DNA of 51,426 nucleotides, taken from positions 1 to 51,426 of the forward strand of contig CANLII010000015.1 of the NCBI GenBank assembly GCA_947491315.1, given 5' to 3'. Below the pieces are notes generated by a model that saw nothing but the letters and a program-made list of their open reading frames with translations, ran no database searches and was not told the origin of the DNA. Origin of the DNA: Ignavibacteria bacterium (GTDB taxonomy: Bacteria; Bacteroidota; Ignavibacteria; Kapaibacteriales; UBA961). Both the position numbers and the translations under genes were made by a program. Shown in pieces: positions 1 to 51,426 of the stretch; position 1 is the first letter of the stretch; every line of letters starts with the position of its first letter.

Positions 1-3000
1 CATGGTTATCGGATACATCAATATTGCTCTTTGTTCCTGCATTATTATCATTAACCAATCCAATTACATTACCTGCTGTAACAGAACCTGTAACAATATT
101 GTTTGTGACTTCTACATTTGAAGAAGCGCCATCAATTCTAACCAATGCATTTGGAACTGATGTTCCAACATTTCTTGCAGTGAAACCTTTAATGGAAGGA
201 CCACTTGTTGTCACTCTGAATATTGGGTTTGCAATAGTAAGAGTAGTACCATTATGTGTACCAATCACTGTTTCAAGATTTGCATTTCTTGCAACATTAA
301 CCAGCGGAATTTGCATACCCGACAAAAGTAAACATGTCAAATTAGTTGGTGATGTTGAGTGATAATTACCACGAATTTCAACATCCTTATTAACATTGAT
401 ATTGCTGAAGCTCCATACACCATTTGCATTGACACCGTCAGATGCAGTACCATAACCGGTAATATTAACAACACCTGTTGTAGGATTTGCAATTGCAATA
501 CCGTCTTGTGGATTTGGATGATTTGCATTTGCAAATGCTGTACACTGTTCCAAATTCACTGTATTTGTAAAGTCATCTAATCCAGTTACAGCAGCACCTC
601 TGCGAAGTGTTACTGTTCCAGTTGTAGAATTAGCATTTGTGAAAGCGACTGACTTGGAAATAGCGAAGCTTTGTGTATATGCTGCATTATTGAGATCAAC
701 AGTTCCACTGCTACCATTTGTGCTATTTGTACCAACACCTTCAATATCTTGAGTATATACTGAGCAGTCAGCGATACCAAGTGCGGTTTGAATACAATCA
801 GCATCAGAATTGACTATAACTGTAGGAGCAGACAAATTTCTCAATACGGAAGGATCTGTACAGTTTCCTGAACCACTTAGTGTAATTGCACCTACTAATG
901 TAGTACGATTATTTAAACCGTTAAGGAATACACGCTTTCCAATACTAGGTGTTTCAGTGGAGTGATTAATAGTCGTCAATTCCAATCTTCTGGAGCCTGT
1001 TGTTCCAATAAGTTGAATTGCCATTTCAATAGCATCACCAGATCCACTACCGAAGTTATTCAATGTGCTGCTGGAGAATGTCAAATCCACTTGATTGTCT
1101 GAGCTACCAAAGATTGTACCTTTTGTAGATGTCAATGTACCCGCAATGTTTGCGATGTCAGCACCAGAATTCAATAAGAATTTTCCATTATAAGTAGCAT
1201 TTCCTGGGTTAATAAAACCGAAGCCAAGATGAGCTGTTAATCTATCTGCACCACGGTAATCAAATGTCTTTGCAATGGTTACAGGCGATACATCGGTAAA
1301 TGGAATATCGGCGCCAGTTGAACCACTTGCAGTTACCAATACATTGCTTGGACCTGATGAAATCAGATCAACAGCTGTTTGCAAACATGCAGGAGGATAT
1401 ACTGTTACTCTTGAAGCAATGTGCGTTCCACCGGATGTTATATTTGAAGTAAATGCACAAATCAGATTCGAACCACCACCATAACCGGGGCCTGTCCCTG
1501 GATTGAGTAAGTAATGAATGTCTGCTGTTTTGGTAGCAACAACATCCATGATGATTGTTTCTGTGTTATTTACAATTGCATCACAACCAATGATATTTTC
1601 AGTAATGATGATTGAGGTTGGATCTGGACCTTCAGCAGCTGCAATAGCAGCATTCAATTGTGGACAGTTTGCCACAAAAATATTATTGTCAAATCGGAAT
1701 CTTGCGAGAAAATTATTGTCTGTATAATCAATAACATTCGGATCTGCTACTAATGTCGAACAATTCTCAGGGCGGCGTGTGTATTTCACATTATAAGGAC
1801 CTACAACAAATGGAGCATATCTCTTTGACAATACCGGTGAACCGGACTGCGATGTAGAATATGTTTGTGGACTTGCAGTACCATCAAATTGATCAGAAAT
1901 TGACATGAAGGATAATACAGGTGTTACAGGTGCATAGTCACCAAATGTGTTACCTGTAAACAATACTGCAGGCGCTGATGCTGAATTGATAGATGCTGCC
2001 TGAAGATCGTTTGCAAGAATACGAAGCTTAGAAAGCGTATCTCTTACAGGTTGACGGTTTGTAGCATCAAGATTGTTCACCGCAACAGACAAGCCATAGA
2101 ACCAAATTGTTGGCTCATCTAAAGTATTGCGAAGTGTAATTGAAGTATAATTACTACAGCTTGAACCTGAACCCATGATTTTTATGGGTTTGGTAATGAT
2201 GATACTCTCATTTTCCACAACATTTGTTGTTACATCAATTCTTGGAGGAACAGTACCTACGGACAGCAATGCAGCCGCATAGACCGCTTTGTTGATTTGT
2301 TCAAAGTTTGTATAGCCATATGCTGCATCAATTACAGGTGAACCTGAAGTATTACTACCTCTGTGTGAGGAATTAACACTCAGATTTGTTGCAACAGGTG
2401 CACTGAGAGGATTAACATAAGTGATGATATCACCAGATGTCTCTCTCCAAAATGCAACAGGTGTTGCGTTGTAAGATGCTAGAGAATATGCCGCTGAACT
2501 ATAGCTGTAGAACAAATCTGCCTCTGAATTTCCAAAAGCATTTTGATTCAAGTTCAAGGTTTGTGAGAATGGACTCGCATGACTAAAGCGAGCTACTCCA
2601 TATGTGGTATGTGAAGCAAAAGTATTTACATAATTTGCAACTTTACCGCTCGGTGTACCAAGACCGGCATTTTGACCGCCATTATACACAATGTTGTTAT
2701 ATCTAAATGTATAAAGACTGGCACTAAGAGATGTAGTTAAAACTTGTACATAAATTGCCAATTCATTGTCACTAATGACATTTCCATTTGCCTTTACCGA
2801 ATTGTCACCAACAAGAAGTGTACGAGCATCATTTGTGTAGATACCATAAGCAATTCTAGGGTTACCTGCATTTCCGCTTCTATTTCCATGAATATGATTT
2901 CTACGGATTGCGGCATGACCACCATTAGCAACAACAATACCGGCTTGAATAGCATCTACACTATTATCTGTTGTTCCACCATCTTCACCGGTAACAATAC

Positions 3001-3748
3001 AATCTTGAATTGTTGGGTAAGGTTGATCTTCACGAACAGACTGCAAACTTGAAGTACTGTATCCAATGATACCAATACCAATATTTCTGTAATTGTAGAT
3101 TCTTGTGTTTTGTAAAGTTGGTTTTGAACGAGTCAAAAAGAGAACACCAACTGTATTATTTTCAGCATTGGTATTTGAAGTGGGTCTGATATTTCTCACT
3201 TCAATATAATTTGCACCTGATCCACCAATCGTGCCTAGTGCATATTTGTGAGCCAAACCTGCAAATACTTCAGTACCATTCTGAGGCATAACCGCTGTAC
3301 TACCATCAATGTCCACTCCTGTGATATTGATTGTATAACTGTTACTTGAAGGATTTACGAAAACAATTGGTTTAAGATCTATTCCAGTCAATCTTCCGGC
3401 ACCGGTCCAAACTAGATCTGAAGGTAGTGAATAGGTTGTCATCGTGCCCCATGCCGGTGCAGCGATAATTGTTCTTCCACCACCATTCTGACTACCAATG
3501 ATATTCAATGATTTGTCACCGATTACCACTTGTTCTTGATAACTGCCACCTTCGATAAAAATATTATCGCCTGTACTCGAAGCCGTTACAGCTGCCATGA
3601 CAGTCTTCTTCGCGGTTACCCACGAATTTCCATTATTGCCATTATTCCCCGAAGCATCACTTACATACCAATCAGCAGCAAAGGATTGTATAGTACATAA
3701 GAACAATGCAATGAATAGGGAAGAAAACAGAGTTTTTCTGTTTCTCAT
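1..3748 (-). CDS. Secreted beta-helix (parallel beta-helix repeat) surface protein, 3'-truncated by window edge
   Basis: An uninterrupted reading frame runs from an ATG at 3748 to the left edge, giving 1249 codons and no stop. A GAGG ribosome-binding site lies about 9 bases upstream. Residues 1-24 form a signal peptide (MRNRK, hydrophobic core, ending SFA before ADWYVS). The mature start (WYVSDASGNNGN, then a SW-TAKKT segment, GDNIFIEGGSYQEQV and LNIIGSQ) is typical of DUF1565/pectate-lyase-like right-handed beta-helix proteins. The rest is rich in Asn, Thr, Ser, Gly and Ile, with recurring N-x-I/V-x-x-N turns and very few Cys. It is probably exported and surface-exposed. A T9SS C-terminal domain is expected beyond the window, by analogy with the proteins at 26.6-40.8 kb, but is not visible. 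The exact ligand or role is unknown. Confidence 0.88.
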   Translation of the reverse strand, partial: MRNRKTLFSSLFIALFLCTIQSFAADWYVSDASGNNGNNGNSWVTAKKTVMAAVTASSTGDNIFIEGGSYQEQVVIGDKSLNIIGSQNGGGRTIIAAPAWGTMTTYSLPSDLVWTGAGRLTGIDLKPIVFVNPSSNSYTINITGVDIDGSTAVMPQNGTEVFAGLAHKYALGTIGGSGANYIEVRNIRPTSNTNAENNTVGVLFLTRSKPTLQNTRIYNYRNIGIGIIGYSTSSLQSVREDQPYPTIQDCIVTGEDGGTTDNSVDAIQAGIVVANGGHAAIRRNHIHGNRSGNAGNPRIAYGIYTNDARTLLVGDNSVKANGNVISDNELAIYVQVLTTSLSASLYTFRYNNIVYNGGQNAGLGTPSGKVANYVNTFASHTTYGVARFSHASPFSQTLNLNQNAFGNSEADLFYSYSSAAYSLASYNATPVAFWRETSGDIITYVNPLSAPVATNLSVNSSHRGSNTSGSPVIDAAYGYTNFEQINKAVYAAALLSVGTVPPRIDVTTNVVENESIIITKPIKIMGSGSSCSNYTSITLRNTLDEPTIWFYGLSVAVNNLDATNRQPVRDTLSKLRILANDLQAASINSASAPAVLFTGNTFGDYAPVTPVLSFMSISDQFDGTASPQTYSTSQSGSPVLSKRYAPFVVGPYNVKYTRRPENCSTLVADPNVIDYTDNNFLARFRFDNNIFVANCPQLNAAIAAAEGPDPTSIIITENIIGCDAIVNNTETIIMDVVATKTADIHYLLNPGTGPGYGGGSNLICAFTSNITSGGTHIASRVTVYPPACLQTAVDLISSGPSNVLVTASGSTGADIPFTDVSPVTIAKTFDYRGADRLTAHLGFGFINPGNATYNGKFLLNSGADIANIAGTLTSTKGTIFGSSDNQVDLTFSSSTLNNFGSGSGDAIEMAIQLIGTTGSRRLELTTINHSTETPSIGKRVFLNGLNNRTTLVGAITLSGSGNCTDPSVLRNLSAPTVIVNSDADCIQTALGIADCSVYTQDIEGVGTNSTNGSSGTVDLNNAAYTQSFAISKSVAFTNANSTTGTVTLRRGAAVTGLDDFTNTVNLEQCTAFANANHPNPQDGIAIANPTTGVVNITGYGTASDGVNANGVWSFSNINVNKDVEIRGNYHSTSPTNLTCLLLSGMQIPLVNVARNANLETVIGTHNGTTLTIANPIFRVTTSGPSIKGFTARNVGTSVPNALVRIDGASSNVEVTNNIVTGSVTAGNVIGLVNDNNAGTKSNIDVSDNH

Positions 3749-4124
3749 TGCGTTTTCCTCAAAAAAATTAAAAAATTATATATTCAAAATCAGATTTTAC
3801 AGGTTTAACAAACGGGGTGCAATTTATCTATAAGAAGAGTAAAAACAAAGTTTTCCACAATAAAACTTCTGTGATATTGACCCTTGAATAAGGACTAATC
3901 AGCATAAATAATAGTCATACATGGCAATAAAAATTAATTTATACCATATTTGGAAAGCTAGTCTCACCCAGTTATGTATTTAATGACTTTTGTCATGTTT
4001 TTTCATTGTCATATTGATACTTATTTACCTATCATGGCCTTTTTACCAATTATTTCCCCATGTACTTCTTTCTATACAAAGATTCCCTTTGGGTCATTTT
4101 CAAACTCAGTACCAATATTATCAT
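3749..4124. other. Intergenic region between scpB and the beta-helix gene
   Basis: About 375 AT-rich bases separate the scpB stop from the start of the large beta-helix gene; both genes read leftward. I see no RNA gene, repeat or strong terminator hairpin. The promoter of the beta-helix gene should lie near 3760-3850. A TGATTTTG on the minus strand in that stretch differs by one base from the TAnnTTTG box seen elsewhere in the window, which is too weak to call. A 67-codon plus-strand frame here runs into scpB in antisense and does not look like a gene. Confidence 0.4.
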
Positions 4125-4829
4125 TTAATCAACTGATTGCCCTTCATCAAACATTCTTGAAGATTCTTTTGTTATAGGTTCAATCTCTTCATGCTGAGTT
4201 AATGCAGGTAATTCATCTTCAATCACTGCTGAACCAAGTTCGGAGGCAAGATTTTGAGGTTGTAATGCAATCAATTCATCGATTTCTTTCATCTTTGGAA
4301 GTTCATCGAGCGCGGCAAGACCAAAAATCCTCAAAAATTCAGCTGTTGTACCATATAATAATGGTCTCCCCGGTGTGTCGGCTCTTCCAACGATTGTCAC
4401 AATACCACGATCCAATAGCGAATTCATGATTTCACCGGAATTCACCCCGCGAATGGATTCAATGTCCGGCTTGCTGACAGGTTGTTTATACGCAACGATG
4501 GATAAAGTCTCCAAAGCCGCTTGCGACAAACGCTTCCTAGATTTTGCCTTAAGCAATCTCTGAACATATACTCCATATTGTGAACGCGTCACAAAATGAT
4601 AGCCACCTGCTACCTTCACAATTGAGTAAGGTCTGGCGCAAATCGCCAATTCTTCATTGATTGTTTCAATGGCCAAGGGGATTGATTCACCATTTGCATA
4701 CTCCTGATACTCAGATTCAGCAAGCAATTCATTGATGGTTTTCTCGCTCAATGGCTCATCGGATGCAAAAATCAATGCTTCCAGTACTTTGTGAAAGGGT
4801 TCGGTGAACATAGGTTCTTGTGCGCTCAT
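4125..4829 (-). CDS. scpB: Segregation and condensation protein B
   Basis: A 234-residue ScpB homologue. It is the winged-helix dimer that binds the kleisin ScpA and the SMC ATPase in the bacterial condensin that compacts and separates chromosomes. The N-terminal FHKVLEALIFASDEPLSEK, the central KSRKRLSQAALETLSIVAYKQPVSKPDIESIRGV and the following LLDRGIV-x-x-GR-D-PGRP-LYGTT segment are the diagnostic family blocks (two winged helices, about residues 10-175). A longer acidic tail follows. Length is normal. scpA is not adjacent. A TAGTTTTGC promoter box lies 31 bases upstream of the start, and the dnaK terminator separates the gene from dnaK. Confidence 0.95.
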   Translation of the reverse strand: MSAQEPMFTEPFHKVLEALIFASDEPLSEKTINELLAESEYQEYANGESIPLAIETINEELAICARPYSIVKVAGGYHFVTRSQYGVYVQRLLKAKSRKRLSQAALETLSIVAYKQPVSKPDIESIRGVNSGEIMNSLLDRGIVTIVGRADTPGRPLLYGTTAEFLRIFGLAALDELPKMKEIDELIALQPQNLASELGSAVIEDELPALTQHEEIEPITKESSRMFDEGQSVD

Positions 4830-4859
4830 GATTCAATCTGATCGTAAATGAATACATTG

Positions 4860-4867
4860 CAAAACTA
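4860..4867 (-). promoter_or_regulatory. Probable -7 promoter box (TAGTTTTG) for scpB
   Basis: On the minus strand TAGTTTTG is followed by CAATG, matching the Bacteroidota -7 consensus TAnnTTTG. It sits 31 bases before the scpB start codon, and the same TAnnTTTGC pattern recurs before six other genes in this window. A TTG lies 24 bases upstream, a little farther than usual. Confidence 0.5.
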
Positions 4868-4903
4868 CGGTTTTCCATGAATCTGCATCTTCAAGATATC
4901 AAC

Positions 4904-4937
4904 AAAAAAAGGTATCGGAAATGAATCCGATACCTTT
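4904..4937 (-). terminator. Rho-independent terminator after dnaK
   Basis: On the minus strand an 8-bp perfect stem (GGTATCGG / CCGATACC, extended by three A-T pairs) with an 8-base loop is followed by a run of seven T. It lies 19 bases after the dnaK stop, so it ends the hsp20-dnaK transcript before scpB. Confidence 0.85.
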
Positions 4938-4955
4938 AATGAGATAATTACTCGA

Positions 4956-6860
4956 TTATTTACCGTCTGTCTTGTCATCCACGATGGTATAATCTGCTTC
5001 TTCCACATTGCCAGCATCACCGGATGCATCTTGTGGACCTTCATTTTGTGAACCCGCCGCGCCGGCTTGCTCATACATCTTTGTGGAAGTTTCACTCCAC
5101 AATTGATTGAGTGCATCCATCGCCGGACGAAGATCAGATGCACTATTCTTGATTGCATCAGCGAGACGCTCTTTAGCGGACTCAATCTGTGATTTTGCAT
5201 CAGCCGGAATCTTGTCACCAAGATCTGTCAATTGCTTATCGGTTGAATACACAAGATTATCCGCCTGATTTCGCAATTCAATTTCTTCCTTGCGTTTTTT
5301 GTCATCTGCGGCATGTTCTTGTGCTTCGCGCTTCATCTTGTCGATTTCATCTTTCTCCAAAGCGCTGGATGAAGTGATGCGAATATTCTGCTCTTTATTT
5401 GTTGCTTTGTCTTTTGCCGAAACATGAAGAATACCATTTGCATCAATGTCAAATGTCACTTCAATCTGAGGTACTCCGCGTGGTGCTGGTGGAATTCCAT
5501 CGAGATGGAAACGACCAAGCGAACGATTGTCGCGCGCCAAAGGACGCTCACCTTGAAGAATGTGAATTTCTACGGATGTCTGACTGTCCGTAGCTGTTGA
5601 ATACGTTTCTGTTTTCTTTGTAGGAATCGTTGTATTCGACTGAATCATCGGTGTCAGTACGCCACCCATGGTTTCAATGCCGACTGTGAGCGGAGTGACA
5701 TCAAGCAAGAGAACATCGGTCACATCGCCTGCAAGAACACCACCTTGAATTGCGGCACCGATTGCAACAACTTCGTCGGGGTTAACGCCTTTTGATGGGT
5801 CTTTACCAAAAAATGATTTTACAAGTTCCTGAATTTTCGGAATTCTGGTTGAACCACCCACCAAAATAACATCATCAATCTGTGATGGTGTTATTTTCGC
5901 ATCTTTAATTGCCTGCTCGCATGGACGCAATGTTGCATCGAATAAATCAGAACAAAGTGATTCGAATTTTGCGCGTGTGATTGTGAGATTCAAGTGCTTT
6001 GCACCATCCGCAGTTGCGGTGATGAATGGCAAATTGATTTCAGTTTGCAACATTTGTGATAACTCAATCTTTGCTTTTTCTGCGGATTCACGCAAGCGTT
6101 GCAAAGCCATTGGATCTGTTCGTAATTCAATGTTTTCCTGCTTCTTGAATTCATCTGCCAAGAAATCAATGATGCGCTGATCGAAATTGTCACCACCAAG
6201 ATGCGTATCACCATTTGTTGATTTCACTTGGAATACACCATCACCCAATTCGAGAATTGAAATGTCAAATGTACCACCACCAAGATCATATACAGCAACG
6301 GTGATATTCTTGTCTTTTTTGTCCAAACCAAATGCAAGAGCCGCTGCTGTTGGTTCATTGATGATACGCTTTACATTCAAACCTGCGATTTCACCCGCAT
6401 CTTTGGTTGCTTGTCTTTGTGCATCATTGAAATATGCAGGTACGGTGATTACTGCATCTGTTACTTTTTGTCCCAGATAATCTTCCGCTGTTTGCTTCAT
6501 CTTTTGCAAAATCATCGCAGAGACTTCCGGTGGTGAATAGAGGCGACCATCAATATCCACTTGTGCGGTATTATTGTCACCACCTGTTACGGTATATGGA
6601 ACCAATTTGGTTTCTTCGCCTACTTCATCCATTCTGCGACCCATGAATCTCTTCACGGAGTACACAGTGTTTTTTGGATTGGTAACTGCCTGTCTTTTTG
6701 CTTGTTGACCAACCAGACGCTCACCACTTTTTGTAAAACCCACAACGGATGGTGTTGTGCGTGTACCTTCGCTATTTGCAATGACAACGGGCTGTCCGTT
6801 TTCCATTACTGATACGCAGGAATTGGTGGTTCCTAAGTCGATGCCGATAGTTTTACCCAT
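4956..6860 (-). CDS. dnaK: Molecular chaperone DnaK (Hsp70)
   Basis: A 634-residue Hsp70. This ATP-driven cytosolic chaperone binds exposed hydrophobic peptides and works with DnaJ and GrpE, neither of which is in this window. The N-terminal ATPase domain shows GIDLGTTNS (residues 5-13), the [14 protein letters not shown] and [11 protein letters not shown] blocks, DLGGGTFD and VGGSTRIP. The linker [10 protein letters not shown] leads to the peptide-binding domain and a helical lid. The acidic C-terminus contains [10 protein letters not shown], close to the usual EEVD-like end. Length is normal. A GAGG ribosome-binding site precedes the ATG. The gene lies 60 bases after hsp20 on the same strand, suggesting co-transcription, and a strong terminator follows. 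No CIRCE element was found, so HrcA control is not supported. Confidence 0.98.
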
Positions 6861-6920
6861 CTTGATTTACCTCTTAATATGGTATGATGTTAATAATGAT
6901 TTCCGGTTGGATGAATCTCA

Positions 6921-7358
6921 TCAAGCAATTGGTACTTCGATGCTCTTCGGTTTTTCTGGTTCAACTTTAGGCAATGTGATTTGCAGTATGCCATTATTGA
7001 ATTCTGCCTGAATTGCATTGATGTCTATTGAGTCTGAAAGCGTGAATGAACGAGCAAATGTTCCAAAGTGGCTTTCCATTCGCACAAATTGCTGACCTTC
7101 GATTGTCTCACTTTGTCTTTTCTCTCCGCGAATGCTCAAGATGCGATCTTCATTGATAGAGATTTTTACATCATCTTTTTGCACGCCTGGAATTTCAACA
7201 TGAAGTGAAATTGCCTTTTCTGTTTCTGCGATGTCAACTCTTGGTGAGAATTGTTCTACTTGTTGTTTGACATTGCGATTCATTTCGGACATAGTGTCAA
7301 ACATGCGACGCGTTACGGTGTCCAATCCACGGAATGGCTCGAATGTGAGCATAGTCAT
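6921..7358 (-). CDS. Small heat-shock protein (Hsp20/alpha-crystallin family)
   Basis: A 145-residue small heat-shock protein, an ATP-independent holdase that keeps unfolding proteins soluble for DnaK. The alpha-crystallin domain spans about residues 38-140. It shows VDIAETEKAISLHVEIPGV, KDDVKISINEDRILSIRGEKR (beta4-beta5), the FGTFARSFTLSD strand and the closing FNNGILQITLPK block. The short C-terminal extension carries IEVPIA, an I-x-V-type motif that docks neighbouring subunits. AAAGGAAT upstream of the ATG is a plausible ribosome-binding site. Position directly before dnaK suggests a shared heat-shock transcript. The roughly 280-base leader region holds no recognisable CIRCE element and no convincing heat-shock sigma site. 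Confidence 0.95.
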   Translation of the reverse strand: MTMLTFEPFRGLDTVTRRMFDTMSEMNRNVKQQVEQFSPRVDIAETEKAISLHVEIPGVQKDDVKISINEDRILSIRGEKRQSETIEGQQFVRMESHFGTFARSFTLSDSIDINAIQAEFNNGILQITLPKVEPEKPKSIEVPIA

Positions 7359-7639
7359 AATCGTATTCCTTTCATTAATACTGTGAAATTATTATTCCTG
7401 AATCCCTCTCGGGAAATAACCTTGCGCATGGTCGAAGACATTGCATACGAATATTGTGCCAATTGATAATTTTGGCGTTTTTTGGGATTTCAGGCTGTAA
7501 ATTTGTCAAATACCTTGACATTTTTACAATCCCTTCTGTCAATATGGCGCTTTGATTGTCATTATGTCAGCAGAGTGTCTTTGTTCTATTGCCAATCCTC
7601 TCCATGCATTTTTCTAAATTGCATACTCATTACTTGGAT

Positions 7640-8125
7640 ATGATCATGATTGGTATTGGATATGATGTTCACCGCTTGGCCGATGGCGAATCTTTGATTC
7701 TCGGCGGAGTGACGATTGACTCACCATTGGGATCTGTTGCGCATAGCGATGGCGATGTTGTCTTACATGCATTATGCGATGCTTTGCTTGGGGCAGCAGG
7801 TTTGGGTGATATCGGGGAACATTTTCCGGATACTGATCCGAGATGGAAAAATGCACCAAGCAGAATGTTTGTCGAGCATGCAATCCAATTACTGACAGAA
7901 CATGGATATGTTCCAGTGAATATTGACATCACTTTGATTTTGGAAGCTCCGAAAATCAAACCATATAAAGAAGCAATGCGAATGGAGATTGCATCCATGA
8001 CCGGATTGCCTTTTCAGCGAGTATCCGTTAAAGCCACCACGAATGAAGCAATTGGTTTTGCTGGTAGAAAAGAAGGTATTGCAGCACTCTGCGCATGCAT
8101 GATCAAAGAAGGAGATCGTCCATGA
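7640..8125 (+). CDS. ispF: 2-C-methyl-D-erythritol 2,4-cyclodiphosphate synthase
   Basis: IspF converts CDP-methylerythritol 2-phosphate to the cyclic diphosphate in the non-mevalonate isoprenoid pathway; it is a zinc-dependent trimer in the cytosol. The metal and substrate motifs are present: GYDVHRL near the start (Asp and His ligands), AHSDGDVVLHALCDALLGAAGLGDIGEHFPDTDP, and the ending VKATTNE-IGFAGRKEGIA. The reading frame opens at a TTG at 7556, but that 28-residue extension is absent from the family. Start codons at 7640 or 7646 give 161 or 159 residues, matching E. coli (159). The stop overlaps the next start by four bases (ATGA), indicating translational coupling. Confidence 0.95.
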   Translation: MIMIGIGYDVHRLADGESLILGGVTIDSPLGSVAHSDGDVVLHALCDALLGAAGLGDIGEHFPDTDPRWKNAPSRMFVEHAIQLLTEHGYVPVNIDITLILEAPKIKPYKEAMRMEIASMTGLPFQRVSVKATTNEAIGFAGRKEGIAALCACMIKEGDRP

Positions 8126-9108
8126 ACATATCAGTCATTGGCATTGGACATCTCGGAATGATTCATGCGAAATTATTGAAGCAAAGACATGACATTGAAC
8201 TTATTGGTATAGCGGATGCGAGTTCTGAGCGTGCTGAATTTGTTTCCAAAGAACTGGATATTCCAATTCATGATTCTATTGAGACTGCAATAGCTGAATC
8301 TGATGCCGTCATTATATCTGCTTCGACAAAAGCGCATTATGACATTGCAAAGAAAGCAATCATGGCCGGTAAACATTGTTTCATTGAAAAACCCATCACT
8401 TCAACATATCAAGAAGCGGTTGAACTGATTAGGCTGGCTGAAGAGAACAAGGTGATTGTACAAGTGGGACATGTTGAGCGATTCAATCCTGCTTTAATGT
8501 CATTACAATCATATTCCATCGAGCCTTTATTCATCGAGGCACATCGTCTCGCGCAATTCAAACCAAGAGCAACAGATGTGAGCGTGATTCATGATTTGAT
8601 GATTCATGATATTGATATTGTTCTATGGATGGTAAAATCTCCCGTCAAGCATGTGGATGCAAATTCAGTTTCGGTATTGACTGAAACCGCAGACATCGCA
8701 AATGCGCGCATTACTTTTGAAAATGGATGTGTTGCTAATATCACTGCATCACGCATATCGGCTCAACCAATGCGTAAAATGCGTGTGTTTCAGAAGAGTG
8801 GTTATATGTCCATAGACTTCGCAAAACCCTCGGTGGATGTCTATCGACTTGCCCAAGAAAATGAAATACCAAACACTGCAATTCCCGCTATGATGCTCGG
8901 TGAAATAGATGCCGGCAATCAAAGCAAAGCCATACTATTCGAACAACCCCCGATTCCTTCAATCAATGCAATAGCAGAAGAACATTCAGCATTCATTCGC
9001 TCCATTGCTCATGGCGATCCGATTGCCGTAACCGCACATGAGGCAATGGAGGCATTACGCATTGCTGAATTAATCAATACATCAGCAACAAGAAATATCA
9101 CCGGTTGA
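8122..9108 (+). CDS. Gfo/Idh/MocA family NAD(P)-dependent oxidoreductase
   Basis: A 328-residue sugar-type dehydrogenase. The N-terminal Rossmann fold has GIGHLG at residues 7-12, and the active-site EKP motif is at 89-91 (CFIEKPIT). The C-terminal half contains VQVGHVERFNPALM and HDLMIHDIDIVLWM. That wording resembles the family members annotated as UDP-GlcNAc 3-dehydrogenases (GnnA) of lipid A synthesis, so a nucleotide-sugar substrate is plausible but not proved. The start at 8122 is chosen because AAGGAG lies 8 bases upstream and the ATG overlaps the ispF stop; a longer upstream ATG would sit inside ispF. The last 27 bases overlap the 3' end of arsM on the other strand. Confidence 0.85.
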   Translation: MNISVIGIGHLGMIHAKLLKQRHDIELIGIADASSERAEFVSKELDIPIHDSIETAIAESDAVIISASTKAHYDIAKKAIMAGKHCFIEKPITSTYQEAVELIRLAEENKVIVQVGHVERFNPALMSLQSYSIEPLFIEAHRLAQFKPRATDVSVIHDLMIHDIDIVLWMVKSPVKHVDANSVSVLTETADIANARITFENGCVANITASRISAQPMRKMRVFQKSGYMSIDFAKPSVDVYRLAQENEIPNTAIPAMMLGEIDAGNQSKAILFEQPPIPSINAIAEEHSAFIRSIAHGDPIAVTAHEAMEALRIAELINTSATRNITG

Positions 9109-9927
9109 ACATGATGAGTTCTCAGGTTTTTTTCCATAGACGGTGATGCTGAGAATGGCATCATTTCCGTTTTTGAATTCCACAATTTCATCGACGGATA
9201 AATAGTCCGAAAGAATATCATCTGGAAGATTAATTTTCTTTTCTTTTTGAATGATAAGATCAACAAAACCTGCATCGGACAATTGTTGCATATAATCAGT
9301 TTTTTGAATCGCACCAGAGACACAACCTGCATACATTTCGGCAGCATTTTTGAGTTGATCCGGAAGATTTCCATCGAGAACAATATCCGAAACGGAGAAA
9401 TGCCCACCCGACTTTAACACACGAAACATTTCCTTGAATGCTTGTTGTTTGTCGGGCACAAGATTCAATACACAATTGCTGACAATCACATCTATTTTAT
9501 TGGCAACGATTGGCATATGCTCAATATCACCCAATCGAAATTCCACATTATTGAAGCCTAAAGCATCAGCATTATTACGCGCCTTTTCAATCATGGTTGG
9601 GGTCATATCCAAACCAATCACTTTACCCGTTTCGCCTGTGATTGCTCTTGCGATGAAACAATCATTTCCTGCACCGGAACCAAGATCCAATACAGTGTCA
9701 CCCGGTTTGATTTGCGCGAACTCCGTTGGGAGTCCACAACCCAATCCCAAATCAGCATCTTGATGATAACCACTTAGTTTGGAATAATCTTCGGCGAAGA
9801 CTGCGTAATCAATCGTTGAACACCCTCCTGCTCCGCAGCATGATGCTGCATTCTGGTCTTTACTTTGTTCTGCAATCTGACTATATGTATCTTTCACGAG
9901 CTTTTTAAGTTCAACTGTATCATTCAT
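9082..9927 (-). CDS. arsM: Arsenite methyltransferase (ArsM-like)
   Basis: A 281-residue SAM-dependent methyltransferase that would convert trivalent arsenic to methylated, often volatile, products in the cytosol. The SAM site is VLDLGSGAGNDC (79-90) with GLDMTP (105-110). The three cysteines that bind As(III) in characterised ArsM proteins have clear counterparts: C64 in GLGCGLP, C152 in SNCVLNL and C202 in AGCVSGA. A CCGAGGC cluster (30-36) and a CCs tail (C273, C280, C281) add further metal-binding potential. The start at 9927 has AAAGGAG eight bases upstream; an earlier ATG at 9990 lacks one. No arsR, arsC or efflux gene is adjacent. Expression control is unknown. Confidence 0.9.
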   Translation of the reverse strand: MNDTVELKKLVKDTYSQIAEQSKDQNAASCCGAGGCSTIDYAVFAEDYSKLSGYHQDADLGLGCGLPTEFAQIKPGDTVLDLGSGAGNDCFIARAITGETGKVIGLDMTPTMIEKARNNADALGFNNVEFRLGDIEHMPIVANKIDVIVSNCVLNLVPDKQQAFKEMFRVLKSGGHFSVSDIVLDGNLPDQLKNAAEMYAGCVSGAIQKTDYMQQLSDAGFVDLIIQKEKKINLPDDILSDYLSVDEIVEFKNGNDAILSITVYGKKPENSSCSTGDISCC

Positions 9928-9992
9928 AATAATCTCTCCTTTAGTAATTGAATCTACATACAACCATACGGATTCCGATATAAAACTCACAA

Positions 9993-10157
9993 TTATTCTT
10001 TTGACATATCCTCATCTTTTTGCTCATCAAAGAGCATCCGAATAGCGGGTGTAGATCGATCATCGAATTGACCTGATTTCACCGCCCATGTGAAAGCGAT
10101 GAGAAAGCCACCGGCAACCAAAACACTGAAACCGATCAGCATGAATATCACTTCCAT
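9993..10157 (-). CDS. ccoS: Cbb3-type cytochrome oxidase assembly protein CcoS
   Basis: A 54-residue membrane protein read by hand, shorter than usual gene-finding cutoffs. It begins MEVIFMLIGFSVLVAGGFL, a single transmembrane helix, followed by AFTWAVKSGQFDD and TPAIRMLFDE, the diagnostic CcoS signature. CcoS is needed to insert cofactors (heme, copper) into the CcoN subunit of cbb3 oxidase. Its ATG overlaps the ccoI stop by one base (TAATG), so the two are translationally coupled, as in the ccoGHIS arrangement of proteobacteria. No ccoN, ccoO or ccoP gene is in the window. The tail is short and charged (QKDEDMSKE). Confidence 0.93.
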   Translation of the reverse strand: MEVIFMLIGFSVLVAGGFLIAFTWAVKSGQFDDRSTPAIRMLFDEQKDEDMSKE

Positions 10158-12589
10158 TATTCAGACTCCACATTCGGAATATGTCTTGCCTTCCATGATG
10201 TCATGCCAATTGAAAAACCTATCACGGTAAGTGAACTTACAGGCATGAGTATAGCCGTGAGAAGTGGCGTGAGTATTCCCATCAAAGCCAATGTCAATCC
10301 AATTGTATTATACATCACCGATATGAGGAATGCACCCATGATGACGCTTGAACCGGATTGAGCATACTTTTTGAGCATGTCGAAATATAGCAATGCATTT
10401 GAACTCATCACTATATCACAACCAGGAGTGAATGATGAGATGTGTTCTGTGACAGCAATTCCGACATTGCTTTTTTTCAATGCACCTGCATCGTTGATTC
10501 CATCGCCTACCATCACAATCACTTCATCTTCCTTTTGTGCATGCAATGCATCTATGAATTGTGCTTTTTGTTCGGGGCTTTGATAAAAACGCAATGAATG
10601 TTCTCCTTCGAAACCTGATTCATAATGATATGCATGTTTATCATCATCGCCGGATAATAAAAAGGTTGTGATTGTGACATCATCCTTTAATCGTTTGAGC
10701 ATTGGAAGTATGCCTTTGCGAGGTCCTTCATACATCATGAATCTACCATATTGAATTCCATCGATACTCAAGAATACCCCGCACTCTGTTGTTTGCTTAA
10801 TGAATTCCGATGAGCCGATTTGTATTTCATGTCCACGAAAATGTGATGTCCAACCACTGCCCGGTATTTCTTTAAACATATCACAACGAATTCCACTAAG
10901 ATTACCTATATCATTTCTCTTTGACAGCCAAGCTGCAATCATTCTACTTTTTGGATGAGTTGAAGCAAGGCATCCGGAAATGATCATTTCAATATCATCT
11001 CTAAGCAATATATTTCCTTCATATTCAACTTGACCTTCCAGACTTGAAGTCAATGTCCCGGTTTTATCAAACACAATAGAACTCCCTGATCCAAACTCCA
11101 TGACCGTTTCAGGATTCTTGAAGTATACCCCTTTCTTAGCGGAGAGTCGCATGATATTACCAAGCGTGAATGGTCCGGCCAATGTCAAAGCACATGGACA
11201 AGCAATGATGAGCACAGCTGTGAATACATTGATTGCGGAAGAAATATCGGGTAAATACAACATGCCACCAAGAATGGCAAGACCGATTGTAAAAGCAGTG
11301 AAATATTTTGCGAAAACAGAAGATACATGTAAGAGTTTGGATTCGGATTTTGACACTGGTTCTGCATTCCACATGCGAAGCAATGCACTTCTTGAAACTT
11401 CTCTTTTGACTTCCACTTTGAGTGTTGGTCCAAGCACTCGTGCGCCGGCATAGATCATCCCACCTTTTATCAATTCAACGGGAGTTGATTCACCCGTGAT
11501 GAAACTATAGTCTATGTGACCGATTGCGGAAAGCAATTTGGAATCAGCAGGAATGATTTCCTGATTATGGATAATTAGCGCATCACCAATGTTGATTGAT
11601 GAAACGGGTTTACTCATTTCCTTTTCGCCTTCTAGTACGGTACACTGCAGTGGAATGAAGGAAGAATGATCTCTGTCAAACTCCAATGCATCGAAAGATT
11701 TCTTTTGAAAGAGTCTGCCGATAAGTAAAAAGAAGACGAGCCCTGTGAATGAATCCATGAAGCCGGGTCCGCTATTGGAGAAAATCTCATAGAGACTTCT
11801 TCCATACAGTGCGATGATACCCATGGCAATCGGAATATCGAGATTCATTGTTTTACTGCGTACACCGGCGAATGCATTCTTGAAGAATGGTAGTGCGCTA
11901 TAGAGTATGACAGGCAAAGAAAAGAGAAGATTCAAACCCGAGAATAATAAGGAAAAGTGTGAAGCCATGAGATTCATACCTTCATCAAAATATCCTGGCA
12001 AACTAAATAGCATCGTATTGCCAAATGCAAATCCCGCAATGGCAAGTCTGATATACATTATTCTATTGCTATTGACTTGTCCCTCTTTTTGTACGGTTGC
12101 CATTGAGAGCTCTGGTTCATAACCGAGCATGGTCAATAATTCAATGATCGATCTTAGTGATGTTTTCTCTTTGTCATAATAGATCGTGATGCTTTTCCCT
12201 GCGAGTTGCAATCTAGAGCGAATGATTCCGGGATTGATGAATGGGAGTTTTTCGAGTAACCATACGCATGAAGCACAATGCACGGAAGGTAATTTCAAAG
12301 TTACTTGTGCTTTTCCATCCAATTGATATTCGAGCAAGGAATCCACGATTGCTGAATCATCCAAAAATGCGAATCGTTCCATACTTTTGTGAGCGAGATG
12401 TTTCAGTGATATCACCTCCGGAACATCCATGGAATAGTATCCGCAGAGATTGTGTTCTGAAAGTAAATCATACACTGTTTTACAACCTTCACAACAGAAG
12501 TACAAATCATTTCTAACAATATGATCCCTATCGCATTGTTCACCGCAATGCGCACATTGTATTCCTTGAGTGATTGATTCTTGTTTCAT
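10157..12589 (-). CDS. ccoI: Copper-transporting P1B-type ATPase CcoI/FixI
   Basis: An approximately 810-residue copper pump of the CcoI (CopA2) type, which moves Cu(I) out of the cytosol to supply cbb3 oxidase assembly. In order: an N-terminal Cys-rich zinc-ribbon-like module (CAHC at 12-15, CCEGC at 32-36), an HMA domain with CASC (105-108), transmembrane helices, the phosphatase TGES (366-369), the copper-binding CPC motif (464-466), the phosphorylation site DKTGTLT (D508), the SxHP-like STHP motif of heavy-metal ATPases and GDGINDAGAL of the hinge. The N-terminal ribbon is typical of CcoI rather than detoxifying CopA. The start at 12589 is preferred over 12622 because of its family-like N-terminus; neither has a strong ribosome-binding site. 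ccoS is coupled downstream. Confidence 0.94.
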   Translation of the reverse strand: MKQESITQGIQCAHCGEQCDRDHIVRNDLYFCCEGCKTVYDLLSEHNLCGYYSMDVPEVISLKHLAHKSMERFAFLDDSAIVDSLLEYQLDGKAQVTLKLPSVHCASCVWLLEKLPFINPGIIRSRLQLAGKSITIYYDKEKTSLRSIIELLTMLGYEPELSMATVQKEGQVNSNRIMYIRLAIAGFAFGNTMLFSLPGYFDEGMNLMASHFSLLFSGLNLLFSLPVILYSALPFFKNAFAGVRSKTMNLDIPIAMGIIALYGRSLYEIFSNSGPGFMDSFTGLVFFLLIGRLFQKKSFDALEFDRDHSSFIPLQCTVLEGEKEMSKPVSSINIGDALIIHNQEIIPADSKLLSAIGHIDYSFITGESTPVELIKGGMIYAGARVLGPTLKVEVKREVSRSALLRMWNAEPVSKSESKLLHVSSVFAKYFTAFTIGLAILGGMLYLPDISSAINVFTAVLIIACPCALTLAGPFTLGNIMRLSAKKGVYFKNPETVMEFGSGSSIVFDKTGTLTSSLEGQVEYEGNILLRDDIEMIISGCLASTHPKSRMIAAWLSKRNDIGNLSGIRCDMFKEIPGSGWTSHFRGHEIQIGSSEFIKQTTECGVFLSIDGIQYGRFMMYEGPRKGILPMLKRLKDDVTITTFLLSGDDDKHAYHYESGFEGEHSLRFYQSPEQKAQFIDALHAQKEDEVIVMVGDGINDAGALKKSNVGIAVTEHISSFTPGCDIVMSSNALLYFDMLKKYAQSGSSVIMGAFLISVMYNTIGLTLALMGILTPLLTAILMPVSSLTVIGFSIGMTSWKARHIPNVESE

Positions 12590-12706
12590 GATATTGTCTT
12601 TGTATTGCCCCACTAAAATCATCGTTATATGTGAATCATACTATGATATTTGTCATGCGATGGTTCCAGTTTACTATATTGCATGAGTCATAAGGAGATA
12701 TCATTC

Positions 12707-13504
12707 ATGGTCATTACAATAGTACAATCTTTTCCGAAATATGCAGACACTGCATCTAACCTAGATTTCATACATAGAACAATAGATAACATTGAAACAG
12801 ATCTTCTGGTATTCCCGGAACTTGCCACGAGTGGATATTTCTTTACGGAGAAATCACAAATCCTGTCGCATGCATTAACATGGAATGAATCAATCGAGTT
12901 GATAGATATTCAAGAGAAAGCCACGAGGTCCGATACAATAATAGTAATTGGTTTTCCTGAAAAAGAAGGGGATTTACTGTATAATTCTGCCGGTATATTC
13001 ATGCCTGATGCCACCAAATCAAGAGTATATCGTAAAACACATCTCTTTTATAAAGAGCATCTCATTTTTGAACAGGGAAATACAGGGTTCTTTTGTGTAC
13101 ACGATACTGTTCATGATTGCATGATCGGCATCATGATTTGTTATGATTGGCGATTCCCCGAAGCCGCAAGAACTCTTGCATTGCAAGGAGCTGATATTAT
13201 AGTATGTCCTTCAAATCTCGTCACCACACTTTCCGGGAAAGTCTTCCCCGCACGAGCAATTGAAAATAGAGTTTATGTTGCCGTTGCAAATCGCGTGGGA
13301 GAAGAATCACTTGATGGCGAAATATTGCTCTTCCGAGGCGAATCCGCAATCTATGATTATCTCGGTGAGCGTATTGGAATGGCATCATTCGGCAATGAAG
13401 AAATCATTCATGCTGAAATCAATCCCCAAGAAACACGCAATAAAGCATTCAATTCAGTGAATGATATTTTCAAAGACAGAAAACCCGAAATGTATTATGA
13501 TTGA
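12707..13504 (+). CDS. Nitrilase-superfamily amidohydrolase (omega-amidase/YafV-like)
   Basis: A 265-residue carbon-nitrogen hydrolase. The catalytic triad is visible: E38 in DLLVFPELATSGY, K110 in VYRKTHLF and C145 in MICYDWRFPEAARTLA. The RFPEAAR and CPSNLVT wording is closest to the YafV/omega-amidase and NIT2 branch, which hydrolyses 2-oxoglutaramate or 2-oxosuccinamate formed by transamination, or repairs deaminated metabolites. The exact substrate cannot be read from sequence. Start 12707 is chosen because AAGGAG lies 9 bases upstream; in-frame ATGs at 12650 and 12683 give a non-family extension. It is divergent from ccoI across about 117 bases. GC-rich repeat DNA follows the stop. Confidence 0.87.
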   Translation: MVITIVQSFPKYADTASNLDFIHRTIDNIETDLLVFPELATSGYFFTEKSQILSHALTWNESIELIDIQEKATRSDTIIVIGFPEKEGDLLYNSAGIFMPDATKSRVYRKTHLFYKEHLIFEQGNTGFFCVHDTVHDCMIGIMICYDWRFPEAARTLALQGADIIVCPSNLVTTLSGKVFPARAIENRVYVAVANRVGEESLDGEILLFRGESAIYDYLGERIGMASFGNEEIIHAEINPQETRNKAFNSVNDIFKDRKPEMYYD

Positions 13505-13514
13505 TTAGATGGAT

Positions 13515-13627
13515 CGACATCATAATAACACACCGCCATCGCACCCCCGCCTACGGCGACCCCTCGTCCGAGGGGAATAATCCCAATTGCCCCACCCCTC
13601 GGCTTCGCTCCGGGCGACATCATACTA
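13515..13627. repeat. GC-rich repeat block A downstream of the nitrilase gene
   Basis: In an otherwise AT-rich window this intergenic stretch is strikingly GC-rich. CGACATCATA occurs at 13515 and again exactly 100 bases later at 13615. Between them is a 7-bp inverted repeat, CCCCTCG/CGAGGGG, at 13560-13575, then CCCCTCGGCT-TC-GCTC-C-GGG at 13595-13614. An inverted, diverged copy lies at 14867-14919 on the other side of the metalloprotease gene. It looks like a REP- or MITE-type intergenic repeat; no transposase is nearby. Confidence 0.6.
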
Positions 13628-13648
13628 AGACTATCATGGATAACAAGC

Positions 13649-13682
13649 AAAAAAAAAGGGAAACATCATGATGCTTCCCTTT
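13649..13682 (-). terminator. Rho-independent terminator after the M43 metalloprotease gene
   Basis: On the minus strand AAAGGGAAGCAT pairs with ATGTTTCCCTTT (one G-T wobble, 4-base loop CATG) and runs into nine T. It sits 18 bases after the protease stop codon. Confidence 0.85.
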
Positions 13683-13700
13683 GATTTATGTTGATCAATA

Positions 13701-14672
13701 TCATTGACCGAAGCTAAATCTCGGACCACCTGAATTGAAAATTGCACGCATACGGTTTTTTTGACCAATAGTGAACATGTACATGCAAGCATCATTGCTA
13801 TAGTCCATATAGTTCATTGTCATTTCAACGGGGGAACCTGAGCAGGTGCTATAATGAGGGAAGGTTGGGCATCCATAATTGGCTGTATTGTGACTTGGTG
13901 TATCACTCACCAGATCACTTCCACATGTTGCATCACCCCAGATATGACGAAGATTCATCCAATGTCCTGCCTCATGAGTTACAGTTCTTCCTTTATTGTA
14001 TGGTGCTTGTACTGTTCCAATATTTCCAAATGCATTATCATCAGCAACAATGCCATCTGTATTTGCATTACCACCAGGAAACTGTGCATAGCCTAAAATT
14101 CCACCGCTTATATTGCATATCCAAACATTGAGTTTAGTTGTAGGAGAAGTTGGATTCAGTCCACCCTTTGAAGTTCTTTTGACATAGTCATCAGTATTCC
14201 AACTGCTTTTTGTGGTCGCCTTGCGATTAATGGTTTCAAGTACAAATACAATCTTTGTATTTCCTGATCTTACAGATTGAAATTGCGCGGGTGTTTGATT
14301 ATAATCAGCATTTATCGCCTGAAAGTCTTTGTTTAAAACATCGATTTGCGACTGTATTTGAGCTGCTGAGATATTTTGCGCGGAAGTTTTGTACAATACA
14401 TTGACAACTACAGGAATTACAATGCTGTCACCCAAACGATACAATCCTTTTGGAGATTTGTCATTCAACATACGTTGTGTGAAATCTTCAATCTCTTGCA
14501 TTCTATAGGCAAGCATTGGATCTGCTAATAGTTGTTCTTGCAAATGCTCATGTGAATAGCATCTTCGCACTTCTGTGATTTCATCTTCATTCATGATGAC
14601 TGCATTTTCAATGGTATTATCTGAGCATCCCCAGAGACCAAAGAAGAATATAATAAGTAGTGCATGTTTCAT
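13701..14672 (-). CDS. M43-family zinc metalloprotease lipoprotein (pappalysin/cytophagalysin-like)
   Basis: A 323-residue secreted metalloprotease. The first 16 residues form a lipoprotein signal (hydrophobic FFFGLWG before C16), so it is probably membrane-anchored. The residues after Cys (SDNTIE) loosely resemble surface-export signals of Bacteroidota lipoproteins. The zinc site HEAGHWMNLRH (H233, E234, H237, H243) is the extended metzincin motif, and MNYMDY at 286-291 supplies the Met-turn, as in cytophagalysin and PAPP-A relatives (M43B). Cysteines at 250, 268, 277 and 296 are placed for disulfides. Its substrate is unknown. A TATTTTTGC promoter box lies 30 bases upstream and a strong terminator follows, so it is a single-gene unit. 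GC-rich inverted repeats flank it. Confidence 0.92.
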   Translation of the reverse strand: MKHALLIIFFFGLWGCSDNTIENAVIMNEDEITEVRRCYSHEHLQEQLLADPMLAYRMQEIEDFTQRMLNDKSPKGLYRLGDSIVIPVVVNVLYKTSAQNISAAQIQSQIDVLNKDFQAINADYNQTPAQFQSVRSGNTKIVFVLETINRKATTKSSWNTDDYVKRTSKGGLNPTSPTTKLNVWICNISGGILGYAQFPGGNANTDGIVADDNAFGNIGTVQAPYNKGRTVTHEAGHWMNLRHIWGDATCGSDLVSDTPSHNTANYGCPTFPHYSTCSGSPVEMTMNYMDYSNDACMYMFTIGQKNRMRAIFNSGGPRFSFGQ

Positions 14673-14701
14673 GACTTAATCCTGAATAGTATGATATTGA
14701 G

Positions 14702-14709
14702 CAAAAATA
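14702..14709 (-). promoter_or_regulatory. Probable -7 promoter box (TATTTTTG) for the metalloprotease gene
   Basis: On the minus strand TATTTTTG followed by CTC fits TAnnTTTG and lies 30 bases before the start codon. No TTG is seen at the usual -33 distance, so the call rests on the -7 box and position. Confidence 0.4.
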
Positions 14710-14866
14710 GTAAAATTCTCGAGCGAAATAATCATTGATATTTTTATTCATCATTGCATATTTCAATTCTTCCAATTCATTTAAACTTCTTCATTTGCCT
14801 TCAATCGTTCTTCATACCCCTCAGCGCTTCTCTCGGAGTGCAATCATCATACCGCCCCGCCTGGGC

Positions 14867-14919
14867 TAGTATGATGTCGCTCCTACAGAGCTATCTATAC
14901 CCCGAGCTGAGCCGAGGGG
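14867..14919. repeat. GC-rich repeat block B, inverted relative to block A
   Basis: Read on the minus strand this block contains CCCCTCGGCT-CA-GCTC-G-GGG (14900-14919), then a 20-base insertion, then CGACATCATACTA (14867-14879), the same two modules and order as in block A on the plus strand. It begins one base after the stop of the tricorn-like gene. GC-rich DNA continues left to about 14812 (CCGCCCCGCC). The rest of the 14710-14866 spacer holds nothing else I recognise. Confidence 0.6.
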
Positions 14920-17900
14920 TTATTTCAACATCTCTTCCACCGCCACGCGTATCTGTTTATCGATTCCATTCGCATAATCTTCTGGTAGATTCATGACTTT
15001 GATATCCGGTTCGAGTTGATTATTCTCGAGATATTTTCCATCATTGCCAATTGTGCCAACTTGTGGAATACCGAAATAGATTGTCGGATCTATTTGTGTT
15101 TCCCACCATACTGCTGTTGCCGTTCCGGGAACGGGCATGCCGATGAGCGGACCTATGTTCAACTGCTTATATGTCCAAGGGAAAAAATGCGCATCCGAGT
15201 AATTGCTTTCATTCATCAATACAACTGATTTTCTCTGCCATTTATTTTGTGGTTCTGAGCCAATTAATTGACCTCGTGGAACGAGCTTTACATATTGTTT
15301 TCCGGAGAGCAAGGTTGCAAGATCATCATGCAACCAACCTCCACCATTGAAACGCGTATCGATGATAATTCCAACTTTGTCTGCATGTCTGCCAAGCACT
15401 TCGGAATATGCTTCGCGGAAACTTTCGCTATTCATTCCACGCACATGAACATAACCTACTGTACCTTTGGAAAGTGAATCAACCATTTTTCGACAATTCA
15501 ATACCCATCTGCGATAGAGTAATTCTTCCTGCATGCCAAATGAAATTGCTTTTATGCTTTCATCGAAGCGTTTATTCTTCTCGGGATCGAATACTGAAAT
15601 CAATACTGTTTTATCCGCTTTACGATTCATCATCATATCGAGATTGGACAAACTAATCGGCATGCCATCAATCTTCTCAATGATCATTCCCGGCTTATAG
15701 ATGTTCTTTGGATGATCCAGAGGTGATTTCGCGATGACTTCAAGAATCTTGATACCAGGTCCTTGATACTGTTCATCCCAGAATGCACCAAACACAGCAG
15801 TTTGATCACGAATCTCATCTGAATACTGCGCTCTATATCCACTTCCCGTATGTGATGCATTCAATTCACCCAATAATTCACTGAGCAATTCAGCAAAATC
15901 ATAATTGTTGTCTATGGAAGATAAGAATGGCTCATAAGCCTCGCGATAGAAATTCCAATCCACACCATGCATATCTGTCACATAAAATTTCTCGCGCGCC
16001 TGTCTCCACGAATGATCAAACATATATGCTCTTTCAGCCGGTGCATTCAGTTCCATCTCTGCTTTGAAGGCGATTGCTTTCTGAGTTCCATTACTTGTAT
16101 CAATGCGAGTGATCTTTCCATCTGAAATCACATATAGAAATCGACCATCAGGACTCTGTTCTAAGGCTCCGGAACCCGCTCCCAACTTGGCGAGAAGCTT
16201 GGTTTCTTTTTCACGGAATTTTTGTACCCAGATATCATATCCCTTTTCAAAACGAGAGAGATAATAGAGTCTTTCGCCATCGGGTGACAATATATAATCC
16301 GCAAGATTCGAAGAGTGAATCGTGAATCGCATTGTGCGCTCTTCCAATCTGTCAAAATCAATTGTGATTGGTTCCGAAACTTCAACACTTACATTTCCTT
16401 TCTTGCGCTCTTTTTCAAGTGAGTCTTTTTTTCTTTGTTGATCAAAAGACAATTCCTCATCCTTCTCTCTCATCTTCAATAATTCAAATTCATCTTTGCT
16501 GAGTTTGAATCGTTCGAATGCATCCTGCGTGAGAAATGTACCATAGACATCACTTTCGGCACCCCAAGATCCATGACTTCTGAATCCGGATTTATCACTG
16601 GAATAGATAAAGAGCTTTCCATTCTTTGACCATTTTGGCTGATTATCACTATAACCGCTTTGTGTCACATTTTGTATCGGACCTTTCCCTTGCGCATCGA
16701 TTATACCTACTTCATCCACCCAGCGATCTTTGTCAATGATAGAAACAAGAAACCATTTGCCATCGGGCGACCATTCATACCATTGATCTCCATCGCTATA
16801 GGAATAGTTATATGTGCTATCTACAATCAGTCGGACAGCATTCCCAGCAAGATTCTTCACTTTGAGCACAACGCGGTTTTCCAGGAAGGCGACTTCTTTG
16901 CCATCGGGAGAATAACGCGGTTGAAATTCATCCTTTGCCGTTTCTATAATAGCTTTCTCTTCCAAAACCGTTGAACGATAAAAGAATGGTTCACTTTTGC
17001 GTGTCAAACTTGTCTGATATACATTCCATGAGCCATTTCTCTCACCGGCATAGAGCAAAGATTTACCATCCGGAGAAAAACTCACGGATCGTTCTTGTCC
17101 AGGTGTATTCGTGATGCGTTTTGTGACATCATGATCAACCGCCGTTACAAATATCTCGCCTCGAATCACAAATGCGACTTCCTTCCCACTGGGCGACAGT
17201 GCCATCTCTGTTGCACCTTGATTCATCATTTTATAGGCAATGTCATTTCTGCGTGAATCATTGATGATGTCAATCGAAACTTGTATGGGTTGTGCGCCTT
17301 GAATCTTGGTATCAAAAGTATAGATTCCACCATGAAAATTGAAACACAAATTACCCTGATTATCTCCGCTCAAAAAGCGAATGGGATGCTTCGTGAATGT
17401 GGTTAATTGTTTCACATTGGAAGGATTATCAATCGGGAAAGACCATACATTGAATGAGCCGGATCGTTCTGACAGAAAATAACATGTTTTTCCATCTGCA
17501 GAGATAATCGGTTCGCGATCTTCCGCGGGATGTTCTATCAGTGCTTTATGTGTTTTGTCTTTGAGATTCACCATCCAAATATCACGAGCGATGGATGATG
17601 TGTGATGTTTTCTCCAATAATTTTCTCCGCCTCTTTTATCTTGATAGACAAGGAAATTTCCCTTGGGATCCACTGCAATTTCTTCCGCCGGTGTTGTGAA
17701 TACTTGCGACCTTTTTCCATCCTTTACGGATATCGCATAAAGCTCGCCCATGCCACCGGATGGAAATTGACTATTCTTTGGAGAATCTTGAATATGCGTC
17801 GAAACATAGATAGAAGATCCATCATGAGAAAATGCGGAAGGCACTTCATTTGATGAATGGAAGGTGAGTCTGCGCGGAGTGCCACCCTTGCTCGATATGA

Positions 17901-18174
17901 TGAAGATATCCATATTTCCATGTCTGTCAGACCCAAAAGCAATATTCTTTCCATCGGGTGACCAAACAGGTGATACATCATAGGCATCATTACTCGTTAT
18001 GCGATCTGCCTTTCCGCCTTTTGCGGAAACAACCCACAGATCTCCCTGAAATGCAAATGCAATCATGGAGCCATCGGGGGAAATTGCGGGATATCGCATC
18101 CACAAAGCTTGTTGAGCGGTAGATATGGATAATGAAACAATAAGAATTGTCAATACTGATATGAAGCGAATCAT
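14920..18174 (-). CDS. Tricorn-protease-like secreted S41 serine protease
   Basis: A 1084-residue homologue of the tricorn protease, which degrades peptides of several residues. Residues 1-20 are a signal peptide (ending STAQQ), so unlike archaeal tricorn it acts in the periplasm or outside. Residues about 25-640 contain repeated PD40/beta-propeller motifs (SPDGKxIAF, SPDGKWFLV and others) that gate the active site. A charged helical insertion (DEELSFDQQRKKDSLEKERKK) is near 580. The tricorn C1, PDZ and S41 domains follow, with SHTGSGY matching the catalytic Ser-His pair, FNGGGWLHDDLA, the nucleophile region NYSDAHFFPW, and the final ENNQLEPDI carrying the Glu. Repeat block B lies immediately after the stop. 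Confidence 0.93.
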   Translation of the reverse strand: MIRFISVLTILIVSLSISTAQQALWMRYPAISPDGSMIAFAFQGDLWVVSAKGGKADRITSNDAYDVSPVWSPDGKNIAFGSDRHGNMDIFIISSKGGTPRRLTFHSSNEVPSAFSHDGSSIYVSTHIQDSPKNSQFPSGGMGELYAISVKDGKRSQVFTTPAEEIAVDPKGNFLVYQDKRGGENYWRKHHTSSIARDIWMVNLKDKTHKALIEHPAEDREPIISADGKTCYFLSERSGSFNVWSFPIDNPSNVKQLTTFTKHPIRFLSGDNQGNLCFNFHGGIYTFDTKIQGAQPIQVSIDIINDSRRNDIAYKMMNQGATEMALSPSGKEVAFVIRGEIFVTAVDHDVTKRITNTPGQERSVSFSPDGKSLLYAGERNGSWNVYQTSLTRKSEPFFYRSTVLEEKAIIETAKDEFQPRYSPDGKEVAFLENRVVLKVKNLAGNAVRLIVDSTYNYSYSDGDQWYEWSPDGKWFLVSIIDKDRWVDEVGIIDAQGKGPIQNVTQSGYSDNQPKWSKNGKLFIYSSDKSGFRSHGSWGAESDVYGTFLTQDAFERFKLSKDEFELLKMREKDEELSFDQQRKKDSLEKERKKGNVSVEVSEPITIDFDRLEERTMRFTIHSSNLADYILSPDGERLYYLSRFEKGYDIWVQKFREKETKLLAKLGAGSGALEQSPDGRFLYVISDGKITRIDTSNGTQKAIAFKAEMELNAPAERAYMFDHSWRQAREKFYVTDMHGVDWNFYREAYEPFLSSIDNNYDFAELLSELLGELNASHTGSGYRAQYSDEIRDQTAVFGAFWDEQYQGPGIKILEVIAKSPLDHPKNIYKPGMIIEKIDGMPISLSNLDMMMNRKADKTVLISVFDPEKNKRFDESIKAISFGMQEELLYRRWVLNCRKMVDSLSKGTVGYVHVRGMNSESFREAYSEVLGRHADKVGIIIDTRFNGGGWLHDDLATLLSGKQYVKLVPRGQLIGSEPQNKWQRKSVVLMNESNYSDAHFFPWTYKQLNIGPLIGMPVPGTATAVWWETQIDPTIYFGIPQVGTIGNDGKYLENNQLEPDIKVMNLPEDYANGIDKQIRVAVEEMLK

Positions 18175-18221
18175 GATTTACTCGGGTTTTTTTGCGTGTA
18201 ATTTACGAAGAAGAATTAGTG

Positions 18222-19472
18222 TCAGGATTTCAATGTTTTCAACATCTTTTTTACTTCTGATTTCTTGATTGTGCGTACTACTTCAGCAAGATGCATATAG
18301 TCTTTGAATCTATTGAATACCTGCACCGAAATGCGAATCCATATTTTTCCTTGAAAGGGTATCACGGGGATTTCAATTTTATATTCATTCCACAGAATAT
18401 CGTGCAAAGCTTGTGCATACAGCAAGGCATCTTCACCATCATATTGCAGATGTTTCGGTGCTTCGATGGAAGCAAGTGAACCAATCATGGAATCAGGTGA
18501 TGGAATTGGCGTTTTCCATGACTCGGCTATCATATTGCGCATCGCAATTGCTTTCGCATGAAAAGCCTGCATGAGAAATTCCGAGCCCATGGCATTATGC
18601 AAGGCCATTCCGAATGGAGCACAAATATAAGCGCTGTGATCCTTGGTTCCTGTCCAATCAAATTCCTGCTTATAGCCCTGCAAATACCCATGAGAAATCA
18701 CTGTTGGATGCATCATGTGCTGATGCTTCGGATGTGTCCAAAGTATTGCACATCCTTTTGGTGCATAGAGCCATTTATGACAATTTCCAGTATACCAATC
18801 AGCATCGAGTTCATTCAAATTCAGAGGTATCATGCCGGGTGCATGAGCACCATCCACGAATACGGGAATTCCTCTTTTCTTACACTCAAGGATCATTGCT
18901 TCAATCGGAAAGATGATTCCCGTTGGTGAAGTGATATGATCAATAACCAAAAGCTTCGTTTTCTTATTGAGATGTCGAATGATTGCATCCACGCATTCTT
19001 GTTCATCCTGAAGTGGAAATGGAATATGCGCTTCAATGAGTTTTGCACCAATGATCGATGTGGCATGTTGAAGCGTTGTTCGTACGGCGCCATATACATG
19101 ATTAGTGGTGAGAATTTCATCGCCTTTCTTCCATGTATGCATGAGCGATTGAATCACGCTATTCGCGCCCGTTGTGGCATTGTCCACAAATGCCAAATCA
19201 TCCGCATTCGCACCGAGAAATGGGGCAATCTTTTGAAGAGATTCTCTGAGTAAAACAGGCAATTGTTGCACCACAAAATTCACGGGTTGTGATTCCATGC
19301 GATGACGAATGGCATCCTGATATTCCAGTACAATAGCCGGTGTTGCGCCAAATGATCCATTATTCAGAAATGTGATATTCTTGTCGATCAAAAAAAGATT
19401 GCGAATCTCTTTTGAGCCGAAGTCTGGGTATTTGATGGATGAGGGTATTTTCGGGGTTTTGATTGCTTTCAT
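18222..19472 (-). CDS. Aminotransferase class V (isopenicillin-N epimerase-like, PLP-dependent)
   Basis: A 416-residue fold-type I PLP enzyme. FLNNGSFGATP at 35-45 is the N-terminal signature of the CefD/isopenicillin-N-epimerase-like branch. VFVDGAHA (D207) and NCHKWLYAPKG with the PLP-binding K233 are the core class V motifs. Members of this branch include desulfurases, epimerases and ergothioneine lyases, so the reaction cannot be fixed. Start 19472 follows GAGGAAATC; the longer frame from 19538 adds a Cys-rich stretch unlike the family. It lies 47 bases before the tricorn-like gene and may be co-transcribed with it. A TAGTTTTGC box lies 77 bases upstream. Confidence 0.9.
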   Translation of the reverse strand: MKAIKTPKIPSSIKYPDFGSKEIRNLFLIDKNITFLNNGSFGATPAIVLEYQDAIRHRMESQPVNFVVQQLPVLLRESLQKIAPFLGANADDLAFVDNATTGANSVIQSLMHTWKKGDEILTTNHVYGAVRTTLQHATSIIGAKLIEAHIPFPLQDEQECVDAIIRHLNKKTKLLVIDHITSPTGIIFPIEAMILECKKRGIPVFVDGAHAPGMIPLNLNELDADWYTGNCHKWLYAPKGCAILWTHPKHQHMMHPTVISHGYLQGYKQEFDWTGTKDHSAYICAPFGMALHNAMGSEFLMQAFHAKAIAMRNMIAESWKTPIPSPDSMIGSLASIEAPKHLQYDGEDALLYAQALHDILWNEYKIEIPVIPFQGKIWIRISVQVFNRFKDYMHLAEVVRTIKKSEVKKMLKTLKS

Positions 19473-19522
19473 GATTTCCTCAAGAAGTCTGCAAACAGTC
19501 TCGCGTTTGCATTGATTGTTGG

Positions 19523-19530
19523 TATATTTG
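19523..19530 (+). promoter_or_regulatory. Probable -7 promoter box (TATATTTG) for the hydratase operon
   Basis: TATATTTG followed by CAGTG on the plus strand fits TAnnTTTG and lies 57 bases before the hydratase start. A TTTG occurs 13 bases upstream, closer than the usual -33 element. It overlaps the transcript expected from the minus-strand box at 19549-19556. Confidence 0.4.
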
Positions 19531-19548
19531 CAGTGCAATATTACTTGG

Positions 19549-19556
19549 CAAAACTA
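19549..19556 (-). promoter_or_regulatory. Probable -7 promoter box (TAGTTTTG) for the aminotransferase gene
   Basis: On the minus strand TAGTTTTG followed by CCAAG fits TAnnTTTG, 77 bases before the aminotransferase start. It is identical over eight bases to the box before scpB. No TTG at -33 was found. Confidence 0.4.
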
Positions 19557-19586
19557 CGATTTACTCACCGTTTGTATTGACATCCC

Positions 19587-20342
19587 ATGAATTTTCTTGA
19601 GATTACTGAACATGAGCGCATTGCTACTGTTCGTTTGAATCGACCTGAAAAGCGCAATGCATTGAGTCCTGCACTTTTAACTGAGATCCATGATGCTTTT
19701 GTATCATTGGGTGACAGACAAGACATTTCCGTGATCATTCTTGAGGGTAATGGTAAAGCATTTTGCGCGGGAGCTGATCTGGAATATCTCGAACATCTGT
19801 CAGGATTTTCCATTCAAGAGAATTATCAAGATTCTTTGCATCTCAAGAATGCATTTCATGCTGTGTACACATGTCCAAAACCCGTCATTGCAAAAGTACA
19901 TGGTCCGGCAATCGCAGGTGGTTGTGGACTCGCAACGGTATGTGATTTCGTGATTGCGGGTGAATCGGCAATTTTTGGATATTCCGAAGTGAAAATAGGT
20001 TTTATACCTGCAATCGTAATGGTTTATCTCCTGAGAAAAATCGGTGATACAAAAGCGAGAAGACTTCTTCTTTCCGCTGAAAATATCTCTGCTCAGGAAG
20101 CCGAAACATTGGGATTAATCACCAAATGCGTACCGGATGGCGAATTGCAGAATGCCGTTGACCAACTCGCACAAACACTGCAAAATAATAGTGGCTCTTC
20201 GATGGCATTGACCAAAGACATGCTGGCGAATCTGCATGGAATGTCGCTCGAAGTCGGACTCAACTATGCTGCATCGATGAATGCATTCACCCGCATGACC
20301 GATGATTGTAAAAACGGCATACAATCCTTTCTCAAGAAATAA
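19587..20342 (+). CDS. Enoyl-CoA hydratase/isomerase family protein (methylglutaconyl-CoA hydratase-like)
   Basis: A 251-residue crotonase-fold enzyme. The N-terminal TVRLNRPEKRNAL, the oxyanion-hole GKAFCAGADLEYL and HGPAIAGGCGLATVCD are present. At the site of the first catalytic glutamate of classical crotonase there is Gly (G114), while the second glutamate is kept (E134 in GYSEVKIGFIPA). Gly at the first position with FIPA-type wording is what I recall of the LiuC/methylglutaconyl-CoA-hydratase branch of leucine breakdown, so that role is likely but not certain. It starts a plus-strand pair with a secreted protein 10 bases downstream. The ribosome-binding site is weak. Confidence 0.87.
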   Translation: MNFLEITEHERIATVRLNRPEKRNALSPALLTEIHDAFVSLGDRQDISVIILEGNGKAFCAGADLEYLEHLSGFSIQENYQDSLHLKNAFHAVYTCPKPVIAKVHGPAIAGGCGLATVCDFVIAGESAIFGYSEVKIGFIPAIVMVYLLRKIGDTKARRLLLSAENISAQEAETLGLITKCVPDGELQNAVDQLAQTLQNNSGSSMALTKDMLANLHGMSLEVGLNYAASMNAFTRMTDDCKNGIQSFLKK

Positions 20343-20351
20343 TCGAGGTTA

Positions 20352-21131
20352 ATGATGAACAGTATCCTGATCGCCTTTCTGAGCATATTCACCTTTTCTA
20401 TGGTCAATGCTCAAGAAACAACCGTACTTCTCAAAGGTATCGTAACAGATCGCTTGACAGGAAAACCTGTCGGCGTGAACTATGAAATTTCCGATATGCA
20501 AGGCATGAAAGTAGCTGATGCAAAATCAAATCCAAAAACAGGTGAATATTCTTCGGCTGTAAAACCCGGTGCGGAGTATACCATGTTTTTTTATGGCTTT
20601 GATATTCTGAAATCCACAAAGTCCATCAGCATTCAACCTGCTTCAAAATATGAAGAAGTCCCCATGGATTTCACAGTTGACAAACTGGTAAAGGGAATGG
20701 AATTATATGCAGTTGAAGGTTTTGATCCCGGGGCAATCAAGACAAATATCAGCGGTGAGAAAGTTATGGCCGAAGCAATTACAATGTTGAAAGGTAATCG
20801 CAATTTACATGTGAATGTCACATTATATCCCGATATGGCTCCACCTCGTTATGAAACGATTGCTCCACCAAAACAGGACAAAAAGAAGAAAAAGGGAAAT
20901 GAACCTGTTATTCCACCACAGCAAAAACTCCTGAATCCCACTGAGCGTCAAGCGCTGAATGCAGATTTTCTAAAGCAAAGAGTGGATGCAATCTTGGCAT
21001 CTTTTCCTGATGCTACAGCCCAGATGAAACGCATGCATTTCATTTTTGACAAAGCATCTGATGCTCAACAAGATATGAAGAGAAGTACACTTCTTATCAG
21101 CGTTGGCGAAGTGAAAAGTCTTTTTGATTAA
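20352..21131 (+). CDS. Secreted protein with carboxypeptidase-regulatory-like (CNA-B-type) domain
   Basis: A 259-residue exported protein with a signal peptide ending VNAQE at about residue 21. Residues 25-110 (LLKGIVTDRLTGKPVGVNYEISD... PKTGEYSSAVKPGAEYTMFFYGF) form a CNA-B/transthyretin-like beta-sandwich, common in Bacteroidota surface and periplasmic proteins. The segment GEKVMAEAITMLKGNRNLHVNVTLYPD resembles the start of an OmpA-like peptidoglycan-binding fold but then departs into a Pro/Lys-rich linker (residues about 175-200). A helical C-terminus follows. Function is unknown. GAGG lies upstream of the ATG. Its TAA shares the bases TTAA with the stop codon of the gene on the opposite strand. 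Confidence 0.75.
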   Translation: MMNSILIAFLSIFTFSMVNAQETTVLLKGIVTDRLTGKPVGVNYEISDMQGMKVADAKSNPKTGEYSSAVKPGAEYTMFFYGFDILKSTKSISIQPASKYEEVPMDFTVDKLVKGMELYAVEGFDPGAIKTNISGEKVMAEAITMLKGNRNLHVNVTLYPDMAPPRYETIAPPKQDKKKKKGNEPVIPPQQKLLNPTERQALNADFLKQRVDAILASFPDATAQMKRMHFIFDKASDAQQDMKRSTLLISVGEVKSLFD

Positions 21132-21463
21132 ATCAGATGTTCATATTCTTGCGGGACATCGATTTCCATCATCAGTATTGCGGAGGCAATTGTTTTTCCT
21201 TGAGCATCAAGTTTGAGTGAGACAGTTCCTCCGCCACCCAGTGTATTATTCAATACAAAATTCACTGCCCATAAATTTGGGATTTCATATCTCTCAACTT
21301 TCCCCAAAGTCAATCCCGTAAAATATTCTTTCACGCGTTCGGTGGTCAATACATCACGAATGATCGGGTACCATTCTTCTTTGAATGCAATGACACCGCA
21401 ATTTGCGGCATCGCCTTTATCGCCACTTCTGGCATGTGCTATTGAAGATAATTTGATTTTCAT
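21128..21463 (-). CDS. AtuA-related small protein (AtuA C-terminal-like domain)
   Basis: A small protein of 111 residues. Its opening IKLSSIAHARSGDKGDAANCGVIA, together with the later FVLNNTLGGGGTVSLKLDAQGK, is the signature of the AtuA-like C-terminal domain, found fused in AtuA of acyclic terpene/leucine-type breakdown or as a stand-alone partner. Its biochemical role is not established. Two starts are possible: ATG at 21463, or GTG at 21472 whose GTGA overlaps the stop of the preceding yjbQ-like gene. Either way it is the last gene of the tightly coupled block that starts with lipA. Its stop overlaps the stop of the convergent secreted-protein gene by 4 bases. Confidence 0.85.
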   Translation of the reverse strand: MKIKLSSIAHARSGDKGDAANCGVIAFKEEWYPIIRDVLTTERVKEYFTGLTLGKVERYEIPNLWAVNFVLNNTLGGGGTVSLKLDAQGKTIASAILMMEIDVPQEYEHLI

Positions 21464-21468
21464 GTTAT

Positions 21469-21894
21469 TCACTGTTGAATTGAATGTAAAGTTGCAATCA
21501 GTTTGCGATTTCGGGCATGATGTCTGAATTCACAGAGATGTATACCCTGCCAAGTCCCAAGCGCCATTCTACCATGTTGAATCGGTATTGTCACACTGCA
21601 TCCGATGAGTGATGCCAATGCATGCGAAGTCATATCATCAGGACCTTCCGCAGTATGCCGATATAATTGTCGATGCATCGGAACAATGCGATCAAGGATA
21701 TCCATCATGTCGAGCGTCACATCTGGGTCGGCATCTTCATTGATGGTGATTGCCGCGCTCGTATGACAAAGAAACAAATGAAGCGTTCCATATTCCAATT
21801 TTTTCATCAATGCATCAAGCTCTTGTTCTATCAATCGAGTGATGCTGTGAATTCCTCTCGGCATTGCCGGCAAGATCATTGTTTTCTGCATCAT
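21469..21894 (-). CDS. YjbQ/UPF0047 family protein
   Basis: A 141-residue member of the YjbQ (UPF0047) family, small homotrimeric cytosolic proteins with weak reported thiamine-phosphate-synthase activity and no settled role. Diagnostic segments are LHLFLCHTSAAITINEDADPDVTLDM, HTAEGPDDMTSH (metal-binding His and acidic residues) and the ending MALGTWQGIHLCEFRHHARNRKL. Length is typical. It overlaps the upstream MBL hydrolase stop by 4 bases and ends next to the AtuA-like start, so all three are probably made from one transcript. Confidence 0.93.
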   Translation of the reverse strand: MMQKTMILPAMPRGIHSITRLIEQELDALMKKLEYGTLHLFLCHTSAAITINEDADPDVTLDMMDILDRIVPMHRQLYRHTAEGPDDMTSHALASLIGCSVTIPIQHGRMALGTWQGIHLCEFRHHARNRKLIATLHSIQQ

Positions 21895-22664
21895 GAGATT
21901 TCAAAATGGAGTCCATCATAAGCGAGATGACAATTCGCTGGTAATTCTTTTTCGCATTCGGCATGTTTAATTTGATGTGCGATATGCGTATAAAAGGTTT
22001 GCTTGGCATCGATTATCTTCGACATTTCATTTGCTTCTTCAATCGTAAAATGCGTCGGATGTGTATGATATCGTAATGCATCAAGAATCAGCACATCCAG
22101 ACCTCGCAATTTGTCAATCGAAGAAAGCGGTATATGATTCGTATCCGTGCAATATGCAAAATTTCCAAAGCGATAACCATTCACGCGAATCGAGCCATGT
22201 TGCATTGGAATCGGTATTACTTCAATATCACCAATCATGAATGGCTCTTCATCAATGATTGTGAAATCAGCGCCGGGAACGCCACCGCCTATTTGTTCGG
22301 CTTGACCAAATGCATAGGGAAATGTTTGTCTGATCACATCATGAGTCTGCTTGAGCGCAAAACATTTCACAGGTTGATCATCATTGAAAAATGTGAATGG
22401 TCTTGTATCATCAAAACCACTGATATGATCATAGTGATGATGCGTATAGACAATACCATCGATGCTTTTCACGGAATTTGATAGCATTTGCTGTCTGAAA
22501 TCAGCCGATGTATCAACCACAATTGTCGTTGTTTCTGATTGAACCAAAAGAGATGTTCTGAGTCTTTTGTCTCTCGAATCATCGGACATGCATGTGGCAC
22601 AAGTGCAAGCAACGCATGGAACACCTGTTGAGGTGCCTGTTCCGAGAATCGTGAATCTCAGCAT
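21891..22664 (-). CDS. Metallo-beta-lactamase-fold hydrolase (PhnP/RNase Z-like branch)
   Basis: A 257-residue MBL-fold enzyme with LGTGTSTGVP near the start, a Cys-rich CVACTCATC (17-25) as seen in PhnP-like phosphodiesterases, and the metal-binding motif THHHYDHISG (74-83). DTNHIP and a late HTHPTHFTIEEA segment follow. Proteins of this type hydrolyse cyclic or linear phosphodiesters, but the substrate here is unknown. It begins on the last base of the lipA stop (TGATG) and overlaps the next gene by 4 bases. The coupling to lipA need not mean a functional link. Confidence 0.92.
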   Translation of the reverse strand: MLRFTILGTGTSTGVPCVACTCATCMSDDSRDKRLRTSLLVQSETTTIVVDTSADFRQQMLSNSVKSIDGIVYTHHHYDHISGFDDTRPFTFFNDDQPVKCFALKQTHDVIRQTFPYAFGQAEQIGGGVPGADFTIIDEEPFMIGDIEVIPIPMQHGSIRVNGYRFGNFAYCTDTNHIPLSSIDKLRGLDVLILDALRYHTHPTHFTIEEANEMSKIIDAKQTFYTHIAHQIKHAECEKELPANCHLAYDGLHFEIS

Positions 22665-23563
22665 CAGATATGTCTTTCAGCATGATAGGAACTTCTGACA
22701 AGCGGACCTGACTCAACAATTTTGAAGCCTTTTGACATTCCGATTTCACGCAATTCATCGAATTCACTCGGATGCACGAATCGATCGACTGGCAAGTGGT
22801 TTTTTGTTGGTTGCAGATATTGTCCCAATGTGAGAATATCCACTTCCACTTCACGCAAATCATCCATCACTGTAATGATTTCTTCTTTGGTTTCACCGAG
22901 TCCGAGCATGATTCCAGTTTTTGTGCGCAAGCCCTGAGATTTACATTCTTTCAGCAATGCAAGTGTCCACGGATATTTTCCTTGAGGACGCACTTTGCGA
23001 TATAATCTCGGCACTGTTTCAGTATTATGATTTAAAATATCGGGTCTTGCATCAATCACTTTTTGCAAATTCTCCATCTTCCCTTTGAAATCTGGTATGA
23101 GCACTTCAATGCTGACACCGGGATTCAATTCTCTTGATCGCAGAATGGTTTCTGCCCAAATATCGGCACCGCCATCGGGTCTTTCATCGCGATTCACTGA
23201 AGTAATTACTGCATGCTTCAAATTCATTTGCTGAATAGCTTCTGCAACATGTAATGGTTCATGCATATCCACTTCCATCGGGCGACCTGTTTTCACGGCA
23301 CAGAATCCACAAGATCTTGTGCATGTATCACCCAAAATCATGAATGTTGCAGTACCTGCATTCCAGCATTCAGCAATATTTGGACATCTTGCTTCCTCGC
23401 AAACAGTATGCAATGCTTTCGAGCGCATCATTGTTTTGAGTTGTGCATAGGTTTCCCCGCCGGGTGCCTTGACTTTTAGCCATTCGGGCCTGCGATTGCT
23501 TGGAAGTTCGATTGGTAAAACTGGTAATTCCAATATGCTTTGCGTATGTGTTTCTATTAACAT
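22664..23563 (-). CDS. lipA: Lipoyl synthase
   Basis: A 299-residue radical-SAM enzyme that inserts two sulfurs into the octanoyl chain on lipoyl domains of 2-oxoacid dehydrogenases and the glycine cleavage system. Both iron-sulfur sites are complete: the auxiliary cluster CEEARCPNIAEC (C55, C60, C66) and the radical-SAM CTRSCGFC (C81, C85, C88). The conserved C-terminal RSSYHAE supplies the serine ligand. A TAATTTTGC promoter box lies 24 bases upstream, in the 52-base gap after the FAD oxidoreductase gene. Its product would serve the E1-containing complex encoded at 41957-44191. lipB is not in the window. Confidence 0.97.
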   Translation of the reverse strand: MLIETHTQSILELPVLPIELPSNRRPEWLKVKAPGGETYAQLKTMMRSKALHTVCEEARCPNIAECWNAGTATFMILGDTCTRSCGFCAVKTGRPMEVDMHEPLHVAEAIQQMNLKHAVITSVNRDERPDGGADIWAETILRSRELNPGVSIEVLIPDFKGKMENLQKVIDARPDILNHNTETVPRLYRKVRPQGKYPWTLALLKECKSQGLRTKTGIMLGLGETKEEIITVMDDLREVEVDILTLGQYLQPTKNHLPVDRFVHPSEFDELREIGMSKGFKIVESGPLVRSSYHAERHI

Positions 23564-23586
23564 GTATATATCTATGTTGTGGACTG

Positions 23587-23594
23587 CAAAATTA
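23587..23594 (-). promoter_or_regulatory. Probable -7 promoter box (TAATTTTG) for lipA
   Basis: On the minus strand TAATTTTG followed by CAGTCC fits TAnnTTTG, 24 bases before the lipA start. It would let lipA be transcribed independently of the upstream oxidoreductase gene. No -33 TTG is visible. Confidence 0.42.
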
Positions 23595-23615
23595 TCAAAT
23601 TGATTGTGTTCTTAA

Positions 23616-25811
23616 TCATCTAATGACTGTATATGGCTGATAATATCCTGAATCCATCAATCTGAATGTTTGTGGATATTCTTTTTCATAAGTGGTGTTT
23701 GGTGATGTGCCCGCAGCAACAAAGACGGTCTTCGCGGTAAGTACATGAATCGAACCTTTCTTATCATCACTCGTATGCTCAAACTTCACGGCTTCGATTG
23801 CTCCATTTGAATCCAGCATGCATTCAATCGGACTAAGTTCTTCATAGATACTTATGCCTTCTTCCAAGGCTTCATTTACTTCTTCATGATTGAGTTTATA
23901 TGCGGGTGATTGTTTCAATTGTTTACGATAGATCAAAGTAACACCGCCCCATTCTTTCAGATAGGGAAGAAAATTGGGTATCTGATTAGTGCGCTTTGCT
24001 TCATTTCTCACTTCATGAATGATCTTTCCATGTTCAAAGAATGTCTGTGCGATTACCTTTTCTTCAGCATCATAGGTTACTTCAAAGTAATCCGGAATTT
24101 CTTGAAGCATGGTTTTTGCATGAAGATAAAATTTCTCCACTTGAATCGGATAATATGCAAGGGTTTCTGTAGCGGTGTCAACTGCAGTCAATCCACCACC
24201 AATCACGATAGCTGGTAGTGAAACTTGAAGATTGGCCATTGAATCCATTCTTGCTGCACCTGTCAATTGCAATGCCATCAAGAAATCTGATGCTTTTCTC
24301 AAACCTCTGCTGAAATTATTTTTCATGCGAATGAGTGTTGGTCTTCCTGCACCCGTTGCGAGAGCCACATGCGTAAAACCAAGTTTCCAAGCATCCTCTA
24401 TAGTCAATGTTCCACCGAATCGAACACCATCTAGAATCTTGAAATTCTTTCTTCTTTCGAGCAGCAATTGAAGAATGGTGAGGAAATTCTTATCCCAACG
24501 CGATGTTATGCCATATTCACTCACTCCACCGAATCCTGATATGATTCTCTCATCCAATTCACGCTCAATCGTATCCTTGAATGAAGGAAGCGGATCGCCT
24601 TTCTTTAGATCATAAATATCAAGTGCGGATTCGATTTTTAAACCTTCAACTGCGACGACTGCAAAACCTTCATTGAGCAGATAATGCGAGAGAGTATAGC
24701 CTGCAGGTCCAAGTCCTACAACCAGAACTTTATTTCCATTATATGGTAAAGTATATGGTCTTTTCACATTGAGTGGATTCCATTCCATCAAGAGCGCATA
24801 GAGTTCGAGTCCATCCTTCAGCGAAAGGATATCCGTTAATACCGATGTTTCAATCTTTGGAATATTCACCGGTTCTTGCTTTTGGAAGATACAACCTTTC
24901 ATGCAATCATTGCAGATTCTATGTCCTGTTCCGGCGCACATAGGATTATCTAGCATTACCATTGCAAGTGCTGCAAGAGGATAGCCTTCTCTGCGCAGAT
25001 AATGCATTTCACTGATTTTTTCATCGAGCGGACATCCTTTGGTTTCAACTCCAAGTGGATTCTTCTTTATCAAACCATCCTTCTCATGAATGCCTTTGGA
25101 ACAGGAATCCTTCTCTCGTTCATGACAAATCATGCAATAATCGATTTGCTTCGTGACTTCTCTTCTTGTCCCACGACGATCTGTTAATGCAAATCCATCA
25201 CGCTTCCGATGATGATATGCATCATAGGTTTTAATGCCATCATTATCAGAAACAATTGCATGTTCAAGATGATCGAAATCCAATTTTTTTCCGGTGAATT
25301 CACTCATCCAATCGGATATCATATTCTGCTCTCGCATAGAGAAATACAGAATTTCCGCTTTATCAAGTAAACTTTTTTGTTCCTGTTCTTGTGACATCAA
25401 TGCTATGACAATTGCAGAAAAATCCAACTCCTTATCATTGGTCTTGTCAATAGACAAAGCATGCAACAATTCAGAAAATACTGAATCAATATCATTGATA
25501 ATTTCTTCTCCAAGAGTTTTACCTCTTCTGCGTATCAATGCTTTTTTCGTAAAGTCTGCTTTGGCACGGATAACTAATTGTTCCTTCTGTAATGCTGACT
25601 TTATAGAAGAAAAACCGATTGAATCCGAAATATAATCCTGCAGATATGATTCAACAACAATTGCTGTGTCTATCAATATCTGTGATAAGCGAATTCCAGT
25701 AATATCTGCTGTTTGCAATTCCTGATATGCCACGAATGTATCAGGATTATGTTCTTGCATATAGCTCAGAAATGCAGTGTGATGATGAACTGCGCTGAGT
25801 TGTATATTCAT
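23616..25811 (-). CDS. FAD-dependent pyridine-nucleotide oxidoreductase, GltD-like, apparently truncated at its C-terminus
   Basis: A 731-residue protein. Residues 1-220 are a helical region I do not recognise. A Cys-rich segment follows, typical of GltD-type iron-sulfur domains: CMICHEREKDSC (226-237), GCPLDEKISEM, MCAGTGHRICNDCMKGC (292-307). The FAD-binding VVGLGPAGYTLSHYLL is at 364-379 and the NAD(P)-binding VIGGGLTAVDTATE near 556. The chain ends at VFVAAGTSPNTTY...VIR, before the G-D FAD-contact motif that closes GltD-like reductases. From memory, close relatives are about 1100 residues with a further reductase domain. Its ATG overlaps the preceding stop (TAATG). Electron donor and acceptor are unknown. 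Confidence 0.82.
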   Translation of the reverse strand: MNIQLSAVHHHTAFLSYMQEHNPDTFVAYQELQTADITGIRLSQILIDTAIVVESYLQDYISDSIGFSSIKSALQKEQLVIRAKADFTKKALIRRRGKTLGEEIINDIDSVFSELLHALSIDKTNDKELDFSAIVIALMSQEQEQKSLLDKAEILYFSMREQNMISDWMSEFTGKKLDFDHLEHAIVSDNDGIKTYDAYHHRKRDGFALTDRRGTRREVTKQIDYCMICHEREKDSCSKGIHEKDGLIKKNPLGVETKGCPLDEKISEMHYLRREGYPLAALAMVMLDNPMCAGTGHRICNDCMKGCIFQKQEPVNIPKIETSVLTDILSLKDGLELYALLMEWNPLNVKRPYTLPYNGNKVLVVGLGPAGYTLSHYLLNEGFAVVAVEGLKIESALDIYDLKKGDPLPSFKDTIERELDERIISGFGGVSEYGITSRWDKNFLTILQLLLERRKNFKILDGVRFGGTLTIEDAWKLGFTHVALATGAGRPTLIRMKNNFSRGLRKASDFLMALQLTGAARMDSMANLQVSLPAIVIGGGLTAVDTATETLAYYPIQVEKFYLHAKTMLQEIPDYFEVTYDAEEKVIAQTFFEHGKIIHEVRNEAKRTNQIPNFLPYLKEWGGVTLIYRKQLKQSPAYKLNHEEVNEALEEGISIYEELSPIECMLDSNGAIEAVKFEHTSDDKKGSIHVLTAKTVFVAAGTSPNTTYEKEYPQTFRLMDSGYYQPYTVIR

Positions 25812-26530
25812 TATTTATAATTCACGATTGATTGAACTGAAGTACCTGTTCGAATGAAAAACACACCAAAGGGCTGATCCTGTAAGATGTTTTTCATTTG
25901 ATCCGAAGGGATGTTTTTTGCAATTAGGACACCATTTGATGAATACATGTCAGAAGATTTCATATCATATGCTAGATCATCTTCAATTGAACTTATACCT
26001 TGTGAGCGATAGACAATCAGATGAAAATTTTCTATTGTAATTGGACCAACACCAAATTCATTAGGGAGAATTGTATAACTCTTCTTTATATCGCAATTGA
26101 TTCGGAGAGCAACTCCACCTTTGTCTGTAAACACGATAGAGTCAATGCCCGTTCCCAAAGGATAATCCCATGAGAATTTCATCCATTTTTTGTCAGCTTT
26201 CCATGGAGATACTTGCACCCAGAATGTATCAGCAATGGATAATGGTTCTGTATTTCGAATATCACGATAAGAGAACATGTCAACACTGCTCGAAAAAGAA
26301 CCATCTTTGTTCAGATCCAATATCGCAACGATATGCGCACTATTGAAAGGATGTAGAGGTGGTAACTCTTTTTCACCAAGCGCAGCATCTATACCATCAG
26401 TAGCTCCCTTGACAAATCCAATGATAACCGCAGGTTTTGTACTGGATGTGTTGTCTTCATGAGTAAAATTGAAAAATTGTCCAAAGACCATTGTAGGCAA
26501 TAAAAATATACTCATCAATAAGTACTTCAC
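25811..26530 (-). CDS. Secreted hypothetical protein with degenerate sorting-domain-like C-terminus
   Basis: A 239-residue protein with a signal peptide (residues 1-17, ending VFGQ). The central part (HIVAILDLNKDGSFSSSVD, KWMKFSWDYPLGTG) looks like a beta-rich domain of unknown family. The last 75 residues (IEDDLAYDMKSSDMYSSNGVLI... PFGVFFIRTGTSVQ) resemble a weak, degenerate T9SS-type or FlgD-like end. It starts at GTG, supported by a perfect AGGAGG seven bases upstream. The start of the FAD-oxidoreductase gene overlaps its stop, an odd pairing of an exported protein with a cytosolic redox enzyme. Confidence 0.72.
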   Translation of the reverse strand: MKYLLMSIFLLPTMVFGQFFNFTHEDNTSSTKPAVIIGFVKGATDGIDAALGEKELPPLHPFNSAHIVAILDLNKDGSFSSSVDMFSYRDIRNTEPLSIADTFWVQVSPWKADKKWMKFSWDYPLGTGIDSIVFTDKGGVALRINCDIKKSYTILPNEFGVGPITIENFHLIVYRSQGISSIEDDLAYDMKSSDMYSSNGVLIAKNIPSDQMKNILQDQPFGVFFIRTGTSVQSIVNYK

Positions 26531-26545
26531 GGCGAACCCTCCTGA

Positions 26546-26585
26546 TAAAAATATAGGGTAACAAAGACGAACTCTGTTACCCTAT
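26546..26585 (-). terminator. Terminator hairpin between the 1024-residue T9SS gene and the next gene
   Basis: On the minus strand ATAGGGTAACA pairs perfectly with TGTTACCCTAT (11 bp, 11-base loop), followed by ATTTTTATC. It lies 22 bases after the stop of the 26608-29682 gene and ends only a few bases before the AGGAGG of the next gene. It could act as a full terminator or an attenuator; no separate promoter fits easily in the remaining space. Confidence 0.75.
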
Positions 26586-26607
26586 GGGAATTCAACAATC
26601 TAAATGA

Positions 26608-29600
26608 TTATCTGTTGATGATAATACGCTGTGTTGTAACTACGCCATTGACATTAACTGTCATTGTGTATGTACCAGCCGCAATTTCATCTGTATTGAT
26701 AGCCATTGAGTTGCCATTGAATGTTACATTCTTAACTGTTGAACCGAACATGTCGATAATAGCAACATGTACTGTACCTGCAGTTGCAGTGCGAACATTG
26801 ATTAATGAAGATGTTGGATTTGGATATACTTCAATACCTGCATTATTAGCATCTTGCTTAGCAAGTCTGATAACTGTAGAATTGTGTACCATCAAATGTT
26901 GTGTTGCACTGATTGTTCCAAGAACTGCACCTGTTTTAGCATCGAATGCAGTATATGTGCCATTCAATCCTTGTGCAGTCAATGTCATTGGATATGTAAC
27001 ACCTTGAACGCGAATTGTCATGTCATTGCTATTTGTTGCATATGCGTTGTTTGCAAAGCGAACATCGAACATGTCAGGAGCAATAACCGGAGGTAATTCA
27101 AAACGAGCAGGATTTACAGATCCATTTTCTGATACGCGAAGTGTGTTTGTTCTAGCTTCTTTATCAGCAATTGTGATTGAACCAAGATTCAAATCTGACA
27201 TAGGATTAGCAACAATCTTTGGCAAGCCGGATCCTCTCACACGATAGAAGCCTTCGCCAGTGATTTTGATCCAATAACCTAAACCAGGTACAACTTCTGA
27301 AGTTGCATAGTAACCGCGAGCAGTTGTATAACCATATACCTGATCTTTGATTGCTTCTACTGCACCACTTTGCAATTCATAAGAAATATCGTTCACATTT
27401 GCGCGTGTTGAAGGTGCACCAACTGTATTCCAACCATCATAGAGATACACTCTTTCGGTTGTCTTGCTGAATTCAGGTACTCTTGAACCAATTTGTGTTG
27501 AGTCAATTTTCTCACCAAACTTTACAAAGTAACCAACACCAGGTTGAAGTACTTGCTTCTGCTGATAGGTACCACTTGCAAATGTATAGGGCTCTGTGAT
27601 TGCATTAGGGAATACTGACTTCCAATTAGGATTGGATGGACGCAATGGCAATGACAAGAAATTCCATCCTGATTGTACAACAGGATAATTTGCTGATTGT
27701 GGCAAGCGATATTCAATGATGAATGATTTGATACGAGCATCACGGATTGTGAAGGAACGACCATAATCTCCATCTGGAGTTGCCTCACGCATGTTTACAC
27801 TGAAGATACCACCATTGAGTGTATCACGGAGATACAAATCTGCGCCTTCAGGGAAATCACGAGTATCCCAATTGATAACAACAGGATAGTTATTAGCACC
27901 ATTTGCATTAAAGCGGCAGAGATAGACTAATGTTGTGTCTGAAGTAAAGTCACGAATGTCGCGTGATGTTGAACCTCTTCTGAGGTTTTGACCACTGAAT
28001 GCATCCATTTGGATATCACCAAGACCATTAGGTGCAACTTCGATTCCATTTGCATCTTTGATCCAAGGTGTAAACCAACGAGCAAAGAAACCTGTTGGTG
28101 CGCTTAATGCATCATATGCATATTCACCAAAGAGTGAATCGGGACCATCTGTTGCTCTGTGACCTGTACCAAATACAAGGTTAGTCGTATCGCCAATTAT
28201 TCCTCTGGAGTTGCTTACTGTCAATTTGATGCCTGGATCTAAACCAAATTCAGGTGTCTTTGGATTATTAAAGCTACCTGGTTCAACAGGATTACGTAAG
28301 TGTATAAATGTTACGCGTAATCGTACAGGTGAAACTTTTGCGGATGCTGATGAAACTGTAACATAGCCTGTATAAATACCTGCATATTCTGCATCACCAC
28401 TTCTCAATTCGCCGGTTCTTACAAAGATTCTAAAGCGAATTGGATCTTGTGATTGTACAATTTGATTACGAGCATCTTTCAAGTTTGGAGGAACAGGACC
28501 ACTGATACCATTATCAATAAAGTCAATATCACCATCACGACCAATATTTCTAATTCCCGGTGGAACAAAACCGGGCGTTACAGCCTGGAAGAATAACCAT
28601 GGTGAATCTGAGCGAATATTAAGACCTGTGAGTCGGCTACGAGGTGTGAAGTTATAGAGAATAATGTCTCTGAATGCATCATCACCATTTGTTGATGAAT
28701 CAATCACAATTGGTTTTGTTAATTCCCATACCGAACCATCTGCAAAGTTAGGGTCTTGACGCACTTGGTCTTGACCATTTCCTGCAAAGTCACGGAATGA
28801 AATTTGTGGAACAGCGCCCACATTTACCCAAATCAAACCTGGACGGCTTGGATATTCAGGAAGCAAATCGGAAGTCATGCTTATACCACCAAGACCGATT
28901 GAATCGCGCTTATCTTTACGATATGTTTGATCACGATATGGATTGTCAGCAGCATTGTCTGCAACAAGTGGGAATGGATTTGTATAACCAATGCGAACAT
29001 CATTATATGTCAATGAATCATTGGAGATATACAATGCTGATTTATCAGCACCATTATAGATTGTTGGCTGATTTGTCAATTGTGATTGTGACAATGTAAC
29101 CTTCATGCGAAGGTACATGAGCACTTGATAGCTACCATCTTCTTCTGTAACAGGAAGTGGTTTAGTTGAACGACCTGTGATATACATTCTACGACCATAT
29201 TTTGTCTCGGCACTTAAAGAGCCACGAAAATATACGCCATAGCGAGTTTCATCACTTACATCGTCAAATTCCAATTCAAATCCTTTTGCAAGTGAATTGG
29301 TATCAGATCTTTTTTGACCAGTAAATTGTGCACCAACCGCTTCAAATACACGACCATCATACATTACTGAAAATGTGAATGAATAAATCGGTCCACCACT
29401 AAAGCGTTTGTCAACAACATTTGAAGAATCATACCATAGATTCTTCATAAATACCGGTACTAATACTTCGCGAACGCGATCATCCGCATAACCCAACCAG
29501 ATTCTTCCATCAGAGTATAAATTACCGTTGTAATTATTGTCTCTACCTGTGAGACTTAGCACAGGGATGTCAGCCTTTGGGATTGCAGCAAAAAGGTTCA

Positions 29601-29682
29601 GTGAACCCATTAATGCAATGCACAAGGACAGAAAAAGAAGAGTCGAATTGCGTCTCTTACATTTTGTGTCGGAAGTTTGCAT
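26608..29682 (-). CDS. T9SS-sorted secreted protein (1024 residues)
   Basis: Start 29682 is chosen for GGAG 8 bases upstream; the frame extends to 29706 without support. After a Lys/Arg-rich stretch and hydrophobic signal (LLFLSLCIALMGSLNLFA), residues about 60-190 (VMYDGRVFEAVGAQF... MYLRMKV) look like a cohesin-like beta-sandwich. Two later segments share the pattern GWNxxxxP...PGxGYxxK (LQPGVGYFVKF and VVPGLGYWIKI), typical of proteins in this bacterial group. The final 70 residues form a clear type A sorting domain: EVYPNPTSSLINV, VAIIDMFGSTVKNV, IAAGTYTMTV, ending TTQRIIINR. It should be exported by Sec and T9SS to the surface. Partner and function are unknown. Confidence 0.88.
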   Translation of the reverse strand: MQTSDTKCKRRNSTLLFLSLCIALMGSLNLFAAIPKADIPVLSLTGRDNNYNGNLYSDGRIWLGYADDRVREVLVPVFMKNLWYDSSNVVDKRFSGGPIYSFTFSVMYDGRVFEAVGAQFTGQKRSDTNSLAKGFELEFDDVSDETRYGVYFRGSLSAETKYGRRMYITGRSTKPLPVTEEDGSYQVLMYLRMKVTLSQSQLTNQPTIYNGADKSALYISNDSLTYNDVRIGYTNPFPLVADNAADNPYRDQTYRKDKRDSIGLGGISMTSDLLPEYPSRPGLIWVNVGAVPQISFRDFAGNGQDQVRQDPNFADGSVWELTKPIVIDSSTNGDDAFRDIILYNFTPRSRLTGLNIRSDSPWLFFQAVTPGFVPPGIRNIGRDGDIDFIDNGISGPVPPNLKDARNQIVQSQDPIRFRIFVRTGELRSGDAEYAGIYTGYVTVSSASAKVSPVRLRVTFIHLRNPVEPGSFNNPKTPEFGLDPGIKLTVSNSRGIIGDTTNLVFGTGHRATDGPDSLFGEYAYDALSAPTGFFARWFTPWIKDANGIEVAPNGLGDIQMDAFSGQNLRRGSTSRDIRDFTSDTTLVYLCRFNANGANNYPVVINWDTRDFPEGADLYLRDTLNGGIFSVNMREATPDGDYGRSFTIRDARIKSFIIEYRLPQSANYPVVQSGWNFLSLPLRPSNPNWKSVFPNAITEPYTFASGTYQQKQVLQPGVGYFVKFGEKIDSTQIGSRVPEFSKTTERVYLYDGWNTVGAPSTRANVNDISYELQSGAVEAIKDQVYGYTTARGYYATSEVVPGLGYWIKITGEGFYRVRGSGLPKIVANPMSDLNLGSITIADKEARTNTLRVSENGSVNPARFELPPVIAPDMFDVRFANNAYATNSNDMTIRVQGVTYPMTLTAQGLNGTYTAFDAKTGAVLGTISATQHLMVHNSTVIRLAKQDANNAGIEVYPNPTSSLINVRTATAGTVHVAIIDMFGSTVKNVTFNGNSMAINTDEIAAGTYTMTVNVNGVVTTQRIIINR

Positions 29683-29722
29683 GTGTAACTCCGTTAGATG
29701 ATACATTAAAAATTATAATTTG

Positions 29723-30853
29723 TTATTTACTGTCTAAGTATTGTACGTAATCGTTACCAAGTTTTAAGGCTTTTCTTCTTTTGATAGCCTTCGTTAATTC
29801 ATCATTCGGACAATCCGATTCAATGAATCGACCAAGAATATCATAGAAATCCGTGCATAGACCATTCACATCTTCTGATTCAACTATTGAACTGATAACT
29901 GTATCAGGTTTTGTCATTCTAATAAGTTGTATTTCACTTAGCAATGAATCCATTGTACTCGAACAATCACATGTTGCAGATTTTGTAAAAGTATTCAAAA
30001 AATGATTTGAAGTATCATCAGTAGTTTGTATTTCTACATCGTACTTCACTTTTGCAAATCCGGCAAAACCTCTTTGAATCTTAGTAAAATTCAAAGCATT
30101 TCCATTCTTCGTTGCTATTATATTATTCGTGCTATCAACTTTTATTGACAAAACTTTCAATGAATCAGTGACATCATATAGCAAAGAAACAGTATCGTTT
30201 CCACTAGCTTTCCCAAAAAACAGAGATCTTGAGAATCCATATTTTTTGCTTACTTGATCATAGGATAGTGTATCCTCGATATTTGAATCACCAATTATGG
30301 TAATCTTTGTTTCAACTGAATCAAGTACTCTGTTAGACAAAGTTAGATTTGAATCAATTTCAATATATCTTGGACCTATTCCAAATTCAAAACCTGGATC
30401 GAAAAATGCAATTTTCACATTAGTCGTGTCTGGGCATTTTGAATCAATCCACTCACCTCTCAGGGCTACAAGAGCTCCTATACCAACTAAATTTGGTGAG
30501 TTTTTACCGAGTCCTGTATAGCCAATTATTTCTGTAAAACCCTTTTCAGGATTCTTGAAAAAGAAATTAGCTTGTGGAATAAGACTGCTGATAGTACCTG
30601 TTCTTAGTGCAGCCACTATTCGGATCTTGCTTGGATTATATCGTATGGATATATCATATGCTTGCAAGCTGTCAATGCTTTCCAACTTGGTATCAATTGT
30701 CAAAGTAAATTCATTTGTATTTGCACCCAGACAATAGTTGCTTTCATGTCTGCTATTTAAATCAAATGAAACAGTGCGTGATATTTGACCCCACATTGCC
30801 ATGTTGCCCGCAAATAAAGCGAGCAACATAGCGACATGTGAACATATCTTCAT
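29723..30853 (-). CDS. Secreted protein with cohesin-like domain, no standard sorting tail
   Basis: A 376-residue exported protein with a signal peptide ending in MWGQISR at about residue 23. Residues about 45-150 (FTLTIDTKLESIDSLQAYDISIRYNPSKIRIV) follow the cohesin-type pattern of paired strands with a Y-N-P turn. A central domain of unknown fold follows. The end has LCTDFYDILGRFI, which looks like the core of a T9SS domain, but it then diverges into a Lys/Arg-rich KRRKALKLGNDYVQYLDSK. The usual PNP motif is missing. TTG at 30862 is another start, directly after the upstream stop; ATG at 30853 is preferred. It sits between two T9SS cargo genes on the same strand. Confidence 0.72.
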   Translation of the reverse strand: MKICSHVAMLLALFAGNMAMWGQISRTVSFDLNSRHESNYCLGANTNEFTLTIDTKLESIDSLQAYDISIRYNPSKIRIVAALRTGTISSLIPQANFFFKNPEKGFTEIIGYTGLGKNSPNLVGIGALVALRGEWIDSKCPDTTNVKIAFFDPGFEFGIGPRYIEIDSNLTLSNRVLDSVETKITIIGDSNIEDTLSYDQVSKKYGFSRSLFFGKASGNDTVSLLYDVTDSLKVLSIKVDSTNNIIATKNGNALNFTKIQRGFAGFAKVKYDVEIQTTDDTSNHFLNTFTKSATCDCSSTMDSLLSEIQLIRMTKPDTVISSIVESEDVNGLCTDFYDILGRFIESDCPNDELTKAIKRRKALKLGNDYVQYLDSK

Positions 30854-30862
30854 GCCAATCAA

Positions 30863-33583
30863 CTATCGTTTGATGATAACTGTATTAGCTGATTTCAATC
30901 CATTCTTCATTGTGATTGTGTAAACACCGGATGGCTTTCCTGCGAAAGCATTCAATGTCATTGTTTCTTGATTGATGGAGAATGTACCAATCACCTTACC
31001 ATTTACATCAGAAACTGTCATCATTCCACCTTTGAAATCAGCAGGAATTGATACCATAATTTCTTGATCAAATGGATTAGGATATGCAGCAACTGAACCG
31101 GTTACACCAGATTCTTCGCCGATTATCTCTTTACCAAGATTAACATCATTCACAATCACTTTCTCAGCAATAAGTTCTTCGTCTGAATCAATCTTGATAA
31201 ACGCGATTGGTTCTTTAACGCTAGTAACATAAGGTGCTGCGAAGTGTACTGTATTGTCATCATTCGTAATCATATTACCTGATTCTGAAGAACCAAGTTC
31301 TGAAGTAATGACTTTCCCATTGAATGTAATGGAGAATGCCAATGCTTTATTTGATTTTGCTGTTGCATATACAGGTACGATTTTACCATCATTTGTCATG
31401 ACAGGTGTACCGAATGCGATTGGTGATTTTGATTGACTGCCAGCTACAACTTTACCATATGAAGGAATTGTATCCCACATCCAAGGAAGTGAAGGAACGC
31501 GACCTGCATTATAGTGAAGAATAATCGCTGCATCCAAAGCTGTTGCTTCGAAATAAATCAAACGCAATGGACCCGCATCTGGAGGCAGTGTTGTCAATGT
31601 TTCTAGTGAGTCATAAAGGATGCGAATACCTGTTGTATCCATATCGATTGGACGCTTCCAAACACGAACATCTGTCAAATTATCCCATGAGCGTGAGCTG
31701 TAATAGTAACGACCATTGTGATTCACATCAGCATGATAGTTATTGCCATACTGCAATGTATCTTTACGAAGTGAATCTGGAAGTGCTGCATCATTTACCA
31801 ACCAGCGCATAACCAAACGAGCATCATTAACTGTCACAAAACGATTTTGTGGTAAGCCTGCATGCTTGCGTGTACGGAGTTGTGTAAGATCTGCATCACC
31901 ATCACCCCAAGTAGGAACTACAAAGCGTGGTATGCCACTGAAAAGAATGCGACGACCTTCTGAAGATGAAGCTCCACCACTTGGGCGCCATCCATCTGTC
32001 AAAAGAAGTGAAGAGCGTGATGTTTGAGGTGCATTATATGTGAGACCATTCAAATAGTCTGAATATATCGCAGGATTCATAGTTCCAAGATTTCCTTTCA
32101 CACCTACCGATGCTCCTTTCACATTCACTTCACGTGCTGTTGTCAATGTATTGTTTCCAATATCACCATATGCAAATTCAATTGCACCTGCATAATTGTT
32201 TGGATAACGCTCATCAACACCTTCATAAAACACAGCTTGGAAGTTTGCTACTGAATTTGGTAATGTTCTATCCATGACATTTAAGTTTTTCCACTGAACA
32301 ATCAAGCGACGATTAGGATATGATCCTACAACTACATATGAAATTTCGGAATTCATATAGAAGCCATTTGCTGAAGGTACAGTTGGCTCATTTCCAAAGC
32401 GATACATGTGATCACCCCAGAATGGAGCTACTACATTGAAAGGATATGAAGAACTGTTCAAGAACAATCCTTGTGGATCCCAGTTTACGATTGGAGTGAA
32501 AATTTGTGGATCAGAGAATGTTGTGAAACCGTTCACATTAATCCACATATTTGTTTGTTTTGAACCACCAAATGTAAAGTCAAAATTCATAGCATTAAAG
32601 TCAATTGGATAATATCCATTGTCTCTATCTGAACCAATTTGGAATCTTGAGGTAAAGTCAATTGGACTCATCGGAATGGAGCGCTGATAGGCTTCAAAAC
32701 GAATAGTCTTAAGTGAAGTACCTGATACAGGCCATGATGTGCTCAAATCTTTTGAAGTTGAAGCAGTTGTTTGATCGGACCATGACAAACCATTGATCCA
32801 TTTTGCTTTTTCATCATCATTAATACCTACTGCAGCACCAACTGCATCTGTTGACAAACCAGTGAATGCACCATAAGCAAATTCAAAATCTGAATGCTTA
32901 TTGAAATTCAAAGGATTACGAGATGCATCTCCTGGAAGATTTCTTTCATAAAATGTAACTTGAAAGCTACCTACTCTTCTTTGATCATCTGCATCACCTT
33001 TAACATTGACATTCAAATTCTTCCATTGAATGGTCAATCTTCTTTTCGGTGCTGAACCCCAAACTCTCCAAGTAACTGCAGATGGAGTGAACCCTACTTC
33101 AGTAGCTGTTCGAACCACATGGTCACCCCAGAATGGAGCTACTATCATTGTGTTAACATCACCTTTGAACAATTCAGTAGCATCTTTTGATACTGCTGAA
33201 GTGCTGTTTAAGGCAACGTAGCCATTAGTTGTGATTTGAATATTACTAATGGTATTTCCGGCATAATGAATATCAAAAGGAACATCATTTGTGCCTTGAC
33301 CACCAACTGACAAGGAGGCATCTCCTTCATCATTTGTACCATTGAAAACCACCGGAGTACCACCTGTCAAATCTTGATAAGGAAGTTCTACGCGATATGG
33401 TTTCAAATAATATGAGCTCAAAGAATTTGGCGCAATACCATAATCAATATATAGCTTGCCTGAAACTACTTGTGGAGCATCGAATTCATCAAATACTCGT
33501 TGTGCTGTGGCATACTGAGATGCGGAAGCAAGCAGTAGCAGCGCAGCAAGCAACGATATACTTTTCTTTATAAAATTTCTCAT
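30863..33583 (-). CDS. T9SS-sorted protein with tandem beta-sandwich repeats and dockerin-like segment
   Basis: A 906-residue secreted protein with a signal peptide ending TAQR at 28. Residues 75-300 and 305-550 are a tandem duplication: both contain VAPFWGDH (148-155, 385-392), RRL-[IV]-QWKNLNV (about 181-192, 425-436), FQ-FYE and FAYG. Residues about 580-695 look like a dockerin with a long insertion: RFVTVNDARLVMRWL, then DVNHNGRYYYS, then ALDAAIILHYNAG. A cohesin-like stretch follows (715-825). The end has AYPNPFDQEIMV, VSDVNGKVIG, GVYTITMKNG and VIIKR, a type A T9SS domain. The start has an AAAGGAAAC ribosome-binding site below a stable hairpin. Likely cell-surface; function unknown. Confidence 0.85.
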   Translation of the reverse strand: MRNFIKKSISLLAALLLLASASQYATAQRVFDEFDAPQVVSGKLYIDYGIAPNSLSSYYLKPYRVELPYQDLTGGTPVVFNGTNDEGDASLSVGGQGTNDVPFDIHYAGNTISNIQITTNGYVALNSTSAVSKDATELFKGDVNTMIVAPFWGDHVVRTATEVGFTPSAVTWRVWGSAPKRRLTIQWKNLNVNVKGDADDQRRVGSFQVTFYERNLPGDASRNPLNFNKHSDFEFAYGAFTGLSTDAVGAAVGINDDEKAKWINGLSWSDQTTASTSKDLSTSWPVSGTSLKTIRFEAYQRSIPMSPIDFTSRFQIGSDRDNGYYPIDFNAMNFDFTFGGSKQTNMWINVNGFTTFSDPQIFTPIVNWDPQGLFLNSSSYPFNVVAPFWGDHMYRFGNEPTVPSANGFYMNSEISYVVVGSYPNRRLIVQWKNLNVMDRTLPNSVANFQAVFYEGVDERYPNNYAGAIEFAYGDIGNNTLTTAREVNVKGASVGVKGNLGTMNPAIYSDYLNGLTYNAPQTSRSSLLLTDGWRPSGGASSSEGRRILFSGIPRFVVPTWGDGDADLTQLRTRKHAGLPQNRFVTVNDARLVMRWLVNDAALPDSLRKDTLQYGNNYHADVNHNGRYYYSSRSWDNLTDVRVWKRPIDMDTTGIRILYDSLETLTTLPPDAGPLRLIYFEATALDAAIILHYNAGRVPSLPWMWDTIPSYGKVVAGSQSKSPIAFGTPVMTNDGKIVPVYATAKSNKALAFSITFNGKVITSELGSSESGNMITNDDNTVHFAAPYVTSVKEPIAFIKIDSDEELIAEKVIVNDVNLGKEIIGEESGVTGSVAAYPNPFDQEIMVSIPADFKGGMMTVSDVNGKVIGTFSINQETMTLNAFAGKPSGVYTITMKNGLKSANTVIIKR

Positions 33584-33606
33584 TGTTGTTTCCTTTTTTT
33601 AACGAA

Positions 33607-33636
33607 GTATCCGCCTCCCTTATGAGAGGCGGTACT
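33607..33636 (-). other. Stable RNA hairpin between two T9SS cargo genes
   Basis: CCGCCTC pairs with GAGGCGG (7 GC-rich bp, 8-base loop), extended by AGTA/TACT with one bulge. It lies between the stop at 33648 and the ribosome-binding site of the next gene. On the minus strand no T-run follows (the next bases are TCGTTAAAAAAAGG), so it is not a standard terminator. It may be an mRNA processing or stability element, or an attenuator. Confidence 0.55.
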
Positions 33637-33647
33637 AAGTATTAAAA

Positions 33648-36600
33648 TTATCTTGCTACTACTACATTTCTAATTACGATTTCATTTCCTACAGACAACT
33701 TCACTGTGTAAATACCAGGTGCAACAGGAGTTCCATTGCTATCTTTGGTATTCCATGAAACATTGGATGTTCCAAGACCGAGATCTGTAGAGAATGAGTT
33801 AACTATATTTCCAAGCAAGTTGTATACTTGAACGCTTACATTCTCTCTTGATGAGGTTACTGCAAAGTTCACGGATTCATTTGCTGGATTTGGATTTGCT
33901 TCTGATACAAGTGTCTGACCCATAACTGAAGTCGGTTGATCTTCATTTATGTTACTTGCATGATCATAGGAGATCACGAAAGAATTTATAAAGTCAGGCT
34001 TGATTGTAATCTTGAAGTCATCGCCAGTTGCTTCTGCATCAATCAATGCACTTTTCTTACCTGTACCTGTAGCCATGTCATATTGGAAGTAGTTGAATGA
34101 ACCACCATCCATAATTCTCCATGAACCACCGCTCGGATTGCGTGTTGCATCTGTGCGTGAAGGTACTGTTGACAATTTCCAAGTCAATGTTACTGGTGTT
34201 GCTGGGGATGTATTCCCAAGCTCAGCACCTGACTGGAAACGTGCTTTATACATTGTGCGTGAAGAATCACCTTTAATCGCTGTTGGGAATAGATTGCGAT
34301 GCATACCATTTGTTTTGATGATCGTCCAACGAGCATCGAAAACATCTGTTGGTGGGAATGGAGGTAATTCGAATTCACAATAGTTTGCATCGAGTTTACC
34401 TGCATCAGGCTCTTTTTCACCTGTTGTTGCATTGCGAGCTGTACCGAATTGAAGGTCTTGATAAGCACCTGCATTATTCTGTACACGGATAGTTGTGATG
34501 AAGTCTGTTACATCAGAGACATTTACCTTGAAGGTATAGAATGTTTGAGCATCACCATCATCAGCTTTGATACGGATAGTAACTTTACCATCAGTGATCA
34601 AGCTTGAAGGAATGTCCAAAGGTCCATTTGACTTGATGATAACTTTGTTATTCATTGCTGAAGCTGTATCAACTGCAGTACCATTAATAACAGAAGGTTC
34701 AATTGTCAAATTACCAATCGGAGGATCAATGCTGATAGTAACTGATTCTTTTGCATCTGCTGGAATCTCACGGAGAAGATCAATATCACCTACTGTGATT
34801 GTGTCTTCATAAGCTTGACCATTAGCAATACAACGAATCGCTGGAGACATAATCGCTCTTGGATCATGATTTGTTTCTTCAACTTCAAGATTAATAACTC
34901 TAAGGTCTGTCAATCCACCTGCATCTGTAATGAGAACTGTAATTTTCTCAGCATTTGCACCTTTGCGAGGAGCATCTTTCACGCCAGGAGTACCATAAAG
35001 AAGACCACTCTTAGGATTAATCATCAACCATTTTGGTGTAGTCTTAACATTTGTGAGGTCCCAGTTTCCTGCTTCAGCAAAACAAGGATCCTTAGGCACA
35101 TCATTTCTTGATTCATCTGTATAAATCAATTCAAATGATTGCTCTTGACCAAAGTTTGGATCGAAATATTCAATACGCTTAGTGAAATCAAGAAGTGCTG
35201 GATTATAATCCACATCTTCTTTAGCCATTGGAAGGCTTGTTGTTCTGATTTCAGGAGAGACATTGATAAATACGCGCTTAGTCATGTGAGTAATACCGCT
35301 ATGACCATCATTAACAACGATTGTGATCATTGTATCTGTGTTCAATGCACCATTTACTCTTGCAACTGTTTCTTTTGATGTCATCATTGCGATTGCTTGC
35401 GCTCTCGCAATACGAACATTTAGTTGACCAAAAGTTGTAAAGTCATAACCATTTGGATCTACATTAGTATCAGATGTATTCTTATAAAGATATGAATCAC
35501 CCATCCATGATGGTCTTGTTTCTGACAACTCATCTGTTACTTGATCATCTGAACGAATTGCTTTTGATTCAAATGAATAGGAAGTACGACCATAACGGAA
35601 GTCCCAACCTTCATTTGTAGCAGCGTCAAGATCTTCTTTTTCATCATCTGTTTCAAAATCTACAAAAAAGCGAAGCTTGTCTGTAACGTTTGCAACGAAG
35701 AAGTTTTGATTTGCACCTGCAGCTGCACAATTTGCACTTGTTTGTAATGTGTTTTGGAATACCGGCTGGCTATCAATTACATGAATTGAGAAGCGATAAG
35801 TAATCCTTGTTGCATTACCAAAGTCAACTGTATCTTGATTTGCATAACGAGCATTTTGTGCATCGTATGATTGTGCATGATAATATGAAGGATAGAGATA
35901 GATGAACTTCGATACAACATTCTTTGTGAATGCCAATTCAAGTTCAGCGGCATCTAAGATTGATGTACCCATCAAAGTATTCTTCTGAGCATCTGTCAAA
36001 TTCAAGGAACGGATAGCATCTGTACCTCTATAGTTTGGAGCCCAGTTTTGTGCTGTTACTTGAACATGCTCACCACCTGGAATCACATATGGATTTGTTG
36101 GCTTACCAAACAAAGCTACACGACCTGTAGCACCATAGTATGGATGTGTTGTTGTTCTTTCATTTGACCAAACTGTATCTGCTCTCAACCAACGGCGGAT
36201 ACCAGTAAGTTTTTCTGTACTAGAAGTATCAGCTGTGAATGTACCGTTACCGTTAAGGAACAATGGCATCCATGTGTACTCAAGTTGAGTAAATACATTA
36301 CCGTCTGCATTTGATAGATTCATTGCCCAGCGTGGATCATACATTTTGTTTGAGTCAACTGCTGTGACAACAAAGATTGTATCACGACCAATTTTTTGAC
36401 CTGCAGTTGATGCACGATTATAGCTTACATCTTCATTGACAAATACTTTGTCTTTGAATGATGTAAAGAACAATGGATTAACATTTGGATTTGCAACGCT
36501 AACTGCAGAACCTGTCCATACTGGACCAGGTACTGAGCCATTAATGCGGAAAGAAATACCTTTATTGATAGCTTCATTTACCCCTTCTCTCCAGAGAACA

Positions 36601-39600
36601 GATCTAGAAACTACGCGGATTTGATCACCGGGACGTACAGGAAGTGAATTGTAATTTTCACCTGCATAATATGTTACCTTACCATTTGGAATGGAAGCAG
36701 GCAATGTAGCACGGTTGATATAAGTTACTTTTTCACTACCATAATTATGTGTTCTTTCATCATCTAGTTGCATTTCCCATCTTCTGCTTCCAAGAGCCGC
36801 GCTATCTTCTGAAACAGCATTATCAGCAATGAAAGGAAGAAGTGAGTTTGTACCACCATAGTTAGCCAAACCTTCATAGAAACGGCGAACTCTTGAAGTA
36901 GTACCTGTTCTTTCTGATGAGTCAGCTACAAAATCTACACGACCACGGAGATATTCACGAGGATATACACCGTCATTATCTGTAGTTGCAACGTCTGTCA
37001 TTTGTGACATATTAACACGAACATAGTCACCGGTAGAGTCATTGATAACAAAGAATACTGATTCATTTAATACCAATGGATCATCATTGTTTGTATTGAT
37101 GTCTGCACCGTTATATTCTGCTTTAGCTTCGAGGAACAATGGATATCCAACTGGATGAGTGAACTCACCAACTCTTTGATCTACTGCAAATTCACCTTGA
37201 AGTCTGCGCAATTGCTTCCAAAGAATATTCTCTGTGCCAGTTGCATAGTTTACTGAATCTGTTGCAAATGGATCACGAAGAAGTCTTTTTACAACTTTAC
37301 CAGCTGATTGTGTAGGACCTGCAGGATATGTTCTCAAGTTTGAAGGAATACCTACTGCGAAATCTTCAATTGGAGCCAAACGGCGTACTGAATAATCTGC
37401 AGTCTTGATATCTGTACCTTTGTCAAACATGTCATAGACCATTCCTGACATCAACAATGTATCAGGTACTTGACCAATCAAGATTGGTCTATAGCTATAG
37501 TCCAAACCTGGTCTATTTTGTGAATTTGTCGCATTGTAGTCAAATGGACCTTGTTCACGAAGATCTGTATATGTTGCTTTATTCAAGAAACGAAGATGTG
37601 TTTGTCCATTTCCACGAACAAAGAATGTTTCTTGAATACCACCGCTTGTGAATCCTGGTTGCGCTGTTGGGAGGATTATAGAAACATTTGCTTCTGTACG
37701 ACCCCAATAATTACCACGAAGTGTATCAACTCCACCACTACCTGTACCATAACCACCTGCCAATGTACCTTTTGTGTTTGGTGCATCTGGAAGACGAATC
37801 AAGAAACGAGCATCATTATGATGAATAGCATTACCTGCTGTATGATAACTTGCAAATGGAATTGGACCAACGATTTCACCGTACAATACTGCACCGGCAA
37901 GATCACTTGATGCCACATTTTGACCACTGATCATTGGACCACCGATAACATCTTGCGCTCTACCAATTTTGGAATGAGCAATATTACCTGTTATCAATGA
38001 ACGCTGGAATACAAGTGCCAATGCATAGTTGTCAGAATAGACAGCTGCACCGGTAAATGCTTGATTATTTTGAATACGAACGCGGTTGAAATACAAAGAA
38101 TCTTTTCTGAAGAATCTGTCTTTTACAACACTGTCTAGGATATAAATCGCACCACCAAGTCCAACACCGTTTTCACGAAGTCCGGAAGGTGAAGGATTAG
38201 TTACATAACCTGGGTGATAGCGCTTCACATCAATGAAGTTTGCACCAATTTGTGATGTACCAGTACCCATCAAACGCTCATCAGGATTAATATCCGCTGA
38301 GTTATTGATGAATCTTGTCAACATGCGAACATCAGCAGGAACTGCAGATATTTTCTTATTGTCAAAGATTGAATCATTAGAAACAAATGATTCTAGTTTA
38401 ATTGTACCATCTGATTCTATTGTAAAGTTGTCAGCATCAGAAACAAAAAGACGATCTGATGATGTCAAAGGATTGATCATCGCAATAGCACCACCTGAAC
38501 CATTGATTACTGCATTGTTTTCAAACAATGTACCTTTCACAAGGTTAAGGTCAGCATTCAATGTATAAAGAGCACCACCACCACGAACAAATCTCTTCTC
38601 TTCTACTGTAGGATTGATTCCGATAGAACCAACTCTATTATTGCGGAAGTCTGTACGAACAATCTTTACAACTCTTTGCCATGCAGGAACGGGAGGTTCA
38701 ATACTTGGTAAATGAATTGCAATAGCACCACCGGAGAATCCCGCTAAATTTCTTAAGAAATTAATACTGAATCCGGGGCCATATGATTGCGCCAAAGGAA
38801 GATCATTGATAAATCCACCAGCACCATAAGAAGTCATATTTCTTTTTGTATAAACAGCTCCACCATGTGCTAGTGCTGAGTTATCTTCAAAGTCAATTCT
38901 ACGACCATAGTCTCTGATTCTTGGGAATGGAGAGTCTGAACCACCAATGATTGGTGATGGACGAGGATCTGTATTACCGTCTACATAGATAGCACCACCG
39001 GAACTTGCTCTGTTGTTTTTGAACCTTGTTCCTTGTAATGAGCTACCACGAATTTGCAAACGACCATATGTATTTTCATGAAAAATAGCTCCACCCAATG
39101 CATAGTCTGCATTATTCTTTGGTGAGAGATATGCTGTTTCTGCTGAATTGTTTTCAAATTCACCATTAATAATCATGGAAGTGAATGCACCAATGTACAA
39201 TCCACCACCACGAGCACCTCTAGTACTCAACTTATCTTGAAGATTCAATACTCTATTATTGGTGAACTTGACAAAGTCTTTCTCACCAAAACGAATCTTG
39301 TCATTCAAAGGATTAATTGCATTGATACGGATAGAGTCATTGACGCCGAGACCGATTTCAAGTCTTCTATATTCATCATTAAAACGACCACCAATATACA
39401 TAGCTCCACCAAATGCTTGGTTCTTCCACTCAGTTGGTACGCCATCAGTTGAATCAACTTTTACTTTTGCAGTATCATTGTCTGCAAGAACTTTACGTCC
39501 ACCAATATTAACCGTATCTACATACGCAACTTTTGTGCGGTTATTATCAAAAGTCAAACGACGAACACGACCAAGATATACAGCAATACGAGGATCATCA

Positions 39601-40769
39601 ACTGATTGACGACGTCCATCATTTGTTGATACCAATGGCTCGCTTGATGGAAGCCCATCTGTATCAAGCATATCTAGTGCAATAATACTGTCATTTTCTC
39701 TGATTACTGATCCGTCAGGATTAGTAATATTAGGGTTTTTATCTGATTGATAGAATGCAAGATTCAAACCTGTTGTATCAGGATATGCGCCAACACCATA
39801 TGGTGCTTGCATCATATTAACAGCACCACCACGGAAGCGTGCCATGTTATTTATGAACTTACAATCTACAAGCCATGTACGAGCTGAGAATGATGACAAA
39901 GCACCACCCGCACCATTTGACATCTTGTTAATTTCTCTGTTCAAAGCGATATGAGCTGTTTTAGCAACACCAGTCAAATTCAAAGTATCATACAAATAGC
40001 GATTATCTACTGTAGTATCCTTGCGGAAATCTTTGAATGTAACATTTCTGAAATATGCAGCACGAGCACCTGGCAATACGATGATATGACCCCACTCGCG
40101 TGAGTAGTCATTTACCGCTTGGCCACGGAATACGATTGGTGCCTGAGTAATGTTAGGTGTATTACCACCTCTTCTCTTCCATGGTTGGAAGCGAACAACA
40201 TCATCATTTTCAAAAAGGCGGGATGCCATGAACATGATCGCACGCTCAGGTGAAATTACTCTACCACCTGAAACGAGACCTCTCTCGACAACATCTACCG
40301 TATTACCCAAATTGGAAACACCGGTCATATTGCCGGATGCATTCTCATTGAGTCTTACATTGAAAATCACATTGCGCTTTCCATCTGCAATGCTCAATTC
40401 AGATTTGGTTCCGATTGAAACGACACTATTCCCTGTATAATAAGGACTGTCATTAAAATCATCACCGGCCGCTGGAGCTGTAGTATTGTATGTTGCCGAC
40501 ATAAATCCGTCAGCAATGATACGACCACCGACTGAGTCGATCATCCTACCATTATCCAAAAACACAACTTCCGTTCCCGGCTCTATAAGCAGAGTACCGG
40601 CAATCATAAGAGTACCGTTAATCTGGTAAATAGAGTCCTTCAAGAAGATACGCACATCATTTGGTGCGATTCTTCCGGAAACTTGTACGAGCGGCTTTTG
40701 TGCATAACTGGTGCCAGCCATCAGCAATAGTGCGAATAGCATGGTACCCAAGCGAAGCAAACGTCGCAT
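33648..40769 (-). CDS. Giant T9SS-sorted beta-helix (Pmp-like repeat) surface protein, 2373 residues
   Basis: Start 40769 follows a perfect GGAGG; a longer frame reaches 40823. The signal peptide ends TSYAQK at 23. Residues 55-90 (IEPGTEVVFLDNGRMIDSVGGRIIADG) open a right-handed beta-helix. Between about 285 and 945 it carries chlamydial Pmp-type repeats: FxNN paired with GGA[IVL], for example FINN-GGAV, FKNN-GGAI, FEDN-GGAV, FENN-GGAI. Long beta-rich regions follow, with an Ig-like cadherin module near 1905-1930 (WLMINPKSGLLYGTPG). The last 85 residues (ANPNPANESVNF, VQVYNLLGNIV, GTPVAPGIYTVKL, NVVVAR) are a type A/FlgD-like T9SS tail. It is the first gene of the surface-protein block and is probably an adhesin or surface scaffold. 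Confidence 0.92.
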   Translation of the reverse strand: MRRLLRLGTMLFALLLMAGTSYAQKPLVQVSGRIAPNDVRIFLKDSIYQINGTLMIAGTLLIEPGTEVVFLDNGRMIDSVGGRIIADGFMSATYNTTAPAAGDDFNDSPYYTGNSVVSIGTKSELSIADGKRNVIFNVRLNENASGNMTGVSNLGNTVDVVERGLVSGGRVISPERAIMFMASRLFENDDVVRFQPWKRRGGNTPNITQAPIVFRGQAVNDYSREWGHIIVLPGARAAYFRNVTFKDFRKDTTVDNRYLYDTLNLTGVAKTAHIALNREINKMSNGAGGALSSFSARTWLVDCKFINNMARFRGGAVNMMQAPYGVGAYPDTTGLNLAFYQSDKNPNITNPDGSVIRENDSIIALDMLDTDGLPSSEPLVSTNDGRRQSVDDPRIAVYLGRVRRLTFDNNRTKVAYVDTVNIGGRKVLADNDTAKVKVDSTDGVPTEWKNQAFGGAMYIGGRFNDEYRRLEIGLGVNDSIRINAINPLNDKIRFGEKDFVKFTNNRVLNLQDKLSTRGARGGGLYIGAFTSMIINGEFENNSAETAYLSPKNNADYALGGAIFHENTYGRLQIRGSSLQGTRFKNNRASSGGAIYVDGNTDPRPSPIIGGSDSPFPRIRDYGRRIDFEDNSALAHGGAVYTKRNMTSYGAGGFINDLPLAQSYGPGFSINFLRNLAGFSGGAIAIHLPSIEPPVPAWQRVVKIVRTDFRNNRVGSIGINPTVEEKRFVRGGGALYTLNADLNLVKGTLFENNAVINGSGGAIAMINPLTSSDRLFVSDADNFTIESDGTIKLESFVSNDSIFDNKKISAVPADVRMLTRFINNSADINPDERLMGTGTSQIGANFIDVKRYHPGYVTNPSPSGLRENGVGLGGAIYILDSVVKDRFFRKDSLYFNRVRIQNNQAFTGAAVYSDNYALALVFQRSLITGNIAHSKIGRAQDVIGGPMISGQNVASSDLAGAVLYGEIVGPIPFASYHTAGNAIHHNDARFLIRLPDAPNTKGTLAGGYGTGSGGVDTLRGNYWGRTEANVSIILPTAQPGFTSGGIQETFFVRGNGQTHLRFLNKATYTDLREQGPFDYNATNSQNRPGLDYSYRPILIGQVPDTLLMSGMVYDMFDKGTDIKTADYSVRRLAPIEDFAVGIPSNLRTYPAGPTQSAGKVVKRLLRDPFATDSVNYATGTENILWKQLRRLQGEFAVDQRVGEFTHPVGYPLFLEAKAEYNGADINTNNDDPLVLNESVFFVINDSTGDYVRVNMSQMTDVATTDNDGVYPREYLRGRVDFVADSSERTGTTSRVRRFYEGLANYGGTNSLLPFIADNAVSEDSAALGSRRWEMQLDDERTHNYGSEKVTYINRATLPASIPNGKVTYYAGENYNSLPVRPGDQIRVVSRSVLWREGVNEAINKGISFRINGSVPGPVWTGSAVSVANPNVNPLFFTSFKDKVFVNEDVSYNRASTAGQKIGRDTIFVVTAVDSNKMYDPRWAMNLSNADGNVFTQLEYTWMPLFLNGNGTFTADTSSTEKLTGIRRWLRADTVWSNERTTTHPYYGATGRVALFGKPTNPYVIPGGEHVQVTAQNWAPNYRGTDAIRSLNLTDAQKNTLMGTSILDAAELELAFTKNVVSKFIYLYPSYYHAQSYDAQNARYANQDTVDFGNATRITYRFSIHVIDSQPVFQNTLQTSANCAAAGANQNFFVANVTDKLRFFVDFETDDEKEDLDAATNEGWDFRYGRTSYSFESKAIRSDDQVTDELSETRPSWMGDSYLYKNTSDTNVDPNGYDFTTFGQLNVRIARAQAIAMMTSKETVARVNGALNTDTMITIVVNDGHSGITHMTKRVFINVSPEIRTTSLPMAKEDVDYNPALLDFTKRIEYFDPNFGQEQSFELIYTDESRNDVPKDPCFAEAGNWDLTNVKTTPKWLMINPKSGLLYGTPGVKDAPRKGANAEKITVLITDAGGLTDLRVINLEVEETNHDPRAIMSPAIRCIANGQAYEDTITVGDIDLLREIPADAKESVTISIDPPIGNLTIEPSVINGTAVDTASAMNNKVIIKSNGPLDIPSSLITDGKVTIRIKADDGDAQTFYTFKVNVSDVTDFITTIRVQNNAGAYQDLQFGTARNATTGEKEPDAGKLDANYCEFELPPFPPTDVFDARWTIIKTNGMHRNLFPTAIKGDSSRTMYKARFQSGAELGNTSPATPVTLTWKLSTVPSRTDATRNPSGGSWRIMDGGSFNYFQYDMATGTGKKSALIDAEATGDDFKITIKPDFINSFVISYDHASNINEDQPTSVMGQTLVSEANPNPANESVNFAVTSSRENVSVQVYNLLGNIVNSFSTDLGLGTSNVSWNTKDSNGTPVAPGIYTVKLSVGNEIVIRNVVVAR

Positions 40770-40861
40770 AATACCTCCGTTTGTTAAATAATAACTTAAA
40801 ACTGTATTGTCAAATTTTATCATAGTTAGGGCGCAAAGACATTAATATCAAATAGTCATAA

Positions 40862-41587
40862 TCAATTTTCATGCCAACCAAGACGGGCTAAACCCATTTT
40901 TGCCTCTGTTGTATATTCTGAGCCAGAATTTTTATCAGTTAAACCTTTTAGAAGAGCAATTGCTTTCTCTTTTGCTGAAGTTGATCCACCGGCTGATGCC
41001 TTTTCATAATTTAATGCAGCAAAGAGAACATATCTTTCATACAGAGGTCCATCCTTTGAACCTGCAGCAGCTTCATACAATGAAGCGGCTTCTTCAAAAT
41101 TATTTGCTTCTTCTTTACAAGCAGCCAATCCGGCTTTCCCACCTGCGCTCACAGTTGCATCTTTGCTTCCAGAGGCTGTTTCAAAATATGGCATTGCTTC
41201 AGAGAATTTGCCAAGATTCATGAGTGATGTACCTGCATACAATGCTGCAAATGAACCAGCAGATGTCCCGCCATATTCACTTTCGATTGCTTTCAGACCA
41301 ATTACCTTGCCACCACGAATTGATCTTGCAGGATCGCCATCCAATGCTTTTTGGAATTGACCTGACTCATAATAAGAGGAAATTCTTGACAAAGCTGTCA
41401 TAGCTTCATCATTGCTTGTCTCTTGCATTCCTGTATAGAAATAATATCCAAGACCAATTGCTAGTACAGCAATCAAAGCAAAACCTATATTCTTGATTTT
41501 ACCAATCAGAACATCTTGTTCTTGCTCTGTTTCGCGTACATTCCAATCACTTTCATTGGATTCGATCATTTTTTCTGTTTCTGACAT
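40862..41587 (-). CDS. Membrane-anchored tetratricopeptide-repeat protein (YfgM-like)
   Basis: A 241-residue protein: an acidic cytosolic N-terminus (1-30), one transmembrane helix (about 33-50, IGFALIAVLAIGLGYYFY), and a C-terminal TPR region (about 60-240) with repeated pattern A-x-x-Y-x-G-x-x-x-x-x-x-G-x-F-x-x-A (YAGTSLMNLGKFSEAMPYFETA, AACKEEANNFEEAASLYEAA). This layout matches TPR_21/YfgM-like proteins, which sit in the inner membrane facing the periplasm and contact SecYEG and chaperones. Function here is unproved. It lies 35 bases after tRNA-Arg on the same strand with no terminator between, so it may be co-transcribed with the tRNA. Confidence 0.82.
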   Translation of the reverse strand: MSETEKMIESNESDWNVRETEQEQDVLIGKIKNIGFALIAVLAIGLGYYFYTGMQETSNDEAMTALSRISSYYESGQFQKALDGDPARSIRGGKVIGLKAIESEYGGTSAGSFAALYAGTSLMNLGKFSEAMPYFETASGSKDATVSAGGKAGLAACKEEANNFEEAASLYEAAAGSKDGPLYERYVLFAALNYEKASAGGSTSAKEKAIALLKGLTDKNSGSEYTTEAKMGLARLGWHEN

Positions 41588-41622
41588 AGTATTATAACTT
41601 GTTTATACTCATATTGTTAATG

Positions 41623-41696
41623 CGCGCCCGAAGGGAGTCGAACCCCCAACCTTTGGAACCGGAATCCAATGCTCTATCCGGTTGAGCTACGGGCGC
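41623..41696 (-). tRNA. tRNA-Arg(CCG)
   Basis: A complete 74-base cloverleaf. Acceptor GCGCCCG/CGGGCGC, D-stem GCTC/GAGC, anticodon stem TTGGA/TCCAA around the loop TTCCGGT (anticodon CCG, reading CGG), variable AGGTT, T-arm GGGGG-TTCGACT-CCCTT with two G-U pairs, discriminator G. The 3' CCA is not encoded. A TATATTTGC promoter lies 31 bases upstream. Confidence 0.95.
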
Positions 41697-41726
41697 AACT
41701 CGCTAAGCATACTTCTAGTAGCGTGG

Positions 41727-41756
41727 CAAATATAGGACATTTTGTGGATAAAACAA
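41727..41756 (-). promoter_or_regulatory. Promoter of tRNA-Arg (TTG-19-TATATTTG)
   Basis: On the minus strand TTG (41754-41756), a 19-base spacer and TATATTTG (41727-41734) match both parts of the Bacteroidota promoter consensus (TTG...TAnnTTTG). This is the best-formed promoter in the window. Transcription should start about 20-25 bases before the tRNA. Confidence 0.65.
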
Positions 41757-41895
41757 GCCTATATTATTCCGAGAAACACTTTCAATACCATCGATATTGT
41801 CGCATTATCTCTTCACTTGTTGTGGACAATGGTGTCAGGTTTCTTACACACTGTCATGTATATAACAGAGTGGATTGTCAGGTTTTCCACAAATA

Positions 41896-41930
41896 GAAAA
41901 CCCGACCTTCGAATAGATCGGGTTCTTTTT
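41896..41930. terminator. Bidirectional terminator hairpin after the E1 gene
   Basis: AACCCGA (41899-41905) pairs with TCGGGTT (41918-41924). On the minus strand the stem is followed by TTCTATTTG and ends the gatB-ilvE-E1 transcript 26 bases after the E1 stop; on the plus strand it is followed by CTTTTTT. The rest of the 41757-41956 spacer shows no gene or other feature. Confidence 0.65.
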
Positions 41931-41956
41931 TAATACAGTAATAATGGCATTATATA

Positions 41957-44191
41957 TCAATAATTGACAGTTTTCAATATTTCATTCTTAATATCCTGTA
42001 TATTCAACAGGATTTCGGCCTCCAGAGATTTAGCAAAACCGACCGGTACATCTTTACTGGCAATTCGCCCAACCGGAGCATCAAGAATCGAGAATAGTTC
42101 TGAAGTGATGCTTGCTGAAATCTCTCCACCAATACCCACTGTCAGATAATGCTCATGCGCAATAACCGCTCTATTGGTTTTTCGTACAGATGTAAACACT
42201 GTTTGGCGATCCCATGGCTTCAATGAACGCAAATCAATCACTTCGCATGAGATTCCATGCTCTGCAAATAACTCATCTGCAGCCTTCAAAGACAAATGAA
42301 TGGCATTACCATAAGAAATCAATGTGCAATCTGTGCCCGGACGGCGAATGCGTGCTTTACCAAAAGGAACGATGAAGTCATCACCTGGAAGCGATGTTGA
42401 ACTTGGACGATAATTGTACAAAAACTTCGGTTCTAGGAACATTGTCACCCCTTTTGAACGAATGGAATTTCTCATGAGTCCAATGGCATCATCAGCAAAT
42501 GCTGGACATACAACTCTGATTCCGGGTATACCGGCGAACATTGCATCCAAATTTTGTGAATGATATAATCCACCCTGAATATACCCACCACTTGCGAGTC
42601 GAATTGTGATATTCGGTGAGAATTGCCCACGCGTTCTCCAATATTCATGTGAACATTCAATCAATTGCTCCATTGCCGGCCAGAAATAATCGGCAAATTC
42701 AGCACCTTCTACCACCACCCGAATATCATCACGATAGCGTGTGAAACCATTTGCAGTACCAACGATATAATCCTCAGCAATCGGAGCATTGAAGATTCTT
42801 TCATTGCCGAATTCATCCAACATTCCCTTTGGAACATTGAAAATTCCCTGCTTATTCACCGATGCAACATCTTGTCCCCACAAATATGTATGTGGATTCT
42901 TCTGAAACTCTTGCTTCATCGCAATATTAATACCTTCACGGAAGGTATACTGTTGTGCATTTGGATCACTTACAAAATCGTATTCGCTTGTATCATCATA
43001 AGAAACCACGGATTCAGGCATCAAGAAATCAAGATAACTTGAACCTAAAGGATCGGGAGCAATCTCTGCGATGTCTGCAGCAGCAAATATTGCATTCTTA
43101 TTCTCTTCTTCGATTGCAAGTAATTCTTCTTCTGTCAAAATCTTCTTTGCAAGAATTGCATTGCGGAAAGCGGGAAGCGGATCACGATCTTTCATTTCCT
43201 GAATTTCTTCAGGAGTTCTATACAATTCATGATTATCACTGTTTGAATGCGAACCGATTCGATCACAATCAGCATGAACAAATACTGGACCTGCACCAGA
43301 CAATGCATATTCCTGAGCTTCCTTCAATGCACGATATGAATCAAATACATCGCGACCATCACATTTGATGATTTTTAAATGCTTAAAACCAATGAAATTA
43401 TCTGAAACGACAAGATTCGCGGTTTGCTCATGAAGAGGAACGGAAATACCAAATTTATTATTCTGAATCACAAATACCACAGGCAACTTTTCACGAGAAG
43501 CACCATTAATCGCCTCATAAAAATATCCCTCGGAACATGCTGAATCTCCACCGGAATAGTACACCACTTCATCGCCATTGAATTTCTTTACCGCTCTTGC
43601 CAAACCTGCAGCATGCAATGAGTGATTACCCGTACAAGATGAACCATTTTGAATACCAATGGATGGTTTCGCAAAGTGATTACTCATGTGTCGGCCACCG
43701 CCTGCAACATCAGCATCTTTGGAAAGTCCATTCAAAATGATTTCTTCAACCGTAATTCCCGCAGAAAGAGATGTCATCAAATCACGATAATACGGAAAGA
43801 GGAAATCCTTGTTCTGACGAAATATTTGCCCAAGTGCAATCTGAATACCATCATGTCCGGCGCATGGAGCATGATAAGACCAACCCTTCGCCATCTTCAA
43901 ATACAAGGCTGCCTTTATATCCAGGCGGCGTCCCAGATGTTGCATTTTGTACCAAGAAACAATTGTTTGCTTATCAAACCCCTTCATATCAAAAGCACTG
44001 AACTGCGCTTTCTGAGCGGTCTTGACCGTCTTTTTTGACACAAGTTTTGTCACAACTGCTTTCTTGACAGTGGGTTTACTCTTGTTTGGAGCTGCAACTT
44101 GCGTCTTTTTTGAAGCAATGGGTTTGACCTGTACCTTTTTCGCGCTCGATGCTTTCGGTTGTATCTCTTTTTTTGTGGCGGTCTTAGCCAT
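41957..44191 (-). CDS. 2-oxoacid dehydrogenase E1, fused alpha-beta subunits (branched-chain/pyruvate type)
   Basis: A 744-residue thiamine-diphosphate enzyme that decarboxylates a 2-oxoacid and passes the acyl group to lipoyl-E2. Residues 1-62 are an unusual Lys/Ala/Thr-rich tail (18 lysines). The alpha part (about 65-400) has HDGIQIALGQ, GGGRHMSNHF, SSCTGNH and the ThDP motif GGDSACSEG...IQNN (214-245). The beta part (about 415-744) has GQDVASVNKQGIFNV, FNAPIAEDYIVGTANGF, LASGGYIQGGLYHSQN and DLRSLKPWD. Fusion and the neighbouring ilvE suggest the 2-oxoisovalerate (branched-chain) complex, although pyruvate is not excluded. Start 44191 follows AGGA; the upstream frame from 44251 looks unrelated. 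No E2 or E3 is adjacent. Confidence 0.9.
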   Translation of the reverse strand: MAKTATKKEIQPKASSAKKVQVKPIASKKTQVAAPNKSKPTVKKAVVTKLVSKKTVKTAQKAQFSAFDMKGFDKQTIVSWYKMQHLGRRLDIKAALYLKMAKGWSYHAPCAGHDGIQIALGQIFRQNKDFLFPYYRDLMTSLSAGITVEEIILNGLSKDADVAGGGRHMSNHFAKPSIGIQNGSSCTGNHSLHAAGLARAVKKFNGDEVVYYSGGDSACSEGYFYEAINGASREKLPVVFVIQNNKFGISVPLHEQTANLVVSDNFIGFKHLKIIKCDGRDVFDSYRALKEAQEYALSGAGPVFVHADCDRIGSHSNSDNHELYRTPEEIQEMKDRDPLPAFRNAILAKKILTEEELLAIEEENKNAIFAAADIAEIAPDPLGSSYLDFLMPESVVSYDDTSEYDFVSDPNAQQYTFREGINIAMKQEFQKNPHTYLWGQDVASVNKQGIFNVPKGMLDEFGNERIFNAPIAEDYIVGTANGFTRYRDDIRVVVEGAEFADYFWPAMEQLIECSHEYWRTRGQFSPNITIRLASGGYIQGGLYHSQNLDAMFAGIPGIRVVCPAFADDAIGLMRNSIRSKGVTMFLEPKFLYNYRPSSTSLPGDDFIVPFGKARIRRPGTDCTLISYGNAIHLSLKAADELFAEHGISCEVIDLRSLKPWDRQTVFTSVRKTNRAVIAHEHYLTVGIGGEISASITSELFSILDAPVGRIASKDVPVGFAKSLEAEILLNIQDIKNEILKTVNY

Positions 44192-44232
44192 AGTGATATC
44201 TATCCTGTATTTAGATTCTTGAATTTGTTCAA

Positions 44233-45150
44233 TCACACATAAGTCAACCAACCATGATCATTATTACCATCATGAATGATTTCATTAAATGCTTGTTGAA
44301 TACACTTTGTCACGGGCCCAACTTTACCGTCTCCCACACTGATTCTATCCACCGAGCGAACCGGAGTAATTTCAACTGCGGTACCGGTAAAAAAGATCTC
44401 GTCTGAAGTGTACAACATCGCTCTTGGCACGGTTGTTTCACGAACTTCATAACCAAGTTCTTTGGCCAATGTGATTGCCGTATGTCTTGTGATACCTTCC
44501 AAAATCGATGATGACATGGGAGGAGTAAATACAATTCCATCATGAACGAAGAAAATATTTTCACCGCTTCCTTCGCCAACATTTCCATGTACATCCAAAC
44601 CAATTCCCTCGGAATAACCATTTATGATGGCTTCCATGCGAATCAACTGCGAACTGAGATAATTGCCAGATGCTTTAGACACAGCAGGTAATGTATTGTT
44701 ATGCAATCTTTGCCAAGAGGAAACACATACATCCACACCTTGCTCCAATGACTCTTTTCCGAGATATACACCCCATTCCCAGCACGCAATAGATACTTCG
44801 ATCGGACAATTCAGTGGATATACTCCGAGATTTTCATACCCACGGTACGCTATCGGTCTGATATAACATGATTCAAGTGAATTTTTTCGAACCAATTCTT
44901 TGGCTGCTTCACACATTTCATCAATGGAATAAGGCATTTCGCCGCGATATAATTTCACTGATTGCTCGAGTCTTTTCATATGCTCTCGCAATCTGAAAAT
45001 GCCAGTACCCTTCGGAGTCTTGTAGGCGCGAATACCTTCGAACCAACCTGATCCATAGTGTACCACATGCGATAAAACATGAATCGTTGCTTTGTCCCAA
45101 TCGACAAATTCACCATTCATCCATATATATGGGGTTTTTGGAATAGCCAT
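44233..45150 (-). CDS. ilvE: Branched-chain amino-acid aminotransferase
   Basis: A 305-residue class IV PLP enzyme that interconverts leucine, isoleucine and valine with their 2-oxoacids. HYGSGWFEGIRAY (31-43) opens the active site, and K159 in VSKASGNYLSSQL is the PLP lysine, at the same number as in E. coli IlvE. GLDVHGNVGEGSGENIFFV and EIFFTGTAVEITPV complete the family pattern. Length is typical. Start 45150 follows GAGG; the frame opens earlier, inside gatB. It lies 7 bases after gatB and 41 bases before the E1 gene, whose likely substrates are the 2-oxoacids made here. Confidence 0.96.
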   Translation of the reverse strand: MAIPKTPYIWMNGEFVDWDKATIHVLSHVVHYGSGWFEGIRAYKTPKGTGIFRLREHMKRLEQSVKLYRGEMPYSIDEMCEAAKELVRKNSLESCYIRPIAYRGYENLGVYPLNCPIEVSIACWEWGVYLGKESLEQGVDVCVSSWQRLHNNTLPAVSKASGNYLSSQLIRMEAIINGYSEGIGLDVHGNVGEGSGENIFFVHDGIVFTPPMSSSILEGITRHTAITLAKELGYEVRETTVPRAMLYTSDEIFFTGTAVEITPVRSVDRISVGDGKVGPVTKCIQQAFNEIIHDGNNDHGWLTYV

Positions 45151-45157
45151 GTTTACC

Positions 45158-46630
45158 TCACTGTAAATATTGTGTGAGTAATTCATTCACCAATCTTGGA
45201 TTGGCTTTTCCTCCGGATGCTTTCATCACTTTACTGATAAAATAACCCATTAGATTGTTTTTTCCCGAACGATACTTTGCAATATTATCCTCCTCACCTT
45301 CCAATGCGGACAATACAATGCGTTCAACTTCTGTTCTATCGGATATTTGTAATAAACCTTTGTCTGCCACATACTTGGCAGGAGATATACCGGATTGCAA
45401 ATACTCCGCAAATACATCTTTTGCGATCTTACTGCTGATTTGCTCATCTGCGAACAAATCAACAATCTCTGCTATTCCACTTGGCTTGATATTTTCCGCA
45501 TGCATGATGCCTATTTTTTTATCTGACAACACTTTCAGGATCTCTGTCAAGATCCAATTGCTTACAAACTTAAAGCGCTCTTTGCTTTTAATGGCAAGCA
45601 GGGAGCAAGTGTTTTCGAAAAATAATGCAAGATGTTTATCTTCAATCAATATTCCGGCATCATAACCCGGAATACCATATTGATCCTGTAATCTGAGTTT
45701 CATCGCCAAAGGTAATTCAGGCAAATGTGACTGCTGCATATCAATCATATCCTGACTGATTCTCACATAACCCAAATCCGGTTCCTGAAAATAACGATAA
45801 TCATGTGCTTGCTCTTTCGAACGCATTTCTTTCGTGCAATGAGCAGATGCATCCCATTGCATAGTCACCTGCTGTACTTCACCGCCGGATTCTATCAAGG
45901 CAATATGTCTTTCAATCTCATAAGTGATCGCTTTTTCGACATTACGAAAACTATTGAGATTCTTAATTTCGGTTCTTGTTCCAAATACAGCATTACCTTT
46001 CAATCGCACAGATACATTCGCATCGCATCGGAGTGATCCTTCTTCAAGATTCCCATCACACACACCAAGATATCGAACCAATTGTCGCATCGTCATCATA
46101 TAACGATATGCCTCGGATGCAGAACGAATATCCGGCTCAGACACTATCTCGAGAAGTGGCATTCCCGCGCGATTGAAATCAACAAGCGTGTCTATGTCAA
46201 TATCATGCAGGGACTTACCGGCATCTTCCTCAATATGTATTCTTGTGATGCCGATGTTTTTCATCATTCCTTCTGCCATTTCAATGGTCACTGAACCTTC
46301 ATAACATATTGGATCATTGAATTGGGTAATTTGATAACCCTTGGAAAGATCTGGATAGAAGTAATTTTTTCTTGCAAATGCTGAAATCGATCTTATCGAG
46401 CATTTCGTTGCAATTCCAAGTAATACAGCCATTTCCACATGTCGGCGATTTAGCACAGGCAATGTGCCGGGATGTCCCAAGCAAATAGGACAGACAGTGG
46501 TATTTGGTATATCACTATATCCTGCTTTGCAAGAACAAAATGCCTTTGTATCTGTCAATAATTGTGCATGCAATTCAAGACCGATGACCGGCTCATATTT
46601 TGCAAGTATTTCGGGAGACAATTCTGGCAT
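45158..46630 (-). CDS. gatB: Aspartyl/glutamyl-tRNA amidotransferase subunit B
   Basis: A 490-residue GatB, the kinase-like subunit of GatCAB that turns misacylated Glu-tRNA-Gln and/or Asp-tRNA-Asn into Gln-tRNA-Gln and/or Asn-tRNA-Asn. YEPVIGLELHAQLLT opens the protein, with a zinc cluster in FCSCKAGYSDIPNTTVCPICLGHPG (four Cys). RKNYFYPDLSKGYQITQ, EEDAGKSLHD and FNRAGMPLLEIVSEPD are the core motifs. The YqeY-like tail domain (about 345-490) ends in SGGKANPRLVNELL. gatA and gatC are not adjacent. A TAATTTTGC box lies 70 bases upstream. It leads the gatB-ilvE-E1 group. Confidence 0.97.
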   Translation of the reverse strand: MPELSPEILAKYEPVIGLELHAQLLTDTKAFCSCKAGYSDIPNTTVCPICLGHPGTLPVLNRRHVEMAVLLGIATKCSIRSISAFARKNYFYPDLSKGYQITQFNDPICYEGSVTIEMAEGMMKNIGITRIHIEEDAGKSLHDIDIDTLVDFNRAGMPLLEIVSEPDIRSASEAYRYMMTMRQLVRYLGVCDGNLEEGSLRCDANVSVRLKGNAVFGTRTEIKNLNSFRNVEKAITYEIERHIALIESGGEVQQVTMQWDASAHCTKEMRSKEQAHDYRYFQEPDLGYVRISQDMIDMQQSHLPELPLAMKLRLQDQYGIPGYDAGILIEDKHLALFFENTCSLLAIKSKERFKFVSNWILTEILKVLSDKKIGIMHAENIKPSGIAEIVDLFADEQISSKIAKDVFAEYLQSGISPAKYVADKGLLQISDRTEVERIVLSALEGEEDNIAKYRSGKNNLMGYFISKVMKASGGKANPRLVNELLTQYLQ

Positions 46631-46699
46631 GCGAAATGTTAACTGTTTAAATCATGAGAATATTCTTGCTTCTTTGAAAAAGTAGCATGGAAATTTCTG

Positions 46700-46707
46700 C
46701 AAAATTA
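46700..46707 (-). promoter_or_regulatory. Probable -7 promoter box (TAATTTTG) for gatB
   Basis: On the minus strand TAATTTTG followed by CAGAAA fits TAnnTTTG, 70 bases before the gatB start, in the 154-base divergent spacer with the DUF2795 gene. It is identical to the lipA box. Confidence 0.42.
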
Positions 46708-46716
46708 GTTTTTTTT

Positions 46717-46730
46717 GCGCATATTTGCGC
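46717..46730. promoter_or_regulatory. Palindrome in the gatB/DUF2795 divergent promoter region
   Basis: GCGCA-TATT-TGCGC is a perfect 5-bp inverted repeat next to the gatB box. The plus strand reads CATATTTG, one base from the TAnnTTTG box, 57 bases before the DUF2795 start. It may be an operator or only part of the plus-strand promoter. Confidence 0.3.
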
Positions 46731-46784
46731 CCTCACTACGCAATCTTGTCTATTTACCACTAACATAAAACTGATGGATGCCCT

Positions 46785-47024
46785 ATGTTTTGGACACCTG
46801 AACTAGCTTATACGCTCGAAGACGCTCCTTGGCCAGCAACTAAAGATGAATTGATTGATTATGCCGAGAGAACCGGAGCACCTTCTCAAGTTCTCGAAAA
46901 TCTCTATGAATTGGACGATAATGATGAACTGCATGAAGGCATAGAAGATCTTTGGCCTGAATTTGAGAATAATGATGATACATTGTTTTTCGATGATGAA
47001 GATGAAAACAGTTATTATGACTGA
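46785..47024 (+). CDS. DUF2795 domain-containing small acidic protein
   Basis: A 79-residue acidic protein. WTPELAYTLEDAPWPATKDELIDYAERTGAPSQVLENLYELDD-D is the DUF2795 pattern, a small helical domain widespread in Bacteroidota, Chlorobiota and Ignavibacteria with no known role. EDLWPEF and an Asp/Glu-rich tail (NNDDTLFFDDEDEN) follow. The ribosome-binding site is not obvious. It is divergent from gatB and 58 bases before the BamA-like gene on the same strand. Confidence 0.85.
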   Translation: MFWTPELAYTLEDAPWPATKDELIDYAERTGAPSQVLENLYELDDNDELHEGIEDLWPEFENNDDTLFFDDEDENSYYD

Positions 47025-47082
47025 TCGAATGCATCATCATTCAACACAATTCTTACTTCCCGGGTGAGTAGAAAAGAGGTAT

Positions 47083-49266
47083 ATGAAGAAGATCTTCACA
47101 TCAATACGATTTATTATCCTCTTCTGCTGTCTTGCTGCACTCTGTCATACATTGTCAAAAAGCGCGGAAACGCGCCGTTTCGCATTAAAGTCCATACGCA
47201 TTTATGGGAATGCGCATCTCCCTTCTCCACAAGTACTCAATGCACTGAATATCACGCTTCCAAGCGAATTGGAATTGAATCATTTCCTTGATTGGAATGA
47301 TGTGTTCACACCCGAATTGTACAAACTCTATTATCCCTCTGATACAAAAGGGAAAATCCGCATTGCTTTGGACTCCGTTCTATTGATGAATAGAATCGAG
47401 ATACTGCAAAATCTCTATCAACGCAAAGGGTATTTTGATGCAAAGGTACAACTGGACATATCCATTGATTCAACAGGAATCGGTGTCCTCGAAGTGCACT
47501 GCAAAGAGGGAAGGAAATATTCGCTATCAGATTTACTCATCACCGATACCGCGCTAGAACAGACCATTCCATGGAATACCATTCAGCATGACTTTCGTTT
47601 AATACTTCCTAGGTTTTATGATGAGGATAGTTTGGTAAACTTGCTGAACACTTCATTTCAGCATCTTTTGGAAAAGGGATATGCCTTCTTGGAGTATCGC
47701 ATTGAACAAGTAATGATTGATACAGTCAATAAAACTGTGATATCAGTCATTCGCATGCAAAACCCTGAACGATATCGCGTGAAAAGTGTTGAGTTTGAAC
47801 ATATATCTTCAGGCGGAAAAACACTACAAGATGATTTGTTGAAGAGATTGCTCTTCATAAAGCCGGATACATGGCTTTCACCACAAACGGTGAATAGATC
47901 AAAGAATCAATTGATCGGTTTATCATTCTTTTCAGAAGTATCGGAAAGCAAAAAGAAATTCATAACGGAAACAGACACACTGGCATCTGTTTCTTATATC
48001 ATGAAATATAAAAAACCTGAAGAAGTTGTATTCTCCGTATTTCTTAATCGTACAACCATGGACAACTTTCTGAACATGGGTTTAGAAGCTTCCTATTCCG
48101 ATTTGCTTATTTCAGAAACGGGTAACTCTTTTTCCATCTTCTCACGATTGCTCGCACAGGATGTGTCGAATACACTCTTTTCAACGCAGAGAGGACTCGA
48201 ATTTGAATACTCCATCGGTACTAGTTTTAATCAACCATTCGCTTTTTTCTTGGGTGAACATAGAGTTCCACTGACTTATTCAGCTCAAGTTTCACTGAGA
48301 AATTTACCAAGTAATTTAAAATTGCTAACCCCACAACTCCGCATTTCAAATTTCAATACTTTTCCGGAATGGACCCTCTTTTCGAATCTCAATTTTGATG
48401 TAACTTTGGATTTCACGCGATTGATTAATTTCACATTGGATGAAACCGATCCGAATGATCCACTCTATCGTTTGATTGCACCCTATGTATCTCTCAGTGA
48501 TTATTATAAAAATTCTCCTTTCAGTCCGGCATCATTCACACTAGGTCTTACGCTAACCGGAGACAGAAGAAATTCCGTGATCACTCCATCAACAGGATAT
48601 TTTCTCACACTTCCACAAATCGAATATTCGCCTAATGTTGGTTATTCACATTTCCTTCGATTATTTTCTCAGTTTCACACCTTCACACCGGTGACTAAAC
48701 AATTGGTTTTTGCTACAAAAGTAAAAGTTGGTCATATCATCAATTGGGGTTTTACTGATAGTGATAATTCTACACCTCCTTTTGAAAAACATTTCTTTGC
48801 TGGTGGAGCAAACTCCGTTCGTGCATGGGCTTCTCGCGGTTTAAAAGATGCCGAATCTTCGATCGATGATTCACTTGCCAGCAGAATCTCGCAACTCTCA
48901 GCCATCATTGGTTCAGCAAGTCTCGTGGAAGGCTCCATTGAATTGCGCTATTCATTTCCAAAACCAAAAGTGGGGACTGAATTTTGGGCAGACAAAATTG
49001 CTCGCTCGGGTGTAGTACTGTTTTTTGATTGGGGTAATTCGTTCAATCGACTCACTCCGAGTACGTATAATTTGGCAAGTATTTCACGCATATTCAATCC
49101 CGCAAATTGGGGATATGGATATGGAATAGGTTTTCGATTCGATACGCCTGCAGGACCTTTCCGACTCGACATGGCATTTCCATTATATGATCCAAATAGT
49201 GCATCATTCAATACTCCACAATTTTCAACAGCACAATATCATATCGGATTGGGTCATGCATTTTGA
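47083..49266 (+). CDS. BamA/TamA-family (Omp85) outer-membrane protein
   Basis: A 727-residue outer-membrane protein. Residues 1-28 are a signal peptide. POTRA-like segments follow (FALKSIRIYGNAHLPSPQVLNAL, YRVKSVEFEHIS, with VNRSKNQLIGLSFFSEVSE). The beta-barrel occupies about 310-727 and contains GGANSVRAW, the variant of the VRGF/Y loop motif that marks Omp85 proteins, and ends GLGHAF with the C-terminal aromatic expected of barrel proteins. It is shorter than classical BamA, so it is either a second Omp85 (TamA-like, or for T9SS/outer-membrane insertion) or a divergent BamA. GAGG precedes the ATG. The mnmE start overlaps its last 11 bases. Confidence 0.88.
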   Translation: MKKIFTSIRFIILFCCLAALCHTLSKSAETRRFALKSIRIYGNAHLPSPQVLNALNITLPSELELNHFLDWNDVFTPELYKLYYPSDTKGKIRIALDSVLLMNRIEILQNLYQRKGYFDAKVQLDISIDSTGIGVLEVHCKEGRKYSLSDLLITDTALEQTIPWNTIQHDFRLILPRFYDEDSLVNLLNTSFQHLLEKGYAFLEYRIEQVMIDTVNKTVISVIRMQNPERYRVKSVEFEHISSGGKTLQDDLLKRLLFIKPDTWLSPQTVNRSKNQLIGLSFFSEVSESKKKFITETDTLASVSYIMKYKKPEEVVFSVFLNRTTMDNFLNMGLEASYSDLLISETGNSFSIFSRLLAQDVSNTLFSTQRGLEFEYSIGTSFNQPFAFFLGEHRVPLTYSAQVSLRNLPSNLKLLTPQLRISNFNTFPEWTLFSNLNFDVTLDFTRLINFTLDETDPNDPLYRLIAPYVSLSDYYKNSPFSPASFTLGLTLTGDRRNSVITPSTGYFLTLPQIEYSPNVGYSHFLRLFSQFHTFTPVTKQLVFATKVKVGHIINWGFTDSDNSTPPFEKHFFAGGANSVRAWASRGLKDAESSIDDSLASRISQLSAIIGSASLVEGSIELRYSFPKPKVGTEFWADKIARSGVVLFFDWGNSFNRLTPSTYNLASISRIFNPANWGYGYGIGFRFDTPAGPFRLDMAFPLYDPNSASFNTPQFSTAQYHIGLGHAF

Positions 49267-50608
49267 CACTCATACCACCATTTGCTCACTCATCACGCCT
49301 CCGGGATTGAGTGGAGTTGCCATGATTCGACTGTCAGGTTCCGATGCATTCTCCATCATCAATCGACATCTTCATAGTGATATAAAACACAAAGCATCGC
49401 ATACAATTTCTTATGCCGTTTTTCTTGATACAAATCATCCGATTGATACCGTGACGATTTTCAAGTATGATGGTCCTCATTCTTATACAGGTCAGGATAC
49501 AATCGAAATTGGTTGTCATGGAGGCTTGATTGTTCCCAAGAAAATCATTGAATTGCTTCTGCAATCAGGCGCACATATGGCTCAGCCAGGAGAATTCACA
49601 CTTCGGGCTTTTCTCAATGGCAAGTTAGATTTAACACAAGCAGAGGCCGTGAATGATATTATTCATTTGCAATCACCTGCAGCATTGGAAAGTGCTTCAA
49701 GACAACTCATAGGTTCTTTTTCGAAAGAATTATCCGCACTCCGTGATGCCACCGAACGCTTATTCAAATACATGATACTTGATTTTGATTTTTCACAAGA
49801 AGACATACAGCTTGTGTCTGAAGAAAAACTCATATCGGAATTGCAAGCATTGTCTTTGACCGCTGAACGCTTCATTGAAAGCTATGATACAGCCAAGACT
49901 TTACGAAGTGGACATCAAGTGCTCTTACTGGGTTTTCCCAATGCAGGAAAATCAAGCATATTCAATGCGATGCTTGGATATGCGCGCTCCATAGTGAGTG
50001 ATATTCCTGGTACGACAAGAGATTTTGTGGAGGGTTCCATGATCATTGATGGAATTCATTTCACCTTGATTGATACTGCAGGCATCCATGAACAAACGGA
50101 AGATGCGATTGAAATTGAGGGTATTGCATATTCGAAGTCACTCATCAAAAGAGCCACCATCATTCTCATCATCAATGATATCACTTGTGGGGAACAATAT
50201 TCACAATCATTGATTGATCTTGTTCAGAAAGAACATCCGAGTGTGCAGTACAAACTTGTGCAGAACAAGTGTGATCTTATTGATCATATTTCTACAGATT
50301 CTGTTGACCTCTACATCTCCGCAAAAGAAGCAGATGGTCTGCAAAACATCATTGCATATTTATCTTCAATGGCCAAAGAGACTGATACGCATAATGCATT
50401 TCTCCTCAATGAAAGACAGGCCATATTGCTAAAAGAATATCTTTCTGCAATTCAAAGAGCGCTTATATTAACAAAAGATGGAATGACCACCGATGTGCTC
50501 GCGATTGAATTGCGCTCCGCACTCGATACGATTGGTTTGATTTTGGGAACAGTCTATACCGAAGAATTACTCAATGATGTATTTGCCAATTTTTGTATTG
50601 GGAAGTAA
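49256..50608 (+). CDS. mnmE: tRNA modification GTPase MnmE (TrmE)
   Basis: A 450-residue GTPase that works with MnmG to place the carboxymethylaminomethyl group on U34 of certain tRNAs. N-terminal tetrahydrofolate-binding domain: ITPPGLSGVAMIRLSG, YTGQDTIEIGCHGG, PGEFTLRAFLNGKLDLTQAEAV. G domain: GFPNAGKSS (G1), DIPGTTRDF (G2), DTAGIHE (G3), NKCDL (G4). The final CIGK is the catalytic Cys motif. Start 49256 gives the standard N-terminus and overlaps the preceding gene by 11 bases; the frame opens at 49187 inside that gene. A terminator follows. Confidence 0.97.
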   Translation: MHFDTHTTICSLITPPGLSGVAMIRLSGSDAFSIINRHLHSDIKHKASHTISYAVFLDTNHPIDTVTIFKYDGPHSYTGQDTIEIGCHGGLIVPKKIIELLLQSGAHMAQPGEFTLRAFLNGKLDLTQAEAVNDIIHLQSPAALESASRQLIGSFSKELSALRDATERLFKYMILDFDFSQEDIQLVSEEKLISELQALSLTAERFIESYDTAKTLRSGHQVLLLGFPNAGKSSIFNAMLGYARSIVSDIPGTTRDFVEGSMIIDGIHFTLIDTAGIHEQTEDAIEIEGIAYSKSLIKRATIILIINDITCGEQYSQSLIDLVQKEHPSVQYKLVQNKCDLIDHISTDSVDLYISAKEADGLQNIIAYLSSMAKETDTHNAFLLNERQAILLKEYLSAIQRALILTKDGMTTDVLAIELRSALDTIGLILGTVYTEELLNDVFANFCIGK

Positions 50609-50630
50609 GTATAGAACATAGAGAATATTA

Positions 50631-50661
50631 AAAAAAAGCCCGAACTGTATTGCTCGGGCTT
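50631..50661. terminator. Bidirectional terminator between mnmE and the small secreted-protein gene
   Basis: AAGCCCGA (50636-50643) pairs with TCGGGCTT (50654-50661), 8 bp with a 10-base loop. The plus strand continues CTTTG and ends mnmE; the minus strand continues into eight T and ends the 50683-51090 gene. It sits 22 bases from each stop codon, serving both convergent genes. Confidence 0.85.
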
Positions 50662-50682
50662 CTTTGTATATGTCATAATGCA

Positions 50683-51090
50683 TCAAAAACAAGCTGTGTT
50701 TCTATATGGATTGCCTTCATATGTCGACAGTTCATTATCAATGGTATATGTAAACTTCTTTCCATCCTTTTTTCTGGTATAGTATACATATACCCAATTT
50801 CCATCAAATTCAAATTCATACGTTCCATTATGAGAACCATTAAAGTACTCATAATAGACATCCGTATATGCTCGCCCCTTTGACTCCTTGGTTTTGATGA
50901 ATTTCAAAGGAATGTATTCGGTTTTTCCTTTGTATAATAGATCACTAGCTCTCCCTTCTTCAGGAAAATAAACGCTGAATCCATTATTAGGATTTTTATC
51001 ATTTAAGAAGCACATAAAATATGGATCTGCATTCAAACCCGAGATTTGAAAAAATACCAAGCATAGACTAATTATAAACACATGTTTCAT
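50683..51090 (-). CDS. Small secreted protein of unknown function
   Basis: A 135-residue protein with a clear signal peptide (MKHVFIISLCLVFFQISGLNA, cleavage near 21). The mature part is rich in Tyr, Phe, Asn, Lys and Gly (VYYEYFNGSHNGTYEFEFDGN, YVYYTRKKDGKKFTYTIDN) and probably all-beta. Cys27 and Cys134, near the two ends, could pair. I recognise no family. It is a single-gene unit, with a shared terminator on its 3' side. No TAnnTTTG box was found in its upstream region. Confidence 0.7.
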   Translation of the reverse strand: MKHVFIISLCLVFFQISGLNADPYFMCFLNDKNPNNGFSVYFPEEGRASDLLYKGKTEYIPLKFIKTKESKGRAYTDVYYEYFNGSHNGTYEFEFDGNWVYVYYTRKKDGKKFTYTIDNELSTYEGNPYRNTACF

Positions 51091-51293
51091 TGATGATCCT
51101 AAATAGTATTGATTGTAAAAATGTTAGAGGAAAGATATACGTTTTACACTGTATTATTCTTGGCAGATAAATCATTTAATCACTACCAAATATATGGAAA
51201 CTATTGAGTTATGATTAGACCTATTCTAAGTGAACACCCTTGATATGAGTACATAATTTGCCCCTATTCATCCCCGGTACCCATAACCAATGC
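51091..51293. other. Short spacer
   Basis: Two hundred AT-rich bases between the small secreted-protein gene and the photolyase fragment, both reading leftward. I see no gene, hairpin or repeat; the promoter of the small gene is expected here. Confidence 0.3.
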
Positions 51294-51426
51294 CTATACT
51301 TTCGGTCTCACAAATCGCTTTAGAATCTTCTTTCCTTCCTCTTTGGCTTCATCGGTTTTTCTGATCTTCCACAATTGTTCGGTTTTCTTTCTTGTGTCTT
51401 CCAATTGCACGATTGGTTTGGGATAA
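51294..51426 (-). CDS. C-terminal end of a probable DNA photolyase/cryptochrome (5' part outside window)
   Basis: Forty-three codons before a TAG stop, continuing past the right edge. The visible sequence (YPKPIVQLEDTRKKTEQLWKI, then RKTDEAKEEGKKILKRFVRPKV) matches the conserved C-terminus of FAD-binding photolyases, where YPxPIVDxxxxR follows the FAD-binding helices. The D after PIV is Q here. Photolyases repair UV-induced pyrimidine dimers using light. The catalytic part is not visible, so the subfamily (CPD, 6-4, CRY-DASH) is undetermined. Confidence 0.65.
   Translation of the reverse strand, partial: YPKPIVQLEDTRKKTEQLWKIRKTDEAKEEGKKILKRFVRPKV

Follow-up and report, generated by a model that had tools for sequence, protein, structure and literature searches.

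In solved cohesin-dockerin complexes, helices 1 and 3 of the dockerin rest on the 8-3-6-5 face of the cohesin, and the group 1 dockerins of R. flavefaciens combine an atypical second calcium site with a single binding face (PMC5429695). Cohesins and dockerins outside cellulosomes have been described from archaea and from other bacteria (PMC9012536), and for the archaeal proteins of Archaeoglobus and ANME a non-cellulase role is accepted (PMC9012536, citing Peer et al. 2009). A cellulosome-like complex with a CTD-bearing scaffoldin has been inferred for Ca. Stygibacter (Cloacimonadota) (PMC8542988), and the S-layer proteins TfsA and TfsB of Tannerella forsythia are T9SS cargo (PMC8869499).

The locus that we describe here resembles the clostridial and ruminococcal cellulosome pairs in having a cohesin fold and a dockerin fold with two EF-hand motifs, and its best structural matches are the ScaC cohesin of R. 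flavefaciens (4uyq/4uyp) and group 1 dockerins (5m2s/5m2o). It differs from those pairs in that it has no enzymes and no multi-cohesin scaffoldin, its calcium loops are much longer, its proteins are exported by the T9SS, and the pair is found in one strictly kept operon. Like the archaeal proteins, it places cohesin and dockerin outside cellulose breakdown, probably for surface attachment (PMC9012536); however, the archaeal proteins vary strongly between close relatives, whereas the pair here is fixed in one operon through the order. Cohesin-dockerin parts are combined with T9SS-type C-terminal anchoring here as in Ca. Stygibacter, although in that organism the complex includes hydrolases with dockerins and a large scaffoldin with several cohesins and a CBM, and the operon has neither. 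TfsA and TfsB are large T9SS-exported proteins that coat the cell, as we propose for the proteins of this locus. We know of no cohesin-dockerin joint in the TfsA/TfsB S-layer.

The cluster lies on the minus strand of contig C15 in a genome of 2.30 Mb, within a window of 51,426 nucleotides (the whole stretch of DNA that was analyzed). Related MAGs carry the labels Kapabacteria, Kapaibacterium, Ignavibacteria or Chlorobiota OPB56, and the NCBI taxonomy places Kapaibacterium in Bacteroidota, Eximiradiia. In order of transcription, the cluster encodes a TPR protein of 241 aa and then proteins of 2391, 906, 379, 1032 and 239 aa, these last five being secreted, with intergenic gaps of about 38, 64, 9, 16 and 77 bases if the ATG start of the 379-aa gene is used, and the six genes together look like one transcription unit. 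A preliminary description made from this DNA had recognized four same-strand neighboring genes for secreted proteins, and its coordinates proved correct, with signal peptides visible by inspection in the 2391-, 906-, 379- and 1032-aa proteins. Its starts for the 2391-, 379- and 1032-aa genes are also better than those of the open reading frames, because they lie directly before the signal peptides and are shared with the starts in relatives. The genes and their parts are as follows (coordinates in the window, strand, feature; residues numbered by open reading frame).

40862..41587, minus, first gene of the cluster: 241-aa membrane-anchored TPR protein, TPR_21/YfgM-like (TPR_21 26.9 bits, cut-off 25.5)
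33648-40823, minus, 2391-aa open reading frame; likely start at 40769 (about 2373 aa), judged from the signal peptide
30863-33583, minus, 906-aa open reading frame: signal peptide and two NIDO-like domains, followed by the dockerin, a beta-rich module and a T9SS domain
32684..33406, minus, additional domain at residues about 60-300 of the 906-aa protein, NIDO-like by sequence resemblance only (a gap in every other family of alignment A2)
31934..32656, minus, NIDO-like domain of the 906-aa protein with the VNGF..APFWGDH motif, residues 310-550 (alignment A6)
31448..31930, minus, predicted dockerin-fold module of the 906-aa protein, residues 552-712 (AF2 model and VIA)
31823..31897, minus, enlarged calcium loop 1, residues 563-587 (D563-x-D565-x-T567 ... 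D587; D563 and D587 in 71/71 sequences; length 23-28)
31532..31729, minus, enlarged calcium loop 2, residues 619-684 (D619-x-N621-x-N623-G ... D684; D619, G624 and D684 in 71/71; length 45-100)
31100..31468, minus, beta-rich module that follows the dockerin, at residues about 706-828 (no cohesin support)
30869..31084, minus, T9SS type A domain at residues 834-905 of the 906-aa protein (TIGR04183 28.4 bits, cut-off 23)
29723-30862, minus, open reading frame of 379 aa with a TTG start, or 376 aa with the ATG at 30853: signal peptide, then the cohesin, a second Ig-like domain and a C-terminal domain that is degenerate
30323..30781, minus, predicted cohesin module of the 379-aa protein, residues 28-180 (AF2 model and VIA structural alignment)
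29918..30307, minus, second Ig-like beta-sandwich, at residues about 186-315 of the 379-aa protein (AF2 strands 187-315; 3kpt_A Z 10.6 over 186-315)
26608-29706, minus, 1032-aa open reading frame, or 1024 aa with the ATG at 29682: signal peptide and N-terminal beta module, followed by two GWN..S repeats and a T9SS domain (alignment A3)
28912..29577, minus, N-terminal module of the 1032-aa protein, possibly cohesin-like, residues 44-265 (weak sequence hints)
26617..26829, minus, T9SS type A domain at residues 960-1030 of the 1032-aa protein (Por_Secre_tail 43.9 bits; TIGR04183 40.6 bits)
25811..26530, minus, 239-aa secreted protein, with which the conserved cluster ends in many relatives

The two outer genes belong to the cluster in relatives as well: the TPR gene, whose product resembles YfgM, an ancillary Sec subunit, adjoins the 2391-type gene in most of them and keeps its position, and homologues of the 239-aa protein, which has no Pfam match, lie downstream of the 1032-type gene in many loci. 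The 2391-aa protein combines Pmp-like beta-helix repeats with a He_PIG-like Ig domain and a T9SS/FlgD-type C-terminal domain, and its scores (Chlam_PMP, PF02415, 32.5 bits against a cut-off of 20.6; FlgD_ig 31.5; Por_Secre_tail 27.2; TIGR04183 33.5) agree with the Pmp-like beta-helix noticed earlier. We rejected a chlamydial-type Pmp autotransporter, since this C-terminus is of the T9SS/FlgD type and has no autotransporter barrel; Pfam (E<=1) gave no autotransporter match for the protein.

That three of the four proteins end in T9SS type A domains, as was also first seen by eye, is confirmed by TIGR04183 matches over cut-off in the 2391-, 906- and 1032-aa proteins. Given that the genome holds 77 TIGR04183 matches and the T9SS channel gene sprA (SprA_N 140.9 bits, contig C2), export by this route is to be expected and is not remarkable on its own. 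The window's 379-aa protein matches neither TIGR04183 nor Por_Secre_tail, and its export and attachment are therefore less certain. Por_Secre_tail was found in 19 of the 31 members of its family (E up to 1), the window protein not being among them, and the proteins of two relatives exceed the TIGR04183 cut-off (37.5 bits at L049, 31.0 bits at L044); from these comparisons, the domain has probably been lost or blurred in the window's genus.

The N-terminal module of the 379-aa protein is predicted to have the nine-stranded jelly-roll fold of a cohesin. In an AF2 model of the protein (pLDDT 87), this module aligns by VIA with the cohesin 4uyq_A at Z 15.6 (rmsd 2.4, with 138 of 143 residues aligned), and the best 24 structural matches listed for the model are all cohesins. 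A profile built from the N-terminal part of the family (A7) had only two matches among 177,635 PDB sequences, both of them cohesins, at E 0.0095. Pfam Cohesin (PF00963) gives no match over cut-off on the window protein, and matches 8 of the 31 family members at E<=1 (best 2.7e-5). The strongest single item for reading this protein and its neighbor as a pair is a locus in another family of the class (L167), where the gene at the same position is called by Pfam Cohesin with 47.8 bits (cut-off 24.1) and stands beside a dockerin gene. The 379 profile gives no match at L167, which suggests that what is conserved at this position is the cohesin fold more than its sequence; in some of the genomes that keep the gene order, homologues of the 379-aa protein are only 14-20% identical. 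The Y-D/N-P motif aligns residue 70 with Asp39 of the C. thermocellum cohesin, which contacts the dockerin (PMC5772552); in 70 of 74 sequences, residue 70 is D, N or E. Taken together, the modeled fold and the matches in relatives bear out the cohesin that had been proposed for this protein in its 376-residue form. A search of the genome with the A7 profile found no other cohesins of this type.

The dockerin of the 906-aa protein is likewise supported by a model, in which residues 552-712 (71 sequences, pLDDT 86.3, pTM 0.81) adopt the loop-helix, helix, loop-helix arrangement of a dockerin with its two-fold repeat. When this model was re-aligned by VIA to 178 chains, all 7 matches listed were dockerins, the best being 5m2s_B with Z 7.8 and rmsd 2.4 (75 of 79 residues, 28% identity). 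Because a Z of 7.8 is middling, the case leans equally on sequence motifs: in both EF-hand motifs (D-x-[DN]-x-[DNS] ... D), all 71 sequences have D at positions 1 and 12, positions 3 and 5 are nearly always D/N and S/T or N/S/D, and position 18 of helix 1 is arginine or lysine in 66. The calcium loops depart from those of a standard dockerin, with 23-28 and 45-100 residues between the first and last D in place of 12. Both loops carry inserts at fixed places, and the insert of loop 2 forms a beta hairpin in the AF2 model.

This enlargement of both loops explains why the Pfam model Dockerin_1 (PF00404) misses the module, with no match in the window or its genome and none at the operon locus in 61 relatives, 36 of which have other dockerins over cut-off. 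The dockerin profile found only chance matches to prefoldins among PDB sequences, and Foldseek alone gave no significant match for the model (E>3), dockerins being scattered among its chance matches. Despite the missing Pfam match, the fold and the conservation of the EF-hands uphold the dockerin-like segment of the preliminary description. At the loop ends, the recognition positions read V/A-N in one half and E-Y in the other, and this difference between the halves suggests that the module would prefer a single binding orientation over the dual mode of enzyme dockerins.

Homologues of the 906-aa protein occur in 54 of 61 relatives (E<=0.001), some of them found only through shared CTD or NIDO-like segments. 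Its NIDO-like domain at residues 310-550 has invariant N, G, W, G and H, and Pfam NIDO matches 7 of 30 members (best E 1.6e-5). As judged from the alignment, the duplication of this domain appears confined to the window's own family (f1). Two further cohesin-like stretches had been proposed by eye, and they fared differently. The one within the 906-aa protein itself (residues about 706-828) we rejected, since it has no match among PDB sequences and hhalign relates it to the 379 cohesin at 0.2%. The N-terminus of the 1032-aa protein (1024 residues from its ATG) keeps a hint that is only suggestive of a cohesin and does not amount to confirmation: its only PDB sequence match is a cohesin at E=1, 1 of 30 members has a cohesin match at E 0.061, and hhalign to A7 gives a probability of 19%.

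The preliminary description had named, among the results that would refute it, relatives in which the genes are not kept together, and across the order the genes do stay together. The order 2391-906-379-1032 is kept in essentially every readable locus, one family excepted. Exactly one open reading frame of 330-500 aa lies between the 906- and 1032-type genes in 60 of the 65 loci of the order that have both, and the remaining 5 have a gap of matching size with a match to the 379 family, the start of the frame overlapping the 906 gene. In 58 of 59 loci, the 906 gene has the 2391-type gene as its immediate upstream neighbor, and the cluster is intact at L167, L168 and L169, which come from two further families of the class. 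Since this order persists where the 379-aa homologues have diverged as far as noted above, it goes beyond chance. In 296 sampled genomes of the phylum, the dockerin profile had 24 matches, all inside the class, and none in the sampled genomes outside it. The only family of the order without the operon is f8 (G020, G028, G035, G041, G046, G051, G055 and G059); these eight genomes lack the set, given that only generic T9SS-domain matches were found there, and they do have many T9SS-domain proteins. Other absences in the order fall in broken or incomplete genomes.

Several further observations concern the surroundings of the operon. A single 2.16-Mb contig (BPHJ01000001.1, KatS3mg039) holds two complete copies that diverge in sequence (L131 and L150; also L056 and L071), both placed near a contig end. 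Downstream of the operon, most lineages (L107, L089, L141, L087) have a heptosyltransferase-like gene along with genes for a GT2-like glycosyltransferase and a small outer-membrane-like protein, and in the window other genes take the place of this set; on these assignments by eye, the set may point to a glycan anchor or to glycosylation. The operon is also present in public MAGs labeled Bradyrhizobiaceae, Armatimonadetes, Melioribacter roseus and Chloroherpeton thalassium (L101, L154, L095, L112), which are probably misnamed or contaminated.

Cohesins and dockerins also occur elsewhere in this genome and in its relatives. On contig C11 of the window's genome (G000), a second diverged dockerin (L051, 560-1042, minus strand) lies at the C-terminus of a protein that is at least 1781 aa long, is cut by the contig end and has choice-of-anchor I, Big_5 and Calx-beta domains, with no catalytic domain. 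It is possible that this protein is a second client of the 379 cohesin; no protein of its type was found in the relatives searched. Two more proteins, on C22 (L184:2341-6000:-) and C25 (L185:2818-6747:-), combine HYDIN/ASH-type Ig domains with PF00963-like modules (25.5 bits, over cut-off, in L184 and 19.8 bits in L185), and the L184 protein has a T9SS domain at its end. In relatives, one to three canonical dockerins are carried by other secreted proteins. Some of these dockerin proteins are of about 465 aa (L186:1326-2720:+, L189:1192-2583:-), and others are T9SS proteins of 2042-2145 aa with laminin-G-like lectin domains and a PF00404 match followed by a weak cohesin match (L187:4816-10944:+, L188:1708-8145:+).

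We think it fairly probable that the locus encodes the core of a non-cellulosomal, T9SS-exported surface assembly, in which the dockerin of the 906-aa protein binds the cohesin of the 379-aa protein outside the cell. The proteins would cross the inner membrane by Sec, possibly with help from the TPR/YfgM-like protein, and the outer membrane by the T9SS, and would then be attached outside the cell. There, the dockerin would fold around two calcium ions and bind the cohesin through the usual strand 8-3-6-5 face, so that the NIDO-like, Pmp-like beta-helix and GWN-repeat proteins would be linked in a stable coat or scaffold that depends on calcium and has no enzymatic part, to which the 2391- and 1032-aa proteins would also belong. 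The self-assembling scaffold suggested earlier thus survives in part: cohesin and dockerin do lie on neighboring genes among T9SS-exported proteins, an arrangement kept throughout the order, but the additional cohesin at the C-terminal end of the 906-aa protein drops out. Covariation between dockerin and cohesin was highest for residue 617 of the 906-aa protein and residue 68 of the 379-aa protein, the latter aligned with the cohesin contact Asn37 (z 7.9 versus 4.9-5.5 in shuffles). With about three independent changes on the tree, this comparison is underpowered and not significant, and we therefore make no claim of covariation.

The presence of other candidate partners in the genome, namely the PF00963-like modules of L184 and L185 and the diverged dockerin on C11, counts against this pairing. 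The 906 dockerin might instead dock on its own module at 706-828, on the 1032 N-terminus, which may be cohesin-like, or on other T9SS proteins with cohesin-like modules, the 379 cohesin then receiving other dockerin proteins. A dockerin followed by a beta-sandwich is a recurring arrangement, with PF00404 preceding the weak cohesin match in the relatives' 2042-2145 aa proteins, and it would suit such a scheme. Nevertheless, the 906 and 379 genes are inseparable neighbors across the order and beyond, the 706-828 module shows no cohesin signal, and the genome's second dockerin protein was not found in the relatives searched, and we regard docking elsewhere as rather unlikely. Alternatively, the two modules may not bind each other at all, the dockerin acting as a structural, calcium-stabilized linker and the cohesin as a structural Ig-like domain, with the genes kept together for equal amounts or a shared export step. 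The long inserts in both calcium loops and the strong divergence of the 379 cohesin would fit this explanation, but both EF-hand motifs are invariant at their key positions, and because the complementary folds of a known binding pair adjoin wherever the operon occurs, we find a purely structural role unlikely.

A cellulosome-like enzyme scaffold, in which the cohesin would recruit dockerin-bearing hydrolases, is suggested by the fold pair itself, which is that of cellulosomes, and by the T9SS-anchored cellulosome-like systems inferred for Cloacimonadota (PMC8542988). However, the 379-aa protein has a single cohesin, the cluster contains no enzyme, and the genome has no PF00404 match, its other diverged dockerin belonging to a choice-of-anchor/Ig protein that has no catalytic domain. 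In relatives, the dockerin proteins examined carry lectin-like domains or nothing recognized. Neither a dockerin-bearing enzyme nor a multi-cohesin scaffoldin was found in the genome, and we rejected a cellulosome; a scaffold for enzymes here seems very improbable.

A surface assembly held by the 906-379 pair would give new context to a known pair of folds. In the papers searched on Kapabacteria, the T9SS and cohesins or dockerins, all open without subscription, we found no account of the operon and none of a dockerin whose two calcium loops both carry inserts. As far as these papers go, the class-wide operon with its cohesin-dockerin pair and the dockerin form with double loop inserts appear to be new, the fold pair itself being already known. 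Dockerin modules of this form are probably undercounted, since the standard Pfam model misses them. Non-cellulosomal cohesin-dockerin pairs have so far been mostly scattered, variable domains of unclear purpose, and here one neighboring pair is fixed in a core surface operon, order-wide and beyond, with no link to polysaccharide enzymes. A defined pair of proteins thereby makes the purpose of non-cellulosomal cohesins and dockerins testable.

The operon also gives a first point of access to the cell surface of the Kapabacteria, a lineage that is uncultured. More tentatively, and as a proposal that we would sooner doubt than assert, it could encode a class-wide, lineage-defining Kapabacteria cell coat, exported by the T9SS from a vertically inherited operon and held by a cohesin-dockerin joint with a new form of dockerin. 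If so, the operon would specify a core structure of the envelope and not an enzyme scaffold.
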